Translations under genes and position numbers: made by a program
Source: Acinetobacter kyonggiensis
GTDB taxonomy: Bacteria; Pseudomonadota; Gammaproteobacteria; Pseudomonadales; Moraxellaceae
Direction of reading: 5' to 3'
DNA: 64,000 nucleotides
NCBI RefSeq assembly: GCF_900107285.1
Contig: NZ_FNPK01000017.1
Location: forward strand, 1 to 64,000
Part shown: positions 1 through 64,000 of the stretch, piece after piece
Layout: the number at the start of each line of letters is the position of its first letter
Position numbering within the stretch: position 1 is the stretch's first letter
Notes under the pieces: generated by a model
The model's database searches: none
What the model saw: only the letters and a program-made list of their open reading frames with translations
What the model was told of the DNA's origin: nothing

Positions 1-251
1 GACAGCACTTCAAAAACTCTCTGCCACACGCCTGTTTTAGCCCAGCGGCTAAAGCGAGTATGCACGACTCTAAAATCACCAAAGCGTTCAGGCAAGTCTC
101 GCCACGGGATACCTGAGCGGTAACGATATAGTATTGCTTCAACAAATAATCGGTTATCTTTGGCGGTTACACCAACCGTACCTGTTCGTCCAGGTAACAG
201 ATCTTTAATCTGTTCCCATTGATCGTCTCTTAATGCATAGCGTTTAGTCAT
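1..251 (-). CDS. IS5-family transposase, N-terminal part
   Basis: The reading frame opens at the ATG at 249-251 on the minus strand and runs off the window. The visible 83 residues begin MTKRYALRDDQWEQI and include GVTAKDNRLFVEA and GIPWRDLPERFG. These are the helix-turn-helix leader (DUF4096-like) typical of IS427-group IS5 transposases, in which a second frame normally carries the DDE domain. It would catalyse cut-and-paste movement of the element. Only the DNA-binding N-terminus can be seen, so activity is unknown. Confidence 0.82.
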   Translation of the reverse strand, partial: MTKRYALRDDQWEQIKDLLPGRTGTVGVTAKDNRLFVEAILYRYRSGIPWRDLPERFGDFRVVHTRFSRWAKTGVWQRVFEVL

Positions 252-305
252 AAGAGAATAATAAGGACGCGTCAGATTTTATCAACCTAATTGATGACAC
301 GCCCT
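1..305 (-). mobile_element. IS5-family (IS427-like) element, left part cut by window edge
   Basis: The end of an insertion sequence lies at the window edge. It holds the start of a transposase gene on the minus strand and closes with a terminal inverted repeat whose outward sequence reads AGGGCGTGTCATCAATTAGG, ending near 305 and followed by CTAG or TA. The rest of the element lies outside the window, so completeness and target duplication cannot be judged. The family is assigned from the transposase N-terminus and the repeat type. Confidence 0.8.
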
Positions 306-330
306 AGATAGGCATATATATTTATGTCAT

Positions 331-537
331 TTAAGGTTTAATAATTTTAAATATTTTTCCGCTGCTTGTACTTTGAAAAAGCATTTCAAAGCTAGGGCGA
401 ATCACCTCATTATCGACAATAATATATTTTATTCGTTCATATGTTTTGACAGTACTTGATACAACCTCATCCAAGGTTGCTTCAATGGCGTAATGCACAC
501 CAAATTGATCCTTCACACTAATATTAAATTTATTCAT
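331..537 (-). CDS. small hypothetical protein
   Basis: This 68-residue frame starts MNKFNISVKDQFG. It has a well-placed ribosome binding site (AAGGTG, six bases before the ATG), which is the main reason to believe it. No signal peptide or membrane segment is visible; the residues suggest a small soluble protein with beta strands (FGVHYAIEATL, YIIVDN). I do not recognise the family. It sits between the IS5-type end and AT-rich DNA and could be a small accessory gene. Confidence 0.5.
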   Translation of the reverse strand: MNKFNISVKDQFGVHYAIEATLDEVVSSTVKTYERIKYIIVDNEVIRPSFEMLFQSTSSGKIFKIIKP

Positions 538-847
538 AAATACACCTTAAAAAGAAAATAACACAGCCTGAGACTGCAAAAATAGCATTCAATGATTATT
601 AGATTTTGTAGTTATATACATTGAACGCTAGTCAATATACGTTAAAAAGCATTCTTTAAGGAATATATTTCTAGCTATTCATATTGATGTGCCTAGGCTT
701 TGTGATCGTTCGGATAATCTGCAACGTAAGCATCTTCAAATTTTAAAATTACACACCAATTTTTATTTACACTCAGAGAGCACTATCTTCCATTCATATA
801 GCGTATCAAAATTTATGTAATTTTTATGACAAAGACAAGTGAATACA

Positions 848-961
848 CAGTTTGTTGACTTTAGCTCACAAAAAAGTTGGAAATTTTTCGATGAATATGA
901 CCAAACATGCGACTGCCTTTTGGATAACAATGCGAAAAAGTGTCTAAAGAAGAAAGAGTAA
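848..961 (+). pseudogene. relic of an Excalibur-like Cys-rich domain
   Basis: The frame ending at 961 reads FVDFSSQKSWKFF, then CDCLLDNNAKKC, resembling the Excalibur pattern (C-x-DF-x-[ST]-Q, later LD-x-[DN] and AC). It has no start codon or signal peptide in frame, so it looks like a 3' remnant. Related relics lie at 12082-12169 and 57387-57485. The remainder of 538-1065 is AT-rich with nothing else recognised. Confidence 0.4.
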
Positions 962-1243
962 GCATAAAGTTAAATAAACAGTTTTAAGTATTGTAAATTA
1001 ACTCTTAAAAATTGAATGACCTCTGTATTATTAAATTTAATATTTAAAGTAAGGTAATAAAAAGAATGAAACGGATAATTTTTATTTTATTAAGTTTAAT
1101 TTGTACATCTTACACCGCTCAAGCCAGTTCAGCCGATGCATGGAAAAAACATGATCAAAAGCTTAAAGCAGCGGTAATGCTCCCCGCAAATAATTGGACT
1201 TAAAAGTAGAAAATCGAATACCCTTGATTTAAGGAGATTTTCT

Positions 1244-1510
1244 ATGAAAATATCTAAATATTCAGACAGCTTAATTATGAGTATTTTGAAACAAGCTGAA
1301 GCAGGAACACCTGTTCCAAACCTTTGCCGTGAGCATGGAATGAGCACCGCAACTTTCTATAAGTGGAAGTCTAAATATGGCGGAATGGATCTTTCCATGA
1401 TGACTAGGCTTAAAGAATTAGAGGCTGAAAATGCCCGTTTAAAACGTATGTATGCTGATGAGCGGCTTAAATCTGACATTTTACAAGATGCTCTTTCAAA
1501 AAAGTTTTAA
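1244..1510 (+). CDS. IS3-family transposase OrfA (HTH protein)
   Basis: The 88-residue protein has an N-terminal helix-turn-helix (roughly residues 8-42: [20 protein letters not shown] then [14 protein letters not shown]), followed by a leucine-zipper-like coiled coil (residues 50-80, [20 protein letters not shown]). AAGGAGATTTTCT precedes the ATG. At its 3' end the zero frame reads TCA AAA AAG, so the heptamer A AAA AAG (1498-1504) is a textbook -1 slippery site. Slippage there would fuse it to OrfB to make the active OrfAB transposase. Confidence 0.9.
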
Positions 1511-1572
1511 GGCCAGTTCAGCGGAAGTCTCTTGCACAGCAGGCTGCTGAGCAGTTTAAGATTTCTATCAGC

Positions 1573-2319
1573 ATGGCCTGTTTAATTTTTAATATTAGCC
1601 AAACCTGTTATCGCTATAAGGCCCTTTTGAAAGAGGAAAATGTTCAAATCGCTGAGTGGTTGATTAAGCTAACAAATGAAAATAAAACGTGGGGTTTTAA
1701 ACTCTGCTATCTGTATTTGCGCAATGTAAAAGGTTATGGATGGAATCACAAACGCATATATCGGATCTACAAAGAGCTTGAACTTAACTTAAGGATTAAA
1801 CCCAACAAACGAATTAAGCGAGAACAACCAGAAACCCTTGCAGTACCAACAGCTAAGAATGAGTCATGGTCAATGGATTTTATGCATGATCAACTCAGTG
1901 ATGGGCGTAGCTACCGTGTGCATAACGTCATTGATGATTACAATCGAGAATCGTTAGATATCCTTGTTGATTTCTCATTACCGGCTGAACGTGTTCTGCG
2001 GGGGCTTAACCAATTAATTGAATGGCGAGGCAAACCTAAACATATTCGATCCGACAATGGGCCTGAATATATAAGCGATTTAATGAAAGAATGGTGTGAT
2101 CAACATGATATTGAGCATATCTTTACTCAGCCAGGTAACCCTCAACAAAATGCCTATGTTGAACGATTTAATCGCACAGTTCGATACGAATGCCTAAACC
2201 AATATTTATTTAGAGAGCTTAGTGAGGTTCAAGACTGTACAACCTTATGGCAGTACTTTTATAATCATGAACGACCTCATATGTCAGTAAATGGTTGTCC
2301 ACCTAATTTTAAACAATAA
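1573..2319 (+). CDS. IS3-family transposase OrfB (DDE integrase)
   Basis: This frame is -1 relative to orfA and is open back to the slippery site at 1498-1504, so the natural product is an OrfAB fusion; the ATG at 1573 is only a nominal start. After an HTH_21-like region (residues 20-65) the rve integrase core shows the catalytic triad: Asp in [10 protein letters not shown], Asp in IRSDNGPEY and Glu in [12 protein letters not shown]. It ends at a normal C-terminus ([16 protein letters not shown]). The frame is intact. Confidence 0.9.
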
Positions 2320-2674
2320 CAAGGGCTTTGGATTTTCTACCCATTAGTTCAATTAAAAATGGGGGTATTACCCAGCTTGTATAAAAGCGAGTCTATTAAA
2401 AAATACAAAGGTCGTCAGTGACATTATGCCCTTTGATGATCGTGTGGGATATTCTGCTATAGTTTTAGAAGGTCGCTATCCTCAAGCGCATATGAAAAAC
2501 CAGCTTGGACGTGAATTATGTCTATGGCAGCGATCTAAACAAAAAGCTTCCATCGTGGAAGCAGATACACTCTTAAAATTAAAGAAATAAACTCATCGTT
2601 TAATCGCATAATTAAATTCAGACCGACAGAAAATGATATGCTAAATCCATAATTTTATTATTTGAGACAATAAA

Positions 2675-3100
2675 ATGAAAAAGAGTTTAAGCCTCGCTAT
2701 TTTAGCTGCTTCAGTGGCATTAGGTTCTGCTCCTGTAGTTGCAAAGTCATTAGAAACACCTGTGACTTTCAAAAAAGGTACTTATGGCGCAAGTTTAAAA
2801 GGTACTTTCAAAGGCTATGATGATGCCCTTTATACACTGCATGCCAAAGCAGGCCAACGATTGAAATTTAAAACAACCAGCACGGGTGACTTAGCATATA
2901 TCAATATTTATGCACCAGAAGATAAGCCAGATAAAGCTGAAGCCTTATGGATTGGTTCTACAGCAGGCTCAGCTGGAGAAGTGGTTCTACCATCAACGGG
3001 GAAATATACACTGCAAGTTTATCAAATGCGGAATAGCGCACGGCGCGGCAAAACTGTAAATTTCAATGTCGATATCCAAATTTTAAATCAAGCACCTTAA
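2675..3100 (+). CDS. exported PPC-fold protein, PliG-like lysozyme-inhibitor candidate
   Basis: The 141-residue protein begins with a Sec signal peptide ([20 protein letters not shown], cleavage near AKS). The mature part is a compact beta-sandwich pattern ([30 protein letters not shown], then [17 protein letters not shown]) like bacterial pre-peptidase C-terminal-type domains and periplasmic inhibitors of g-type lysozyme. Folding type is reasonably supported, lysozyme inhibition is inference. The stop lies in a palindrome shared with the convergent gene, and both proteins therefore end NQAP. Confidence 0.65.
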
Positions 3101-3111
3101 GGTGCTTGATT
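3086..3111. terminator. 26-bp perfect palindrome shared by two convergent stop codons
   Basis: The arms AATCAAGCACCTT and AAGGTGCTTGATT form a perfect 13+13 palindrome, able to fold on either strand. The stop codons of the genes on both strands lie at its centre (TAA at 3098-3100 on plus; the minus stop at 3097-3099). It probably acts as a bidirectional terminator, although neither side has a long T tract. Confidence 0.6.
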
Positions 3112-4449
3112 CATTGGACTCTCATAAGTCGTTGCACCAACTGGTGATACACGCCAAATCATATCACCCACATCATCGGCGACCAAAATAGCCCCTGAAA
3201 AATCCACCGCTACACCAACAGGCCGCCCAAACGCATCACCTTTATCGTTTAAAAAGCCAGTCAATACATCTTGCGGTTTACCAGAAGGTTGACCATTTTG
3301 GAACGGCACAAAAACGACTTTATAACCACTATGCGGTTTACGATTCCATGAGCCATGCTGACCAATTAGCGCGCCACCGCGATATTGTGGCATTAATTCG
3401 GCAGCATAAAATGCTAAGCCTAACGATGCTGTATGGTTACCCAGTGCATAATCAGGCTTAATTGCGCGCGCGACCAACTCAGGATTTTGTGGTTTTACCC
3501 GTGTGTCTACATGTTGACCATAATAGCTATACGGCCAGCCATAAAAAGCACCATCTTTAACTGAAGTCATGTAATCGGGCACCAAGTCATTGCCCAGTTC
3601 ATCACGCTCATTCACGACTGTCCATAGCGCACCACTTTGAGATTGCCAATCCATGCCATTTGGATTACGCAGCCCTGTCGCAAACGGTCGTGCCTTGCCA
3701 CTGGCAATATCAAATTCCATAATCAGTGCACGGCCCATTTCTTTGTCAAACCCATTTTCAGCTACATTACTGTTTGAGCCAACAGTAATATAAAGTTTGG
3801 TGCCCGCAGGGTTGGCAATTACGTTTTTGGTCCAATGATGGTTTAACGTACCACCCGGTAAATCCAATATTTTGGTTCCGCTTACTGTAATTTGAGTTGC
3901 ACCTTCTTGGTAAGAAAAGCGTATTAAGGCATCAGTATTGGCCACGTACAGCATGTTTCCTACCAGTGCCATGCCAAATGGAGAGTTTAAATTTTGTAGA
4001 AATACGGTTTTTTGGTCAGCGATACCATCACCATTGGTATCACGGAGCAAGCTAATGCGGTTGGCGCTCGGATACGATGACCCTGCACGCTTCATCACCA
4101 GTTGCGCTATTTTTCCTTTAATTCCCTTGCTATCATCAGGCTTAGATGGCGCATCTGTTTCGGCCACCAGCACATCACCATTCGGCAACACATACAGCCA
4201 GCGCGGATGTTCAAGTTTTTCCGCAAATGCTTGTACTTTTAAACCTGTAGTAGGCGTTGGCATAATACCCGCAGGCCAGCCTTTGGCAGTAGCAATATTA
4301 ACCGTAGGCAGCAAACTTGATTTAGGTTCAGGCAAATTAGGTTGTGGGCCATAGCTGTCTGTGATTGGAGAGCTAGATGGTGAAGCGCATCCTGTTAGTG
4401 CCAATACAATGGCAGAACTCGCAATGGGCAGTAAAAACCGAGCAGACAT
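3097..4449 (-). CDS. PQQ-type sugar (sorbosone) dehydrogenase lipoprotein
   Basis: The 450-residue protein belongs to the glucose/sorbosone dehydrogenase six-bladed beta-propeller family, which oxidises sugars in the periplasm using PQQ. A lipobox (LALTGC, Cys21) predicts a membrane-anchored lipoprotein. Propeller signatures are [20 protein letters not shown] (about 78-97), [59 protein letters not shown] and [20 protein letters not shown]. Length fits the family. The substrate is unknown and there is no adjacent PQQ-synthesis gene. Its 3' end overlaps the convergent gene by four bases. Confidence 0.85.
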
Positions 4450-4722
4450 TTTTTATCTCCAATTTATTTTTGTCGCACTAAATAGAGAATAATTCTTTGT
4501 ATGATAGAGATATAGGTTTTTATTTAACATATTTGTGGCTATACCAAGTTAAAAATGCAGATTCAACATCTACTGCTATTCCCAAGTAGAAGTGTTCGCT
4601 TCTAGCTTCTATAAGTAAACCTCGCATCTGAGACAGGATTAAATTGGCGGCCCATTGACTACGTAATATCAGTAAATAAAAAAAACTGTTGCATTCAAAT
4701 GTAAATTTATTCCAAAATAAAA

Positions 4723-4754
4723 AAGGTCTAACTATCCGTTAATAGTTAGACCTT
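4723..4754 (-). terminator. rho-independent terminator of the curli-like locus
   Basis: AAGGTCTAACTAT and ATAGTTAGACCTT form a perfect 13-bp stem around CCGTTA. On the minus strand it is followed by TTTTATTTT. It sits just past the 3' end of the gene at 4776-5390. The rest of the 4450-4775 gap shows nothing else I can identify. Confidence 0.85.
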
Positions 4755-4775
4755 GAATCATGTTGAAGGGTTGAT

Positions 4776-5390
4776 TTACTTTACGGTCACTGTAATGCTA
4801 CCGGTGTTCACAGCACCGATTGCTGAAGTTTTGATGCCATCAATATGATTCACTCTTCCGTCTACATTTACAGATGCATCAATAGCGCCTGAATTAAAGG
4901 CTAAATTTGCTGCGCTGTAATTGCTCAGCGTTGTAGAGAATTGATCATAATAGCTAGTATTCACTCCTGCACTGATAGAGCTTTCGAGTTCAGATGACTG
5001 TTCATTATGCCATCCCTCTACCTCATGCCATGCATTTTTTTCAGCGGCAAAAGTTCCATTGAATGTACCCGCAGTAACAGCACTGAAGTTGCCTTGCTGT
5101 AAATTGATACTGCCTGTGTTCACTGCACCAATTGCTGAAGTTTCTGCCGCGACTTTGTCTCCAACATTATTGAGTGAATTATAACGACCATCTATGTTGA
5201 CAGTTGCATCAATATTAGCGGTATTGATTGCAAGGTTAAGTGCACTACCATTTTTGGCATGTTGAGTTAAAAGTTGTAGAGTTCCTTGCAAACCAGTATC
5301 TACAGTGACGTGGTTGCCTTGTGGATTTGCCATAGCTGCACTGGACAGGAAGGCGACGGATAAGGCGATTGTTGTGATAGTCTTATTCAT
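4776..5390 (-). CDS. exported repeat protein, curlin/HfaD-like candidate fibre subunit
   Basis: The 204-residue protein has a signal peptide (MNKTITTIALSVAFLSSAAM, cleavage after AMA). Two imperfect copies of one module follow: LNLAINTANIDATVNIDGRY...TSAIGAVNTGSI (about residues 51-95) and ANLAFNSGAIDASVNVDGRV...TSAIGAVNTGSI (about 158-199). A region rich in Glu, His and Trp separates them. The Asn/Gly/Ala/Ser-rich strands resemble beta-solenoid amyloid subunits. It is the third gene after an HfaA-like and a CsgG/HfaB-like gene, which suggests that it is exported through that pore as an adhesive surface fibre. The function is inferred; no sequence identity to a named subunit is claimed. Confidence 0.6.
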   Translation of the reverse strand: MNKTITTIALSVAFLSSAAMANPQGNHVTVDTGLQGTLQLLTQHAKNGSALNLAINTANIDATVNIDGRYNSLNNVGDKVAAETSAIGAVNTGSINLQQGNFSAVTAGTFNGTFAAEKNAWHEVEGWHNEQSSELESSISAGVNTSYYDQFSTTLSNYSAANLAFNSGAIDASVNVDGRVNHIDGIKTSAIGAVNTGSITVTVK

Positions 5391-5487
5391 GGTTAATTTC
5401 CTTTTCTAGTTTTCTTTTCTAATTTTGAAGTACTTCTCGCTAAGCACCTCTTTTTATAATGGGAGCGAGCCCATTTTTATATATCTT

Positions 5488-6666
5488 TTAATCACGCTGA
5501 GTTGTTGACCAGTAATTTTCGATCATTGCTGGATTTACATCCCATAACATCTGAGCCTTCTCATCTTCTTTTTTTCCCTCATTCACTTTGCTTGAAGATG
5601 AGTGCTGTTTCATACTGATATATTTAATCAGATCCTTTTTACTCATTTCAGAATCACCTTCAGGATTTTTAATCAGGTCAGATTCTTTATTTTTATGCGG
5701 CTGCGTATCTTTGTTTGGTGAGTTTGTAGATTTATTTTTCTCATTCGATGAACTTGTTTTATCTGATGAAGAGTCCAGAAGAGACCCACTTGAATCCACA
5801 GTGTTTTTCTGCTGGCTTTCTTTATATTTATACAGGGCAACAGAACTTCGCGTTAAACTTAAGCTGCCAAATTCAGGTGGTATTTCAGCGCGGCAACTTT
5901 CAAATGTTACGGGTGGAATGACCTGACTGAGCAATTCAAAAGTAGCCAAATTCAACATTTGACGCAAAGCAAAGTTGGTCGCTTCTCTCTCTCCTTTGCC
6001 AATCTGAATGTTCAGTAAAGTATGACCAGCAAACCTGCCTGCATTTATGCCGTAATCCTGTGCTGCAATTTGCTTCTGTAGCGAAACATTAGCAACAACT
6101 TTACTGCTACGCGTATCTGTCAGAGATAAATCTAAACCGACCATAATGCGAGTTTGACTATAATTGGGGCCAACACCGCCTATCTGCATGTCAAAACCGC
6201 CACCGGGAATAAAATCCAAACTGTTAATACTACCTGTCACATAATAATCAGAAGCTTGAATTTGCCTTGGGTCACGAATTCCCCACTTGGCTTCGCTTTC
6301 TATAATACGAGGATCACGCCGATTCAATAAGTTAACACCCGCCTGAAATAATGCAGATTGCACCATATCTCCAGCGCCTTGCGTAACCATTTTTCCACTA
6401 CCACCATTCGTTACAACATCTTTGCCTGTTTGGTCTAGAATCGCACCAACAGAAAAACTAACATCATTGCGCAGTTGTCCTTTCAGACAGGATAAGGCCA
6501 TATCAAAAGGCGTAAAAATATCAGTAATAGGTGGCCCTTGTACAAGGCTGACAGGCTCCTTGTTTGAAAGAGCCATACCAGTACATCCTGTCAGAAGATG
6601 GCTAAAAAGGATCGTGATGCTCACAGAAGATATTTTTCTTCTATTCAACCAAGGAAAATTCAACAT
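5488..6666 (-). CDS. CsgG/HfaB-family outer-membrane secretion lipoprotein
   Basis: A lipobox (LLTGC, Cys28) begins a CsgG-like domain (about residues 45-265): SLVQGPPITDIFTPFDMALS, GAILDQTGKDV, SDYYVTGSINSLDF, GLDLSLTDTRSSKVVANVSL and GEREATNFALRQMLNLATFE. CsgG/HfaB proteins form outer-membrane pores that export amyloid or holdfast-anchor subunits. The final 125 residues are an unusual Ser/Lys/Asn-rich low-complexity tail, absent from classical CsgG. The start overlaps the upstream gene by seven bases, so translation is probably coupled. The family call is firm and the HfaB rather than CsgG label is less so. Confidence 0.75.
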   Translation of the reverse strand: MLNFPWLNRRKISSVSITILFSHLLTGCTGMALSNKEPVSLVQGPPITDIFTPFDMALSCLKGQLRNDVSFSVGAILDQTGKDVVTNGGSGKMVTQGAGDMVQSALFQAGVNLLNRRDPRIIESEAKWGIRDPRQIQASDYYVTGSINSLDFIPGGGFDMQIGGVGPNYSQTRIMVGLDLSLTDTRSSKVVANVSLQKQIAAQDYGINAGRFAGHTLLNIQIGKGEREATNFALRQMLNLATFELLSQVIPPVTFESCRAEIPPEFGSLSLTRSSVALYKYKESQQKNTVDSSGSLLDSSSDKTSSSNEKNKSTNSPNKDTQPHKNKESDLIKNPEGDSEMSKKDLIKYISMKQHSSSSKVNEGKKEDEKAQMLWDVNPAMIENYWSTTQRD

Positions 6667-7052
6667 AGTGATTGTCCCCCTGGTTGGGTGCTTAAGTTAG
6701 GACATTGCTGATTATTTTGAGTGGTAGTTGAATTTACAGAGCCGTCATTTGCAGTATCATTCGAGATATCTACACCGTTGTTTGAACCATTTACATTTAC
6801 ATTGCTAGTAGATGAATTAAGTGTACCTATAGAACTTGTCGATGTGCTGTTTATTGTGGTTTTTCCCAGTCCAGAATAATAATCTGAATCCTTAAGCTCA
6901 ATGAGATTTGCTTGGACTAAATTATCATTGGTGCGACTACTTGATGCTTTCCAGCGCTGACTCCACTCATCAGAGGTTGCATAAGCATTGCTCAGAAAAC
7001 ATACACAAAATAAACCAACATTGATCACTGATATTTTCATAATTCTTACCAC
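6660..7052 (-). CDS. HfaA-like small exported protein, first gene of curli-like locus
   Basis: The 130-residue product has a signal peptide (MKISVINVGLFCVCFLSNAY ending ATS). The mature part has DEWSQRWKASSSRTNDN, followed by a Ser/Thr/Asn-rich region with regular strands (INSTSTSSIGTLNSST, NVNVNGSNNGVDIS, NSTTTQNNQQC). Such a Ser/Asn/Thr composition fits HfaA-type surface proteins of Caulobacter-like holdfast anchoring loci. It ends with two cysteines. The ATG of MKIS (7040) may be the true start. It overlaps the CsgG-like gene, and a long AT-rich region upstream could hold the promoter. Confidence 0.55.
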   Translation of the reverse strand: MVRIMKISVINVGLFCVCFLSNAYATSDEWSQRWKASSSRTNDNLVQANLIELKDSDYYSGLGKTTINSTSTSSIGTLNSSTSNVNVNGSNNGVDISNDTANDGSVNSTTTQNNQQCPNLSTQPGGQSLC

Positions 7053-7989
7053 CCTTTGATCTAAGATGTTTATTTATTTTTCATTTAGTAATGTTTAATT
7101 TATCTAATAAATATTAAATCACAAAAGATCATAAAAGTGAGAACTGCATCAACATTTTTATATTTATTTATTTCAGGTAAAAATATATCCCATTGTTTTA
7201 AATTAAAAAATATTAATTATTAATTATTATTAAATTGTAAGAAATCATTATATAGAAAAAAATTTAATTTTAAATTCACATGATATTTAAATTAAATTAA
7301 TATATTTTTTATATCAAAAATTATCAATTTTTTATTTAAGAAAGAATAAAATTATGAGCCAATAAAATTTTATACAGTGATAAACCTATATTTTATCAGA
7401 TCTTCTTAAAAACGTGATATAAGTCACACTTTGCTGGTGATTTTAATTATACATCACAATTAAAGTTATTTATAAAAGATTTTTTTACACGAATATGGAT
7501 TTTCTAGAATCATAAGCCTAATGCGAGTTAGCCATGTTAATACCCTACATTTATATGAATCGTATCTAAGGATGTAGGGTGTGCTGCCTCAATTGTGTGA
7601 CCATCTGCTGTTTCTCCCATCCTTTGATATTCTCTTTGTGCAACGTCTATTAAAAACAATGCCATACTCATCACTTTATATTTTTAACGGCAACTGAATA
7701 ATAATTATAAATACCTGTATATAAAATGGTTTATTTAAAATACATGTTTTTTAAATATCAATTATCGACAAAACATCTTCTATTTATAATGATCTTTGCC
7801 ATTCTACCCAAAGAAAAAATTTGAATCATTTCATGCTTATTTATTAGTTTAGTCGTCATGATTTTACTAACTCCAAAACCGACTAATGTTAGATCAACTT
7901 AGTGGACTTTCACATATCTCCCAACATTCACCTTCGTACTGATCGAATATGCTGTGCAGCCTAATCTAAGGATGCACAGTAATGTATGA
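7053..7989. other. long AT-rich intergenic region upstream of the CsgG-like locus
   Basis: About 940 bases without a convincing gene. From 7080 to 7500 the DNA is extremely AT-rich with long A and T runs, as in promoter regions bound by H-NS-like silencers. A 42-codon minus-strand frame (7537-7665, starting MALFLIDVAQREY, ending HINVGY) and scattered coding-like scraps (CTAAGGATG motifs near 7567 and 7967) suggest decayed DNA. Confidence 0.5.
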
Positions 7990-8124
7990 CTAATCATGCT
8001 TTTCATAATCCATCAACAATTCAGCCAAAATCTCAGTTGCAGACAATACTTTTTATTGGACATTTGCCAGCTCAGCGTTATTTAAAATAAAGCCGAGTTC
8101 CACAATCAATTTGTCATTACGCAC
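7990..8124 (-). pseudogene. small gene with one in-frame stop
   Basis: From a GTG at 8122-8124 the minus strand reads VRNDKLIVELGFILNNAEL..., meets TAA after 23 codons, and continues in the same frame as KVLSATEILAELLMDYEKHD to a TAG. GAAAG precedes the GTG. The amphipathic, coding-like continuation suggests a 44-residue protein inactivated by one nonsense change. The family is unknown. Confidence 0.35.
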
Positions 8125-8242
8125 AAATATCAGCTTTCACATATTGAAGAATAAAAAATAAAAATTGACAATACGTACTTATAAATATTAAAAATTAATC
8201 AATACATTAACTAAAAAATAAATTCCTAAAAGAGTATTTCAA

Positions 8243-8728
8243 TTGAATATAGAAAACCGTAAATCTAGATTGGTTGCACCTGTTAAGGAGTTAAATTTCC
8301 TTCATGAGGATACGCAAATTATTAACAAGAATATTAGCGCAATTCAAGCTTATAGCATGATGACGCATAAATCATCTGCTTGGCTAAATACTGCTTTTAA
8401 GATTAGAGATTTCTTAAGTTATAGATTAGGAGGTGTAAAGCCAATTAAAGGATTTGGCTCATCCACAATTCATCCAGCAAAATTAAATGATAAATTAGAT
8501 TTCTTTGACGTGGTTAAAATTTCAGATAATGAATTGTTTCTCCAGTCAACGGATAAGCATTTGAGTGTGTTAGTTGCTATGCAAATTAATGCATGTACTG
8601 AGTACAAGAATGAAATTAAAATTACAACAAGTGTCGTAACGTACAATTTTTTTGGAAAAATTTATATGCTCCCAGTATCCATTGCACATGGGCGGATTAT
8701 AAGAAATATGCTTAAAAAATTAGCATAA
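8243..8728 (+). CDS. DUF2867 family protein
   Basis: The 161-residue protein matches the DUF2867 layout: AWLNTAFKIRDFLSYRLGG (about 47-65), FDVVKISDNELFLQSTDKHL (87-106) and a C-terminal VTYNFFGKIYMLPVSIAHGR (132-151). The role is unknown; in other bacteria the domain also occurs fused to NAD-binding SDR-like proteins. No ATG lies near the start of the frame, so a TTG at 8243 with AAAGAG upstream is the likely start. It stands alone between AT-rich DNA and an IS relic. Confidence 0.7.
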   Translation: MNIENRKSRLVAPVKELNFLHEDTQIINKNISAIQAYSMMTHKSSAWLNTAFKIRDFLSYRLGGVKPIKGFGSSTIHPAKLNDKLDFFDVVKISDNELFLQSTDKHLSVLVAMQINACTEYKNEIKITTSVVTYNFFGKIYMLPVSIAHGRIIRNMLKKLA

Positions 8729-8810
8729 CTTACGAACAAAGCCTTTGCTTAATCTGCCCCAAAAGTTGGACATACAGTCTAATTTAAAGGCTACATTTCA
8801 TGTCAAAATA

Positions 8811-9056
8811 CATAACCTGAATCCAGCTTAAGTCAATGCTTCGCTCATTTGAATCGTTGGCTTATTTTTTATGGCAGAGCTAATAAACACACAAAATTAC
8901 ATAAATACCTGTGAAGTAATCTAAGAGACTCCAAGACTTACTCGTCACCAGATTATATGCTCTTTGGGCAAACTAAATAATGACAAGAAGAAAGCTTTGG
9001 AATTATTGAACTGCGAACATTGATACCAAATTTCAATGAACACGATTCAGGTTATG
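8811..9056 (-). mobile_element. internally deleted IS982-like relic with inverted ends
   Basis: The ends CATAACCTGAATC (8811-8823) and GATTCAGGTTATG (9044-9056) are exact inverted repeats. On the minus strand the last part encodes NKPTIQMSEALT and a stop, matching the C-terminal end of IS982 transposases, while most of the gene is missing. It is therefore a 246-bp MITE-like derivative. The rest of 8729-9397 is AT-rich with no gene recognised. Confidence 0.65.
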
Positions 9057-9397
9057 TAAGTGATCTATTCTTTTTTAAACAGCCTCCTCATCATCAACCA
9101 TAGATTTTTCTTATAAATAAAAATACAGTTGTGTATTATTGAAAAGCTTGGATGGTCTTCCAAACAAAATAGAGTAAAGACTCAGTAAGTTTTTCTAATT
9201 CAATAATTTAAGAATATATTAAAATCTAATAATGTTCATTAAAAATCCAAAAAGACCATAAAACTTAAGTTATTGATTACAAAAAACTGTATAAAATTAC
9301 TTTAACTTTCATACATTTTTCATATATAAAAAGACATACTAATTTTATGGCTTTAAACCATTTAACACATAATTTTTAAATCAATGAGGGGTTAATA

Positions 9398-11017
9398 ATG
9401 CAAAATAAGAAACGCAATCTTTTGGATGCGCAACACTCACATCTTTGGATTATCGGTGGTGGTATTGCTGGCATGGCAGCAGCAGCTTTTGCAATTCGCG
9501 ATGCTAAAGTGCCTGCAAAAAATATTCATATTTTAGAAGAGCTGGATATATCGGGCGGTTCAATGGATGGCGGCCCTACTCCACATGCAGCGCAAGCATG
9601 GGTGACACGTGGTGGACGTATGCTGACCGATGAGACCTATTTATGTTTATGGGACTTATTTTCCAGCATTCCCTCTTTAGAAAATCCTGAAATTTCTGTA
9701 CGTGAAGAATGCCGTGAGTTTAACGAACAAGTGAAAACCCATGCTCAAGCGCGTTTAATTGATGCACAGCATGTAATTGCAGATGCAGAAAAACTCGGAC
9801 TAAATACATTGCACCGTGCGCAAATGTTGCGCTTATTGGCATCGAGAGAAGAAAAAATCGGTAGCCGCCGCATTGATGAGTTTTTTGATGACGCTTTTTT
9901 TGCAACCAATTTTTGGCGCATGTGGCGCACAACATTCGCTTTTCAAAAGTGGCATAGTGCAGCAGAACTGCGCCGCTACTTTTTGCGTTTTATTCAGGAA
10001 CTACCACGTATTCATACGCTCGCAGGTGTCAAGCGCACCAAGTACAATCAATACGACTCCATGATTCTGCCGCTACAACGCTGGCTGGTGGCGCAAGGCG
10101 TAGATGTGCGCTTTGGCAATTATGTGACCGATGCAGACTTCATTACTGATGAAGAAACTCAAGAACGCCGTGCTACACGTCTATACGTGAAATTACCTGA
10201 AGGTACAGAGCAAATCGAGCTGAAAGCGCACGACTTAGCCATTTTCACTTTAGGCTCCATTACTGCCGACTCTCGTTATGGCGGCAATGATGATGTACCC
10301 GCTTTAATCCGCGACCGTTTGGATCATGGCTGGACACTTTGGGATACATTGGCTAAGAAAGCACCTGACTTTGGCCGTCCAATGACTTTTTATGGCAATG
10401 TCGATGAACATAAGTGGGAGTCATTCACCCTAACCATGAAAGATGATGTGCTGTTAAAACGCATCATTGATTACACTGGCAATGAACCAGGCACTGGCGC
10501 ATTGATGACTTGGTTTGAATCAGGTTGGCATTTATCCATTGTCGTTCCAGCACAGCCACATTTTCCAGACTTGCCTGAAGGCATGTATACCCTATGGGGC
10601 TACGGCTTCCAAATTGACCATATCGGCGATTACATCAAAAAACCGATGAGCGAAGCCACTGGTAAAGAAATTTTAACTGAACTCATCAAACAGCTGGGCT
10701 TTGATGACATTTTAGAGCATGTGTTGCAAACAACCGATGTGACAACAGCAATGATGCCGTATGCATCCGCCCTGTTCGCATGCCGAAAATTAGGTGATCG
10801 TCCTTTGGTGATTCCTCATGGTTCGCAAAACTTTGCCTTTTTAGGTCAGTTTGTTGAAATTGAAGATGATGTGGTCTTCACTGTGGAATATTCTGTGCGT
10901 GGCGCTATGATTGCGATTTATGAATTCTTTGGCGTAGAGCGTGAAATTCCAGAGATCTATAATGGTCTGCTCGATCCGAAAGTAGGTTTAAAAGCACTGG
11001 AAACAGTTTTCCATTAA
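9398..11017 (+). CDS. ohyA: oleate hydratase
   Basis: This FAD-dependent hydratase (10-hydroxystearate formation from oleate; MCRA family) is 539 residues, the usual length of the shorter family members. The Rossmann FAD site IIGGGIAGMAAAAF lies at 18-31, followed by ISGGSMDGGP (about 52-61) and RGGRMLTDETYLCLWDL. Later family blocks are KRTKYNQYDSMILPLQRWL, FTLGSITADSRYGGND and TTAMMPYASALFACRKLGDR. The start has GAGGGG seven bases upstream. It is monocistronic and followed by a strong terminator. The gene is visibly richer in G+C than its surroundings, so it may have been acquired. It would detoxify host unsaturated fatty acids. Confidence 0.95.
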   Translation: MQNKKRNLLDAQHSHLWIIGGGIAGMAAAAFAIRDAKVPAKNIHILEELDISGGSMDGGPTPHAAQAWVTRGGRMLTDETYLCLWDLFSSIPSLENPEISVREECREFNEQVKTHAQARLIDAQHVIADAEKLGLNTLHRAQMLRLLASREEKIGSRRIDEFFDDAFFATNFWRMWRTTFAFQKWHSAAELRRYFLRFIQELPRIHTLAGVKRTKYNQYDSMILPLQRWLVAQGVDVRFGNYVTDADFITDEETQERRATRLYVKLPEGTEQIELKAHDLAIFTLGSITADSRYGGNDDVPALIRDRLDHGWTLWDTLAKKAPDFGRPMTFYGNVDEHKWESFTLTMKDDVLLKRIIDYTGNEPGTGALMTWFESGWHLSIVVPAQPHFPDLPEGMYTLWGYGFQIDHIGDYIKKPMSEATGKEILTELIKQLGFDDILEHVLQTTDVTTAMMPYASALFACRKLGDRPLVIPHGSQNFAFLGQFVEIEDDVVFTVEYSVRGAMIAIYEFFGVEREIPEIYNGLLDPKVGLKALETVFH

Positions 11018-11039
11018 GCATGAATTGACCTTGTATAAA

Positions 11040-11071
11040 ATAAGAGCACACAAACGTGCTCTTATTTTTTT
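11040..11071 (+). terminator. terminator after oleate hydratase gene
   Basis: ATAAGAGCAC and GTGCTCTTAT form a ten-pair stem around ACAAAC, followed by a run of Ts. It starts 22 bases after the ohyA stop. Confidence 0.92.
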
Positions 11072-11267
11072 AACTTAGTCTATTTTTATCTCAACACATT
11101 ACAAAACATACTTATTTCACCAAATTAATAGAAGTAGATTGCCCTATTTTTAAAAACAATATACTTAAACTTTATTTACTTAGATCTTCGCTAACTTTCA
11201 CAACCTCAATAATTTCGAAAGTACGTTGGAATTTTATTCAGCTTTTACGAGTTATCGTCAATAAATT

Positions 11268-11972
11268 CTAACGCTGTTTATTCCTAATTGTATTTACATT
11301 CTTGTTCATTAAATGTCTTATAAAGTACTTAAAAAAGAGACTTTGAATATAACTAAGTTCTTGTTGATGATTTCTATAAAAATCGTCAGGGCTATCAAAT
11401 AGACCGAAGTCCTGATTAATCCCCTTATCCTGAATAAAAGTATCACTTAGATTCCAATCTATAGGCGGATTATCAAAATTATCAGTGAAAACTCCAAAAC
11501 CGCAGAATGTCTTAGTCATGTTTTTATTAATGTTTCTTAATTCTTGAAGATACTGCCTATCAAGAATAACCCCTTCCAAGATATACCAATGTTCATTCAC
11601 ATAAACTTCTACCCAGCTATGCAAAATGTTTTTAGGTGAAAGCTTATACCAGAGACCATCAATGGCACCTTTTTGTAACTCTTTATCAATAGTGAAGCCG
11701 TGTAACCGAGTAGGTATTTTGACTGCTCTTAACAGTGCCATCAATAAAGTCGCTTTTGTATTACATTGGCCATAGCCATCTTTTAAAATATCAGAAGCCT
11801 GTATCGTGTCACCAGTGTTATAACCAAACTGTATTTCATCTCGAACAAAATTATAAATATTTTTTACTTTATCTACATCACCTAACTCATTCCATTTTCT
11901 TTGCTCTATTAAATTTTTTATTAAAATATGGTTATAGTCCAAAATAGGGGTTTCTTTCAACAATCTTTCCAT
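11268..11972 (-). CDS. transglutaminase-like cysteine protein
   Basis: The 234-residue protein carries the transglutaminase-like core: Cys70 in DGYGQCNTKATLLMALLRAV, His118 in ILHSWVEVYV and Asp138 in LEGVILD, the Cys-His-Asp triad of papain-like transglutaminase homologues, which usually act as peptidases or amidases. The opening (ETPILDYNHILIKNLIEQRK, then VKNIYNFVRDEIQFGYNTGD) is typical. No signal peptide is seen, so it is probably cytoplasmic. It stands alone; the substrate is unknown. Confidence 0.8.
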   Translation of the reverse strand: MERLLKETPILDYNHILIKNLIEQRKWNELGDVDKVKNIYNFVRDEIQFGYNTGDTIQASDILKDGYGQCNTKATLLMALLRAVKIPTRLHGFTIDKELQKGAIDGLWYKLSPKNILHSWVEVYVNEHWYILEGVILDRQYLQELRNINKNMTKTFCGFGVFTDNFDNPPIDWNLSDTFIQDKGINQDFGLFDSPDDFYRNHQQELSYIQSLFFKYFIRHLMNKNVNTIRNKQR

Positions 11973-12081
11973 AATGACCTCTGTCGTTTTAATTATCTTT
12001 ATTCAAAACTATGGAGTTAGACCAAGGTCAATAGATCATGACTTTTAATAATTTATAATATTTTCCTTATTTTTATTTTGG

Positions 12082-12169
12082 GGTTTTTCTCTATCTAAAA
12101 CTATGCAAAAAATGTGCTGACTTTAGCTCACAAAAATAAGTGCAGGCTTGGTATGAACAATGCAAATAA
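12082..12169 (+). pseudogene. second Excalibur-like relic
   Basis: One frame reads CKKCADFSSQK, stop, VQAWYEQCK, stop. The TGACTTTAGCTCACAAAAA stretch also occurs in the relic at 848-961. It has lost its start and signal region. The rest of 11973-12338 has no recognisable gene. Confidence 0.4.
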
Positions 12170-12338
12170 TCAGGACAAATCCTCTTAATTTAAATTATGG
12201 ATTTAATTTATAGAGAAATAAACAAATTAACGCATACAACTTAATCCATTGTATGGATTAAGTTGTATGCAAATAAAACCTTAAAAGTTACCAATAATTC
12301 TAGAAAAGATAATTGTAAGAACATGAATTGCGCTTAAA

Positions 12339-13199
12339 TTATTTCCACTGCATTTCGCCTGTAAGTACTTTGGAGCTTAACTCCAAAGAACTTTCTTCTG
12401 CCAAGTTAGGGTACTTCTCTTTTAAGGCCGCAATGACTGATGCTGAATCTTTATGATCTTTCAAAACCTTATCGACATCCACAAGATACTTGTAGGTAAA
12501 GTCGATGGCTTTTGTTGCAGAAGGAATTTCACCCATATAATGTCCAGGAATTACAGCCTGTGGATGTAATCGATTCATTTGTTTCACCGTTTTACGCCAT
12601 TCAGCACGTGCTTCTTTCGTTTGTGCATCTGCTGTCCACAAATGAATCCCTGAAGACAAACCAACACCGCCCAGAATTGTACGATTGCTTGGAACCCAAA
12701 GATAAGAAGCATATTTACCTGGCGCTTTAATCTCAATTTTTTCACCTTCTAGCTCAATCGTTTTATCTTCAATTGCACTAGGAACAATCACTTGAGATGG
12801 AGCACCATTTTTCAAAATGGGACCCCAATAGGCAAACTTGCCATCTTTAGTTGCTTCAATATGTTTGACTACTTCAGGTGTTGCAATCACTTTTGCATTT
12901 GGGAATGCTTGTACAAGTGGCTCTAAGCCGAAATAATAATCTGGGTCACCTGCTGTAATAATAATATATTTAAGATTTTTACCACTGTCCTGTATGAGTT
13001 TAACTAAGTTCTTTGCATCGTTGATACTAAATTGTGCATCAACAAGCACAGCTTCTTTTTCACCAGAAATTAGAGTCGATGTAACAGGGAAAATACCTTG
13101 TGCTTGAGGGTTATAAACTTTATAGCTTAACTCCGTTGCAAAAGCTGAAGCACTCAGTGCCATTGAACTCACAAGAAGTGATTGAATAAGTAATTTCAT
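12339..13199 (-). CDS. periplasmic MBL-fold protein lacking most metal ligands
   Basis: This 286-residue protein has a Sec signal peptide (MKLLIQSLLVSSMALSASAF, cleavage after AFA) and a metallo-beta-lactamase-type fold: TSTLISGEKEAVLVDAQF (about 40-57), IIITAGDPDYYFGLEPL (79-95), and RLHPQAVIPGHYMGEIPSAT near 210-230. In the usual His-X-His-X-Asp-His motif only Asp87 remains: Ala83, Asp85 and Tyr88 replace the histidines. It may bind metal differently or be non-hydrolytic. It follows the DsbA-like gene by 25 bases on the same strand, so they form an operon, probably controlled by the adjacent HxlR regulator. Confidence 0.8.
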   Translation of the reverse strand: MKLLIQSLLVSSMALSASAFATELSYKVYNPQAQGIFPVTSTLISGEKEAVLVDAQFSINDAKNLVKLIQDSGKNLKYIIITAGDPDYYFGLEPLVQAFPNAKVIATPEVVKHIEATKDGKFAYWGPILKNGAPSQVIVPSAIEDKTIELEGEKIEIKAPGKYASYLWVPSNRTILGGVGLSSGIHLWTADAQTKEARAEWRKTVKQMNRLHPQAVIPGHYMGEIPSATKAIDFTYKYLVDVDKVLKDHKDSASVIAALKEKYPNLAEESSLELSSKVLTGEMQWK

Positions 13200-13224
13200 A
13201 TTGTTGTCTCTCTTTAAAATTAAA

Positions 13225-13881
13225 TTAAGCTTTAAGCAATTGCTGATCGAAAAACTGAACCAAGTCCTGTGGTTTATTGTAAAATTTATGTATTGGTATC
13301 TTATTCATTTCGCCAGATTGGTTTTCATACACCAAGGTTGGAAAGCCTTGTCCACGCACACGTGATAACAATTGACGTGTCTGATGAATACTTTGATGCA
13401 TAAACTTCTGATCTACTGCCTCTAAATATTTTGACCATTGATCTTCATGAATACCTAACTGCAAAACAAGTTGAGCAAGCACACTGTATTGTGTGCCATT
13501 TAGGCCATTCTGATAGTAACCCTGTTGTATTAAATTTAAGAGCGACAACATTGAGCCATGCCCTAAAGCTTGATGAATACTCAGTAACGCATGAGTTGCA
13601 GGGATAGAGTTCATGATCAATGTTGTATCTGCAAGCAAACCATTTTTATAATCATCTCCAAAATCTACACCTGTGAGTTGATGTATCTGCTCATCATAAT
13701 GAATGATTTGTGCACGCATTGCTGCTGTCATTTGTGGTTGGTGATTTTCACTATAAAGTCCACCCAAATGTAGACTCTGTCGATTTGGAAATTTTTCTTC
13801 GACTGCATTCATTAAAGGTAATGCACCATAGCTCCAGCCACAGATAGGATCGATAATCCAATGTAAAATTGGAGAAGCCAT
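13225..13881 (-). CDS. DsbA-family thioredoxin-fold protein with monothiol CGWS site
   Basis: The start at 13881 is chosen because GAGAG lies seven bases upstream; a longer frame to 13935 has no such site and runs into the divergent promoter. The 218-residue protein begins ASPILHWIIDPICGWSYGAL, with the DsbA/FrnE-type active site as Cys14-Gly-Trp-Ser17: the second cysteine is Ser. The long helical insert and a late GQGFPTLVYENQSGE cis-proline loop are typical. No signal peptide, so cytoplasmic. A monothiol site suggests glutathione-dependent or isomerase chemistry rather than disulfide oxidation. Confidence 0.82.
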   Translation of the reverse strand: MASPILHWIIDPICGWSYGALPLMNAVEEKFPNRQSLHLGGLYSENHQPQMTAAMRAQIIHYDEQIHQLTGVDFGDDYKNGLLADTTLIMNSIPATHALLSIHQALGHGSMLSLLNLIQQGYYQNGLNGTQYSVLAQLVLQLGIHEDQWSKYLEAVDQKFMHQSIHQTRQLLSRVRGQGFPTLVYENQSGEMNKIPIHKFYNKPQDLVQFFDQQLLKA

Positions 13882-13968
13882 AAACGTACTCTCATCAATA
13901 AAAATATGATTTGAAATGTGCGAAGAACCGTACATTTCAGGCGATATTTGTTATAGTAAATAAGACAG

Positions 13969-13999
13969 TTACTTTTTGTAAGTACTTACAAAAAAGTAA
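13969..13999. promoter_or_regulatory. probable HxlR operator in divergent promoter
   Basis: TTACTTTTTGTAAGT is followed by its near-perfect inverse ACTTACAAAAAAGTAA. The dyad, containing GTAAGTACTTAC at its centre, lies between the divergent DsbA-like gene and the HxlR gene. HxlR-type regulators typically bind such GTA/TAC dyads, so autoregulation and control of the operon are likely. Confidence 0.7.
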
Positions 14000-14023
14000 G
14001 TGCTCTTTTATGGCGGAAAATAT

Positions 14024-14365
14024 ATGAACACGGATGAATCTTGCTTGGTCGCAAATGTTCTATCAAAAAATTGCCCCTCTAGAGTTACGCTAATGCATTT
14101 AACCAATCGTTGGGGGGTACTCGTCATGTTTAGTTTAAGAAAAGGGACACATCGATTTAGTGAATTAAGACGAAAAATTGATGGTATTAGTGAAAAAATG
14201 TTGACTCAAACTTTACGTGATTTAGAAAATGATGGTTTTATCGTTCGTAAGGAATATGCCGTTATTCCTCCACATGTAGAATATTCATTATCTGCAAAAA
14301 AAGGCGTTGAAGTTGCTGAAAAAATTTATGATTTAGTTGATTGGATTGAAAAAAATACAAATTAA
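14024..14365 (+). CDS. HxlR-family transcriptional regulator, probably redox-responsive
   Basis: The start at 14024 is preceded by GGCGGA; the GTG at 14000 is less likely because the operator overlaps it. The 113-residue protein has the HxlR winged helix: HLTNRWGVLVMFSLRKGTHR (about 25-44), FSELRRKIDGISEKMLTQTL and RDLENDGFIVRKEYAVIPP. Cys7 and Cys17 (ESCLVANVLSKNCPSR) sit at the usual N-terminal position at which thiol-sensing HxlR proteins (QorR, HypR type) have their reactive cysteine. It is divergent from the DsbA-like/MBL operon, so it likely senses electrophiles or disulfide stress. Confidence 0.88.
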   Translation: MNTDESCLVANVLSKNCPSRVTLMHLTNRWGVLVMFSLRKGTHRFSELRRKIDGISEKMLTQTLRDLENDGFIVRKEYAVIPPHVEYSLSAKKGVEVAEKIYDLVDWIEKNTN

Positions 14366-14786
14366 GTGGGCAAGTCATCAACCTCCAAGCATAATCAGAA
14401 TTCGTATTTAGAGTCAGTCACAGCCCTCAGAAAGACACCTAGATTACATAATTTAGGTGCATACTCAGCACACTCAATATCAATATACAAGCTCACCACA
14501 AACCACAGGTCATGTAGAATATAAACAGAGAACTTTTCAGGATCATCGGATTAAAGAGATGCGCCTGAAAAGTATCAGTTCAATAACATAAGCAAATACA
14601 TGGTTGCTTTGTTTTATCGAAAAGCCTAATCATAAATTTAAAAAACATTATATTTCAATAATATATATAACAACACCAGTAACAAATCAACAATTAGATG
14701 ATCTTTAAATTGGTTAATAACATCTAGACGAATTACATTATAAGAGATAGGCTTTAAATAATTTAAAGATTTAAGTATATGAAAAA
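14366..14786. other. AT-rich intergenic region
   Basis: No gene is recognised. A loose inverted repeat (CTTTTCAGG near 14532 and CCTGAAAAG near 14564) is the only structure noted. Confidence 0.4.
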
Positions 14787-15392
14787 ATGGATAAAATAGT
14801 ATTTTTACCTGGGGCTTCTGGAAATATGGATTTTTGGAATCCTTTAATTGATTTTTTGCCCATACATTATGAAAAAGAGATTATTGGTTATCCGGGTTTT
14901 GGAACCTCTGAAAATGATCAAAATATAAATAATTTTAGTGATTTACAAGACTATGTCACAAGCAAAATTCAATCCAAATCTATTCTGATTGCTCAATCAA
15001 TGGGAGGGATTTTTGCAGTTAATAAGACCTTCACGAATCCTAATCTGATTAAAGGTCTGGTTTTAATCGCAACTTCAGGTGGAATTGATTTGACTCATTT
15101 TAATGTTCAAGATTGGCGTACTGAATACCAAGAGCAATATCCACGATATCCCAACTGGTTCATGACAACGAATGTTGATTATGAAGATTATCTTGAAACA
15201 ATTCATGTTCCTGTTTTATTGATATGGGGAGATGATGATTCTATAAGCCCTATTGCTGTAGGAAAACATCTAAACTATAAATTAGGAAATTCTAAATTGC
15301 ATATTATTGAGGGTGGAAAACATGACTTAGCAGAAAAGCATGCTGAAGAAGTTAGCATGTATATCAATCAGTTTTTAGAAACTCTTTGTTAA
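14787..15392 (+). CDS. alpha/beta-fold hydrolase
   Basis: This small (201-residue) hydrolase has the nucleophile elbow AQSMGG with Ser71, the acid in LIWGDDDSISP (Asp149-151) and the catalytic His179 in GGKHDLAE. The N-terminus reads IVFLPGASGNMDFWNPLIDF, with an oxyanion-hole region typical of esterase-like members. The lid is short. No signal peptide is present. The gene stands alone between AT-rich regions, and the substrate is unknown; an esterase or hydrolase of small esters is plausible. Confidence 0.82.
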   Translation: MDKIVFLPGASGNMDFWNPLIDFLPIHYEKEIIGYPGFGTSENDQNINNFSDLQDYVTSKIQSKSILIAQSMGGIFAVNKTFTNPNLIKGLVLIATSGGIDLTHFNVQDWRTEYQEQYPRYPNWFMTTNVDYEDYLETIHVPVLLIWGDDDSISPIAVGKHLNYKLGNSKLHIIEGGKHDLAEKHAEEVSMYINQFLETLC

Positions 15393-15639
15393 TTCTCCCT
15401 AAAATCCATAACTTTTATGGTAATCAATACACTGTAGTCGCTTTTGCATGGATATTCCCGCGCTATGCAAATTATTTCTTCAGTTTTATACATTTTTATT
15501 TACATACATTTAAGATTGAATTGAAATTTTATCAATCATTTATCGTCAACAACTCATTTCACGAAAAACAATTCTGTATTAAATTTTGAGAAAACATGAC
15601 CTTAGACTGCTGATTAAGCACATGTATCCATCGGTAACT

Positions 15640-15712
15640 TACTCAACACTTACACGACCAAATATCAAGGTATGGCAAAAAATTAGATGGACAGTAATTG
15701 AATGTCGAAAGA
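15640..15712 (+). repeat. diverged copy of the 16540-16612 sequence
   Basis: The stretch encoding RPNIKVWQK and the following bases up to GAATGTCGAAAG match, with scattered changes, the region at 16540-16612 (QPNIEVWQKNDGYVIHVE). Both copies are gene fragments. Between 15393 and 15640 nothing else is recognised. Confidence 0.5.
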
Positions 15713-15734
15713 TTCAATCACAGTTAATTTTGGC

Positions 15735-15768
15735 ATGAAATAGCCCTCAAAATTGAGGGCTATTTCAT
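15735..15768. terminator. long perfect hairpin
   Basis: ATGAAATAGCCCTCAA and TTGAGGGCTATTTCAT form a 16-pair stem around AA. There is no long T tract, so it may be a transcription stop or a repeat-derived cruciform. Confidence 0.5.
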
Positions 15769-16003
15769 ATAACGTCCATTATGTTATATAGCGGGTTTAT
15801 ATCTATTTTAGAATACTCGTGAAAGCTTAACCAACAGTTTCCAAAGTATTGCCGACACAACATGACCTTTTAGTACAAAGCATATAAGTATGCTTTGTAC
15901 ATGAGCATGTCGATAAAACGCTCACTGGGAAATTATCTATCTAAATATCGATTAAAAATCTCTAGGACTACACCAATGATAGCCACCATGAGGTGGAAGC
16001 TCA

Positions 16004-16342
16004 TTAATTGTTGTAACTACGGTTTACTGTACCTCTCTTACAGAATTTTCCTTGATATCCATTATGACACTGGTTTAGATCACTAGGTGTTGGTGTACCT
16101 ACACATACACAGTATTGATCTTTAACGGGTACAACACCCGAAACTTTGTCCCTTTCACCACCATGCATTGTGAAGTTTCTGTTTCCTCCAGAGTTATAAT
16201 GAATACTGAAATAGCACATAGATGAGCCATAAGCATCGCAACCCCAAGGAACAGTTTCTTTCTTTTCCGCTGATACATTACTTGAAATAAGCAATCCACC
16301 GAAAAAAAAGAAGCCGCAAAGAATGCTTAACACGAATTTCAT
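16004..16342 (-). CDS. small exported Cys-rich protein
   Basis: The start has an ideal ribosome binding site (AAGGAGG). A Sec signal peptide (MKFVLSILCGFFFFGGLLIS to SAE) precedes a mature domain of about 87 residues with six cysteines (WGC, SMC, YCVC, QC, FC), suggesting three disulfides and a periplasmic or secreted fold. Sequence features are HYNSGGNRNFTMHGGERDKV and KDQYCVCVGTPTP. I do not recognise the family. It is flanked by gene scraps and IS relics, i.e. in an accessory strip. Confidence 0.7.
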   Translation of the reverse strand: MKFVLSILCGFFFFGGLLISSNVSAEKKETVPWGCDAYGSSMCYFSIHYNSGGNRNFTMHGGERDKVSGVVPVKDQYCVCVGTPTPSDLNQCHNGYQGKFCKRGTVNRSYNN

Positions 16343-16540
16343 GAAAACACCTCCTTTTCAGATACAAGCCGCTGATAGGATAGATTTCTGTACTGACCTG
16401 AAGATATTCTAAGTTAACTACAGATATATGGCTCATTTCTCCTAAAAACAAAAAATGGAGCACAACTATTCTAAGTTCAGCCTTGTTTGTCAATTTGATC
16501 ACATTTTAAGCATTTTATGGTATGTAATTTGTTTAACCCA

Positions 16541-16699
16541 AAAAAGCTGAGCTTGCACAGCCGAATATCGAGGTGTGGCAAAAAAATGATGGGTATGTAA
16601 TTCATGTCGAAAGCGTAACTAACCTGAAAAGCTGGCTGAAGACCACTAAGGAGTTACCACACAACCTACGCCTTGAGCCACCATATTCAATTTCAAATA
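16541..16699 (+). pseudogene. fragment encoding a PNIEVWQKNDGYVI motif
   Basis: A 52-codon open stretch reads LAQPNIEVWQKNDGYVIHVE, then NLKSWLKTTKELPHNLRLEP to a stop at TGA. No start codon with a plausible ribosome site is present, so it looks like the 3' end of a gene. A shorter diverged copy sits at 15640-15712. The family was not recognised. Confidence 0.45.
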
Positions 16700-17075
16700 T
16701 TTATTCTGCATGATTGATGACTTTTTTCAAAAAATTGAAGCAACCTATTAGGAGTTTTTGAAACACAGTAACAAGCATTTGAGAATGCGCTCATCTCAAT
16801 TAAAAGTTTCGGAAATCGTGTTCATCTCCATTTGGTATAAATCTTCTCATTTCAATCACTTCAACGCTTTCTTCTTTTCATTAAAGCAGTGTCAAAGTCA
16901 TCTCTTTAAATATTTACCTTGTTACCAACGAATGGTTATCTCATTAATGCACATCAACTCGCATTACATGCTTTACACTTTGCCTTCTGGTCAGCAATGC
17001 CTCATTATGTGCCTATCAGTTATGTCATCAAAATAAGCCGATGATTCAAATTATGGAAGCATTGGCTTAAGCAAG
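16700..17075 (+). mobile_element. decayed, internally deleted IS982-family element
   Basis: The plus strand encodes an IS982 transposase N-terminal region: IDDFFQKIEATY, stop, EFLKHSNKHLRMRSSQLKVS, EIVFISIWYKSSHFNHFNAF and LFKYLPCYQRM. In another frame it jumps to the C-terminal end (SNASLCAYQLCHQNKPMIQI and MEALA, stop). The DDE core between them is deleted. Frameshifts and a stop make it inactive. Confidence 0.75.
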
Positions 17076-17106
17076 ATTTGGATTAATGATGCTAATTATG
17101 TAAAAA

Positions 17107-17826
17107 TTAAATATTTCTATCTTTCATAGCAGGCATCAATATTTCCTTCACGCAAGTTGCATTAGTCGTAGAAATGATAAATTTTATTGCTTGAATCACA
17201 TCAGATAAAGGGATTAAAGAATGCTTTGTTTCTGCTAAAATCAATTCTGTTGGAACGTCAATTTCATACTCTGTAGCTAAATACCCTAAGTTTAAAACGC
17301 TTACTCCTATCAGGTCTTCACGCAGTATTTCTCTTAATGATTGAGCCACACCCAGCAAAGCATATTTAGTTGCTGAGAAAATTAGTTCTTTACCATTATG
17401 ATTATCCACCCCCCATGTTGAACCTATTAGTATGACTTTAGCATTGTCAGATAATTTTAAATTATCTATTAAAGATTGGAGTGATTGAATACAGGTGCTT
17501 ATATTTGTATTTATTATTTTATTTAACTCGATTGATGAAACCTCTTTAAAGTTATAACTCTCTGTAAAAGCATTATTTTCCCATATACCCACATTATAAA
17601 TTAGGATATCTACTTGTTCCTCTCCTACGATCTTTTTGACCTTATAAACCGCATCTTCAGAATTGGATAAATCAGTACAAATCCAATTTAAATTATCTAT
17701 GCCTTCTGGAGCTGAACGAGAAATCCCATAAACCGTATCTATGGAATCTGGTATTAACTTTGCTACCGCTTTTCCTAGGCCTTTGCTGACACCATAAATC
17801 AAAAATGTTTTACTCAAGCTATTCAT
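17107..17826 (-). CDS. short-chain dehydrogenase-like protein with Phe in place of catalytic Tyr
   Basis: The protein is an SDR: a nucleotide-binding Gly motif YGVSKGLGKA, ICTDLSN, and YNVGIW, normally NNAG. At the active site Ser of LIGSTWG is present and the Lys of FSATKYA is in place, but the YxxxK tyrosine is Phe. The enzyme may be inactive as a dehydrogenase or act as a binding or regulatory protein. The ATG at 17826 is used; a TTG two codons upstream is possible. A MerR-type promoter lies just upstream. The first third of the gene is duplicated at 47569-47773. Confidence 0.75.
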   Translation of the reverse strand: MNSLSKTFLIYGVSKGLGKAVAKLIPDSIDTVYGISRSAPEGIDNLNWICTDLSNSEDAVYKVKKIVGEEQVDILIYNVGIWENNAFTESYNFKEVSSIELNKIINTNISTCIQSLQSLIDNLKLSDNAKVILIGSTWGVDNHNGKELIFSATKYALLGVAQSLREILREDLIGVSVLNLGYLATEYEIDVPTELILAETKHSLIPLSDVIQAIKFIISTTNATCVKEILMPAMKDRNI

Positions 17827-17858
17827 ACACAATTTAACTTATTATTAACACTAGATTC

Positions 17859-17889
17859 AGCATAAAACCTCAAGTTAAGTTGAGGTCAA
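17859..17889 (-). promoter_or_regulatory. MerR/SoxR-type promoter with 19-bp spacer
   Basis: On the minus strand TTGACC (17884-17889) and TATGCT (17859-17864) are separated by 19 bp holding a dyad, plus-strand CCTCAAGTTAAGTTGAGG (17868-17885). This differs by one base from the classical SoxR box CCTCAAGTTAACTTGAGG. The long spacer is characteristic of promoters activated by MerR-family regulators. It is placed to drive the SDR-like gene. Confidence 0.75.
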
Positions 17890-17900
17890 GTTTTTTATCC

Positions 17901-18230
17901 AACATAAACACCAACTCATCCAAGACCATAGATTGCCCATGTAATTAAAGGCAACAGTAAAAAACCACTAATTACAATTCCTCGAAGTCCATATAGACCT
18001 ATCAACAATTTGGTTTTAGCGTATTTCCCACCATACTACCCTGCTCCAAATGTGCCAATAATGTTAAATAGTCCGACTAATGCTAAGAAGATAGTACCTG
18101 TTTGTAGCCGCATAACCACAATCAATTAAATAGCCAGATAAGTGAATGCCAATAAATACGCCTTGAAGCCTATAAACATGGAAGCTAAGAGACAAAAACC
18201 AAAATGGTTTGTGATTTTTTGCAATAATTA
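17901..18230 (-). pseudogene. decayed MFS transporter
   Basis: Minus-strand frames encode broken pieces of a transporter: GVFIGIHLSGYLIDCGY, GTIFLALVGLFNIIGTFGAG followed by a stop, YGGKYAKTKLLIGLYGLRGI and ISGFLLLPLITWAIYGLG followed by a stop. The order of helices and the GxxxGGKY/KRxLL loop match an MFS carrier C-terminal half. Frameshifts and stops show that it is dead. Confidence 0.7.
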
Positions 18231-18317
18231 AAATTTAATACGGGCTTATGAGAAACATTGATAAATTTAGGGCTGACTAGGTATAGCTTTGCACAATAAA
18301 ATACTTTTACAGATAAA

Positions 18318-18345
18318 AAAAGGAACCTAATAATAGGTTCCTTTT
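18318..18345 (-). terminator. aspA terminator
   Basis: AAAAGGAACCTA and TAGGTTCCTTTT form a 12-pair stem around ATAA, with T-rich flanks on both strands. It lies 32 bases beyond the aspA stop. Confidence 0.9.
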
Positions 18346-18376
18346 AACTTATACAGCAATTAATTCAAACGGATGA

Positions 18377-19792
18377 TTAAGCACATTGCTTAGGTTGCAC
18401 CATATTATTGACAGCTAAAACATCTGCCAAAATTTGATCCGAAAGTAGATTTTCAGCTTTAATTAAGGCTAAAACACTTTGACCTGATTCATTGGCTTGT
18501 TTAGCAATACGTGTTGTTGTTTCATAACCCAAATACGGATTCAATGCGGTAATAATACCAATTGAATTTTCGACCAATGCCTGGCAGTGTTCGGCATTTG
18601 CACGTATATTTTCAATACATTTATGTTGGAACATTTGCATAGCTTTGCCTAACAAATCAATAGATTCGAACAGTTTGAAAGCAATTAAAGGCTCCATGGC
18701 ATTCAGCTGTAATTGACCTGCTTCTGCTGCCAAAGTAATTGCTAAATCATTGGCAATAATTTGGAAACAGACTAAATTCATTGCTTCTGGAATAACAGGA
18801 TTAACTTTACCTGGCATAATTGAACTGCCCGGTTGACGTGGTTCTAAATGAATTTCATTTAAACCTGCACGAGGACCACTAGAGAGTAAACGTAAGTCAT
18901 TCGAGATTTTTGACAGTTTAGTCGCTGTACGTTTTAACAAGCTAGACAATAAAACGAAATCACCCATATCTGAAGTCGCTTCAATTAAATCAGGTGCGCT
19001 GCTAATATTTCGCTGCGTAATTTCTGATAATGAAGCAATCGCATACTCACGGTATTTAACTTCGGTATTAATCCCTGTTCCAATTGCAGTACCACCCAAA
19101 TTCACCACACTTAAAGCATCAGGCATAATTTGATTCAATTTATTCAAATCATTTTGTAGCGTGGTTGCAAAAGCGCCAAATTCTTGACCTAAAGTCATCG
19201 GCACAGCATCTTGTAATTGCGTACGACCCATTTTTAAAATATGAGAAAACTCATCTGACTTATGTTTAAAGCTTTGAATTAAATTTTCAAATGGCGTATT
19301 TAATTGATCTATTGCAGAGATTAATCCAACTTTAATTGCTGTTGGATAAACATCATTTGTAGACTGTGACATATTAACATCATTATTTGGATGTAAATAC
19401 TGATACTCACCTTTTGAATGCTCTAAATATTCTAAACCAATGTTAGCAAGTACTTCATTAATATTCATATTGGTTGAAGTACCAGCGCCACCTTGAATCA
19501 TATCGATTGGAAATTGATCATGATACTGATTATTAAAAATCTGTTGGCAAGCATATTGAATCGCATTATTTTTATTTTCTTCAATTTTATCCAATTTAAA
19601 ATTTGCATGTGCACATGCAGATTTCACCATTGCAAGTGCCTTAATAAAAACAGGAAATTGATTTAACTTATTTTGACTTAAATTAAAATTCTCTATTGCT
19701 CTTAAAGTTTGTACACCATAATAACAATGAGCAGGAATTTCTTTATAACCTAACAAATCTTTTTCAGTGCGTGTATTAATCTTAATGTTCAT
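18377..19792 (-). CDS. aspA: aspartate ammonia-lyase
   Basis: This 471-residue fumarase/aspartase superfamily enzyme deaminates L-aspartate to fumarate. The signature loop GSSIMPGKVNPVIPEAMN lies about residues 322-339. Other family blocks are QGGAGTSTNMNINEVLANIG, NDVNMSQSTNDVYPTAIKVG, GRTQLQDAVPMTLGQEFGAF and GGTAIGTGINT. It is divergent from a LysR gene and close to a dicarboxylate symporter; all three probably form an aspartate/fumarate uptake and use module. The shared 15-bp palindrome in the two promoter regions supports this. Confidence 0.93.
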   Translation of the reverse strand: MNIKINTRTEKDLLGYKEIPAHCYYGVQTLRAIENFNLSQNKLNQFPVFIKALAMVKSACAHANFKLDKIEENKNNAIQYACQQIFNNQYHDQFPIDMIQGGAGTSTNMNINEVLANIGLEYLEHSKGEYQYLHPNNDVNMSQSTNDVYPTAIKVGLISAIDQLNTPFENLIQSFKHKSDEFSHILKMGRTQLQDAVPMTLGQEFGAFATTLQNDLNKLNQIMPDALSVVNLGGTAIGTGINTEVKYREYAIASLSEITQRNISSAPDLIEATSDMGDFVLLSSLLKRTATKLSKISNDLRLLSSGPRAGLNEIHLEPRQPGSSIMPGKVNPVIPEAMNLVCFQIIANDLAITLAAEAGQLQLNAMEPLIAFKLFESIDLLGKAMQMFQHKCIENIRANAEHCQALVENSIGIITALNPYLGYETTTRIAKQANESGQSVLALIKAENLLSDQILADVLAVNNMVQPKQCA

Positions 19793-19870
19793 TTAAATAG
19801 ACTCTGAGTAGCAATGAATTTATATTAGAGTGCCAGCTATTTTTTTTCTAATGTAAAAAGATATTACTGC

Positions 19871-19885
19871 ATGCATTTTTTGCAT
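19871..19885. promoter_or_regulatory. 15-bp palindromic operator candidate between aspA and LysR gene
   Basis: ATGCATTTTTTGCAT has the LysR-type architecture of short inverted arms around an AT centre. The identical 15-mer occurs, in the opposite orientation, upstream of the symporter gene at 22630-22644. The regulator is most simply the adjacent LysR protein. Confidence 0.7.
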
Positions 19886-19926
19886 AATAGATTATAATTT
19901 ATAAAAGTATGCGTGAAGGATTAATG

Positions 19927-20817
19927 ATGACCTTAGAAATTAGATGGATTGAAGATTTACTTGCACTAGAGCAAGAAAAATCTATTTCCCAAGCGGCGGA
20001 AATACGACACGTCACACAATCTGCATTTACGCGTAGAATTCAGAACATTGAAAATGCGTTGGGTTTCCAAATTTTAAAGCGATATAGTAAAAATATTGAT
20101 TTCACAGAAGCAGGTCAAGTCTTATTAGCATCTTCAAAAAATATACAAAATCAACTCACTACAACCATTAAGTATCTAGAAAAGAATGTTAAGAATAATG
20201 AATTAACGGTCAAATTTTCAGTATCTCATTCCTTAATCACGCAGTTTTTCCCTCGCTTTATTCATGAATTATCAACTACCATGGAAGATTTAAAATTAGA
20301 AATTATTGCTGCTAATCTCAAACAAGGGATGCGTTTACTTAAAGATGGTTCGTGTGATTTTTTAATTGGTTATTGTGATCAAAAAACGCTACAACAACTC
20401 GATCTTTCTTTTTTCGTATGCCATAAAATTGTTGAAATGGAAATATTACCAGTGACCACATTAAATAATGACGGTACTCCTAAATATTCATTAGATCAGC
20501 CCTTTCCTTTGTTGGCTTATAGTAAACAAGCATATTTAAGAAACTGTGTTGATGAAGTGATTGAAAATAAATTAGATTATCGAACTTTATACGAAACAGA
20601 TAATGCTAGTGATTTAAAAGAGTTGGTTTTACAAGGTTTAGGTATCGCATGGTTACCTAAATTGTTAGTTGAAAAAGAGATTGCTGAGAATAAATTAAAA
20701 GTAGTTGATTGTAATCAATATAATTTATTTCAAGATGTCTATATTATTAGGCGTGAAATGGCATTCTCAAATAGAATTAACTATATTTGGAATACATTAA
20801 CAAAACAGGATGAATAA
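19927..20817 (+). CDS. LysR-family regulator of aspartate/dicarboxylate use
   Basis: The product has an N-terminal winged helix (WIEDLLALEQEKSISQAAEI, then RHVTQSAFTRRIQNIENALG) and a LysR effector-binding domain (about 90-295, FSVSHSLITQFFPRFIHELS). GAAGGA six bases upstream favours the ATG at 19927; ATGs at 19909 and 19924 also exist. It is divergent from aspA with the palindrome at 19871 between them. The N-terminal type resembles HypT/YjiE-like LysR proteins, but the context points to aspartate or fumarate as effector. Confidence 0.88.
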   Translation: MTLEIRWIEDLLALEQEKSISQAAEIRHVTQSAFTRRIQNIENALGFQILKRYSKNIDFTEAGQVLLASSKNIQNQLTTTIKYLEKNVKNNELTVKFSVSHSLITQFFPRFIHELSTTMEDLKLEIIAANLKQGMRLLKDGSCDFLIGYCDQKTLQQLDLSFFVCHKIVEMEILPVTTLNNDGTPKYSLDQPFPLLAYSKQAYLRNCVDEVIENKLDYRTLYETDNASDLKELVLQGLGIAWLPKLLVEKEIAENKLKVVDCNQYNLFQDVYIIRREMAFSNRINYIWNTLTKQDE

Positions 20818-20924
20818 AGTTACATTTGATTTATTTATTAAATGCATGATTGCTTGGATTTTATACAAATATTTCTGTGTATTTAATATGCAGTATAAAA
20901 TTAATACTGATGTTTTCTTTAAGT

Positions 20925-20957
20925 GACCTAAATAATTTTAGGTCTTTATTTTTTTCT
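20925..20957 (+). terminator. terminator after LysR gene
   Basis: GACCTAAA and TTTAGGTC pair around TAAT and are followed by TTTATTTTTTT. It lies about 110 bases past the LysR stop. Confidence 0.75.
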
Positions 20958-21017
20958 ATTTATGCATCATTAACTTGAAATATATTAAGATTAGTTTTTA
21001 TAGTATATCCACATAAT

Positions 21018-21083
21018 AAAAGGTGATCTTTAAAAACGTCTAGCAATATAAACTCATGCTAATCGTTTTAAAAATCACCTTTT
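21018..21083 (-). terminator. large hairpin downstream of the symporter gene
   Basis: AAAAGGTGATCTTTAAAAACG near 21018 pairs with CGTTTTAAAAATCACCTTTT at its other side. The arms form a long stem with an internal loop region that can end transcription on either strand. Confidence 0.65.
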
Positions 21084-21136
21084 AAATTATTTAAGTGGTT
21101 ACTTCATTAATTTTATATAAACCTTGCTGAAGCACC

Positions 21137-22435
21137 TTAACTATTATCAGCTAATCGATTCACAGGAACAATTGTATCAACAACGACACCTTCTTCTTCA
21201 GGAAGATCATGCTTGTTGCCTTCGGTACGGGCAATAACCGCTGTAGCAATACTATTTCCAATGACATTGGTCGCAGTACGTCCCATATCTAAGAATTGAT
21301 CAACAGCCAGAATTAATAAAATACCCGCTTCAGGGAGTTTAAACATGGCAAGCGTTGATGCAATAACCACAATCGATGCACGAGAAACACCTGCAATCCC
21401 TTTACTGGTGATCATCAATGTGAGTAGGATCAGAGCCTGCTGTGCAAAACTCAAATCAATGTTGTAGGCTTGTGCGATAAATAACACGGAAAATGCCATA
21501 TACATCATCGAGCCATCGAGATTAAACGAATAACCCAATGGAAGAACGAAGCTGGTAATACGTTTTGGCACACCAAACTTATCTAAAGCTTCCATCGTTT
21601 TTGGGTAAGCCGATTCACTACTCGCAGTTGCAAATGCCAACATGGTCGGTTCACGAACCACTCGCATCAATCTAAAAACATCTTTTTTCAAGAAGATATA
21701 ACCGAAAGAAATTAAAATTGTCCAAAGGATGAGCAACCCGACATAGAACTGTCCAATAAAAATACTGTAATCGAGAAGTAACTTAGGCCCTTGAACAGTA
21801 ATGGCAGACGCAATGGCGGCAAAAACTGCGATAGGTGCAAAAGCCATCACATAATCTGTAATACGGAACATGACTCGGCAAAGTTCATCAACAATTCGAC
21901 CAATCACGGTAGCTTCGCTTTGATGCTGAACATAAGCCAGTGCTGAACCAAAGAAAATTGAAAAAACGAGGATTTGTAATATTTCATTATTTGCCATCGC
22001 TTCTGCAAAACTACGCGGAAAAATATGCGTAATAAATGTCTGTAAGCTTAGACTAGTGGCACTGACACCCACATCTACGGCTTCTTTCGGGATGCTCAGG
22101 TTCATTCCAGATCCCGGCTGGAATAAATTTGCTAAGCCCATCCCAAGCAAAAGGGAGATAAACGATGCACCAACAAACCAACTCATCGCTTTTAAAGTAA
22201 TCGATCCTAAAGAAGATGATTTCCCCATTGAGATTAAACCAGAAACAATCGTTGCAAATACCAAAGGTGCAACAATCATTTTAATTAATCTTAAGAATAC
22301 ATCTGTAACGATCTTGAAGTATGCTGCGATTTCCGTAGTTTGTGCAGTGGTTAAAATACTATGAAAGGCCCAACCAACGAGTATTCCCGATATCATCGCG
22401 ATCAGAATATATTTGAGCAATTTTTTCTGGTTCAT
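21137..22435 (-). CDS. dicarboxylate/amino acid:cation symporter (DAACS family)
   Basis: The start at 22435 is chosen because GAAGGA lies just upstream; the longer frame has a polar, improbable N-terminus. The 432-residue protein begins MNQKKLLKYILIAMISGILV and has the DAACS pattern: FLRLIKMIVAPLVFATIVSG, the serine-rich reentrant loop FATASSESAYPKTMEAL, SFNLDGSMMYMAFSVLFIAQ and AVDQFLDMGRTATNVIGNSI. It takes up aspartate, glutamate or C4-dicarboxylates. The 15-bp palindrome upstream links it to aspA and the LysR gene. Confidence 0.92.
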   Translation of the reverse strand: MNQKKLLKYILIAMISGILVGWAFHSILTTAQTTEIAAYFKIVTDVFLRLIKMIVAPLVFATIVSGLISMGKSSSLGSITLKAMSWFVGASFISLLLGMGLANLFQPGSGMNLSIPKEAVDVGVSATSLSLQTFITHIFPRSFAEAMANNEILQILVFSIFFGSALAYVQHQSEATVIGRIVDELCRVMFRITDYVMAFAPIAVFAAIASAITVQGPKLLLDYSIFIGQFYVGLLILWTILISFGYIFLKKDVFRLMRVVREPTMLAFATASSESAYPKTMEALDKFGVPKRITSFVLPLGYSFNLDGSMMYMAFSVLFIAQAYNIDLSFAQQALILLTLMITSKGIAGVSRASIVVIASTLAMFKLPEAGILLILAVDQFLDMGRTATNVIGNSIATAVIARTEGNKHDLPEEEGVVVDTIVPVNRLADNS

Positions 22436-22629
22436 AAAAACAGTTCCTTCTTTAATCTTCTTTGCATCAAGTTTATTGCTTTTATAGCAAGGCATTGATG
22501 ACATTCCATGTTGATCAATTTACGTAGGCTTGTTCTAGGAGCTGGGTGCAAAATCATCGATTGAGCAATTAACTGCGGCAAGTGTTACTTTTTTTTGGGA
22601 AAAACGATAATGCAAAAATTAATTATGGC

Positions 22630-22644
22630 ATGCAAAAAATGCAT
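22630..22644. promoter_or_regulatory. operator candidate upstream of the symporter gene
   Basis: ATGCAAAAAATGCAT is the exact reverse complement of the site at 19871-19885. It lies about 195 bases upstream of the chosen start, so a promoter close to it would give a long leader. Confidence 0.65.
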
Positions 22645-23019
22645 AAAATTATTCTTTAGTTTTACTTGATAGCTAAATCCTAAAAGATATAGCACGATAG
22701 CTAAGTGGCATATTCAACAGATTTTAAAGAAAAATTTCTAAACATGATGGTTCTGGACAAAATACCGATTTGGAAAATAATCTTACATCTTGCAGTGCAT
22801 ACATTCGATTCAGCGATAGGATAAATTCACTGTGACTAAGCCGATTCCTGAGCATCGCTAGAATTTTATTGCTTGAGTAAAGACCAACAATGGAATTCAT
22901 CAATTTGATCGTTTTCTTGAAGAAGCAATAAACTTTCCTGACCTCAAATTATTTCAATAAAAGTTTTTTTATTTTTTAAATTGTAGGCTTGATCTAACAT
23001 CCCTATTTCTAATCAAACG
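22645..23019. other. intergenic region with a possible gene scrap
   Basis: No intact gene is seen. One plus-strand frame around 22830-22960 reads VTKPIPEHR, stop, NFIA, stop, then VKTNNGIHQFDRFLEEAINF and PDLKLFQ, suggesting an old coding fragment with in-frame stops, perhaps of a transposase. The assignment is weak. Confidence 0.3.
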
Positions 23020-23043
23020 AAAGCCCAACCTAAGTTGAGCTTT
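23020..23043 (-). terminator. terminator of the DUF333/I78 lipoprotein gene
   Basis: AAAGCCCAAC and GTTGAGCTTT pair around CTAA with one mismatch, about 50 bases beyond the minus-strand stop. Confidence 0.55.
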
Positions 23044-23090
23044 AAAGTTTTATATTCTTAATTTTATCTTTTAATCATTATAATCAAAAA

Positions 23091-23528
23091 TTAACCACAA
23101 TTTGCCTGTGTGATTTTTTTAGAAACTGGATCAATCGTCACTGTAATACGATTTGAACGATAGTCCATAGTCACTGGCTGACCAGGTGCAACACGGCGAA
23201 TAATTTCAGATTGAGTTTTTTGTTTAATTTGATCATCAGTAAGCGCAGATTGACCTATTAACTCCTGAGCCTTTTCAGGTAAACATTCTTTTTGACTGTC
23301 TCTGAAAAATTTCCATTCTTCGATAACTTGACCATTTGATAAATGGCAATAACCTACTTGACCATTCGCTTCGTCTTTGATTTCTAGTTTTCCACCTTGG
23401 CTAATACAATACTCACTAGCAGGATTTGCTATATCGATCTTTGGTGTATCAGTGTTTTTGTTTTGCATAGCTGAACATGCTGTAAGAGAAGAAATCATCA
23501 ATCCCAAAAATACAATTTTTTTCATCAT
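23091..23528 (-). CDS. lipoprotein with DUF333 and I78 protease-inhibitor domains
   Basis: A lipobox (SLTAC, Cys18) marks a lipoprotein of 145 residues. Residues 36-75 (NPASEYCISQGGKLEIKDEA, then GYCHLSNGQVIEEWKFFRD) are a DUF333 domain. The C-terminal part (about 85-145: IIRRVAPGQPVTMDYRSNRI, TVTIDP, final ANCG) matches the I78 family of small serine-protease inhibitors. The pair suggests an envelope protein that blocks exogenous proteases. The gene is monocistronic with a terminator. Confidence 0.82.
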   Translation of the reverse strand: MMKKIVFLGLMISSLTACSAMQNKNTDTPKIDIANPASEYCISQGGKLEIKDEANGQVGYCHLSNGQVIEEWKFFRDSQKECLPEKAQELIGQSALTDDQIKQKTQSEIIRRVAPGQPVTMDYRSNRITVTIDPVSKKITQANCG

Positions 23529-23847
23529 TTAAAAGTTCTTAGCAAAATATAAAGATATCAAAAATATATAAATTATCAATTTCTTAATTGTTTAAAATAA
23601 AAATTCTGTCTATTCTCGGTGAACTAAGCCCATAATAATTTTCAATGATAAAGTGTCACAAGACAACTGGACTAAACTGATATACCCTGCTTATTTTCAA
23701 CTTAAATAAAATAAAATTCAGAAACTTACATAAAAAAACAATAATTTTGTATTTTTGATAAAGTGACTTACATATTGAGCAATATAGACATTAAAAACTG
23801 ATTATCAGTGTAAGATTTTAAAAATACTATATTCAATATCCTTGAAT

Positions 23848-23874
23848 AAAAAACGTCCTTTTTAGACGTTTTTT
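23848..23874 (-). terminator. bidirectional terminator
   Basis: AAAAAACGTC and GACGTTTTTT form a ten-pair stem with A and T tracts on both sides. It serves the small gene at 23896-24093. The rest of 23529-23895 has no gene. Confidence 0.75.
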
Positions 23875-23895
23875 AATATTAGAATGAATTTTATT

Positions 23896-24093
23896 TTAAA
23901 CAATAGTTATAGTCCATAGATGATAGAACTCTTGGATATCGGCATCCAGAAACTCATCACTTGTACTGTCATAATTGAATTTTTTGTCATCTAGCAGGTG
24001 TTCATAGTTTGACTTAGCCAAGTAATTTTTTAAATATTTTTTGAAATTCCCAGCCTGTTCAGGAAGTACATTTTCTCCATCCCAAAAAATCAT
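23896..24093 (-). CDS. small acidic hypothetical protein
   Basis: The ATG at 24093 is preferred: GAGA precedes it, and the frame upstream is hydrophobic and AT-rich. The 65-residue product (MIFWDGENVLPEQAGNFKKY, then LKNYLAKSNYEHLL, ending IQEFYHLWTITIV) is acidic and has no export signal. The family is not recognised. The longer frame (to 24186) would add a membrane-like N-terminus and cannot be excluded. Confidence 0.45.
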   Translation of the reverse strand: MIFWDGENVLPEQAGNFKKYLKNYLAKSNYEHLLDDKKFNYDSTSDEFLDADIQEFYHLWTITIV

Positions 24094-24293
24094 AGTCGTC
24101 TCTAATATAAAAGAAATCAATATTGAAATATTACATATATATGCAATAAACATCAACCTATTGAACATAAATGAGACATATATCACAAAATAATAAATAT
24201 TATATAATTTAACTTTTTATGTTTTCTAACATATTATTGGTTATTGAGGATTTTTTCTTCTGTAGTTATTTCTTTCAAAATGAATGACTCGAA

Positions 24294-24320
24294 GAAAAAA
24301 AGCCATTCTTTCGAACGGCT
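24294..24320 (-). terminator. terminator with GAAA loop
   Basis: On the minus strand AGCCGTTC, a GAAA tetraloop and GAATGGCT are followed by TTTTTTT. It lies about 30 bases past the lipoprotein stop at 24353. Confidence 0.85.
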
Positions 24321-24352
24321 TCATGTACTGACTAACTCTTAAGAATTAACAC

Positions 24353-24820
24353 TTACTTATAAACACTTTTAAATTCTTTATAAATTAGAGCTTCCTGACC
24401 ATCTTTATAGACATAACGTGAAATAACACCTTTATCTGTATAGATATTCATTAAAATTTGATCGGAGCCACGTAAATTATTCATGAGATTAACAGGTGTA
24501 ATAATACTGTTACGTGAACGATAATTTCCAAGAACAAAGTCCTGCTCTGTCTTGCTTACAGGACTAAATGAATAAGATTGCTGTCCATTTTCAAAAATCA
24601 CTTTCTGAATATCATATTGAGTTTTCGTACTATTCAAACTCATTCTTAATTTAAGTAAATCTTTATGTGATTCATTCCAGCTGACGGTTACGATGGGACA
24701 CAATTCATTTGGTTTGCAAATTAAAAGCCCTACCGTACTGACATTTTCAATATTTTGCGTTGTTGCACAACCCGTCACAAGTAAAGAGCCAAATACCAAG
24801 GCAGCTAGTTTTTTCATCAT
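24353..24820 (-). CDS. hypothetical lipoprotein
   Basis: A lipobox (LLVTGC, Cys18) is followed by ATTQNIENVSTVGLLICKPN. The 155-residue protein is otherwise a beta-rich soluble domain (VTVSWNESHKDLLKLRMSLN, VIFENGQQSYSFSPVSKTEQ, GSDQILMNIYTDKGVISRYV). Two cysteines (KPNEL neighbourhood, CKPNELC) could form a disulfide. No named family is recognised; periplasm-facing envelope location is inferred. The gene is monocistronic with its own terminator. Confidence 0.7.
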   Translation of the reverse strand: MMKKLAALVFGSLLVTGCATTQNIENVSTVGLLICKPNELCPIVTVSWNESHKDLLKLRMSLNSTKTQYDIQKVIFENGQQSYSFSPVSKTEQDFVLGNYRSRNSIITPVNLMNNLRGSDQILMNIYTDKGVISRYVYKDGQEALIYKEFKSVYK

Positions 24821-24851
24821 ATAGAAAATTCCTGTTATTTTTACATTATTT

Positions 24852-25200
24852 AACCCGAATCGCGGATAAGAAAAACTTGAAAAAGAGCCATCAGTTGAGT
24901 TACCAAACTCAACTCTAGTAACTATAATACTTGCGCCATATATAGCTCATACTCACTTATTTTGTGTTATTGATGACTTTTTTCAGAAATTCAATTTGTT
25001 GGAAAACATTAACACAACAAAGTAAACGCTTGAGATTTCGATCATCTCAGCTTTCTCTTTCTGAAATTGTGTTTCTTTCTATTTAGTATTAATAGTCACA
25101 ATTCAACAATTTTAAAGCTTTCTTTGCCTTATTAACACAGTATAAAACTAAGTTATTTAAAACTTTATCATGTTACCAACGAATGATCTATCTGCTTAAT
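24852..25200 (+). mobile_element. IS982-family relic with AACCCGAATC end
   Basis: It begins with the terminal motif AACCCGAATC and encodes broken transposase pieces: VIDDFFRNSICWKTLTQQSK, RLRFRSSQLSLSEIVFLSI, stop, then SQFNNFKAF and LSCYQRMI. It is closely similar in layout to the relic at 16700-17075. No intact frame remains. Confidence 0.7.
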
Positions 25201-25213
25201 TAGCGGATTCCAT

Positions 25214-25342
25214 TTACGACTTGTCTTTATCTATTGAGTGAGGACTTGTAGTTTTATCTTGCTCTGGAGTATCAGTATCTCGTTTTTGGCATGCTGTCAG
25301 CCCAAGTGAGAGAATTAAACAAAAAATAGTTATATATTTCAT
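25214..25342 (-). CDS. small lipoprotein, 42 residues
   Basis: The frame starts at the ATG (25340-25342) behind an AAGGA site. It reads MKYITIFCLILSLGLTACQK, giving a clear lipobox (GLTAC), followed by a short polar tail (RDTDTPEQDKTTSPHSIDKD, then KS). The size and tail are entericidin-like, but no family is claimed. It shares the NTDTP/RDTDTP start of the mature part with the lipoprotein at 23091-23528, suggesting local duplication. Confidence 0.65.
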   Translation of the reverse strand: MKYITIFCLILSLGLTACQKRDTDTPEQDKTTSPHSIDKDKS

Positions 25343-25496
25343 AATATTCCTTATCTAAAAAATTATTCAAAGTACTGTGACATTCTAAAAATTGCACCCA
25401 TATTTACAACTTTCAAAATCAATTAAAAAGGCTTTTGGTATATTGTGCAATGTTATGTATGTAAGTAAATCACACCATTTTAGTCATGGATCTTGC

Positions 25497-25838
25497 TCAA
25501 CTGTAATTTCGCTTGTCTGTATCTTTGTCAGCTTGAGTGCGGGTAAAGCTTTTCTGTGAGCCAATTATGACTTCATCATTTTGTCTTGTTGATCGCTTGG
25601 ATTTGACTTTTGATTTAGATCATCTGGCTGCTTCAGATATAAAATTTTCTACAGTTCCAAGTAATTGATTTACAGCAGTCCTTGCCTGTCTTTGGTCATG
25701 AAATATATTATCTAAATAACCAAGTTCACGTTGTACATCAATCAATGTCTGTACTAATGCGCTTAATTTCGGCTAAGTTAGCTCATTATTTTGAGAAAGT
25801 TACTCAATTGTGTATTGAGTCAATTCTGCAAAAATCAT
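25497..25838 (-). pseudogene. gene with three in-frame stops and no frameshift
   Basis: From the ATG at 25836-25838 one frame reads MIFAELTQYTIE, TAA, LSQNNELT, TAG, PKLSALVQTLIDVQRELGYL, DNIFHDQRQARTAVNQLLGT, VENFISEAAR, TGA, SKSKVKSKRSTRQNDEV and on to a final TGA. All three kinds of stop occur in one frame of 114 codons, and the amino-acid sequence is otherwise coherent (helical, coiled-coil-like). This looks like recent decay of a small accessory or phage-like gene. Confidence 0.6.
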
Positions 25839-25942
25839 TATTGAAAAGCCCAAACCTAGAATCCCCCCAAAAAATAGCTTTTTTATTATTTTCTCCTCCC
25901 TCAATTTTATAAATTAAAACAAAAGACTAATCTTTATAATAA

Positions 25943-25964
25943 AAAACCACCCGAAGGTGGTTTT
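25943..25964 (-). terminator. terminator of the small gene at 25981-26208
   Basis: AAAACCACC and GGTGGTTTT pair around CGAA. It starts 16 bases past the stop codon. Confidence 0.85.
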
Positions 25965-25980
25965 AACTTAGATTTACACA

Positions 25981-26208
25981 TTAGATTGAATATATTTTTC
26001 TATTTTTAGGATGGTGAAAACAGCTATCTAAGGTAAGTTTGATTACCTGCCCATCAATAACAATTCTATTTGATGGTTGATAGATATTGCCGCCAATATT
26101 TGAATCTAAACCACGATTAGGTTTTGGTTCATAAATTCTCTTAATTATAACAGTATCTCCCTCATCATTAGATGCGGTAACTTCTTCAAGCTTGTAGTGA
26201 TTAGACAT
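25981..26208 (-). CDS. small hypothetical protein
   Basis: The start has a strong site (AGGGGAGATTTATG). The 75-residue product (MSNHYKLEEVTASNDEGDTV, IIKRIYEPKPNRGLDSNIGG) has an Arg/Lys and beta-strand-rich C-terminus (RIVIDGQVIKLTLDSC). No signal or membrane segment. The family is not recognised. A dedicated terminator and good start support a real gene. Confidence 0.6.
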   Translation of the reverse strand: MSNHYKLEEVTASNDEGDTVIIKRIYEPKPNRGLDSNIGGNIYQPSNRIVIDGQVIKLTLDSCFHHPKNRKIYSI

Positions 26209-26585
26209 AAATCTCCCCTCTTCAAAATACTACAACTATTAAATCAAAAATAAATGAATTTATTATGAAACTCATCACAGCCCATTTCTAATATTTTTAT
26301 CGAATATTTATTACACTAAATCTTTCAATCACTTTACTTCTTTTAAATTTCACACAATATTTCGTAAAGCTTTCTAATTTATCTCTATGCAAAAAAAACC
26401 CACACATGGAAGAGTGGGCTAAAACTAAGAACACCTTGGAAGGCGTTAGAAACCACAGCTAGTTTCTGATTATCATTATCATTTAAATAAAGCAGCCTCA
26501 CAGTGGCAAAATATATCAAAAAACAAAAATAATGCCAACTAAATCAAATTACTATCTGCACTTAATTAATTATTTAGAATAAGTA

Positions 26586-26613
26586 AAAAGCTCGATCTAC
26601 TGACCGAGCTTTT
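26586..26613 (-). terminator. terminator of the small membrane protein gene
   Basis: AAAAGCTCG and CGAGCTTTT pair around ATCTACTGAC, about 65 bases past the stop at 26680. A weaker stem (CCCAC/GTGGG) lies near 26400. Confidence 0.75.
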
Positions 26614-26679
26614 GTCACTATATAAATCTGAGAGTCGCTAATTAAAATCACGCTTATTCGTGAGGTTACTTTAAAGAAA

Positions 26680-26838
26680 TTACACAGTAATGTTCTCAAG
26701 CTTAACATTTTCATCTAACTGAGAATTTTTAGTGCTTTCATCAAGCTGAGCGTTTTTTGGATTTTGCTTCCTATTCTTCATCTTCTTATAGCAATATCCC
26801 GCTGCCACACCTGCACCAATGAGAGCTAACAATTTCAT
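26680..26838 (-). CDS. small single-span membrane protein, 52 residues
   Basis: This frame starts behind GAGGTGAGTG. It reads MKLLALIGAGVAAGYCYKKM (a short hydrophobic, Gly-rich span then Lys), and an imperfect repeat NAQLDESTKNSQLDENVKLE. It resembles YtxH-like membrane-anchored small proteins, though this is not certain. It is in an AT-rich strip with its own terminator. Confidence 0.6.
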   Translation of the reverse strand: MKLLALIGAGVAAGYCYKKMKNRKQNPKNAQLDESTKNSQLDENVKLENITV

Positions 26839-27260
26839 CACTCACCTCAAAACAAAAAACATGGGAATACAAACCCTATCACCCATTCTTATAGCTTTAC
26901 ACCTTAACTTAGATTGTTTTTTGTATGAGATGTGAATCTATATACCGAAGAACAAAAGATGCTCTTACACAGCCATAAATCAACCTAATCCAGTATCATC
27001 TAAAAAGCCTAATTGTCTATCTTGCTATTTTTCATCTTTTGGCAAGGTTGTTTACACGAATCGTGTCTTCTTTGATTTTTAAAGGTCAATCAAGATCTTC
27101 TCCTGCAAATCATTCTGATCACGTTCAAAAAGATCATCTAAACCCTTTCAACCGTCTGGATCAATTCAATCAGAACTGGTTCTAATTTATCATTAAAGAA
27201 TTGATCCAATAGAGATTGCTTGACTACAGTTTTAACTACTCTAAAGGCTGAATCGTCAAA

Positions 27261-27380
27261 GGTTTTGGAAAAACTGGGAATTTAGTGATTATTGCTTGTG
27301 ACGGTGATAAAGCCCCGACTTTCAAAAAATTAATTATTGAATCTAGCAGTAAATATTTAAAACTACTCAACCCTGAATGA
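27261..27380 (+). pseudogene. C-terminal fragment of an S24 (LexA/CI-like) peptidase
   Basis: The frame reads GFGKTGNLVIIACDGDKAPT, FKKLIIESSSKYLKLLNPE and a stop, like the second beta strands and catalytic-Lys strand (FKKLI) of S24 peptidases in phage repressors and UmuD proteins. No start or HTH part remains. The surrounding 26850-27600 has nothing else recognisable except a terminator-like hairpin at 27519-27552. Confidence 0.5.
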
Positions 27381-27599
27381 TATAAAACAATAAATACAAG
27401 TTATTGTATTATATAAATTAATTTCCTGAATTAATACCACACTAACTTGAACTATATCTGAATATTGCTTTAGATTATCATAAAGAGAAATATGAACTCA
27501 CTTATGCCTCATGAAAATAAAACCACCCAATGATGAAATTAGGTGGTTTTTCTATTTAGATGACTTTTATTTTTGAATCATTGACTAATAAACGTTATA

Positions 27600-28058
27600 T
27601 CAGAGTTTCTTCCAAATCATATTGCTAACAGTATTACTATTTTTAGCTTTACCTTGGACTTTTATTTGATCTCCTGAAGCATTTAGACGGGCATCAATAT
27701 TATATACTCGCCCATCCTGTGGGTTGACCCACACTCCTTTGCTGAATTGCTGATTACTGGCATCTGCAACAAGCCCTTTTAGTGCCTCCATTCCAAAAAT
27801 CGGCTGATTTTTCAGTGAACCCTGACATTTGGTACACACTTCAGTCATTGGTGTACCTGGTAAAGGATAGTTTTTAGTAATGACAGCACTATATTGCTGT
27901 GTTTTTGAATTTTTACGGATCACGATATCTGAGATATAATAACCAGTATAGTCATCTATAACCTTCCACGTACCAATTAACGGATCAAAAGGCATAGCAG
28001 ATAATGGATTAATAAGTCCAAGGAGTAGTGCAACAGCACCAATAAATTTAAGGTTCAT
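27600..28058 (-). CDS. DUF2147 exported protein
   Basis: The ATG at 28058 gives a typical signal peptide (MNLKFIGAVALLLGLINPLS, cleavage after AMP); the longer frame to 28106 would add a polar stretch. The mature part shows the DUF2147 pattern: DPLIGTWKVIDDYTGYYISD, VCTKCQGSLKNQPIFGMEAL and KGVWVNPQDGRVYNIDARLN, with the CxxC pair. Function is unknown; an envelope/periplasmic location is predicted. It stands alone in an AT-rich region. Confidence 0.82.
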   Translation of the reverse strand: MNLKFIGAVALLLGLINPLSAMPFDPLIGTWKVIDDYTGYYISDIVIRKNSKTQQYSAVITKNYPLPGTPMTEVCTKCQGSLKNQPIFGMEALKGLVADASNQQFSKGVWVNPQDGRVYNIDARLNASGDQIKVQGKAKNSNTVSNMIWKKL

Positions 28059-28510
28059 AAAAAGATATTTACAATTCAGGGGAAAAAGAAGCACAGTTGT
28101 GCGCAAAGTACGCGAGATTATAACAATTATTTTTTTTACAAAGACAATAATTTCATTAAAATTAAATATATAGTTGATAAATAAATTAAGAGATTAAACA
28201 AAAACTCAAATCAGAATATTAACTTTTTTAGTCAAAATTAGGATTTATTTTGATTATCATACTGTTTAATTACGATCAGGCTAAGACAAGATAAAATATG
28301 GTCTGCAATAATTATTTTTTAGTTTATTTTATTTAATATCAATATCTTATAAACATTAATTCTATATAAAAAGCCTATAACAACACCTCCCTTTAATACT
28401 ATGAATAGTATTAAATCACACAAGGCCCACTTTGGTGGTTTTTTAATATCTTCCACTATTCGTTTCAAACCTGATAAAATTTATACACTGTACAAGAACG
28501 TGGTGAACAT

Positions 28511-28594
28511 ATGAAAATGGAAACAGCTTTCATCTCACTAATCATCGCTATCGTCATAATTATTCTTATTACTATGTACAATAAAAAGCGCTGA
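28511..28594 (+). CDS. 27-residue single-span membrane peptide
   Basis: The frame reads MKMETAFISLIIAIVIIILI then TMYNKKR and a stop. A single hydrophobic helix with a basic end is typical of small regulatory membrane peptides or type I toxins. A GTGGTGA stretch lies upstream. Real existence is plausible, not proven. Nothing else is recognised in 28107-28964. Confidence 0.4.
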   Translation: MKMETAFISLIIAIVIIILITMYNKKR

Positions 28595-28964
28595 TTTAAA
28601 AAATGGAATTTTCAAATCTACTTTGATATGAATTTTCTTTATAATTCTCAATTCAATAAAATCAAAATGATGAGAGAAAAATACTGCCGACTCTACTTCT
28701 TGCACTTCTTATTACAAACTGCTAAAAGCAATGAGAAGAAGTAATGCCATCTGAACCAGTCCAAGTATATGAGTTTGCTAAAACTCAATATTAAGCTATT
28801 ATTTTTAGAATCTTATCCATTTTACTTGCACTATTTTCTTTAATAATATTTGATAAAATAAATCTGGACTCAATTTTTTTGTTTAAAACATGAAAAGTAG
28901 TGCTGGGAAAATACTAAATCATTTTTTTGATATTAATTTTTACTATTAATGGCAGGATAATTAG

Positions 28965-29900
28965 ATGAATAGTGCTGAATTTAAAAACTTCGAAGAAGCT
29001 GGTCAGGCTGTTTTAAAATTTTTATATCAAAAATTTGGTTTTAATTTATGGATGATTACTCGTACCGAGGGTGATGATTGGATTGTGCTTCAAAGTGAAG
29101 ACAATGGATATAACGTTCAACCCGGTCAAGTATTTCGTTGGGCTGACTCTTTCTGTTCACATATGGTACAAGGCAAAGCGCCTAGAATTGCTCCCCGATC
29201 AGAGGATATTCCACTTTATGTTAATGCACCCATAGCTAAGCAAGTAGAGATCAAAGCATATATTGGCCAACCACTTACAAAAGAAGATGGTTCTCTTTTT
29301 GGTACGCTCTGCGCAATTGATCCCAAGCCTCAATCAGAGGCAATAATAAAAGAAGCCGGACTAATTGATCTATTAGGTCAAATGCTAAGTTATATTTTAC
29401 AAGGAGAATTACGAGAAGTTGAACAAATACGTCAACGTGAACGCTTTAAAGAAGAAGCTCTAAATGACTCATTAACGGGATTATTTAACCGAAGAGCGTG
29501 GGATAAGTTGGTCAATTTGGAAGAAGAACGTTGTAAACGCTATGGACATCCTACTGCAATTTTAATGATTGATCTTAATAATTTGAAAACTGTAAACGAT
29601 AGTTTGGGACATACTGCGGGTGATGAACTCATTCAAAAGGCAGCGACGGCTTTAAAAGGTTGTGTACGCAGTAATGATATTGTGGCTCGTTTGGGGGGAG
29701 ATGAATTTGCGATTCTGAGTATTGAAAATAATCAAGTAAATGCAGAAAACTTAGTAAACAGAGTGCTTCAAGTTTTTGCAGAAGCGAATATCAGTGCTGC
29801 TATTGGTCTTGCTATGCGTAATCCTCTTAATGGATTATTAAAGACGCTGCAAGAAGCAGATGAGAAAATGTACGCGCATAAGAAAAAGATTAAGTCTTAA
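28965..29900 (+). CDS. GAF-GGDEF diguanylate cyclase
   Basis: The 311-residue cytoplasmic protein has a GAF sensor domain (about 10-145: FRWADSFCSHMVQGKAPRIA, YIGQPLTKEDGSLFGTLCAI) and a GGDEF domain (about 160-310). The active site ARLGGDEFAIL lies at 241-251 and is intact. The inhibitory I-site RSND (235-238) lies five residues before GGDEF, so product inhibition is expected. It makes cyclic di-GMP from two GTP in response to a small ligand or oxidised signal. No membrane segment. No adjacent effector was found, although the CsgG-like locus is about 22 kb away. Confidence 0.93.
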   Translation: MNSAEFKNFEEAGQAVLKFLYQKFGFNLWMITRTEGDDWIVLQSEDNGYNVQPGQVFRWADSFCSHMVQGKAPRIAPRSEDIPLYVNAPIAKQVEIKAYIGQPLTKEDGSLFGTLCAIDPKPQSEAIIKEAGLIDLLGQMLSYILQGELREVEQIRQRERFKEEALNDSLTGLFNRRAWDKLVNLEEERCKRYGHPTAILMIDLNNLKTVNDSLGHTAGDELIQKAATALKGCVRSNDIVARLGGDEFAILSIENNQVNAENLVNRVLQVFAEANISAAIGLAMRNPLNGLLKTLQEADEKMYAHKKKIKS

Positions 29901-29929
29901 AGCTTCTGAAAAGATTAAACTTTTTAAGT

Positions 29930-30300
29930 AACCCGAATCCTGTTTAAACGGATGCTTCCATAGTTTGAATCATCGGCTTATTTTGATGACAAAAATGTAT
30001 TCAAATCAACAGGTGTTTCCCACATTATAGAAGCATGAGTCAGTACACTTCATACTTGCAGCAATTCATAAAAATAATACTTGGGAGCAATACCTGCTTT
30101 CGAACATTACGTTTTCCTTAACTCAACATGATCTGATAAATCCATACTACTTAATTTCATGATAGACTTTTTAGCAATTGGAAATTTCTTAATCCACTTT
30201 TCAGCAATGCATTTTGTGCTCAAAGTTTTACGTGCTCTAAATGCCAGATAATCTTTGTGGTGGAGCGGATCACTACTCTATATCTTAAAACACCATCTGA
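29930..30300 (-). mobile_element. IS982-like relic with a trapped gene fragment
   Basis: It begins with the AACCCGAATC-type end. On the minus strand, near the end, CHQNKPMIQTMEASV and a stop match the IS982 transposase C-terminus. Inside, another minus-strand frame (about 30118-30250) reads YLAFRARKTLSTKCIAEKWI, KKFPIAKKSIMKLSSMDLSD and HVELRKT, an unrelated gene end that I do not recognise. The whole is inactive. Confidence 0.55.
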
Positions 30301-30467
30301 TTAGTGTTATGGTAAAAATTAGGGGCAAATTTAATCGGGTTAGCACAGCAAAATCGGTGTTCACACAGGTTAAAACGTGTAGTAAGCTATCAATCAAGAT
30401 ATTGTTTTTGATACAAAATTTGTAAATTACTGAAATTTAATATTATTAAGGTTTAAAGGTGTAACTT

Positions 30468-32321
30468 ATGTTGAAGTGGTTTGAAAAACTTGTCGATCCT
30501 TATCCATCTAAAGGTTTAACTGAACCACTTCCAACCCGTTTCTTCCCTTTCGTTTGGCAAGCTGCAACAGGTGTTCGCCCCTATTTATTATTGTTGGTAT
30601 TATGTACTGCTGGAGCTGCGAGCTTTGAAGCAGTACTTTATGCAAAAATTGGTGATTTAGTAAACTGGTTAAGTAAAAGTCAACCTGAAACATTCTTAGC
30701 TGAACATACACAAAATTTGACCCTTTTGACCTGTATTCTTTTTGCCAATATTTTCTTTGCAAGTTTTCAATCAATTATTAAACATCAAATTCTTTACAGC
30801 ACCTTTCCAATGCGCCTGCGCTGGCGCTTTCATAATTTATTACTACAACAAAGTCTGGATTTTTTCCATAATGATTTTGCTGGTCGCTTATCTGCCAAAG
30901 TTATGCAAACTTCGCTTGCAGTACGCGAGTTCTGGGTGATTTTAGGTGACATGCTGGCTTATGTCGTGATCTATTTTGTGACCATTAGCTTTGTATTGGG
31001 CGCAATTTCCCCAATGCTGATTTTGCCTCTGATGCTCTGGTTAGTGTTGTTTATTGCGGCAGCTTGCTTTTTTATTCCTCGTTTAAGCCGAATTTCCAAT
31101 AAACAAGCCGATGCTCGTGCAGTCATGACGGGGCGCGTAACCGATGCTTATACCAACATTCAAACCGTTAAATTATTTGCCCATGCGGGTCATGAAAGCC
31201 AGTATGCCAAAGAGTCTATGCAAGGCTTTATGACCACGGTTTATCAACAAATGCGTTTAGGGGTGCAGTATGAAATCAGCATTAACTTATTGAGTGTGGT
31301 TTTATACGTTGGGGTTTTAGGTACAGCCATTTGGCTTTGGATCAACGGGCAAGCGGAATTGGGGATTATTGCGGCAACAACAGCCATGATCTTAAAACTT
31401 AATAGCATTGCTGAATTTATGATGTGGCAAACATCTGCACTCTTTGAAAATGTTGGAACCATTCAAGATGGCATGAAAACACTGGGTCGCCCTATTAACA
31501 TCCAAGACAAAAAAGATGCTGCCCCATTACAAGTGCCACAAGGTGAAATCAAATTTGAAGATGTCTGCTTTGCTTATAACAATAAAAATGTGATTGATCA
31601 TTTAAATTTAACCATCAAACCGGGTGAAAAAATTGGTATCGTCGGTCGTTCTGGTGCTGGAAAATCGACTTTAATTCAATTATTGTTGCATTTTTATGAG
31701 ATTAACCAAGGTCGTATTTCGATTGATGGTCAAAACATTCAAGATGTAACTCAAGACAGTTTGCGTAAAAGTATTGCCTTGGTGACCCAAGACACCTCTT
31801 TATTACACCGTACCGTGGCTGAAAATATTAAATATGGTCGTCCCGATGCAACAGATGAACAAATGTTTGAAGCTGTTCGCAAAGCCAAAGCAGAAGATTT
31901 TATTCCTCAACTCACCGACTTACGGGGTAAATCGGGTTATGAAGCCTATGTTGGTGAACGCGGTGTAAAGCTCTCTGGTGGACAACGTCAACGCATTGCC
32001 ATCGCACGCGTATTTTTAAAAGATGCACCTATTTTAATTTTAGATGAAGCAACCAGTGCTTTAGACTCTGAGGTTGAAGCTGCAATTCAATCCAGTTTGG
32101 ATGAATTAATGAAAGGAAAAACAGTCATCGCAATTGCACATCGACTTTCAACAATTGCACAAATGGATCGTTTGATTGTATTAGATCAAGGACATATTGC
32201 AGAACAAGGTACGCATGATGAACTGGTCGCACTAGGTGGAATTTATGCCCATTTATGGCAAAGACAAACAGGCAGTTTTTTAATCGAGCAACAAGCTTTG
32301 AAGAAAAAGGAATTGGATTAA
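30468..32321 (+). CDS. ABC exporter, fused permease and ATPase
   Basis: This 617-residue half-transporter has six predicted membrane helices (residues 35-330) and an ATPase domain: Walker A GRSGAGKST at about 393-401, signature LSGGQRQR at 502-509, Walker B ILILDEATS at about 522-530 and an H-loop AIAHRLSTIAQ. It is a type I exporter (MsbA/multidrug-like) for lipids or drugs. The stop overlaps the start of the MaoC gene (TAATG), so the two are translationally coupled and may work on a shared acyl substrate. Confidence 0.92.
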   Translation: MLKWFEKLVDPYPSKGLTEPLPTRFFPFVWQAATGVRPYLLLLVLCTAGAASFEAVLYAKIGDLVNWLSKSQPETFLAEHTQNLTLLTCILFANIFFASFQSIIKHQILYSTFPMRLRWRFHNLLLQQSLDFFHNDFAGRLSAKVMQTSLAVREFWVILGDMLAYVVIYFVTISFVLGAISPMLILPLMLWLVLFIAAACFFIPRLSRISNKQADARAVMTGRVTDAYTNIQTVKLFAHAGHESQYAKESMQGFMTTVYQQMRLGVQYEISINLLSVVLYVGVLGTAIWLWINGQAELGIIAATTAMILKLNSIAEFMMWQTSALFENVGTIQDGMKTLGRPINIQDKKDAAPLQVPQGEIKFEDVCFAYNNKNVIDHLNLTIKPGEKIGIVGRSGAGKSTLIQLLLHFYEINQGRISIDGQNIQDVTQDSLRKSIALVTQDTSLLHRTVAENIKYGRPDATDEQMFEAVRKAKAEDFIPQLTDLRGKSGYEAYVGERGVKLSGGQRQRIAIARVFLKDAPILILDEATSALDSEVEAAIQSSLDELMKGKTVIAIAHRLSTIAQMDRLIVLDQGHIAEQGTHDELVALGGIYAHLWQRQTGSFLIEQQALKKKELD

Positions 32322-32770
32322 TGTTGTATTTAGAAGATATAAAACTGGGTGATTGTTTCATAAGTCGTGAATATGAAATGACATTAGAAGAAATTAAACA
32401 ATTTGCCCATGCTTATGATCCACAAATTTTTCATACCGATGAAGATCAAGCCAAAGCGCATCCTATTTTTCAAGGTATTGCCGCAAGTGGATGGCATACT
32501 TCTGCGGTAACAATGCGCTTATGGACAGAATGTTTTCCTGTCGCTTACGGACTGATTGGTTCAGAATCCAGTATTCGCTGGCCAAGACCAACTCGCCCTA
32601 ACGATAAAATTCATGTTGAAGTTGAAATTATTGCGATTACGCCATCAAAAACCAAAACTGACCGCGCTATCGTGACCTATGTAACGCAAACATTGAATCA
32701 AAATAATGATGTTTTATTACTTTCTACGACAAAAATTGTGGTCTTTAAAAAGGAATTTAAAGCGGCTTAA
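32321..32770 (+). CDS. MaoC-like hot-dog dehydratase
   Basis: Start chosen at the ATG that overlaps the ABC stop; AAGGA lies upstream. The 149-residue protein has the MaoC hot-dog core: LGDCFISREYEMTLEEIKQF, DPQIFHTDEDQAKAHPIFQG (the D-x-x-x-x-H catalytic segment) and IAASGWHTSAVTMRL. Family members hydrate enoyl-CoA or keep acyl dehydratases. The length is typical of single-domain members. The cellular role is uncertain; coupling to the exporter suggests an acyl chain step. Confidence 0.9.
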   Translation: MLYLEDIKLGDCFISREYEMTLEEIKQFAHAYDPQIFHTDEDQAKAHPIFQGIAASGWHTSAVTMRLWTECFPVAYGLIGSESSIRWPRPTRPNDKIHVEVEIIAITPSKTKTDRAIVTYVTQTLNQNNDVLLLSTTKIVVFKKEFKAA

Positions 32771-32880
32771 TTTGAAGACTTTAAAATAATTGTCGAACAA
32801 TTTTAATAGAATACTGTTTCTTTTCATGCCAATATGAAAACCAACAAATAGAAAAACAACGAAAGTGCAATGGATAGCGC

Positions 32881-33909
32881 ATGAAAACGATTTCTCCAAA
32901 ACAAGATCAAGGAATCCCCGGTGTTTACGGTCTGCTCCTCTTAGATGTCGTGTCTCGTTGGGGCTACAATGCTGAAGCATTGTTTACACCCTTTCATTTA
33001 ACCAGTGAGCTATTGGCAGATCCAAATTTTCGCATTCCAACATCGGTTGCAAATGAGTTGGTGAAACATGCATTACGCTTAACAGGAGAACCGACTTTAG
33101 GTTTTCATTTAGGCACGCAAATGCGAATCTCGATTCATGGTTTTATTGGCTATGCCATTATGACTGCACATGATATTACGGATGCTTTGGTGTTAGCCAA
33201 TCGCTTTATTCAGCTCCGTATGCCCTTTTTACAGCTTTATTTTTCCACCTTTGGTGAGAAAGCAACGCTGCAATTACAATGTGATTTTGATATTGAGCCT
33301 TTACGGACGGAAATTACCATTGCTCTGACTTTTGGCATCATCACTATGGCGAAAGCTTTAACAGATTGTGATGATTTATCGGGTGATATAGATTTTGATT
33401 TTGCTCAACCCTCTGGTTTTGAACGCTATATCAATAAGTTTCCATCCCATAACTTCCGTTTTGAACAGCCACATTTATTATCAAGTTTTGATAAAAAATA
33501 CCTCAGTTTTAAAATGGTGAATGCCGACCCAATTGCCAGTCAAATTGCGATTAATCAATGTGAAGCTGAATTGTCTGCATTAGGCGAACGACGACGCCTA
33601 GCCATGCGTGTACGTGACATTTTGACCAAATCAGAACAACATTATTTAAGTATTGAAAATGTCGCAGACCGTTTACATATGTCTGATCGGACTTTAAAAC
33701 GTCAGTTGGCTGCCGAAGGAACTTCTTTTTCAACCTTAGTCGATGAAGTCCGCTATCGTCATGCAACATCGCTCCTTTCACGAACAGATTACACCTTGGA
33801 ACTCATTGCAGATGAACTTGGCTACAGTGATGTTGCCAATTTTAGTCGGGCATTTAAGCGTTGGAGTGGTCGTAGCCCAAGCAATTGGCGTAAAGATCCT
33901 TATTTATAA
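32881..33909 (+). CDS. AraC-family regulator (OruR/ArgR-like arabinose_bd type)
   Basis: The 342-residue protein has an N-terminal ligand-binding domain of the Arabinose_bd type (about 15-210: [40 protein letters not shown]) and a C-terminal AraC double HTH (about 235-340: [60 protein letters not shown]). Such regulators usually control catabolic genes. The nearest neighbour is the MaoC gene 110 bases upstream in the same direction. Effector unknown. Confidence 0.92.
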
Positions 33910-33980
33910 ACTTTCGTTTTGATCAAAAAACATGTATAAAACATGGCAAAAATGATTTGAATATTTTAAAGGAGTCATCA

Positions 33981-34355
33981 ATGAATCATCCTTCAGAGTT
34001 GAAGTATGCAAGTACCCACGAATGGGTCAAAATTGAAGGTGATCTGGTCATTACAGGTATTTCTGACCATGCACAAGACGCATTGGGGGATTTAGTTTAT
34101 GTAGAAATGCCTGAACTCGGTCAGCAAATTACTGCAGGTCAGCAAACTGGTGTGGTCGAATCAGTTAAAACAGCATCCGATATTCATGCGCCTATTTCAG
34201 GTGAAGTGGTTGCAGTGAATTCAAGCCTTGAAGATGATCCAGACTTTGTCAATGATGATCCATATGGTAAGGGCTGGATTTATAAAATTAAGCCAAACGA
34301 TATGGCTGATATTAATCAGTTACTTTCAAGCAGTGAATATGAAGCAGGCTTATAA
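33981..34355 (+). CDS. gcvH: glycine cleavage system H protein
   Basis: The start at 33981 has GGAG at the right spacing; an ATG 24 bases earlier does not. The 124-residue protein ([20 protein letters not shown]) carries the lipoylation site Lys63 in ESVKTASD and the family end EYEAGL. It shuttles the aminomethyl group between the P, T and L proteins of glycine cleavage. No other gcv gene is adjacent, so it is a stand-alone gene. Confidence 0.97.
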
Positions 34356-34372
34356 CCTAAGTCTTCAGCATT

Positions 34373-34402
34373 AAAAATCAGCCTTTATGGCTGATTTTTT
34401 TT
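34373..34402 (+). terminator. gcvH terminator
   Basis: AAAAATCAGCC, TTTAT and GGCTGATTTTT form a strong stem with a T tract, 18 bases past the gcvH stop. The rest of the 34403-34659 gap is AT-rich with nothing recognised. Confidence 0.93.
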
Positions 34403-34659
34403 ATTTATGTAGAAACATAATAATAAATAACTAAAAATCACATTGTGATTTTTTATCAAAAAAAACATTAATCCAACCACATATATAATCAATAATTATT
34501 AAAATACTATACTTTTCAATAAAAATATTCTAAACTTTATAACATCTAACGACTATTTGACTTATCTCTAATCATTACAACAATGATCTTCCTAGCTTAA
34601 GAAGAATTGTTTAATAAGCCTCGTTAGCCGTATATCATTTATGATTATCTAGGTAAGTT

Positions 34660-35838
34660 ATGTCTTCAGAGAATGCCGAACAACTGTGGAATAAATCATT
34701 TATTCTATGTCTAGCCAATAACCTTTTTTTGTTTGTGTTTTATTTTGCACAAACGACTATCTTGCCTATTTATATTTTAAATGAATTACATGGTACGTTA
34801 GCACAAGCGGGTTTAGCCATGACCTTATTCATGGCATCATCCATTGCAGTTCGCCCCTTTAGTGGATTAATCATTGAAAAATTTGGACGTAAAAAAACGC
34901 TCTATGTTTCCGAAGCCTTATTTTGTCTATTCTCTTTTGCCTATTTATTTGCAGATAATCTAACTATTCTCTTGTTCATTCGGTTTTTACATGGCATTTG
35001 GTTTAGTATCTTAACCACTGTGGCCGTCCCGATTGCTCATGACTTTATTCCTGCAAAACGTAAAGGTGAAGGCATGGGATATTTTGTCATGTCGATTAAT
35101 TTAGGGATTGTCCTTGGGCCACTACTCGGTCTTAGTTTAATTCAACCCTTTGCATACACCACAGTTGCAGGAATTCTTGCTGCAATTATTTGCCTCGGTT
35201 TTATTTTTTGCTTCATGATTCCAATTCCAGCAGAAACTAAATCGGCAATCACTCAAATAAAGCGCCGTTTAACGCTGCAAGATTTTGTCGAAAAAAAAGC
35301 ACTCCCTGTTTCAATTATGGCAATGATCGTCTCTTTTTCTTATGCCAGTATTATGTCGTTTATTTCAACATTTGCGGAATCAAAAAATTTACTGCCCTAC
35401 GCCAGTTTATTTTTTGTGGTCTTTGCAATTTCAATGATGAGCCTACGACCAATTACAGGGAAAATTTATGATCGAAAAGGTGCAAATTATGTGGTTTATC
35501 CTGCTATTGCCCTGTTCTCAATTGGACTGATCATTTTAAGTCAAATAAATTCAGTCGCTGGTTTGATGATTGCTGCAATATTTGTCGGAATGGGTTTTGG
35601 TTCAGCTCAACCTTGTTTACAAACCCTTTCTATTCAGCGTTCAGCGAAAAATCGAATTGGACATGCAACATCTACTTTTTTTACCTGTTATGACTTAGGT
35701 ATTGCACTTGGATCAATTTTATTGGGTCTTGTGATTGTTCAGCACAGCTATAGCTTTGCATATTTACTTTGTGCATTTATTACCGCATTAAGCTTAGTAT
35801 TTTATAAATTATATGTAGATCAACCGAAAGCATCTTAA
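34660..35838 (+). CDS. MFS transporter
   Basis: The 392-residue protein has twelve predicted membrane helices. The A-like motif GLIIEKFGRKKTLYVSEALF (about 66-85) and its second-half echo GKIYDRKGANYVVYP (about 268-282) are typical of drug:H+ antiporter/efflux MFS carriers. A motif IAHDFIPAKRKGEGMGYFVM with NLGIVLGPLLG (antiporter motif C-like, residues 149-160) supports export. Substrate unknown. It stands alone, without an adjacent regulator. Confidence 0.88.
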   Translation: MSSENAEQLWNKSFILCLANNLFLFVFYFAQTTILPIYILNELHGTLAQAGLAMTLFMASSIAVRPFSGLIIEKFGRKKTLYVSEALFCLFSFAYLFADNLTILLFIRFLHGIWFSILTTVAVPIAHDFIPAKRKGEGMGYFVMSINLGIVLGPLLGLSLIQPFAYTTVAGILAAIICLGFIFCFMIPIPAETKSAITQIKRRLTLQDFVEKKALPVSIMAMIVSFSYASIMSFISTFAESKNLLPYASLFFVVFAISMMSLRPITGKIYDRKGANYVVYPAIALFSIGLIILSQINSVAGLMIAAIFVGMGFGSAQPCLQTLSIQRSAKNRIGHATSTFFTCYDLGIALGSILLGLVIVQHSYSFAYLLCAFITALSLVFYKLYVDQPKAS

Positions 35839-36000
35839 TCATGTAAAGTCATGATCGTGCGGATGAAGTCGACTTATTGCAAACAATTGAACATTTTTAG
35901 TGTCTTAAATTGCTTCATCTCGAAGTCTAAATAAACTGGGCATGATCCAAGATTTGAATTATGCCCATTCAATAAACTAACACACTAAAAAATTTATTTT

Positions 36001-37200
36001 TTAACTGGAAGTCACAGGTTCCTGTTTCGTATCGCTTTCATCGGCATCACCCTCTTGTTGCATGCTAAATGATGAAGCTGGAGTTACAGCGGCTTGATCT
36101 GATCGGGTACTTTTTAATTTAATCTGTAAACGTAATTCATTCATAGAGTCAGCATTACGTAACGCTTCTTCATAACTGATTGAACCCTCATTATAAAGAT
36201 CAAATAAAGCCTGATCGAAAGTTTGCATACCCAGTTCGCGTGACTTTTTCATGATTTCTTTAAGTTCATGAAGCTGACCTTTAAGAATATTATCACCAAT
36301 CAATGGTGTATTGAGCAAAATTTCAATGGCTGCACGACGTCCACGACCATCTTGAGTACGGACTAACCGCTGAGAAATAATCGCTTTCATATTTGAAGAT
36401 AAATCCATCAATAATTGATTTTTTCGTTCTTCAGGGAAAAAGTTAATGATTCGATCTAGTGCTTGATTGGCATTATTGGCATGCAAAGTACCTAAACATA
36501 AATGCCCTGTTTCAGCAAATGCAATAGCGTGTTCCATGGTTTCAGTATCACGGATTTCGCCAATCAAAATTACATCAGGTGCTTGGCGTAAAGTATTTTT
36601 CAAAGCATTGTGCCATGAATGACTATCGACGCCCACTTCGCGGTGGGTAATCATCGACTTCTTATGTTTATGCACATATTCAACTGGATCTTCAACCGTA
36701 ATAATATGCCCTGCTGAATTTTCATTACGATGATCAATCATGGCTGCTAAAGATGTGGATTTACCCGAACCTGTTGCACCAACAACTAAAATTAAGCCCC
36801 TTTTTGCCATCATCACATCTTTGAGTGATTCAGGTAATTTTAACTGGGCAAAATTTGGAATTTCTGCGGTAATGGTACGAATCACCATACCCACTTGTAA
36901 TTGTTGTTGGAACACATTAATACGAAAACGTGAAACATTGGGAACACTAATGGCAAAATTACACTCAAGTTCTTTTTCAAATTCCTGTCTTTGAGTCTCA
37001 TTCATTAAACTATAGGCAAATAATTTTGTTTTATCGGCAGTTAAAGCCTGTTGCCCAATAGGTTTCATCAATCCTTGGTGTTTAATACTCGGTGGAAAAT
37101 CTGCTGAAATAAATAAGTCAGATCCGCCATATTCCACAACTTTGGTCAGCATATGAAATATTATTTTACGCGCTTCTTCCAATAATTCGGCACTGTACAT
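36001..37200 (-). CDS. pilU: type IV pilus retraction ATPase PilU
   Basis: The start at 37200 has GGGGAAGAGT upstream; four residues more are possible to 37212. The 399-residue protein is a PilT/PilU ATPase: Walker A VGATGSGKSTSLAAM (about 140-154), Asp box EDPVEYVHKHKKSMITHREV, Walker B PDVILIGEIRDTE and His box HLCLGTLHANNANQ. PilU assists PilT in pilus retraction and twitching. The C-terminal tail is acidic and longer than PilT. No pilT lies next to it here; aroG is upstream instead. Confidence 0.9.
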   Translation of the reverse strand: MYSAELLEEARKIIFHMLTKVVEYGGSDLFISADFPPSIKHQGLMKPIGQQALTADKTKLFAYSLMNETQRQEFEKELECNFAISVPNVSRFRINVFQQQLQVGMVIRTITAEIPNFAQLKLPESLKDVMMAKRGLILVVGATGSGKSTSLAAMIDHRNENSAGHIITVEDPVEYVHKHKKSMITHREVGVDSHSWHNALKNTLRQAPDVILIGEIRDTETMEHAIAFAETGHLCLGTLHANNANQALDRIINFFPEERKNQLLMDLSSNMKAIISQRLVRTQDGRGRRAAIEILLNTPLIGDNILKGQLHELKEIMKKSRELGMQTFDQALFDLYNEGSISYEEALRNADSMNELRLQIKLKSTRSDQAAVTPASSFSMQQEGDADESDTKQEPVTSS

Positions 37201-37432
37201 ACTCTTCCCCATTAAACATTATTTAAATGTACTAAATAACAATTGCATATCGTTAGTTATGTATTTATTAAACAATTAGTTATTACTTAGTATCAATTTT
37301 TAATATTGTGCATAAAGAAGCGCGATGACTCAAATTTGTTAATTTTAATTGGTTAAAAGAATTTTAAAAAATTGTATATTACATCAACAAAGCCGTGATC
37401 TAAATTTAAACATCTAACATAAATGGACAGAT

Positions 37433-37467
37433 TTAAAAAAATGAAGCCTTTTTAAAAAAGCTTCATT
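37433..37467 (-). terminator. aroG terminator
   Basis: AATGAAGC (37440-37447) pairs with GCTTCATT (37460-37467) and the minus strand continues TTTTTTAAAT. It lies just past the aroG stop at 37494. Confidence 0.8.
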
Positions 37468-37493
37468 GCAATATAACCATGTTTTTAGCCGTA

Positions 37494-38555
37494 TTAAGCA
37501 CTACGTTTCAATTGAGACACACGTAGGGAGTTTGCTACATCTAATAAAAGTTGATGTGTTTTATCCCAACCTAAACAACCATCTGTTACAGATTGACCAT
37601 ACGTCATTTCACATGAAATTTTTTGCTGCCCATCTTGTAAATGACTTTCTAGCATCACACCACGTACATTGGTGTGTGCACGTTCAGCCACAATGGTACG
37701 TAACACTTCAGCTTGCACTAATGGGTTTTTATGACTGTTACCGTGACTACAATCAATCACTAAAGCGGGTAATTCAGCTTTGCTTTTTGCTTTAATTTTT
37801 TCAATTTCAGCCAATTGATAATTAGGACCTGAATTTGCACCACGTAAAATCAAGTGTGCTGCTCTATTGCCTTGTGATTCCAAAACACAAGGTAAACCAG
37901 ACTGGCTAATGCCCATGAACTGGTGTGAGTGAGATGCAGATTGAATCGCATCAAGTGCAATTTGAATTGAGCCATCCGTGCCATTTTTGAAACCAATGCT
38001 GTATGGCATGTGGCTTGAAATTTCACGATGAACTTGTGATTCACTGGTACGTGCACCTATTGCACCCCAAGCCAGTAAGTCATCGAAATAAGCTGTTGCC
38101 ATAGGGCTTAAAATTTCAGCTGCAATCGGCAAACCCATATCAATAATTTGTAAATACAACTCACGTGATTTTTCTAAGCCCAATTGCATATTCGATGAAT
38201 TATCTAAATTTGGGTCATATAGAAAACCTTTCCAACCAATCGTGGTACGTGGTTTTTCAATATATGCACGCATGACGAGGAAAATTTGATCTGAGACTTG
38301 GCTTTGTAATTGTTGTATTTTTTGAGCATATTCAAGTGCAGAAATGGGGTCATGAATTGAACATGGACCTGTCACAATCATCAAACGATGATCTTTGCCT
38401 TCTAAAATATTTTGAATTGTCTGACGCTGATCGGCAATTTGTTGCGCCAATTTTGCAGACAAAGGCAATTGCGCCTTCAATTGATAAGGCAAGCTTAAAA
38501 TGGTTTCTTTTGTAGTCGTTTGAGTCTGTTGTAAAGCAGTATTTAAAGCATTCAT
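37494..38555 (-). CDS. aroG: 3-deoxy-7-phosphoheptulonate synthase, class I
   Basis: The enzyme makes DAHP from phosphoenolpyruvate and erythrose 4-phosphate, the first shikimate step. The 353-residue protein has MIVTGPCSIHDPISALEYAQ (about 59-78), VMRAYIEKPRTTIGWKGFLY, GARTSESQVHREISS, the GFKNGTDGSI loop and LVIDCSHGNSHKNP. This is the Phe/Tyr/Trp-regulated class I type. On the upstream side lies a transcribed leader with two aromatic-rich peptides and an attenuator (38593-38857), so expression is probably set by charged aromatic tRNAs. tyrB follows on the other strand, so an aromatic-metabolism cluster is likely. Confidence 0.95.
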   Translation of the reverse strand: MNALNTALQQTQTTTKETILSLPYQLKAQLPLSAKLAQQIADQRQTIQNILEGKDHRLMIVTGPCSIHDPISALEYAQKIQQLQSQVSDQIFLVMRAYIEKPRTTIGWKGFLYDPNLDNSSNMQLGLEKSRELYLQIIDMGLPIAAEILSPMATAYFDDLLAWGAIGARTSESQVHREISSHMPYSIGFKNGTDGSIQIALDAIQSASHSHQFMGISQSGLPCVLESQGNRAAHLILRGANSGPNYQLAEIEKIKAKSKAELPALVIDCSHGNSHKNPLVQAEVLRTIVAERAHTNVRGVMLESHLQDGQQKISCEMTYGQSVTDGCLGWDKTHQLLLDVANSLRVSQLKRSA

Positions 38556-38592
38556 GGAACTTTCCTAGGGACTGTTTTTTCAGTCCAATCTT

Positions 38593-38688
38593 TTATTTGA
38601 GCGTTATGGGTCTAATGGATTGCGTCATCATTTGATTAAAGTAAAACCAATAAAAGTTGCTAAAATATGAATAAGTTAATGTTTTCAT
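38593..38688 (-). CDS. second aromatic leader peptide upstream of aroG
   Basis: The 31-residue frame begins MKTLTYSYFSNFYWFYFNQM and ends with SIRPITLK. Nine of twelve residues from Tyr6 to Phe17 are aromatic (YSYFSNFYWFYF). A strong site (TGGAG, seven bases before the ATG) supports translation. The frame ends 37 bases before the aroG start, and between them the hairpin GGACTG-AAAAAA-CAGTCC lies against the aroG ribosome site. Ribosome stalling in the Tyr/Phe/Trp run could therefore change access to aroG. The function is inferred. Confidence 0.75.
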   Translation of the reverse strand: MKTLTYSYFSNFYWFYFNQMMTQSIRPITLK

Positions 38689-38723
38689 GAGGTAACTCCA
38701 AAAAGTGTAAAAAAATAAAGCAT

Positions 38724-38785
38724 AAAAAAACCTGATCAGGGTTGCCGATCAGGTATTAACTTGGTGGGCAACCATTTTTTGCCCG
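38724..38785 (-). promoter_or_regulatory. attenuator of aroG: terminator and competing hairpins
   Basis: In transcript order: GGGCAA pairs with TTGCCC (1:2); GGTTGCC (38767-38773) pairs with GGCAACC (38740-38746) as an antiterminator (2:3); ACCTGATC (38747-38754) pairs with GATCAGGT (38730-38737), followed by a run of seven Ts, the terminator (3:4). Strands 2 and 3 compete exactly as in trp/phe attenuators. It lies 15 bases after the first leader peptide. Confidence 0.85.
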
Positions 38786-38800
38786 AACGCATTCAGGCAA

Positions 38801-38857
38801 TTATCTAAATTGCCAAAAATAATAAGTCGCGTTTGAGATTGCTGGTTGCTTTAACAT
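38801..38857 (-). CDS. first aroG leader peptide (YYFWQF-rich)
   Basis: The 18-residue peptide reads MLKQPAISNATYYFWQFR: five of its last seven residues are Tyr, Tyr, Phe, Trp and Phe. A GAAG stretch lies eight bases upstream. Its stop is just before strand 1 of the attenuator. When charged Tyr, Phe or Trp tRNA is short, a ribosome stalled here would cover strand 1 and favour the antiterminator, raising aroG expression. This is the classical ribosome-mediated arrangement. Confidence 0.85.
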   Translation of the reverse strand: MLKQPAISNATYYFWQFR

Positions 38858-39195
38858 CTTTATTTCTTCAAAAAAGTATGTGTCTTGAGATAAAAATACG
38901 CTGTATTTATACATTTGACAATAGTTTTATACAAAATAAAATGACATAAATCAGTTAATCTTTACTTAACTTAGACCTATGGAACATTTCTGATTGCGGT
39001 CAAGGTCATCAAATGCATTTTGCCATAAACACAGCATATGCTTGATTCAACATCCCCTATTTTGAATCAATTATGTCTTAAAATAAGCAAGTTTAAAAAT
39101 AAGAAAATAACAGACAATCCATTGGCATTAAAAGATAAAATACAGTCGATAGCAAAAGCTTAATTTGTTTACTACATATAATGAAGGATGTATTC

Positions 39196-40401
39196 ATGTT
39201 CCAACATGTTGATACTTATGCAGGTGATCCGATTCTTTCTTTGATGGAAGAGTTTGGTAAAGATGAACGGACAAACAAAGTTAACTTAAGTATTGGGCTT
39301 TATTACAATGAGGACAATATTGTTCCGCAGCTCAATGCCATTAAAGCCGCATATAAAAACATTGAACCAAGCAATGACAAGGTCAAACTGTATTTACCCA
39401 TGGATGGTTTGAAATCTTATAATGCAGCAACTCAAGCACTTGTTTTAGGCGAAAATAGCCAAGCTCGCCTAGAGGGTCGTGCAGTGACCATTCAAACTTT
39501 AGGTGGCTCTGGTGCGCTTAAAGTCGGTGCAGATTTCTTAAAAAAATATTTTCCTGAATCCGATGTTTGGGTCAGCCAACCAACTTGGGAAAACCATATT
39601 GCGATCTTTAATGGCGCAGGAATTCACTCGCACTTTTATCCTTACTTTGATGCTGCAACCAACGGTGTAAATGTTGCTGAAATGCTGGAAAAATTAAGTA
39701 AACTTCCAGCTAAAAGCATTGTGTTATTACACCCTTGTTGTCATAACCCGACAGGTGCAGATTTAACCCCTGCTGAATGGGATCAAGTGATTGAAGTATT
39801 AAAAAAACAAGACCTAATTCCATTTTTAGATATTGCCTATCAAGGTTTTGGTCAAGGTTTAGAAGAAGATGCGTATGCGATTCGCGCTTTAGATCAATCA
39901 GGAATGAATTTTATTGTCAGTAATTCATTCTCTAAAATTTTCTCGCTTTATGGTGAGCGTGTGGGTGGCTTAACGTTTGTCTGCGATGATCAAGCCACGG
40001 CACAAAAAGTATTGGGGCAGCTTAAAGCTACTGTACGTCGTATCTATTCAAGCCCAGCAACGACTGGTGCATTATTGGTCGATAACGTACTTAATGATGC
40101 GGATCTCACTGCACAGTGGGAAGCTGAGCTGAAAGAAATGCGTGAACGTATTATTAAAATGCGTCATATTTTAAATGACAAATTAAGCCAAGCGTTGCCT
40201 GAACATGACTTTAGTTATTTGGTTAAACAACAAGGTATGTTTAGCTATACAGGTTTAACGGCTGAACAAGTCGATATTTTAAAAGACAAATACGGTATTT
40301 ATTTAGTGCGTAGTGGTCGTATGTGTGCCGCGGGTTTGAACTTAAATAATATTGATTATGTTGCTGAGTCTATTGCCGAAGTGATTAAAGCAACCGCTTA
40401 A
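39196..40401 (+). CDS. tyrB: aromatic amino acid aminotransferase
   Basis: The start at 39196 follows AAGGATG; a start 15 bases earlier (39181) lacks a site. The 401-residue class I aminotransferase has [40 protein letters not shown], the PLP-lysine segment [20 protein letters not shown] and the end [13 protein letters not shown]. It interconverts tyrosine, phenylalanine and their keto acids (with aspartate/glutamate as donor), the last step of aromatic synthesis. It is divergent from aroG. Confidence 0.93.
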
Positions 40402-40410
40402 AATACGCCG

Positions 40411-40755
40411 CTAAAAAACGGGCAAATTGCCTAATGCCAGTCAGTTAAGAAATTGATTGGCATTTTTTTTTGACTTCATAATAATATTCGATACGCGAAA
40501 ACGTCATCCGCAACTGTTCGAGGCAAAACTATTTTAAAAAAGTAAGGTTTCTGCGATTAATTAATCAGTAAAAGGGATTTGACGAGTTTTGCGGATGACA
40601 AATGCCTTTGGTTACTTTGGGCTTATTCAAAGTAATCAATGAGCTCCAAGTATTTGATTTAAAAATATAAGACTCCGTTGTGAATAACTAAAAAGCTAAG
40701 GAGTTAATTGTAGCCCTCCTTAACCAATCAGTATTAGGCAATCTGCCCGTTTTTA
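40411..40755. repeat. 345-bp inverted-repeat unit between tyrB and frmA
   Basis: The left side (40411-40449) reads AAAAACGGGCAAATTGCCTA and onward; the reverse of 40718-40755 gives AAAAACGGGCAGATTGCCTA and onward, about 80% identical over 38 bp. Nested inside, GTCATCCGCAA near 40502 and TTGCGGATGAC near 40589 form a second inverted pair around TTAATTAA. No coding frame is seen. It is MITE-like or a complex of convergent terminators. Confidence 0.55.
40433..40472 (+). terminator. tyrB terminator
   Basis: AATGCCAGTCA and TGATTGGCATT pair (one G-T) and are followed by TTTTTTTTT. It lies about 30 bases past the tyrB stop and overlaps the left arm of the larger repeat. Confidence 0.85.
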
Positions 40756-40768
40756 TTATTAGTACAAA

Positions 40769-41902
<1,134 letters not shown>

Positions 41903-42006
41903 TTAGTTCTTTAACAGATGAGCTACAGTAACCGCTTTTTATTATCAGATTCAACCTTTAACATGATGATAATATGTACTTATAACTTAATGACGCCATA
42001 ATAATT

Positions 42007-43560
42007 ATGCTAATTAAACCATTCACTCATGCTGTCATGTTTTCTTTAGCACTCATTACGTTGACGGGGTGTAGTTTGCCTATGAATCAATCCAATAAAC
42101 AACCGCCTATTCAAATTCATGCGGAACACTGGTTAAACGGTTCAAATGTCGACATGCAAATGTCGCAAGGCTTAACGGCTTATTTAGCTTTGGATGATGC
42201 CTTTATTAGCATTGCCTCAAGACTACATCTGATTAATAAAGCAAAATATAATATCGATTTACAGTATTACATTTGGGAAGATGATTCGATTGGGCATCTC
42301 ATGCTGGCTGAACTTTTAAAAGCAGCAGATCGTGGGGTCAAGGTTCGATTACTTATTGATGATCAGAACGGAACCAAACTTGATGCCACTTTAAAACAAC
42401 TTGCAGCACATCCAAATTTTGAAATTAAATTATTTAATCCCTATAAATTTAGAAAACTACGGGTCATTGATTATGCATTTCGTTTAAAACATATTAACCA
42501 TCGTATGCACAATAAACTTATTATTGCCGATGGTGCCATTGCGGTTACTGGTGGTCGTAATATTAGCCGTGAATATTTCGATGCCAGTGATAATTTTCAA
42601 TTTACCGATATGGATATTTTGTTCTATGGTACTGCTGTTGACCATGCCAATGACGTTTTCCATGCGTTTTGGAATGACAACTTAAGTTATTCAGTGCCAC
42701 AACTTTTGGGCGATGGCAATCAAGAACAGCTTGCTAAATTGCGTCAGTATTATGAACTTACTGCTTTACAAAAAGATCAGTTAAAAAAACGCATTGAATT
42801 AGCCGAAAAACAAATCAATAAACACTTAAAAGATCGTCCTATTAATTGGGCAAAAGCTCATTTTATCGCAGACTCACCGGATAAAATTCGTGGTGAAGCG
42901 ACCAATGATCAGCTTATTTATCGTCAAATGCTCAATATTATGGGGGAGCCGAAGCAGCATCTTGAATTAGTTTCAGCCTATTTTGTACCAACGCGTAAAG
43001 GAACAAACGCGTTAGTTAATTTAAGCAAAAATGATGTGCGTATTCGAATTTTAACCAACTCATTCCTTGCCAATGATGTCGCAGTGGTGCATGCCTTTTA
43101 TCAAAAATATCGTCATGATTTACTGCAAAATGGCATTAAACTGTACGAATTCAAGCCCTATATTGAACGTAATAAACGGACTTGGTATGAAGTAGTCACA
43201 GGAAATGTCATTCCTGCCAAAGGTAAAAACACCTCTAGCTTACATGCCAAATTTTTTGATATAGATGGCATGGTCTTTATTGGTTCATTTAATTTTGATC
43301 CTCGTTCAGCCAATTTAAACAGTGAAGTCGGACTTGTGGTTGAATCTGATGTTCTACAAAAATATATTTCCAAATCACTCGATCAATATTTACAGCAAAT
43401 TGCCTACGAATTAAAATTAAATAAACAAGGCGAAATCATTTGGCTTGATCAGCATAAAGATGGCTCAATTGTAGAATATAAACATGACCCAGAAACGACG
43501 AAATTTCAGCGCTTTGCTATGCAAGCGGTATCCTACTTGCCGATTGAATGGATGATGTAA
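42007..43560 (+). CDS. phospholipase D-family lipoprotein, cardiolipin synthase (ClsC-like)
   Basis: A lipobox (LTLTGC, Cys22) precedes a 517-residue PLD protein with two HKD motifs: HNKLIIADGAIAVTGGRNIS (about 173-192) and HAKFFDIDGMVFIGSFNFDP with RSANLNSEVG (about 415-444). The N-terminal KAKYNIDLQYYIWEDDSIGH is also conserved in ClsC-type cardiolipin synthases, which use phosphatidylethanolamine and phosphatidylglycerol. A lipoprotein form at the outer side is less usual. It faces the broken methyltransferase gene convergently. Confidence 0.9.
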   Translation: MLIKPFTHAVMFSLALITLTGCSLPMNQSNKQPPIQIHAEHWLNGSNVDMQMSQGLTAYLALDDAFISIASRLHLINKAKYNIDLQYYIWEDDSIGHLMLAELLKAADRGVKVRLLIDDQNGTKLDATLKQLAAHPNFEIKLFNPYKFRKLRVIDYAFRLKHINHRMHNKLIIADGAIAVTGGRNISREYFDASDNFQFTDMDILFYGTAVDHANDVFHAFWNDNLSYSVPQLLGDGNQEQLAKLRQYYELTALQKDQLKKRIELAEKQINKHLKDRPINWAKAHFIADSPDKIRGEATNDQLIYRQMLNIMGEPKQHLELVSAYFVPTRKGTNALVNLSKNDVRIRILTNSFLANDVAVVHAFYQKYRHDLLQNGIKLYEFKPYIERNKRTWYEVVTGNVIPAKGKNTSSLHAKFFDIDGMVFIGSFNFDPRSANLNSEVGLVVESDVLQKYISKSLDQYLQQIAYELKLNKQGEIIWLDQHKDGSIVEYKHDPETTKFQRFAMQAVSYLPIEWMM

Positions 43561-43567
43561 TGACAAA

Positions 43568-44184
43568 TTAATGACATTTAAATACACATAAGCCTTTTAT
43601 TTCGAGTGAAATTTCAATCTGTGTAAACCCTGCTTGCTGCAAACTGACTAAATGCTCTTGTTTTGACATATAAAGTTCATTATTGGTCATGGCACTTTCA
43701 GCAAATAAATGATCACATAGCAAATAAGTTGCATTCGGATTAAGCAGTGTTGTTTTCACAATGTGATGAAAATCCATTGCATATGCTTTATGGCGTAGCT
43801 CGTGCAAAGCTTGATGCATAATAATGACATCGTATCTAGTAAGTGGATCGACCCAATCGGGTTGTTTAAAATCTCCAACCACATAACGGGTTCTTTGTAA
43901 CTCATTTGCAAGCAGTCTATTTCTTGAAAGATCATGCATCGCTTCAGAGAAGTCAAAAGCAGTATAGTGAATATTTGGACATCTTTCTAAGAGGTGTTAG
44001 CCAAATATCCGGGGCCAGCGCCAATTTCTAGAATGTTTCTAACATTTGACTGTTGTATCAGCTCAGCATAATAATCAAAAAATGCATATCGCCATGGCCT
44101 TTTAATATTCACTTCACTTGCCCATTGCACTGCATCTTCAGGTTTTCTTAAATCAATCGGGCTAGCAACTTCTTTTATTAACAT
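43568..44184 (-). pseudogene. SAM-dependent methyltransferase split by a frameshift
   Basis: Part one (44184 to about 43987) gives KRPWRYAFFDYYAELIQQSN and the SAM-binding VRNILEIGAGPGYLA. Then the frame shifts by one base near 43990; the other frame continues HLLERCPNIHYTAFDFSEAM, HDLSRNRLL, then VGDFKQPDWVDPLTRYDVII and MHQALHEL to the end at 43568. The joined protein of about 205 residues is a class I methyltransferase. No homopolymer is at the break, so it looks like a true indel, although a sequencing error is possible. Confidence 0.8.
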
Positions 44185-44330
44185 TGTTTTTTAGAACATA
44201 TAAGGTTTTGATTTATATTTATACATAAATTCAATCAAGCTTTGCAAAGGTTTTACTCATCGGCCCCTTTGCTTTAACATTTCACTTTTCGAGTATTAAA
44301 CTCTTTTTCTCCTGATCGTGACTCTTTCCC

Positions 44331-44768
44331 ATGCAATTTTTTGATTTAAGCCGTCAATTTAATTTAAATGATATTTTATTGCCTTATAAAACCCTCGATG
44401 ATTTAGGTCGCCAAGAATGGTTCTTGTCTAAAGTTCGAGTAGAACATAACTGTTTATCTGAAAGTGATCTTTTAGAAGGTCAAGTCGTTTTAAAATCGAA
44501 TGAAAATATTCAAATTGAACTTGAATGGCTTATTTTAGATACAGGATTTGAACTTCAGGTTTTATTTAAAGGCATTGAAACTGAAACCAATGAACAAACG
44601 CTACTCTTGGTTAAAGGTGCTCAAATTATTGATATAGAACAGAAGAAAATTTCTGCACAAGCTTTAATTTTGTGGCTAGATGGCACACTCCTCCCAATGT
44701 TGCCAAAGATCCGTACAGAAATTAAAGCACGTTTAAATCTGTGGGATTATGTCGAGTATGACAATTGA
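44331..44768 (+). CDS. hypothetical protein, 145 residues
   Basis: This protein (MQFFDLSRQFNLNDILLPYK, TLDDLGRQEWFLSKVRVEHN) is soluble, with alternating strands (VVLKSNENIQIELEWLILDT, GFELQVLFKGIETETNEQTL) and a C-terminal helix (ALILWLDGTLLPMLPKIRTE). No signal peptide. The family is not recognised. A compact acidic protein is likely. It is followed by the UDG gene on the other strand. Confidence 0.65.
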   Translation: MQFFDLSRQFNLNDILLPYKTLDDLGRQEWFLSKVRVEHNCLSESDLLEGQVVLKSNENIQIELEWLILDTGFELQVLFKGIETETNEQTLLLVKGAQIIDIEQKKISAQALILWLDGTLLPMLPKIRTEIKARLNLWDYVEYDN

Positions 44769-44857
44769 GCATTCAATTAGCAGTTTATGGATTTTCTTTA
44801 CTTATTGATTAACCTATAGAATTTAATCGTATAGATTAATAAAAGGCTAAAATTTTC

Positions 44858-45442
44858 TTAAAGTAAGCCTATTTCATTAAATAATTGAGCATAGGCTTCA
44901 GCTTTCTTTTCAACTGGCAAAGGATAAGCACGTGAAGATGAAGGCATACGGTATAAAGTAAGGTCACGTTCAGCGAAATATGTTTTTGAAGACTGTCCAA
45001 TTTGAGGTTTTTCAGTCCCCTCTGGCATAGAAAGCATTAAAGTATCTGTGGCTTTATCTCCAGTCGTCATCACATTGTGGCACTGGGGTATGTCTTGTAA
45101 AAGTTGCGCTAAATCAGTCGGCTTCGCTATTTGTAGAAATTTATCAGATGCATTGCCTTTTAAACGAATGACCTGATACGCCGTATCAAAAATGGCTATG
45201 CCCTTTTCAGTTAAAAAATCACGAATGAGCGGCTCTTTAAAATTTTTATTCGCTAGATCAAGAAAGTATTCTTTATTTTGAAAGAACACTAAACCAAAAA
45301 TTTTCCACATATCATTTTGATAGTTTGGGTAATAAAAATCCATTTTCCAACGTGTTCTAGGCGGAGGAAAACTCCCCAACATTAACAATTTCGCATTTAT
45401 TGGTAAAAATGGTTCTAGTGGATGCGTTTCAATTTCAGACAT
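44858..45442 (-). CDS. family 6-like uracil/hypoxanthine-DNA glycosylase
   Basis: The 194-residue protein has the UDG-superfamily layout seen in family 6 (HDG): THPLEPFLPINAKLLMLGSF (about 6-25), PPPRTRWKMDFYYPNYQNDM and WKIFGLVFFQN, then ALLQDIPQCHNVMTTGDKAT and the C-terminal MPSSSRAYPLPVEKKA, where such proteins have an S-S/T-x-x-A motif near the DNA base. It removes deaminated bases, probably hypoxanthine or uracil. A partial copy of its first third, with a frameshift, lies at 47937-48056. Confidence 0.75.
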   Translation of the reverse strand: MSEIETHPLEPFLPINAKLLMLGSFPPPRTRWKMDFYYPNYQNDMWKIFGLVFFQNKEYFLDLANKNFKEPLIRDFLTEKGIAIFDTAYQVIRLKGNASDKFLQIAKPTDLAQLLQDIPQCHNVMTTGDKATDTLMLSMPEGTEKPQIGQSSKTYFAERDLTLYRMPSSSRAYPLPVEKKAEAYAQLFNEIGLL

Positions 45443-45810
45443 TATTTAAAATCAATAGGTTGTAAAATATTTTAAGGAATGATTTTGACTATACGTCAAA
45501 TGATTTTCTCCTGAATTTTAGCATAACTGTAACTTTTATAGCGATACAACTTATTCCTCTTAGTGTTTTCTTAATTAACACCTGCAAAACTTCTGCAAAA
45601 CTATTATTGAAAATATAACTAAATTCTAAAAATCGTAACACAGAAATATTTTCGTAAAATACCATTTCATAAGGTTTTTGGTGTGCTACCAAATTAAGTA
45701 ATCAGCTATATAGACCGTTATGACAAAAGAAAATCATGAAAATTTGGCGCTATTTTCTCAATAGATATAGAATCAGGAGTATTCTAAATTTCTAATAAAA
45801 TAAGTTAAAA

Positions 45811-46062
45811 ATGAAAGTATCTGATCTAATACCGAATCAATTGCCTGTAATTCTTGCCAAAGCAATGAAAGTAAAATCAGCCCCAGTGCTCGATTGGGAA
45901 TTATGTGGAAAACTCATAGAAAAAGAAAATATTAGCCTAGTCCGCTCATATTCAAGATGAACAGCATTTTACATTGGCCCACGCTATGATAGTAAAGAAG
46001 CTGAATAAACAGCTGATACTGCTATAGAAGCTATTGTGAAGTGCTTTATTGAAAAAAATTAG
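45811..46062 (+). pseudogene. gene with two in-frame stops
   Basis: From the ATG at 45811 one frame reads MKVSDLIPNQLPVILAKAMK, VKSAPVLDWELCGKLIEKEN, ISLVRSYSR, TGA, TAFYIGPRYDSKEAE, TAA, TADTAIEAIVKCFIEKN, TAG. The TGA most likely replaced a Trp codon. The 84-codon frame is otherwise unbroken. The family is not recognised; the size suggests a small phage-like or regulatory protein. Confidence 0.6.
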
Positions 46063-46123
46063 GTAGTGAGATTTAAGATAGTACGGTAATCCCCCTCTAA
46101 AAATAATTAATACTTTCATATCA

Positions 46124-46300
46124 TTAATAACTTTTTGCTAAGAATAAGAGAGATAAATAAAAGTTCAAACACCCTAAAATAAAAATTGACAACCTTATTG
46201 TAAACCTTCTTTTTTTTAGAAAAAAATACACCAATAAAATAGAAAAAAATAAAGAAACGAGACTTATAAATACAAACGAGTTTGGCAAAGAATTCTCCAA
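46124..46300 (-). CDS. possible small membrane protein (TTG start)
   Basis: An open minus-strand frame (58 codons from a TTG at 46298-46300) reads MENSLPNSFVFISLVSLFFS, ILLVYFFLKKRRFTIRLSIF and ILGCLNFYLSLLFLAKSY: two hydrophobic segments joined by KKRR. No good ribosome site is visible. It may be a fragment of a membrane protein gene. Confidence 0.3.
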   Translation of the reverse strand: MENSLPNSFVFISLVSLFFSILLVYFFLKKRRFTIRLSIFILGCLNFYLSLLFLAKSY

Positions 46301-46337
46301 ATAAAAACTAAAAATAGCTATTTAACTGATATTACGT

Positions 46338-46511
46338 AACCCGAATCCTGCTTAAGGAAGGCTGTTTTATTTTTCTTAAGTATAATGACTGTTTTTAGAG
46401 TAAAAAAGATTCTAATTTGATACGACTGGTCATAAAAATTAATGATATTTGATCGATATATTATTTTTATTTCATGATTTTAAAGAAGATTCCTTATCCG
46501 TGATTCGGGTT
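46338..46511. mobile_element. 174-bp MITE with AACCCGAATC ends
   Basis: AACCCGAATC begins the unit and GATTCGGGTT ends it as an inverted repeat; AAGGAA/TTCCTT follows inside both ends. It carries no coding frame. The ends are the same as those of the IS982-like relics at 24852 and 29930, so it is likely a non-autonomous derivative of that element. Confidence 0.65.
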
Positions 46512-46601
46512 GCGTAGTAATCATGTTTCGCCTATTACTCAATATTACATGTTATGTTTTGCATTCAGATAAATCAAAATATATATTTAAAATTAAAAGT
46601 C

Positions 46602-46862
46602 TTATCTCCAAACAGCAGCATACGGAATTATAATACTTATTAAAAAGTACAAACCAATATGCATGCTAATTAATGGACAAATAGTAAGAATAATAATATT
46701 CGCAACTAAAAATAATAAAAACATCACAAAGAATGGTGCTTTTGTGGTGTTAAAATTACTAATAGCAATATTATATGAAAAAACATTCAAACTAAGTCCC
46801 ATTAAAAAATAAAAAATATAAATATAAATTGGTAAATTAGTCATATAGATATAATCAAGCAT
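46602..46862 (-). CDS. small hypothetical membrane protein
   Basis: The 86-residue frame (MLDYIYMTNLPIYIYIFYFL, MGLSLNVFSYN) is mostly hydrophobic with two or three predicted membrane helices (residues 12-30, 43-62, 68-83). A GGGGG stretch lies about nine bases before the ATG. It has no recognised family. It lies in an accessory strip with pseudogenes. Confidence 0.5.
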   Translation of the reverse strand: MLDYIYMTNLPIYIYIFYFLMGLSLNVFSYNIAISNFNTTKAPFFVMFLLFLVANIIILTICPLISMHIGLYFLISIIIPYAAVWR

Positions 46863-47028
46863 TACAGTTTACCCCCTCTTTTATCACATCAAGCATGAAT
46901 AATCCTATCATCCCTACATTAGATATTTTAATTGGTGAATAACACAAAAAAATGATGAAAATTAGTACTATAGACTCAATTTTTCAACTTCATACAACGT
47001 ATATTATGTTAATAATAGTCATTGGATT

Positions 47029-47442
47029 TTAATAAGTGATATACACTTTTGGCCTTTCATCTAAAATAACATCGAAAATCGTATTATCGGTCACAATTAG
47101 TAGATGTTCAAACTCTATATCTTGATATAGCTCACCTGCATCAGAATAGAAATCATTCAAAAAATATGAATGATTTGATATCCAAAATGAAGTTATACCA
47201 AGACTAGGTAGCATTGCTATAGTTCTTTGTCTATAGCTCTCATCCCCAACTCTATAAGAAACAGGCTGAATTTCAAATTCAACTGTAACTTTTATAGTTT
47301 CTTCATTAAGATTATTTCTATTTTTATAAGAAGCCTTAAAAAATAGCTTTAATGGTCCTGCATAAGTACTCGTCATTCCTGTATATATTAGAAAAGGCAA
47401 ATGCTCATCTAATGGATACCATTCTTTATACGACTCTTTCAT
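47029..47442 (-). CDS. hypothetical protein, 137 residues
   Basis: A soluble beta-rich protein (MKESYKEWYPLDEHLPFLIY, TVEFEIQPVSYRVGDESYRQ, DIEFEHLLIVTDNTIFDVIL) with no export signal. The family is not recognised. It is in a strip with membrane and broken genes; an immunity-type or accessory role is possible but is not supported by specific sequence. Confidence 0.5.
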   Translation of the reverse strand: MKESYKEWYPLDEHLPFLIYTGMTSTYAGPLKLFFKASYKNRNNLNEETIKVTVEFEIQPVSYRVGDESYRQRTIAMLPSLGITSFWISNHSYFLNDFYSDAGELYQDIEFEHLLIVTDNTIFDVILDERPKVYITY

Positions 47443-47568
47443 TATCAGTACCTAATTTTATCATCAGAACGTTTTCCTCCTGACTGTTTATTTCTTTCGT
47501 AGGAAAATTACCTGAACTTGTAGGTCTATATTAATTGATCTACGAACAGATATAGCTAAATACCAAAT

Positions 47569-47773
47569 AAATTATCTATACCTTCCTGAGGAGCGAGAAA
47601 TCCCATAAACCGTATCTATGGAATCTGGTATTAACTTTACAATTGCTTTTCCTATGCCTTTGCTGACACCATAAATCAAAAATGTTTTACTAAGCTATTC
47701 ATACATAATTTAATTGATTATTAACACAGAATTCAGCATAAAACCTCAGGTTAAGTTAAGGTCAAGCTTTTAT
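47569..47773 (-). pseudogene. duplicate of the 5' end and promoter of the SDR-like gene at 17107
   Basis: The stretch matches 17691-17893 over about 200 bases, including the N-terminal coding region (FLIYGVSKG) and the MerR/SoxR-like dyad with its 19-bp spacer. Changes have broken the reading frame and altered the dyad (CCTCAGGTTAAGTTAAGG at 47744-47761). Only this part of the gene is present. Confidence 0.85.
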
Positions 47774-47936
47774 TCAATATCAAGAGTGCCATACAAGAAA
47801 GCCCTATTCTTGATTTTCCCCCGATAATTGCTAAATTAGCAATAAAAAAGCCTAAACACAAAGTTTAGAATTTTTTATTAATACTAAAGATTATTTCTAT
47901 GGCTTTTATGGATTTTCAGGTTATTTATTTGAAGAA

Positions 47937-48056
47937 TAAAAATCCATTTTCCAACGTGTCCTAGGCGGAGGAAAACTCCCCCAACATTAACAATTTCGCA
48001 TTTATTGGCACAAATGGCTGAAGTGGATGGGTTTCAATTTCTGATTCAGTCGACAT
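47937..48056 (-). pseudogene. duplicate of the 5' end of the UDG gene at 44858
   Basis: It matches the first 110 bases of the UDG gene. Reading from 48056 gives MSTESEIETHPLQPFVPINA, KLLMLG, then a frameshift (EFSSA and a stop), because one C is added. It is the second truncated gene start in 500 bases; nothing intact is seen in 47443-48086. Confidence 0.85.
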
Positions 48057-48086
48057 AACAAGCTATTTCAAAGGATTCTAATTAAT

Positions 48087-48797
48087 TTAAAATATTTTAC
48101 GGATTTTTTCTGCGACTTGCTCAGCCCAAAGTGCATATATTTCCTTACTAGGATGAAAACCATCTGCGGCCATTTCTAAATTTAATGTTTTAAAACGAAC
48201 CAAATCGTATTCTATCCATTGCATATTCTTTTGTTTTTGCACAAATTGTCCAAGTGCCTGATTCATTCCTTTGGCATATTGGCCAAATAACCATGCCAAA
48301 GGATTAGGCAATGCAGGAAATAAATTCATGGGTGGAACACCCGATGCAATAATAATATGTGGAGTAAATTTTTGATTAATTTCGCTGTAAAGCTGTTGTT
48401 GTTTTTTAATCCAATTTTTTGGCTGGGTGAGTTTGGTAATATCATTTACCCCGACAGAAGTAATAACCACATCAAAATGCTGATGAGACATATTTTGAGC
48501 TGTTTCTATAATTTGTGCGCTGCTATATCCCGTTGTTGCTTCTAGCATATAACGAACTTCATACTGATTTTTTAACTGCTTCAATATTGAACCCAATAAA
48601 GCATCTTCCTGTATTTGTACGCCTACGCCTGCCGCAGCTGAATCGCCTAAAATCAAAATTGACAGTGGGTTTCCTGCACCGATCGTTCCCTGACGATTTC
48701 CGTCGGGTTCAGGCAAACGTCGTGTATTTTTTTTGACTGCATAGCCTTGAATCAGCAATGCTGGAATTAACACAATTGTAGAAATTTTTAAAAACAT
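48087..48797 (-). CDS. SGNH/GDSL hydrolase with N-terminal membrane anchor
   Basis: The start at 48797 (MFLKISTIVLIPALLIQGYA) gives a signal anchor. Longer frames reach 48935, but that region holds the terminator of the next gene. The enzyme shows block I (LSILILGDSAAAGVGVQ), block III (SVGVNDITKL) and block V (AADGFHPSKEIYALW) with catalytic Ser, Asn, Asp and His. SGNH proteins hydrolyse esters or acyl groups on lipids or peptidoglycan. Substrate unknown. Confidence 0.85.
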   Translation of the reverse strand: MFLKISTIVLIPALLIQGYAVKKNTRRLPEPDGNRQGTIGAGNPLSILILGDSAAAGVGVQIQEDALLGSILKQLKNQYEVRYMLEATTGYSSAQIIETAQNMSHQHFDVVITSVGVNDITKLTQPKNWIKKQQQLYSEINQKFTPHIIIASGVPPMNLFPALPNPLAWLFGQYAKGMNQALGQFVQKQKNMQWIEYDLVRFKTLNLEMAADGFHPSKEIYALWAEQVAEKIRKIF

Positions 48798-48921
48798 AGC
48801 TGTTGAAAATCTAAGAAATAGGCAATAAATATACGATTTTAAGCGGTGAAAATCATTATTAACTGATGGTATACACTTATAAAAAAACTTCATCATTTCA
48901 TGTGCTGCATCTACTTTTGAA

Positions 48922-48950
48922 AATAAAAGGCTCATTTAGAGCCTTTTATT
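48922..48950 (-). terminator. terminator of the SDR gene
   Basis: AATAAAAGGCTC and GAGCCTTTTATT pair around ATTTA, 12 bases past the SDR stop. It overlaps the longer GDSL frame, which is why a downstream start is preferred there. Confidence 0.85.
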
Positions 48951-48961
48951 GGGGCTGAAAA

Positions 48962-49705
48962 TTAACCCAACTTATTCACCAATTTTAATGGCAATATTTT
49001 CATTGCCAAACCAAGCGGCAACCACGGCCATTGTGGGACATACGCTTTAACAGGTTCTTTCTCAATGGCTTTGGCAAGTAAATGTGACCCTGTTTTTTCA
49101 TCCACTTCAAAAGGTAATTTTTTCGCGCCTTCATTGAGTTCAGTTCGAATATAACCTGGGAAAATCGTCGTGACTTTAATCGGGGTATCAATTAATTCCG
49201 CACGAATGCCTTCAGCTAAATGTGCCACTGCTGCTTTACTTGCGCCATAAGCGGTTAAATGTTTTGGCATGCCACGCATTGCGCTCATTGATGAAATCAT
49301 CACCAGATGACCTGAATTTTGAGCACGGAAAATTTCAACCGCAGCTTCACATTGAGCAAGTGCAGAAATAAAATTGGTTTCAACAGTGGCTTTATTAATG
49401 GCAAAATTACCTTTACCAATACGGCGACCTTCACCCACACCCGCATTGACAATAATTCGGTCAATCGTGCCAAATTCTGCTTTAAATGCTTTAAATACCT
49501 CAAACACTTGATCGTAATGAGTTACATCTAAGGTTTTTGCGATGACTTTAATTCCGTATTTGCTTTCAAGTTCTTGCTTTAACGTTTCAAGACGCTCTAA
49601 ACGACGTGCACAAATCGCAAGGTTATAACCTTTTTGTGCAAATTCACGTGCCATACCTGCACCAATACCAGAACTTGCACCAGTAATTAAAATTGTTTTT
49701 GCCAT
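48962..49705 (-). CDS. short-chain dehydrogenase (SDR)
   Basis: This classical SDR of 247 residues has the NAD(P) motif ITGASSGIGAGMA (7-19), LDVTHYDQV, VNAGVG, the Ser of ISSMSAM and the YxxxK motif TAYGASKAAVAHL. It is the last gene of the acyl-CoA dehydrogenase/APH/histidine phosphatase operon. Gap to the upstream gene is 27 bases. Such SDRs oxidise or reduce 3-hydroxyacyl or hydroxy intermediates, which would fit the operon's chemistry. Confidence 0.92.
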   Translation of the reverse strand: MAKTILITGASSGIGAGMAREFAQKGYNLAICARRLERLETLKQELESKYGIKVIAKTLDVTHYDQVFEVFKAFKAEFGTIDRIIVNAGVGEGRRIGKGNFAINKATVETNFISALAQCEAAVEIFRAQNSGHLVMISSMSAMRGMPKHLTAYGASKAAVAHLAEGIRAELIDTPIKVTTIFPGYIRTELNEGAKKLPFEVDEKTGSHLLAKAIEKEPVKAYVPQWPWLPLGLAMKILPLKLVNKLG

Positions 49706-49732
49706 GATGTATTTTTTCCTATTTTTCTACAA

Positions 49733-50431
49733 TCAAATCCATGTGAGTAGTTGAGAATCTTCAGCTTTTATAAAATGATGCTCATTTAAACTCAAAAGTT
49801 GAGGTTCGTTTCCAACCAAACGTAATGTGGTCATACTGGCATTGGTAATTGCCCAATTTAATGCAAAAGTACGATTTGCATTTAACTCAAGTAATTTACC
49901 TGCCGCCACTGAAATCACACCACCTGATGTAAACACGACTGCATAACGGGGTTTGGTTTTTGCGAGTTCATCACTTAAATTTTGTAGTGCTGTTTCCACA
50001 CGATTTTTAAAATCGGGCCAAGACTCATCATATTCATGGTGATAGTCACCCCCCGTCCAGCGTTCAATCGCACCTTCAAAAATTTTAGCTAAATAAGCAC
50101 GTGGATTCGTTTCATTTTCCACATCTGCTTTAAGTAAATGTGGTTCATTAAAACGCGGTTCATACTGGGCAAAAACTTGTTGATGATTAAACTCATTCCA
50201 AGCATGGTCAGTCATGATATTGGCTTCTGGAAAACATTCAGCCAAAGCTAGATGTGCCGTTTGTTGATGTCGCTGCATCGAACCTGCCACGACATAGGGT
50301 TCTTCTTTTAGAATCTTATTAAAATATTGACCTAATAATTTTGCCTGTAATTCACCATTCGGAGAAAGGTTGTCATAACTTTCTGCACCAAAAGAAGCTT
50401 GCCCGTGACGAATCAGATAAATTGTGGTCAT
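49733..50431 (-). CDS. histidine phosphatase family protein
   Basis: The 232-residue protein starts TTIYLIRHGQASFGAESYDN: the RHG motif of the phosphoglycerate-mutase-like phosphatase fold (catalytic His9). Other motifs are PNGELQAKLLGQYFN, SMQRHQQTAHLALAE and the C-terminal VVFTSGGVISVAAG, where the usual second His is in a GGV context rather than SHG. Its start overlaps the kinase gene by four bases (ATGA). It may act on phosphorylated acyl-CoA or related metabolites made by the kinase. Confidence 0.9.
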   Translation of the reverse strand: MTTIYLIRHGQASFGAESYDNLSPNGELQAKLLGQYFNKILKEEPYVVAGSMQRHQQTAHLALAECFPEANIMTDHAWNEFNHQQVFAQYEPRFNEPHLLKADVENETNPRAYLAKIFEGAIERWTGGDYHHEYDESWPDFKNRVETALQNLSDELAKTKPRYAVVFTSGGVISVAAGKLLELNANRTFALNWAITNASMTTLRLVGNEPQLLSLNEHHFIKAEDSQLLTWI

Positions 50432-51549
50432 TTCGCTAAAATTTCCTGTAGTTTGGATATGTATTTTTGTGCAATTTCATTGGCTTCGAGTTTTTGTTTG
50501 CCAATCAGTTTTAAGGCACGAATATGTAAGGCATGAATCACAATCCAAAAGTCTTTAAATGCAGGATTGCTGGTTTGCTTATGATAGTAACGATAGTAAA
50601 TTTGCTGCGCAATGACCGCTAAACGGAAAATGCCGAACACTTCGTAAAAAGTCCAATTTTCCGTTTGTAACCCTGTTTTATCTAAATAATATTCAACCAC
50701 TTCTTTACGGGTAAACATGCCTTTTAAATTTGTGGGTTGACGACGTGTAGACTTAAAAATGTGATGGTCTGTTTCTTCTACCCAATAGGCCAAAGCAGAA
50801 CCTAAATCCATCAAGGGATCACCCAAAGTCGCCATTTCCCAATCCAATACACCAATTACTTCCGTTGGATTTTTAGGATCTAAAATCACATTATCAAAAC
50901 GCCAATCATTATGAATAATGCAGGTTTTAGAATCGGCGGGGATATTGTCATGTAGCCATTTCCGTACAAACTTAAATGAAGGCACATTGATGGTATGGGC
51001 TTTTGCATAACGAGCATCCCAACCTTCGACCTGACGACGACAATAACCGTCGCCTTTGCCTAATTTTTCAAGTTCAGTTCCTTGATAAGGTACTTGGTGT
51101 AATTCAATCAGTTTATCAAGCACATTAATACAAAGTTGATGTACATCAGCTTCATCAAATTGCAATTCAGGTGGTAATTTAGCACGCGGAATAATGCCTT
51201 TGATGCGTTTCATCACATAGAAGTCACAGCCAAGTACAGACTCGTCCTGACACAGTGCAACCATTTCAGGTAGTGCTGAATAAAAAGGTGCCAGATTTTT
51301 TTGTACATGATATTCACGTGCCATATCATGCGCAGATTTAGCTTTAGTCCCTTTTGGTGGGCGACGTAGAATTAAATCAGCATTGTCATATTTTAAACGA
51401 TAGGTCCAATTGGAAGCACCTCCTGAATATTGAGTGACTTCAACTTGACCTTGTAGATCAACACCTTGTGTTTTAAGCCAATTTTCTACCGCAACGATAT
51501 CAAGTTCTTCGCCTTCACGGACATTTCCACCAACATCAATCACTGACAT
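50428..51549 (-). CDS. APH-family kinase (ACAD10/11- and LvaA-like)
   Basis: The 373-residue protein has an aminoglycoside-phosphotransferase-like kinase fold: TQYSGGASNWTYRLKYDNAD (about 39-58), the catalytic IIHNDWRFDNVILDPKNPTE (Asp and Asn for phosphate transfer), GVLDWEMATLGDPLMDLGSA and FYEVFGIFRLAVIAQQIYYR. Bacterial homologues beside acyl-CoA dehydrogenases phosphorylate hydroxyacyl-CoAs, as LvaA does with 4-hydroxyvaleryl-CoA. It overlaps the phosphatase gene by four bases. Confidence 0.88.
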   Translation of the reverse strand: MSVIDVGGNVREGEELDIVAVENWLKTQGVDLQGQVEVTQYSGGASNWTYRLKYDNADLILRRPPKGTKAKSAHDMAREYHVQKNLAPFYSALPEMVALCQDESVLGCDFYVMKRIKGIIPRAKLPPELQFDEADVHQLCINVLDKLIELHQVPYQGTELEKLGKGDGYCRRQVEGWDARYAKAHTINVPSFKFVRKWLHDNIPADSKTCIIHNDWRFDNVILDPKNPTEVIGVLDWEMATLGDPLMDLGSALAYWVEETDHHIFKSTRRQPTNLKGMFTRKEVVEYYLDKTGLQTENWTFYEVFGIFRLAVIAQQIYYRYYHKQTSNPAFKDFWIVIHALHIRALKLIGKQKLEANEIAQKYISKLQEILAK

Positions 51550-51683
51550 TATTCTTTCCCTAAATCTTCAATTTTAAAAAGACTTCTTACTTCATTTATA
51601 CCTCTTTAATTTTCCTACATAAACAGAAAAATTTAAGGAAAATTGTAAGAGGTCTCCTCTAGCATCATTTATATTTTTTAATC

Positions 51684-52922
51684 TTACTTACGACGTGAGC
51701 CGTAACCACGTTTTGCCAATTCAAGTTTAGCAATCATGCCTTTATGCACTTCATCTGGACCATCGGCTAAACGTAGGCTACGTGCTTGAGCAAAAAAACC
51801 TGTTAAAGGTGTATCGCGTGAAACCCCTGCACCGCCATGAATTTGAATGGCCATATCGACCACTTTTTCCAATACACTAGGTGCAACCACTTTAATGGCT
51901 GAAATTTCGGTTAAAGCGGCCATGTTGCCTAAAGTATCCATTTTATAAGCAGCATACAAAGTCAATAAACGTGCTTGATCAATCGCAACACGTGCTTCTG
52001 CAACACGTTCTAAATTGCCACCCAGTTTAAGAATTTCTTGACCAAAAGCAGTGCGGCTCATTCCACGGTCAATCATCAACTCTAACGATTTTTCCGCTGC
52101 GCCAATACAACGCATACAATGGTGAATACGTCCAGGCCCTAAACGTCCTTGAGCAATTTCAAAACCTTGACCTGCGCCACCAATAAAATTGCTCACAGGT
52201 ACACGAACATTATCGAAACTGACTTCACCATGACCATGTGGTGCATCATAATCACCAAATACAGGTAACATACGTTCAATTTTAACACCTGCCGCTTCAA
52301 CAGGAACTAAAACCATAGAATGTTGATGATGACGATCTTTAGTCTCATCTGGCGTATGTGCCATAAAAATAATCATTTTTGCGTTTGGATCACCTAAACC
52401 TGACGACCACCATTTACGACCATTTAAAACAATTTCATCACCAACGACGACTGCTGTAGCTTGCATATTGGTCGCATCACTAGAAGCTACAGCAGGTTCA
52501 GTCATACAAAATACGGAACGAATTTTTCCATCTAATAGTGGCATTAACCATTGCTGTTTTTGTGCTTCACTACCGTAACGCCACAATACTTCCATATTGC
52601 CACTGTCAGGTGCATTACAATTAAATACGGTAGGTGCAATTAAACTGCGTCCTGTAAGTTCAGCAATATGCGCATATTCTTGAACAGATAAGCCCTGACC
52701 TAATTCAGTATCGGGCAAAAACATATTCCAAAGCCCCGCTGCTTTGGCTTTATCTTTTAGCACCTCTATTTGTGCAGGCCACTGCCATTTAGTCCAATCA
52801 CCACCTTGATTTAACTCATGAACTTCATTCCAAAAATCTGTTTCAATGGGTTCAATTTCATTTTTTATAAAGGCTTTCGTCCGTTCAATATAATCTTGCG
52901 CACGTGCTGATAATTCAAACAT
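51684..52922 (-). CDS. acyl-CoA dehydrogenase family protein
   Basis: The 412-residue enzyme has the acyl-CoA dehydrogenase fold: a long N-terminal helical part, SVFCMTEPAVASSDATNMQA (about 133-152), NGRKWWSSGLGDPNAKMIIF, FDNVRVPVSNFIGGAGQGF, GRIHHCMRCIGAAEKSLELM and QIHGGAGVSRDTPLTGFFAQ. It uses FAD. It is first in an operon with the APH-type kinase; this pair is the signature of ACAD10/11 and LvaC-type systems that turn 4-hydroxyacyl-CoA into 3-hydroxyacyl-CoA through a phosphate. A simple beta-oxidation role is an alternative. Confidence 0.92.
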   Translation of the reverse strand: MFELSARAQDYIERTKAFIKNEIEPIETDFWNEVHELNQGGDWTKWQWPAQIEVLKDKAKAAGLWNMFLPDTELGQGLSVQEYAHIAELTGRSLIAPTVFNCNAPDSGNMEVLWRYGSEAQKQQWLMPLLDGKIRSVFCMTEPAVASSDATNMQATAVVVGDEIVLNGRKWWSSGLGDPNAKMIIFMAHTPDETKDRHHQHSMVLVPVEAAGVKIERMLPVFGDYDAPHGHGEVSFDNVRVPVSNFIGGAGQGFEIAQGRLGPGRIHHCMRCIGAAEKSLELMIDRGMSRTAFGQEILKLGGNLERVAEARVAIDQARLLTLYAAYKMDTLGNMAALTEISAIKVVAPSVLEKVVDMAIQIHGGAGVSRDTPLTGFFAQARSLRLADGPDEVHKGMIAKLELAKRGYGSRRK

Positions 52923-53016
52923 CTCATGATCCCTTAAAATATTATGCTAACTTCGCTTTACAACAACATAACCTCAAAACTATTATGAACAAAATGATTT
53001 AATTCCATATTTCACT

Positions 53017-53934
53017 ATGAATAATATTCATCATAAAACCGTTTTAGACATGGCTGTCTTTCATAAAATTGACATCAATTTATATCCATTGTTTATTGCT
53101 ATTTTTGAACAAAACAGTATTTCTAAATCTGCACAGTTACTCTGTATTAGTCAGTCCGCAGCCAGCCATGCCCTGCAACGACTACGACAACATTTGCAGG
53201 ATGATTTATTTGTCCGTGCTGGCAGTCAAATGTTACCGACACCATTTGCTGAACGGATTTATCCTATAATTAAAAATGCATTATTTGCTATTCAAAGTAT
53301 TTCTTTACAAAAGCAAAGTTTTGACCCGAGCATGGTACAAACACTCAAAATAGCCATTCATGATGAAATTGAACCGATTATTTTGCCAAAACTAGTTGAG
53401 CATTTTCATCAACTCAATTTAGAGGTACAATTTTTTAGCATTAAGTTAGACCGTAAAAATGTGCTAACCGATTTGGCCACGCAACAAATAGATTTTGTAA
53501 TTGATTTAGAACAAAATTTTGCTGATAAAATTCAATTTAAAAAATTGGTACAAGACCAATTTGTCGTGTGTACTCAACAGCAAAGTATGACGGCTGAAAT
53601 TTATTTTGCTTTACCACATATTGGTGTCTCTTCACGACGTACAGGTGTACTCGTTGAGGATATTTATTTAAATCGTAAACAATTCTCTCGTCAGATTTTT
53701 TTACGCTGTCAACATTATTCAACAGCTTTACAAATTTTAGAGCAACAAGCCGCTGTCATTTTGACCATTCCTAAAAATATGCTTGCTCATTTACACATGG
53801 CAGAATGTTTAAACATTTTTGAGGTGCCTGTAGAACTGCCGAATATTAATATTGGAATGTATTGGCATAAAGATGTGCAGGAGAATGCAAGGCACCAATT
53901 TTTAAGGAATGAAATTTTAAAAATTTTTGCTTAG
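53017..53934 (+). CDS. LysR-family regulator (possible regulator of the operon)
   Basis: The 305-residue protein is a LysR regulator with the HTH at about residues 18-78 (YPLFIAIFEQNSISKSAQLL, CISQSAASHALQRLRQHLQD, DLFVRAGSQMLPTPFAERIY), then an effector domain. It is divergent from the acyl-CoA dehydrogenase gene with only 94 bases between starts, so it probably regulates that operon. The start may instead be the ATG at 53050. The effector is unknown. Confidence 0.88.
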   Translation: MNNIHHKTVLDMAVFHKIDINLYPLFIAIFEQNSISKSAQLLCISQSAASHALQRLRQHLQDDLFVRAGSQMLPTPFAERIYPIIKNALFAIQSISLQKQSFDPSMVQTLKIAIHDEIEPIILPKLVEHFHQLNLEVQFFSIKLDRKNVLTDLATQQIDFVIDLEQNFADKIQFKKLVQDQFVVCTQQQSMTAEIYFALPHIGVSSRRTGVLVEDIYLNRKQFSRQIFLRCQHYSTALQILEQQAAVILTIPKNMLAHLHMAECLNIFEVPVELPNINIGMYWHKDVQENARHQFLRNEILKIFA

Positions 53935-54203
53935 GCTATTTATATGTAATTGTTAAATCTGTTTAAGTTATTTTAAATGACTATTCTTGATTGCTTTGGT
54001 TTATTTATCCTTGAGCTTTATTTCACATTGAACTTGTTGTTTAAATAGGCGAAAGGCTGAATTAACAATATTTTCAGCACCATTTGCCTATTTATTCAGC
54101 TCTTATTTTTTGCGATTTCAATTAAACTAATTCCTCATTTCTCTCTTTTTATTGCTGAATTTAGACTGAATTTTTCAAACTAATTTCAACAAAGTTTTCT
54201 TTT

Positions 54204-54758
54204 ATGTTGGCAAATCTCTCCCCTGTTTGGCTTATGGTTTTAGGCTTCATCTGTTGTCTAATTTTTTTATTTATTTTCCGCAAAATTTATACTTTTTTAA
54301 GTATTTTTTTTAAGCCTTTTAAAAAGGGAAAAAGCTATTATTGCCGCGTCACCGCCATTAGTGATGGCGATACTCTCACCTGCCATCGCTTAAACTTCCG
54401 ACGTTCAGAAACCAAATTACGTTTTGCCTACGTCGATGCACCTGAATCAAGTCAGGCTTATGGCAAAGAGTCAGCACGTCTAATTAAAAGTATGGTGCAC
54501 CAAAAATGGGTACGGGTAAAAATTACCGATATTGACCGTTATGGGCGCTGCGTGGGGGTTATTTACCGCTATCGTAAAAGTATGAATGAAGAAATGGTCA
54601 AACGTGGTGCGGCTTGGGTATATGAAGAATATATCAAAGATAAAAAACACCTACACTATATGATGTCACTGCAAGACAAAGCCAAAAAGCAGAAAAAAGG
54701 CTTATGGAAAAGTAGCCGTCCTATACGTCCAAGTGTCTATCGTAAACAAAGCAAATAG
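54204..54758 (+). CDS. membrane-anchored thermonuclease-family protein
   Basis: The 184-residue protein has an N-terminal hydrophobic anchor (LSPVWLMVLGFICCLIFLFI) and an SNase domain: YYCRVTAISDGDTLTCHRLN, KLRFAYVDAPESSQAYGKES, KITDIDRYGRCVGVIYRYRK and the end AKKQKKGLWKSSRPIRPS. The conserved Arg and Asp residues (RFAYVDAPE, DRYGR) suggest an active calcium-dependent nuclease facing the periplasm. It stands alone, and is followed by a bidirectional terminator with the nitroreductase gene. Confidence 0.9.
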   Translation: MLANLSPVWLMVLGFICCLIFLFIFRKIYTFLSIFFKPFKKGKSYYCRVTAISDGDTLTCHRLNFRRSETKLRFAYVDAPESSQAYGKESARLIKSMVHQKWVRVKITDIDRYGRCVGVIYRYRKSMNEEMVKRGAAWVYEEYIKDKKHLHYMMSLQDKAKKQKKGLWKSSRPIRPSVYRKQSK

Positions 54759-54884
54759 AACTTATCAATAATCAAAGTTTAAATCTGTAAAATGCGCCAA
54801 TTCATTATGAATGATTTGGTGTAACGCCCTCATCTACATGAATAGAAATTTATAATGGATGAACACTGCGTCTCGCCTTAAAAT

Positions 54885-54920
54885 ATCAAACGCCCAATGA
54901 AAGACATCAGGCGTTTGATT
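54885..54920. terminator. bidirectional terminator
   Basis: ATCAAACGCC and GGCGTTTGAT form a ten-pair stem between the convergent nuclease and nitroreductase genes, with A- and T-rich flanks. Confidence 0.8.
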
Positions 54921-54959
54921 AAAATAGCTCAATCCTTATTTTAGGGCTAAAGACTCAAA

Positions 54960-55562
54960 TTATTTAAAGACTTTAAAACGCACAGTATCATCTATATAGG
55001 CTTTGTCTTTAGCTTCACCTTCAACAGAACCAAAAACCAACTGGGCACGAAGTTTCCAGTTTGCAGGAATATCCCATTCTGCATGTACTTGCTCATCGAC
55101 AATTGGGTTGTAATGCTGAAGTGAAGCACCTAAGCCGTCCGTATGTAATGCAGTCCAAGTGGCAAACTGTGCAATTGCAGTTGAATGTTCTGCCCACACT
55201 GGAAAATTATCTGCATAAGATGGGAACTGCTCTTGCAAGCCTTGAATCACATCTAGATCTTCAAAAAATAAAACCGTACCTACACCTGCCGCAAAACTAT
55301 CCATTTTGGCATCGGTTTTTGCCGCAGCGTCGGCATCTTTTGCATAAGATTTTAATTTTTCTTTCACAAAGCCCCAAAATTTTTCATGCTCGGCATTAAA
55401 TAAAATGACAGCACGTGACGATTGTGAGTTAAACGATGATGGGCTTTGCTTAATAGCATGTTGAATCAAATCAGTTAAATGTTCTGGACTTTGCTCTACA
55501 TTTTTACCTAGAGCATAAATTGTACGGCGTTTATTAATTAAATCTAAAAACTGATTCGACAT
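54960..55562 (-). CDS. nitroreductase family protein
   Basis: The start at 55562 follows AGGA; the longer frame has a hydrophobic, unlikely N-terminus. The 200-residue protein (MSNQFLDLINKRRTIYALGK) has the nitroreductase FMN-binding pattern: KQSPSSFNSQSSRAVILFNA, VLFFEDLDVIQGLQ, FPVWAEHSTAIAQFATWTAL and GLGASLQHYNPIVDEQ. Members of this NfsB/YdjA-like subgroup (RutE/HadB-like) reduce nitro compounds or quinones with NAD(P)H. Monocistronic. Confidence 0.92.
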   Translation of the reverse strand: MSNQFLDLINKRRTIYALGKNVEQSPEHLTDLIQHAIKQSPSSFNSQSSRAVILFNAEHEKFWGFVKEKLKSYAKDADAAAKTDAKMDSFAAGVGTVLFFEDLDVIQGLQEQFPSYADNFPVWAEHSTAIAQFATWTALHTDGLGASLQHYNPIVDEQVHAEWDIPANWKLRAQLVFGSVEGEAKDKAYIDDTVRFKVFK

Positions 55563-55800
55563 TTGATGAAATCCTGTAATATTTTCTCGGGAAGATTTTA
55601 AACAACCTGCAAACACTATTAAGAAAATGTGAACTATCAACTTTCATAACAATACATATGTAAACATGTTGTGGTCATACCATATGCAATAATAATTCCA
55701 ATATCTAGTACATTTTATTGATAATTAAATCTTTAATTTTTTATATAAAATATTTTATTTTATTTAAATATCTTGATTAGCCGCAAAGTAACATTAAAAA

Positions 55801-55820
55801 ATCCTCCAAAATTGGAGGAT
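55801..55820 (-). terminator. terminator of the gene at 55843
   Basis: ATCCTCCAA and TTGGAGGAT pair around AA, followed on the minus strand by TTTTTTAATG. It lies 22 bases beyond the stop. Confidence 0.85.
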
Positions 55821-55842
55821 CTTTACAACACTTTATTGAATT

Positions 55843-56334
55843 TTAGAATTTCGCATTCAAAATACTTTGTGAGACTTTATTCTTCCAAAGATCACGTAAA
55901 GTCGGTAAATAGAATTTTTCACCAATTTCAACCAACTCGGCATCAATCAATGCATGAATTTCGTGCATAAATAAATAATCCAATTCGACTGTTTTCAATT
56001 TTTTATTGGTTTTAGCAAACGCCTTACGCTTTTGTTGCGCAGTTTTAACCAATTGATCGGCATAATTCTTATTTTTAAATTGAGAAATCGCATTTAAGCG
56101 TAATTCAATTACACCCCAACCGGTTAATAATAACTTGAACAACTCAAAATCTTCTGTGGTTGATTCCCAAGTCATTTCATCCAAATTTTCATCATTCGGA
56201 AGAACAGGAAGAAGAAGTTCCATGATACTCGGAAAAATCTTTTTAAAATTCAAAATAAATTTAACAGGATGCTCACCCGGATAATCCTTAAATTGCACCT
56301 TTTTCTGAACATCTGTTAAATAAATATCTAGCAT
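55843..56334 (-). CDS. hypothetical helical protein
   Basis: The ATG at 56334 (MLDIYLTDVQKKVQFKDYPG) is preferred to the one eight codons earlier, which lies in AT-rich DNA. The 163-residue product is alpha-helical with acidic and basic segments (PNDENLDEMTWESTTEDFEL, QQKRKAFAKTNKKLKTVELD) and no signal peptide. Trp/Phe-rich pieces (FELFKLLLTGWGVIELRLNA) may make an internal hydrophobic core. The family is not recognised. It may be a toxin-immunity or phage-defence accessory protein, but this is not supported. Confidence 0.6.
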   Translation of the reverse strand: MLDIYLTDVQKKVQFKDYPGEHPVKFILNFKKIFPSIMELLLPVLPNDENLDEMTWESTTEDFELFKLLLTGWGVIELRLNAISQFKNKNYADQLVKTAQQKRKAFAKTNKKLKTVELDYLFMHEIHALIDAELVEIGEKFYLPTLRDLWKNKVSQSILNAKF

Positions 56335-56555
56335 TAAAAAAAACCTTATATAGAGCACTGTTTTTTATAGCTTTATTTTTCACCTTGCAAAATGAATGCA
56401 AAATAGAAACAAAACAAAAACATAAAAAGAAAAGCATTTTAACAATTATGACATTTTATTCAATGCTAATTCATTTATTTAAAAGAGCATCTACAGAATA
56501 AGATGAAAGACTGGGTAGATATTAAAAAAACTGCCCTTTCGGACGGTCTGTTTTG

Positions 56556-56675
56556 TTATTTTAGTAATGCAAACCTTTGATGCGGCATCGTCTTCAGTTC
56601 AAACATATGTTCATAGTCATAAGCTGGCAGATCTATACCATGCTTCTTACATACATCCGATATGGCATAGGTCAT
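56556..56675 (-). CDS. 39-residue hypothetical peptide downstream of membrane gene
   Basis: The frame begins just seven bases after the stop of the gene at 56683 and reads MTYAISDVCKKHGIDLPAYD, YEHMFELKTMPHQRFALLK, stop. It could be a short gene in the same transcript or the remnant of a longer protein. AGG stretches precede the start. Nothing else is seen in 56335-56555. Confidence 0.35.
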   Translation of the reverse strand: MTYAISDVCKKHGIDLPAYDYEHMFELKTMPHQRFALLK

Positions 56676-56682
56676 AGAGAAC

Positions 56683-57303
56683 CTATTCCCCTCCTGCTTC
56701 AATAGAATTTCTCTTATTAAGTAGTTCAACTATTCTTTTTAAATCAAAAAGTACTATTGTGGTGATAAACAGGAATACTGCAACTGCTAACAGCCCTAGC
56801 ACTAGGGAAAGTATAACAATAATAGAAACATACTCTGGAAGCATGAGCGCACTTTTAAGCCAAAGGACATTATCTTTAAAAATATAAATAGAAAAAATGA
56901 ACATGAATATTATAAATATTAAAGTAATAAGCAGCATTATTTTTTCTTTTATGAATTCATATGTATTTAATGAAATTCCAATAATTTGGTTGTCGTCATT
57001 TTTATTAATTATTAAACTGGTGTCCCATAAAGCCAGTGTTTTAGCAACTATTTCATAATTTGTAATATTTTCATTTTTGATCAAAAAATCTATCAATTGA
57101 TATGATACCAACTGACTACCTACAAGCACTTGTGCTACAGCATTTTTTCTTGCTCGTTTTTCAACAACATCTACATCTAAGCTATCTACAGCTTTAATAT
57201 CCTCAAAATACTCAACCCGACGTACTAATTTTTCTTCTGCGTTATGAAATTTATTTTTTCGTTCCACAAAAAGCAAAAGTATCTTATGAATGAATTCCCA
57301 CAT
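56683..57303 (-). CDS. hypothetical membrane protein with long cytoplasmic head
   Basis: The 206-residue protein starts MWEFIHKILLLFVERKNKFH. Residues 20-115 are polar and may form a coiled-coil head (EEKLVRRVEYFEDIKAVDSL, VVEKRARKNAVAQVLVGSQL). Two or three membrane helices follow (IMLLITLIFIIFMFIFSIYI about 130-149; IIVILSLVLGLLAVAVFLFI about 159-178). The C-terminal end is basic. The family is not recognised. It is in an accessory strip and may form a unit with the small gene at 56556. Confidence 0.6.
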   Translation of the reverse strand: MWEFIHKILLLFVERKNKFHNAEEKLVRRVEYFEDIKAVDSLDVDVVEKRARKNAVAQVLVGSQLVSYQLIDFLIKNENITNYEIVAKTLALWDTSLIINKNDDNQIIGISLNTYEFIKEKIMLLITLIFIIFMFIFSIYIFKDNVLWLKSALMLPEYVSIIVILSLVLGLLAVAVFLFITTIVLFDLKRIVELLNKRNSIEAGGE

Positions 57304-57386
57304 AAATTCCCAATAATTAATAAAGGCATGTTTTCTAAATCATCTTAAATTTATGTTAGCATTTCAAGTAAATTTATGAATTTTAT

Positions 57387-57485
57387 AAAATTATTAAATT
57401 TTTACTCATTTTAGTTTTCGGGTTCACTTCCATCCAAGTTTATGCAAAAAAATGTGCGGACTTTTCCACGCAACAACAAAAGTAG
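57387..57485 (+). pseudogene. third Excalibur-like relic with signal peptide
   Basis: The frame without start codon reads KIIKFLLILVFGFTSIQVYA, KKCADFSTQQQK and a stop, a signal peptide followed by the beginning of an Excalibur-like region. It shares the YAKKCADFS motif with the relic at 12082-12169. The rest of 57304-57574 has no other gene. Confidence 0.5.
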
Positions 57486-57574
57486 CTTTAAAAGTTGTAA
57501 AGGAAAAACTCAGAGATAAGAAATTAACGATGGTCTATGTAAGTTACATAGCCAATTATTAGGGGTAAATATTT

Positions 57575-58951
57575 TTATATTATTTTCAATTTTAGGCAAA
57601 AAACAACCCCCTCATATGTATTGCGAACAGTTGCCTCTCCATCATGTAATACCATAATAGATTTAACAATTGCCAACCCCAACCCACCTGTTTTGGCTTT
57701 GGCATGCCGACTAAAGTCAATTTGATAAAAACGCTCAAATAAGTAATTTAAATGTTGCTCTTCTATGTGAACGCCATTTGTTAATATCTCTATATAAACA
57801 TCATTTACATCTAATTTTGTAGAAATGACAATATTCTGCTTTTCAGTTCCATAATCAATTGCATTGATCAAAAGATTTGATAAGGCCCTTTTCAGTAGAT
57901 CTATATTGCCATGCGTTCGAACATTCTTATCCAACTTCAGAACAAATGACATTTTCTTATCTTCTGCTAAGAATTCAAAATAATCTACTAACTCTAAAAT
58001 AGTGCGATATAAATCAACTTCTTCTTTTTTTATAATAAAATTGCCATTTTCAGAACGAGCAATAAATAACATATTGTCGATCATCTTGCTTAATCGCTCA
58101 TATTCTTCAAGATGTGAATATAGAAGTTGCTCCAGTTCTTGCTGTGGCCGAGAATGCATGAGAACAATTTGTGTTTGGCCCATTAAATTATTTAGAGGTG
58201 TTCTGAGTTCATGTGCAATATCTTCAGAAAATCGAGCTAATTGATCATAATTAATCTGAATTTTTTCCAACATACTATTCATAGCTGAACGCAACTTCTC
58301 CACCTCAACAGTCGTACTTTTAGTTTCAAATCGTTGCTGTAATTGAGTACCTTGGATTTTATTAGCTTGTTCTATTAAATTATTTAAAGATTTAAGTAAG
58401 TACAAACCAATCCAACGACCAAGCAAACTGGCCATCACAATGCCTAGTAAACTATAGAAAATTAATTTCCATAAATATTGATTTAAAGTAGATTGCGTTT
58501 CATCTAATTGCTTTCCAGCAATAAGTTGATAATGTTGATTTTTAAATATCACCGTTTTATAGGCCAAACGAGTTGTCGATAATTTAGGTTTATTATCGAC
58601 AAACATTATAGATTTGGTTTCATCCATGTCTGGGATAGAAACTTTTAGCGGGTTAATGTCGATTAAGGTGTTGTTATTATTCTTTAAAATTAAAAGGTTA
58701 TCCTCTTTTCCGACCATGTTTTCATATAAATTCGGGTGTTGCACTAAAATTTGGAAACTTTCCTGATCTTTTAAAAAAACTTCAATACGTTCAATACGTG
58801 CAGCTAAATTCTGATCACGCTGCTCAGCCAACATCTTCTGCATATTGTGATAAGAAAGCAAACCAACACTCAAAAATACAATACAAGAAATAAGACTAAA
58901 AGCGATGCTTAAACGTGTAGCCAATGTCCAATTATTTAGATATTTTTTCAT
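57575..58951 (-). CDS. sensor histidine kinase of a heavy-metal/HprS-like system
   Basis: The 458-residue kinase has two membrane segments (about 13-34 and 162-182) around a periplasmic sensor domain of about 125 residues, a HAMP linker, the H-box FSEDIAHELRTPLNNL (phospho-His247), the N-box ALSNLLINAIDYGTE, and the G-box TGGLGLAIVKSI. It belongs to the CusS/CopS/HprS family. The start overlaps the regulator gene by four bases. A periplasmic sensor beside HbpS-like and HiuH-like genes suggests redox or copper sensing. Confidence 0.88.
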   Translation of the reverse strand: MKKYLNNWTLATRLSIAFSLISCIVFLSVGLLSYHNMQKMLAEQRDQNLAARIERIEVFLKDQESFQILVQHPNLYENMVGKEDNLLILKNNNNTLIDINPLKVSIPDMDETKSIMFVDNKPKLSTTRLAYKTVIFKNQHYQLIAGKQLDETQSTLNQYLWKLIFYSLLGIVMASLLGRWIGLYLLKSLNNLIEQANKIQGTQLQQRFETKSTTVEVEKLRSAMNSMLEKIQINYDQLARFSEDIAHELRTPLNNLMGQTQIVLMHSRPQQELEQLLYSHLEEYERLSKMIDNMLFIARSENGNFIIKKEEVDLYRTILELVDYFEFLAEDKKMSFVLKLDKNVRTHGNIDLLKRALSNLLINAIDYGTEKQNIVISTKLDVNDVYIEILTNGVHIEEQHLNYLFERFYQIDFSRHAKAKTGGLGLAIVKSIMVLHDGEATVRNTYEGVVFCLKLKII

Positions 58952-59619
58952 TTATTCGTACTTAATCGATATCCCATACCACGAACCGTATGTATTAATT
59001 TTGGCTGAAAATTATCATCAACTTTGGCACGTAAACGCCGAATAGCAACATCGACAACATTGGTATCTGTATCAAAATTAATATTCCACACTTCAGAGGC
59101 AATTTGAGATCGGGTTAATAACTCACCTGTGCGTTGCATTAATAAATGTAAAAGAGAAAATTCTTTGGAAGTTAGATCGATTTTTTTCTGGTTCCGGTAT
59201 ACGGTATGCTCAAGTCTATATAAGATTAGGTCTTCAACTTGATAATATTCAGATTCGACTTTCACGCTTCGTCGCAATAGACTTTTGACTCGCGCTAATA
59301 ATTCAATATAAGAAAATGGTTTGATTAAGTAATCATCTGCACCTAAATCCAAACCTTTAACCCTATCTAAAACATGATCTTTGGCAGTTAACATGAGTAC
59401 TGGAATTTTAGAAAAAGTTCTTAAGGTCTTTAATATCTGCCAACCATCAATTTCAGGCAACATGACATCTAGAATCACTAAATCAAATTTTTTTTCCTGC
59501 AGCAATGTTATAGCGGTTAATCCATCATACGCAATAGAGCATAAATAGCCTGATTCATTTAAACCTCTTGCTAAAAATTGAGCAATTTTCTTTTCATCTT
59601 CAACAATAAGTATTTGCAT
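58948..59619 (-). CDS. OmpR-family response regulator (CopR/HprR-like)
   Basis: The 223-residue protein has a receiver domain with phospho-Asp51 in VILDVMLPEIDG, conserved acidic pair Glu7/Asp8 (VEDE), and Lys in LTAKDH. A winged helix follows (about 130-220: DLTSKEFSLLHLLMQRTGEL, LTRSQIASEVWNINFDTDTN, VVDVAIRRLRAKVDDNFQPK). It is of the type that controls copper or H2O2 responses. It overlaps the kinase gene by four bases and is divergent from the HbpS-like gene with 120 bases between them. Confidence 0.93.
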   Translation of the reverse strand: MQILIVEDEKKIAQFLARGLNESGYLCSIAYDGLTAITLLQEKKFDLVILDVMLPEIDGWQILKTLRTFSKIPVLMLTAKDHVLDRVKGLDLGADDYLIKPFSYIELLARVKSLLRRSVKVESEYYQVEDLILYRLEHTVYRNQKKIDLTSKEFSLLHLLMQRTGELLTRSQIASEVWNINFDTDTNVVDVAIRRLRAKVDDNFQPKLIHTVRGMGYRLSTNK

Positions 59620-59739
59620 ATAACCATATTATATTGGTTTGTCTGTTTATATATTACAAATCCGTAATCTGATTGTCATGCAATAGTGATTTTATTTTAT
59701 ATAAGCTAAGAGACCTCTTCATTTAACTTAATAGAACTT

Positions 59740-60216
59740 ATGAAAAAACTTCTATTTATTCCTATAATATTTTTTAACTCAATGACATATGCTACACCTA
59801 AAACCAATTATGTCATGGATTTGAATCTTGCTAATCAACTTGCAATGAATGTTATGCAAGCTTGTACTCATCTTACAAAACCTGCCGCAATTGTCATTCT
59901 TGACCAAGGTGGTAATGAGATGGTGAGTCAACGTCATGAAACCATTGGTATTCATAACTTAGTAGCAGCACAAAGAAAAGCTTTTACTGCTTACTCAAGT
60001 AAAGTAAGCACCTTACAATTTATGCGCAATGCGCAGAACAATTTAGATTCACAGAACTTAACTAGCATACCTGAATTATTACTTTTAGGTGGAGGTGTCC
60101 CTGTGATTTATAAAAGTCAGATATTAGGTGCAGTCGGTGTCGCTGGTGCAGGTGGGTCAATTCAAGATGACCAATGCGCGCAACAAGGTATAGCCACAAC
60201 ACTGAAACAAATTTAA
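59740..60216 (+). CDS. exported GlcG/HbpS-like heme-binding protein
   Basis: The 158-residue protein has a signal peptide (MKKLLFIPIIFFNSMTYATP) and a GlcG/HbpS domain: LNLANQLAMNVMQACTHLTK, PAAIVILDQGGNEMVSQRHE, VAAQRKAFTAYSSKVSTLQF and the end GAVGVAGAGGSIQDDQCAQQ. HbpS in Streptomyces binds heme and iron and interacts with the kinase SenS to sense redox stress. The location next to a two-component system suggests a similar accessory role here. Cys41 and Cys148 may form a disulfide. It is probably in a transcript with the transthyretin-like gene. Confidence 0.82.
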   Translation: MKKLLFIPIIFFNSMTYATPKTNYVMDLNLANQLAMNVMQACTHLTKPAAIVILDQGGNEMVSQRHETIGIHNLVAAQRKAFTAYSSKVSTLQFMRNAQNNLDSQNLTSIPELLLLGGGVPVIYKSQILGAVGVAGAGGSIQDDQCAQQGIATTLKQI

Positions 60217-60242
60217 ATCAATATTATTATAGGTTTTTCCAT

Positions 60243-60641
60243 ATGAAAAAGTCACTTTTAATCGCCAGCAGTTTATTTTTTTCAAGTTGGGTTATGGCTC
60301 AAAATCCTTTAAGCGTACATGTGCTTAATTTAGAGAGTGGACTCCCCTCATCAGATGTAAAAGTCACCTTAGAAGAACAGAAAAATGGTAAATGGATTCA
60401 AATTTCAGAAGCAAAAACCAATGAGCAAGGTCGTGTAACTGCGCTCTTTCCTGAAAATAAAACCTTCGACAACACTATATATAAAGTAACTTTTAAAACA
60501 GGTGATTGGTTTAAAAAGAATAAGCAAAATTCTTTCTTTCCAGAAGTTCCTGTAATTTTTCAAACAGACGGTTCAGTAAAGCACTATCACATACCATTAC
60601 TTCTTAGCCCTTACGGATATTCAACATACAGGGGGAACTAA
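60243..60641 (+). CDS. exported transthyretin-like protein (HiuH family)
   Basis: The 132-residue product has a signal peptide (MKKSLLIASSLFFSSWVMAQ) and the 5-hydroxyisourate hydrolase fold: NPLSVHVLNLESGLPSSDVK, VTLEEQKNGKWIQI, FFPEVPVIFQTDGSVKHYHI and the C-terminal SPYGYSTYRGN, where the family has YRGS. The catalytic His and Arg are largely present (HVLNLE, HYHIPLLLSPY). Salmonella and E. coli HiuH are exported and controlled by the HprSR system. Only Ser-to-Asn at the last position is unusual. Confidence 0.88.
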   Translation: MKKSLLIASSLFFSSWVMAQNPLSVHVLNLESGLPSSDVKVTLEEQKNGKWIQISEAKTNEQGRVTALFPENKTFDNTIYKVTFKTGDWFKKNKQNSFFPEVPVIFQTDGSVKHYHIPLLLSPYGYSTYRGN

Positions 60642-60837
60642 TTCAGTAGTTTTAAAATTTGGCGTAAGCGAATGACAGAAAGTGAGACTAAACACTTCCA
60701 GTTACATCCACTGGATATCTGTCGAGCCTATTGCAGTCGCCAATATAAACATTGATAAGTATTTATAATAGCGTTTTAAAATTTTGTTAATAGGCGCTTG
60801 AGCTATCTTTCAGATATAAACTATTAAGGTATATAAA

Positions 60838-61392
60838 ATGAATATACTATTGAAATCAATGTATAAGTTTGCAACATTTGGAATATTTAGTTTTATAATT
60901 TCAGTTACTTCTCATGCCGAAACGATTGCTCCACAAGCTGTCGATAAAATCGATATTAAACAATATGCAGGTAAGTGGTATGAAGTTTCTCACCTACCAA
61001 TGTATTTTCAACGTAAATGTGTAGCAAATACCACGGCTCAATATAGTATAAATAACAACCAGACTGTATCGGTATTAAATAGCTGTCGTACAGCAACTGG
61101 TGAAGTTATTAGCTCAAAAGGTGTTGCTTATCCGCAAAACCCGGGCAATAGTAAACTTAAAGTAAGCTTCCTACCAAAAGGGCTAAGATGGTTACCATTC
61201 ACTAAAGGAGATTATTGGGTTCTACGTATTGACCCTGAATACAAAGTTGCTTTAGTAGGTGGTGAAAGTAATAAATACTTATGGATATTGTCACGTGATA
61301 CAAAAATTGATGAAAAAATCTATCAATCTTATTTAGATACTGCAAAAAGCTATGGTTATGATGTGAGTAAATTGGTCAAAACACCTCAATAG
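60838..61392 (+). CDS. Blc-type exported lipocalin
   Basis: This lipocalin has a signal peptide without a lipobox (MNILLKSMYKFATFGIFSFI to SHA). The mature protein contains IDIKQYAGKWYEVSHLPMYF (the GKWYEV signature), QRKCVANTTAQYSINN, FLPKGLRWLPFTKGDYWVLR and YKVALVGGESNKYLWILSRD. Blc proteins bind lysophospholipids. It is probably periplasmic, and it lies 196 bases downstream of the transthyretin-like gene. Confidence 0.92.
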   Translation: MNILLKSMYKFATFGIFSFIISVTSHAETIAPQAVDKIDIKQYAGKWYEVSHLPMYFQRKCVANTTAQYSINNNQTVSVLNSCRTATGEVISSKGVAYPQNPGNSKLKVSFLPKGLRWLPFTKGDYWVLRIDPEYKVALVGGESNKYLWILSRDTKIDEKIYQSYLDTAKSYGYDVSKLVKTPQ

Positions 61393-61438
61393 TTTTTAGT
61401 CAAAATTTTAAAATTAATATAATAACATTATGAATAAC

Positions 61439-61458
61439 AGCCCTCACATTGAGGGCTT
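61439..61458 (+). terminator. lipocalin gene terminator
   Basis: AGCCCTCA and TGAGGGCT pair around CATT with a TTTT tail. The core AGCCCTCA/TGAGGGCT also occurs in the longer hairpin at 15735-15768. Confidence 0.75.
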
Positions 61459-61539
61459 TTCAACGATTAACAAAGCTCTTATCTTCTTACAACCATTCTT
61501 TCTAAATTTTATATGTAATCCGATCTTCAAATATGATAA

Positions 61540-61962
61540 TCAAATAATCGTAAATATGATCTGAATAGCCATAATAAATAAACAAACTACCCCCGCTACA
61601 TAAGCAATAGTACGCCAAGGCTGAATAGAGTTCAGATACGTAATCGTATGAATAACTCTAAAAAATGTAAAAATACTAAATAACCATACCGTCATAGTAT
61701 AATTTGTATTTAGTACAATACATAAACCACCTAGAACCCAGAATAATGGAATATTTTCTAAATCATTCAACCATGCTTGGTGAGCCCTAACAACTTGTGG
61801 AAGTTCTGTAGTTTGAGCAGCAACTTTTAAAAAGCCTGCATCTTCAACATTCCTAAAAGCTTTATTTTTAATTCGATGAAATCCTTGATAACAAGAGATT
61901 GCGAACATTTTAATAAAAAGCAATAACGTACATAATGCGTAAACATGCAAAATATTATCCAT
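61540..61962 (-). CDS. MAPEG family membrane protein
   Basis: The 140-residue protein has four predicted membrane helices, and the MAPEG motif between helices 1 and 2 (RVRNAFRNVED-like: KAFRNVEDAGFLK) plus VVRAHQAWLNDLENIPLFWV (E-N-I-P-x-F motif) in helix 2. MAPEG proteins are glutathione-dependent membrane enzymes in eicosanoid and detoxication chemistry. Next to the redox genes this could be a glutathione transferase/peroxidase, but regulation is separate. Start at 61962. Confidence 0.88.
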   Translation of the reverse strand: MDNILHVYALCTLLLFIKMFAISCYQGFHRIKNKAFRNVEDAGFLKVAAQTTELPQVVRAHQAWLNDLENIPLFWVLGGLCIVLNTNYTMTVWLFSIFTFFRVIHTITYLNSIQPWRTIAYVAGVVCLFIMAIQIIFTII

Positions 61963-62178
61963 GCATCCCTCTTAAAAACAAAATTAAAATTTATTATTCA
62001 TACCCTTGTTTATCACGAAATTCGATAAAAATCGCTTGAATTTTTCAAACTATCTCAAATATTTAGCAGGGCGAAAACAACGGTGTAATTTGTAGTCTAA
62101 ATAATGAGTATCCGCATTACACGTAAACTCTAATATGCACCTTTATGGATAATTTCCTCTTGAGAGCACTCAAATTAT

Positions 62179-62300
62179 TTATGGCTGAGAATCACCTTGT
62201 GCTGCTGATTTTTGGTGCCAGTACATCGCTTCCTCATTACCCTGCCACACGCTTTCCCCAAGATTATTTAAGCACTGGCTTCTCTCTATATCACCAATAT
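62179..62300 (-). pseudogene. C-terminal relic of a Sel1-repeat protein
   Basis: The minus strand reads ERSQCLNNLGESVWQGNEEA, MYWHQKSAAQGDSQP and a stop, like one Sel1 (TPR-type) repeat, where AMYWYQKSAEQGNAQAQ is usual. No start or further repeats were found. The rest of 61963-62505 has no gene; a plus-strand frame (62145-62408) is probably spurious. Confidence 0.55.
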
Positions 62301-62505
62301 TCCAGTTTTTTTAAAAGAGTCTTAATTTTCAAAAGCAAAATCCATAGAGAAACTCCCCCTAATGGAAGATATATACTTTATAAAGTTTCATTATTAACAT
62401 TTTTATAAAATAAGATTGCATGGGAAATAAAAATAGTTGAAAAACTTGAAAGGAAGAATGATCTAATGATATTTATCATCTGCAAACTAAAAAAGAGATA
62501 GATAG

Positions 62506-62874
62506 ATGTATATTGGGAAATTAGCTCTGGTGACAGGTGTAACACAAAAAGCGATTCGACATTATGAGAACTTGGGTTTAATCCCAGCACCAGAGCGTAA
62601 AGGTAATTACCGTTTTTATAAACAGTTAGATATTCAGTTAATTAAAATGATTAAACAGGCACAGGCCGTAGGTTTTAGTCTTTCGGAAATTGCTACACTG
62701 GCAGAAATTAAAGCTCAAGAAAAGCGATTTCCGCTAGAAATAGCTCAACAACTTCTTAAAGATAAACAGCTGCAAATTTTGCAGAAAAAAGCTGAGTTAG
62801 AGAGAATAGAAAAAGATTTACTTTTCTTAGAGCAAGAGCTTACAGAAATGTACGGCGCTGAAAAAACATCATAG
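62506..62874 (+). CDS. MerR-family regulator
   Basis: The 122-residue protein has the MerR winged HTH (about 1-70: YIGKLALVTGVTQKAIRHYE, NLGLIPAPERKGNYRFYKQL, IKMIKQAQAVGFSLSEIATL), then a dimerisation coiled coil (KDKQLQILQKKAELERIEKD, LLFLEQELTEMYG). No cysteine is found in the C-terminal part, so it is not a metal or SoxR-type sensor. It is followed by the SDR gene on the same strand, with a MerR-type promoter between. Confidence 0.92.
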   Translation: MYIGKLALVTGVTQKAIRHYENLGLIPAPERKGNYRFYKQLDIQLIKMIKQAQAVGFSLSEIATLAEIKAQEKRFPLEIAQQLLKDKQLQILQKKAELERIEKDLLFLEQELTEMYGAEKTS

Positions 62875-62902
62875 ATAGCAAGAGATTCTTTTAGAAATAC
62901 TC

Positions 62903-62933
62903 TTGACTCTCACCTTAGGGTAAAGGTTTATAT
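62903..62933 (+). promoter_or_regulatory. MerR-activated promoter before the SDR gene
   Basis: TTGACT (62903-62908) and TTATAT (62928-62933) are separated by 19 bp, holding ACCTTAGGGTAAAGGT, a MerR-type dyad. The long spacer is characteristic of MerR activation by DNA twisting. The start of the SDR gene is 32 bases downstream, and the regulator gene ends 29 bases upstream. Confidence 0.85.
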
Positions 62934-62964
62934 TACTTGCCACAGCAAACCGCGAGGGCAAAAC

Positions 62965-63762
62965 ATGAATATATTGACATCATTTAAGGGGAAAACAGCT
63001 TTAGTTACAGGGGCCTCATCTGGTATAGGAATGGGATTTGCTAGAACTCTTGCAGCAAATGGAATTGACTTGGTTATTACTGCGCGCTCTGAAATGAAGC
63101 TGCAAGATCTGGCACAAGAGTTAAAAACTGCATACGGCATTAAAATTTATGTAATTGTCTTAGATTTAGCTGAAACTAATTCAGTTTATAAATTAACAGA
63201 ATATTTAACAGAAAATCATATAATAATTGATATCTTGATTAATAATGCTGGTTTTGGAAAATGGGCAAAGTTCTTAGGTGAGCCTTTAAGCAATTATCAT
63301 CAAATGCTGACATTAAACATCAATAGCCTAGTCACATTAACCTATTTACTTTTGCCAGCTATGCTTGAAAAAAAACAAGGATTGATCATTAATGTTGCAT
63401 CAATAGCCGCATTTCAACCACTTCCCTATATTGCAGTATATGGAGCATCTAAAACTTTTGTGCTTAATTTTACGGAAGCAATTGCAGGAGAAAATCTTGA
63501 TTCAGGAGTAAAATTTTTGGCATTATGTCCTGGCAATACCGCAACAAATTTTGCTCAAGTTGCAAATGCTGATACAGATGGAATGCCAGTTTCAACAGTA
63601 GAAACAGTCGTTGATGCCGCTATAAGGGCTTTAGACCGTAATCAGCTATATTGTATTCCAGGGAAAAGAAACTATTTTACAGCTCAGTTCGCCCGTATTA
63701 TTCCTAGGCTTATAATGCTCAAAATAGTAGAAAATATGTTCAAAAAAAGAGTTATTAAATAG
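62965..63762 (+). CDS. short-chain dehydrogenase (MerR target)
   Basis: A 265-residue SDR: NAD(P)-binding ALVTGASSGIGMGFARTLAA (about 11-30), NNAGFGKWAKF, VASIAAFQPLPYIAVYGASK (Ser and YxxxK) and the end KFLALCPGNTATNF. It reduces or oxidises carbonyl compounds. The MerR-type promoter and the neighbouring regulator indicate induction by a small ligand. The C-terminus (QFARIIPRLIMLKIVENMFK) resembles lipid-related SDRs. Confidence 0.92.
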   Translation: MNILTSFKGKTALVTGASSGIGMGFARTLAANGIDLVITARSEMKLQDLAQELKTAYGIKIYVIVLDLAETNSVYKLTEYLTENHIIIDILINNAGFGKWAKFLGEPLSNYHQMLTLNINSLVTLTYLLLPAMLEKKQGLIINVASIAAFQPLPYIAVYGASKTFVLNFTEAIAGENLDSGVKFLALCPGNTATNFAQVANADTDGMPVSTVETVVDAAIRALDRNQLYCIPGKRNYFTAQFARIIPRLIMLKIVENMFKKRVIK

Positions 63763-63799
63763 TTTTTATATTATATAAAATTTATTTAACAAAAATTTA

Positions 63800-64000
63800 C
63801 TCTTAATTATCAAAGAAATTTCTTACTGGTAGAGGTTTTAATTGGGATGTTGTTATCGTAGATGCAACAGAAATAGTCATACAGCATCCTAAAAAACAGA
63901 AGAAAAACTATAATGCTGTACAGCCTTCTATCAGACTGTACAACAACACACCATTTGATAACATCTACCACTCGGAATACAAAGGATCTTTTCAGGAAAA
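63800..64000 (+). mobile_element. IS5-like transposase relic at right window edge
   Basis: The frame RGFNWDVVIVDATEIVIQHP, KKQKKNY matches the DDE motif region (D-A-T-E in IS5/ISL2-type DDE_Tnp_4 transposases, usually followed by I-Q-R-P-K-K). After it the reading frame degenerates (NAVQPSIRLYNNTPFDNIYH). It could be part of a decayed element that continues outside the window. Confidence 0.6.

Follow-up and report, generated by a model that had tools for sequence, protein, structure and literature searches.

A conserved leader with two aromatic-rich reading frames and a putative two-stage attenuator upstream of a DAHP synthase gene in Acinetobacter

The window analyzed here, a stretch of 64,000 nucleotides from Acinetobacter kyonggiensis, carries on its minus strand a gene encoding a DAHP synthase ('aroG'). 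The protein passes the family models TIGR00034 aroFGH (407 bits for a cut-off of 173.2) and PRK12755 (475 bits for a cut-off of 343) and also matches PF00793. Its score is below the cut-offs of both the AroG and the AroH models, and the family models therefore leave its isozyme class unfixed. Divergently from the aroG leader, positions 39181-40401 of the plus strand encode an aromatic amino acid transaminase (PRK09257, 567 bits), so that a single intergenic region serves genes for the first step and for a last step of aromatic synthesis. A preliminary description of this DNA had placed an aromatic leader peptide, an attenuator and a second aromatic peptide at 38556-38870; all the elements that it described are present, on the minus strand. 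The features of the region are listed from the promoter to the gene:

38893-38921, minus strand: predicted promoter, TTGTCA - 17 nt - TATTTT, expected start near 38886
38801-38857, minus strand: leader peptide 1 (frame 1), MLKQPAISNATYYFWQFR and stop, 18 codons
38810-38814, minus strand: segment A, GGCAA within the Trp-Gln codons of frame 1, partner of B (or D)
38792-38800, minus strand: segment B, UUGCCUGAA, immediately 3' of the frame 1 stop, partner of A or C
38779-38787, minus strand: segment C, UUCGGGCAA, partner of B or D
38766-38773, minus strand: segment D, GGUUGCCC, partner of C (or A), or of E (antiterminator)
38740-38746, minus strand: segment E, GGCAACC, part of the terminator, partner of D
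38724-38754, minus strand: intrinsic terminator, ACCUGAUCGGCAACCCUGAUCAGGU and U tract (stem 38754-38730, T7 38730-38724)
38696-38699, minus strand: Shine-Dalgarno GGAG of leader peptide 2, seven bases ahead of its ATG
38593-38688, minus strand: leader peptide 2 (frame 2), MKTLTYSYFSNFYWFYFNQMMTQSIRPITLK and stop, 31 codons
38638-38673, minus strand: aromatic core of frame 2, YSYFSNFYWFYF, with its Trp codon at 38649-38647
38592-38615, minus strand: C-rich, G-poor conserved block around the frame 2 stop, UUAGACCCAUAACGCUCAAAUAAA
38569-38586, minus strand: hairpin GGACUG-AAAAAA-CAGUCC, directly ahead of the aroG Shine-Dalgarno
38563-38566, minus strand: Shine-Dalgarno AGGA of the DAHP synthase gene
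37494-38555, minus strand: DAHP synthase gene ('aroG'), 353 amino acids, class I, assigned by family models

Frame 1 has the 18 codons initially attributed to it, but its product ends in YYFWQFR and not in YYFWQF; the predicted sensing codons are UAU UAU UUU UGG. The ATG of a 37-codon version of this frame, at 38914, sits within the predicted promoter (38921-38893). The terminal T tract and the 31-codon second frame, with its aromatic core and its good ribosome site, were found as described. The core of frame 2 holds nine aromatic residues in 12, and frame 2 is the sole frame with at least eight among the 910 ATG frames of 12-45 codons within the window (the next best has seven); it is preceded by a Shine-Dalgarno sequence, as are only 51 of these 910 frames. 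The hairpin that had been located at the aroG start exists (38586-38569) but lies 14-31 bases upstream of this start, just before the Shine-Dalgarno sequence. It is the only structure that RNAalifold predicts on an alignment of 49 leaders of the genus, which omits L050-L055; each of its five pairs is formed in 46-49 of the 49 leaders and two pairs are doubly changed, in one sequence each. The dinucleotide CC stands right before the start codon in 18 of 49 aroG genes (10 of 28 distinct ones) compared to 4 of 45 window genes, aroG itself included among the 45; this enrichment is suggestive only.

The aroG orthologue (at least 53% identity) was found in 55 of the 59 Acinetobacter genomes searched, the other four having only a paralogue (about 44-47% identity), and it is also present in further genomes of the genus beyond the 55 whose leaders were read. 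Comparison of these 55 leaders, one of the checks proposed in the preliminary description, revealed that all of them carry frame 1 with a short aromatic run closing with Trp, the terminator and, past the terminator, the second frame (frame 1 of L028 and frame 2 of L052 being taken from the alignment or a recount and not from the parser). In L047, the second frame is shifted by a one-base deletion while the rest of the leader is intact; this deletion is either a sequencing error or a real loss. A promoter of the form TTGnnA-17-TAnnnT precedes frame 1 in 52 of the 55 leaders, with the exact TTGTCA in 49; this pattern was not found in L050, L051 and L054. Frame 2 has on average 32 residues, 8.7 of which are aromatic (range 5-10; 54 parsed frames, including a wrong frame for L052, whose right frame 2 has 29 residues). 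It contains Trp in 51 of the 55 leaders: L051, L052 and L053 have none, and the Trp of L047 is out of frame because of the shift. When rows are anchored on this core Trp (L026 being omitted, and L047 omitted upstream of Trp), the aromatic residues of the core are mostly kept. Four sites around Trp are almost constant (Tyr in 47/47, Phe in 47/47, Tyr in 46/48 and Phe in 47/48) and another one is Phe in only 25/47. At one core Tyr, the third base alone varies (UAU in 28 and UAC in 19 of 47); the third base of Tyr codons varies at two core sites in all, and Phe is almost always encoded by UUU. The bases near the frame 2 stop (CTCAAATAAA) are almost invariant in the 49 aligned Acinetobacter leaders (L001-L049). 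Many Pseudomonas leaders have a different conserved block at this place, CGAACAC, for which P. fluorescens types show weak pairing (0.37) to the beginning of the core.

Concerning the stems of the attenuator, a chain of alternative helices among repeated GGCAA/UUGCC blocks (A to E) describes them better than the competing 1:2, 2:3 and 3:4 helices initially proposed. RNA folding, also proposed as a check, indicates that the leader folds better than its shuffles, with z = -2.8 for the 351-nt minus-strand leader and z = -3.8 for the 92-nt attenuator; the plus strand of the leader is also well folded (z = -4.1), since inverted repeats fold on either strand. Pairing was then evaluated on an alignment of 55 rows, 50 of them distinct. 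In the terminating state (A:B, C:D and terminator), 96.1% of the cells are paired, reaching 100% for the terminator stem, and in the antiterminating state (B:C and D:E) 93.6% are paired; slid versions of the helices give 18-55%. Three pairs of the terminating state have both sides changed, a number reached by only one of 500 shuffles. The antiterminating state has two doubly changed pairs, which is no excess, since at least two also arise in 171 of 500 shuffles and in several slid versions. Many helix pairs are invariant across this alignment, and these tallies count sequences and not events. Overall, both alternative states are conserved, with modest covariation.

These data show the anatomy of his- or trp-type attenuators: (i) a predicted short frame rich in codons of the amino acids produced, (ii) mutually exclusive conserved helices with these codons in the first segment and (iii) an intrinsic terminator ahead of a gene of the same pathway. 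Since A lies in the Trp-Gln codons and B directly past the stop, a ribosome at Trp would free B and a ribosome at the stop would cover it. The folding calculation adds another terminating fold, in which A:D encloses B:C, and at equilibrium it prefers the terminator in every state. In a nascent RNA ending at E, D:E forms with a probability of 0.99-1.00, be A or B covered or free, because the calculation ignores time and thus the chance that C or A captures D first; the switch would therefore rest on the order of folding. A his-type attenuator is strongly supported by the anatomy and its conservation, the switch itself being what we infer from them. The first level of control that had been proposed, termination governed by Tyr, Phe and Trp codons, thus draws strong support from the conserved promoter, frame, alternative structures and terminator, and we consider that the first half of the leader very probably acts by ribosome-mediated transcription attenuation at these codons.

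This type of leader extends beyond Acinetobacter. No Rfam family matches the window at gathering thresholds. At E-values up to 10, eight matches were obtained in the window, and P15 (E = 0.035) was the only one that seemed meaningful. It corresponds to RF00627, 'Pseudomonas sRNA P15', which lies over the attenuator with 20.8 bits, far below the cut-off of 70 that defines membership, and RF00627 has no match at E = 0.001 in the window's own genome. Searching 115 genomes of the order with RF00627 gave a match in seven, four of them above the cut-off of 70. Each of the seven is located immediately upstream of a DAHP synthase gene and on the same strand, with an aromatic frame ahead of the terminator. 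A second aromatic frame follows the terminator at six of these seven loci (e.g. MNTTYYRYYRNSDWRFSS...) and ends shortly before the gene; it is absent from L060, and that of L062 is aromatic-poor (Y, W and F once each). A scan with Rfam of eight chosen loci before DAHP synthase genes found four that reach the RF00627 cut-off, including L110 (Pseudomonas protegens), L114 (Pseudomonas sp.) and L089 (Stutzerimonas).

The core of the second frame, TGGCGATTTA, is present in 9 of the 18 further orthologues of the order whose upstream DNA was analyzed. The best 80 loci of a scan belong to Pseudomonas, Stutzerimonas, Halopseudomonas, Halomonas, Chromohalobacter, Salinicola, Cobetia and others. A script applied to these 80 loci placed the gene in 78 (including L144, which has no upstream DNA); it recognized frame 1 at 60 loci, the terminator at 67 and frame 2 at 65. 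A recount based on the enzyme's own motif gave 73 loci whose core belongs to a frame starting with ATG; the other seven are four Salinicola loci without the core, L144, and L130 and L140, in which the enzyme motif was not found (L140 does have the core, some 100 bases ahead of the match). In total, 88 of 105 non-Acinetobacter loci have the core in a frame that starts with ATG and precedes the gene. These 105 loci include the best 80 and are not independent, some genomes occurring twice. Its ten bases (Trp-Arg-Phe) are exact in these 88 loci (L056-L162) and the Arg codon is always CGA; this exact recurrence may exceed what the peptide alone requires. The core was not found in L060, L069, L070, L074, L076-L080 and in the Salinicola loci L150 and L152-L154. 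The leaders devoid of core that were individually read keep frame 1 and the terminator and are natural single-stage versions.

Taken together, these distributions show that the tandem arrangement is older than the genus Acinetobacter. The leader of the window is a relative of P15 by its position and anatomy, but not a member of this family. Judging from the loci compared here, the P15 element would itself be the attenuator leader of the DAHP synthase gene. P15 reportedly originates from a 2006 paper. A remark on this element based on synteny was already made in a 2008 paper. In the passages that mention PA1750, it is named only as a shikimate or aroG gene.

Only one DAHP synthase may be controlled in this way. 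Paralogous genes, one in the same genome (L081, G000:C28) and the other at L082, have no upstream aromatic attenuator or terminator visible by eye, so that perhaps a single enzyme of the two is under the control of a tandem leader. Among the matches listed, genomes of the family outside the genus have at most one DAHP synthase match each, with 44-47% identity. Three DAHP synthase matches contain in-frame stops (two TAA in G006, one TGA in G027 and one TAA in G117), which may reflect either matches running past the end of the gene or broken genes.

Frame 2 is transcribed only after the decision of the first terminator and is thus unable to act on it. It could act on the ribosome site of aroG, and its core was compared with native and shuffled ribosome sites (significance at p of 0.05 or less). 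A significant duplex between the core and this site was obtained for 12 of 37 distinct Acinetobacter leaders and 9 of 15 leaders of the aeruginosa/stutzeri type, compared to 3 of 35 of the P. fluorescens type and none of 19 others; the duplex of the window does not exceed its shuffles (p = 0.34). Where the duplex is present, its letters are not the same from clade to clade (UUGGU:ACCAA versus CUGGCG:CGCCAG), which looks like compensation. Exchanging the ribosome sites between leaders (without L050-L055 and with 14 non-Acinetobacter leaders) did not distinguish native from swapped sites, either inside the genus (675 of 5000 permutations did as well) or inside the non-Acinetobacter set (533 of 5000). 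Across clades, native sites beat swapped ones (1 of 5000), but G+C content confounds this comparison. When the core is masked, the ribosome site becomes cheaper to open, by more than 0.5 kcal/mol, in 28 of 46 genus leaders and 5 of 14 others; in the leader of the window, the opening cost rises from 6.5 to 7.9. The native opening cost is above the mean of synonymous shuffles in 30 of the 46 genus leaders and 6 of the 14 others. A separate alignment suggested weak pairing of the core, either to the last part of frame 2 or to the ribosome site (mean probability of about 0.36 at most). A helix between the core and the ribosome site has a mean probability of 0.56 in 22 leaders of the aeruginosa/stutzeri type and does not exceed 0.3 in 39 leaders of the P. 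fluorescens type and 11 of the Halomonas type.

A single universal helix between the core and the ribosome site was rejected as a model of this step by the duplex, swap and masking tests. Predicted pairing that would hide the ribosome site, as in erm-type leaders, has support in some clades and not in the window. The second level of control initially proposed, access to aroG translation, is plausible, the frame lying past the terminator and being retained as aromatic-rich, and its core being able to pair with the site in several clades, but this pairing is not significant in the window, in 32 of 35 leaders of the P. fluorescens type and in 19 of 19 others. Overall, frame 2 is probably a translated aromatic sensor acting after read-through; whether its mode of action would be access to the aroG ribosome site is about an even bet.

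The reading that we favor, with a probability of roughly 0.6, is that a two-stage leader couples the output of DAHP synthase to the charging of the tRNAs for Tyr, Phe and Trp. Judging from the conserved anatomy, transcription would start near 38886 with a ribosome trailing along the frame of peptide 1. With charged aromatic tRNAs, this ribosome would reach the stop and cover A and B, C:D would form, and the terminator would release a short RNA. If it stalls at the Tyr-Tyr-Phe-Trp codons, A would be covered, B:C would form and D would capture E before the terminator closes, allowing read-through. Without a ribosome, A:B together with C:D (or A:D around B:C) would lead to termination. At the second and less certain stage, the read-through transcripts would bear an aromatic-rich frame just ahead of the gene. 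Most likely, a ribosome stalled in the core would hold the aroG ribosome site open, and an unstalled one would let the core and the flanking RNA fold onto this site. The synthesis of AroG would then need a shortage of aromatic amino acids at both checkpoints. We give equal chances for and against the wider proposal that the same three charged tRNAs are checked twice in series (by termination and then by access to the ribosome site in the transcripts that pass), that this is kept across Acinetobacter and genera of the Pseudomonas and Halomonas types, and that the released first half is the sRNA P15 of Rfam.

Three other explanations have to be weighed. The first half of the leader could be the only regulatory one, the translation of frame 2 merely coupling ribosomes to aroG or protecting the message and its aromatic bias being a remnant. 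Several relatives indeed retain the first stage without frame 2, and no one base-pairing accounts for frame 2 in every clade; we nevertheless consider this unlikely, frame 2 being aromatic-rich in all the Acinetobacter leaders read and in distant genera that otherwise differ in sequence. Somewhat more doubtful still is that frame 2 belongs to a second transcription attenuator dependent on Rho, comparable to the mgtCBR leader of Salmonella, which, in the passages available of PMC3641672, has two frames and stems unlike intrinsic terminators and for which Rho is raised as a possibility. The stretch from the core to the hairpin is C-rich and G-poor (C/G of 2.19 in 49 Acinetobacter leaders and 1.62 in 82 others) and no U tract follows it. 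However, a ribosome stalled in the core would bare this C-rich stretch and favor Rho, which is the wrong sign for a shortage of aromatic amino acids, unless an unseen structure hides the stretch.

Finally, the first half of the leader could be mainly a trans-acting small RNA similar to P15, the leader frames being incidental, as the Rfam entry of the homologous Pseudomonas element as an sRNA would suggest. This is very improbable, given the position and content of all seven matches (7/7 directly before DAHP synthase, with leader frame and terminator) and the synteny remark of the 2008 paper; besides, the attenuator itself would yield a released short RNA.

DAHP synthase controls the entry of the shikimate pathway. 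If the two-stage reading is true, serial double attenuation would explain how aromatic flux is set through charged tRNA, and the relatives that retain or lack the second checkpoint would offer a natural test of why two checkpoints beat one. It would also give a concrete function to the RNA family P15, so far filed as an sRNA. Among the open-access papers listed by the literature search, no title or abstract start dealt with an aromatic leader before a DAHP synthase gene of Acinetobacter or Pseudomonas or with P15 as its attenuator; an earlier description is possible in the subscription literature, outside the scope of this search. A text search of the main text of a survey of premature terminators (PMC2965389) found no aroG, aroF, DAHP or Acinetobacter.

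The leader of the his operon of enterobacteria works by ribosome-mediated transcription attenuation. Like the aroG leader, it has a short frame in which the regulated amino acids are encoded, an intrinsic terminator and a biosynthetic gene downstream, as well as a chain of alternating helices (A:B, C:D and terminator versus B:C and D:E). Unlike it, the aroG leader has many codons for each of three amino acids, stands at the head of their common pathway and has a second aromatic frame past the terminator. To our knowledge, such a tandem layout is unusual among attenuators, as the preliminary description had pointed out, but it is normal for this DAHP synthase gene (55 of 55 leaders of the genus, and the core in 88 of 105 others). 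RF00627 P15 resembles the leader of the window in lying before a homologous DAHP synthase gene and in having an aromatic frame, stems, a terminator and usually a second frame; Rfam describes it as an sRNA, and the name and description shown mention no leader frame.

In ermB, stalling alters the access to the ribosome site of the gene, the inducer being erythromycin and not uncharged tRNA, and we know of no transcription-terminator stage in this system. According to the passages available of PMC8274638, translation attenuation of ermB depends on two leader peptides, a pair like that of aroG. The mgtCBR leader of Salmonella carries, in the passages available of PMC3641672, the tandem attenuators mgtM and mgtP that sense ATP and proline. 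As described there, it shares with the aroG leader two short frames, the second of which is codon-biased and senses charged tRNA, and a stem possibly hiding the ribosome site of the gene (PMC3641672). Its two frames respond to different signals, whereas those of aroG would respond to the same three amino acids, and its stems are unlike intrinsic terminators, whereas one such terminator separates the aroG frames (same passages of PMC3641672). The tandem attenuators of mgtCBR would be the closest known serial layout to that proposed here for aroG.
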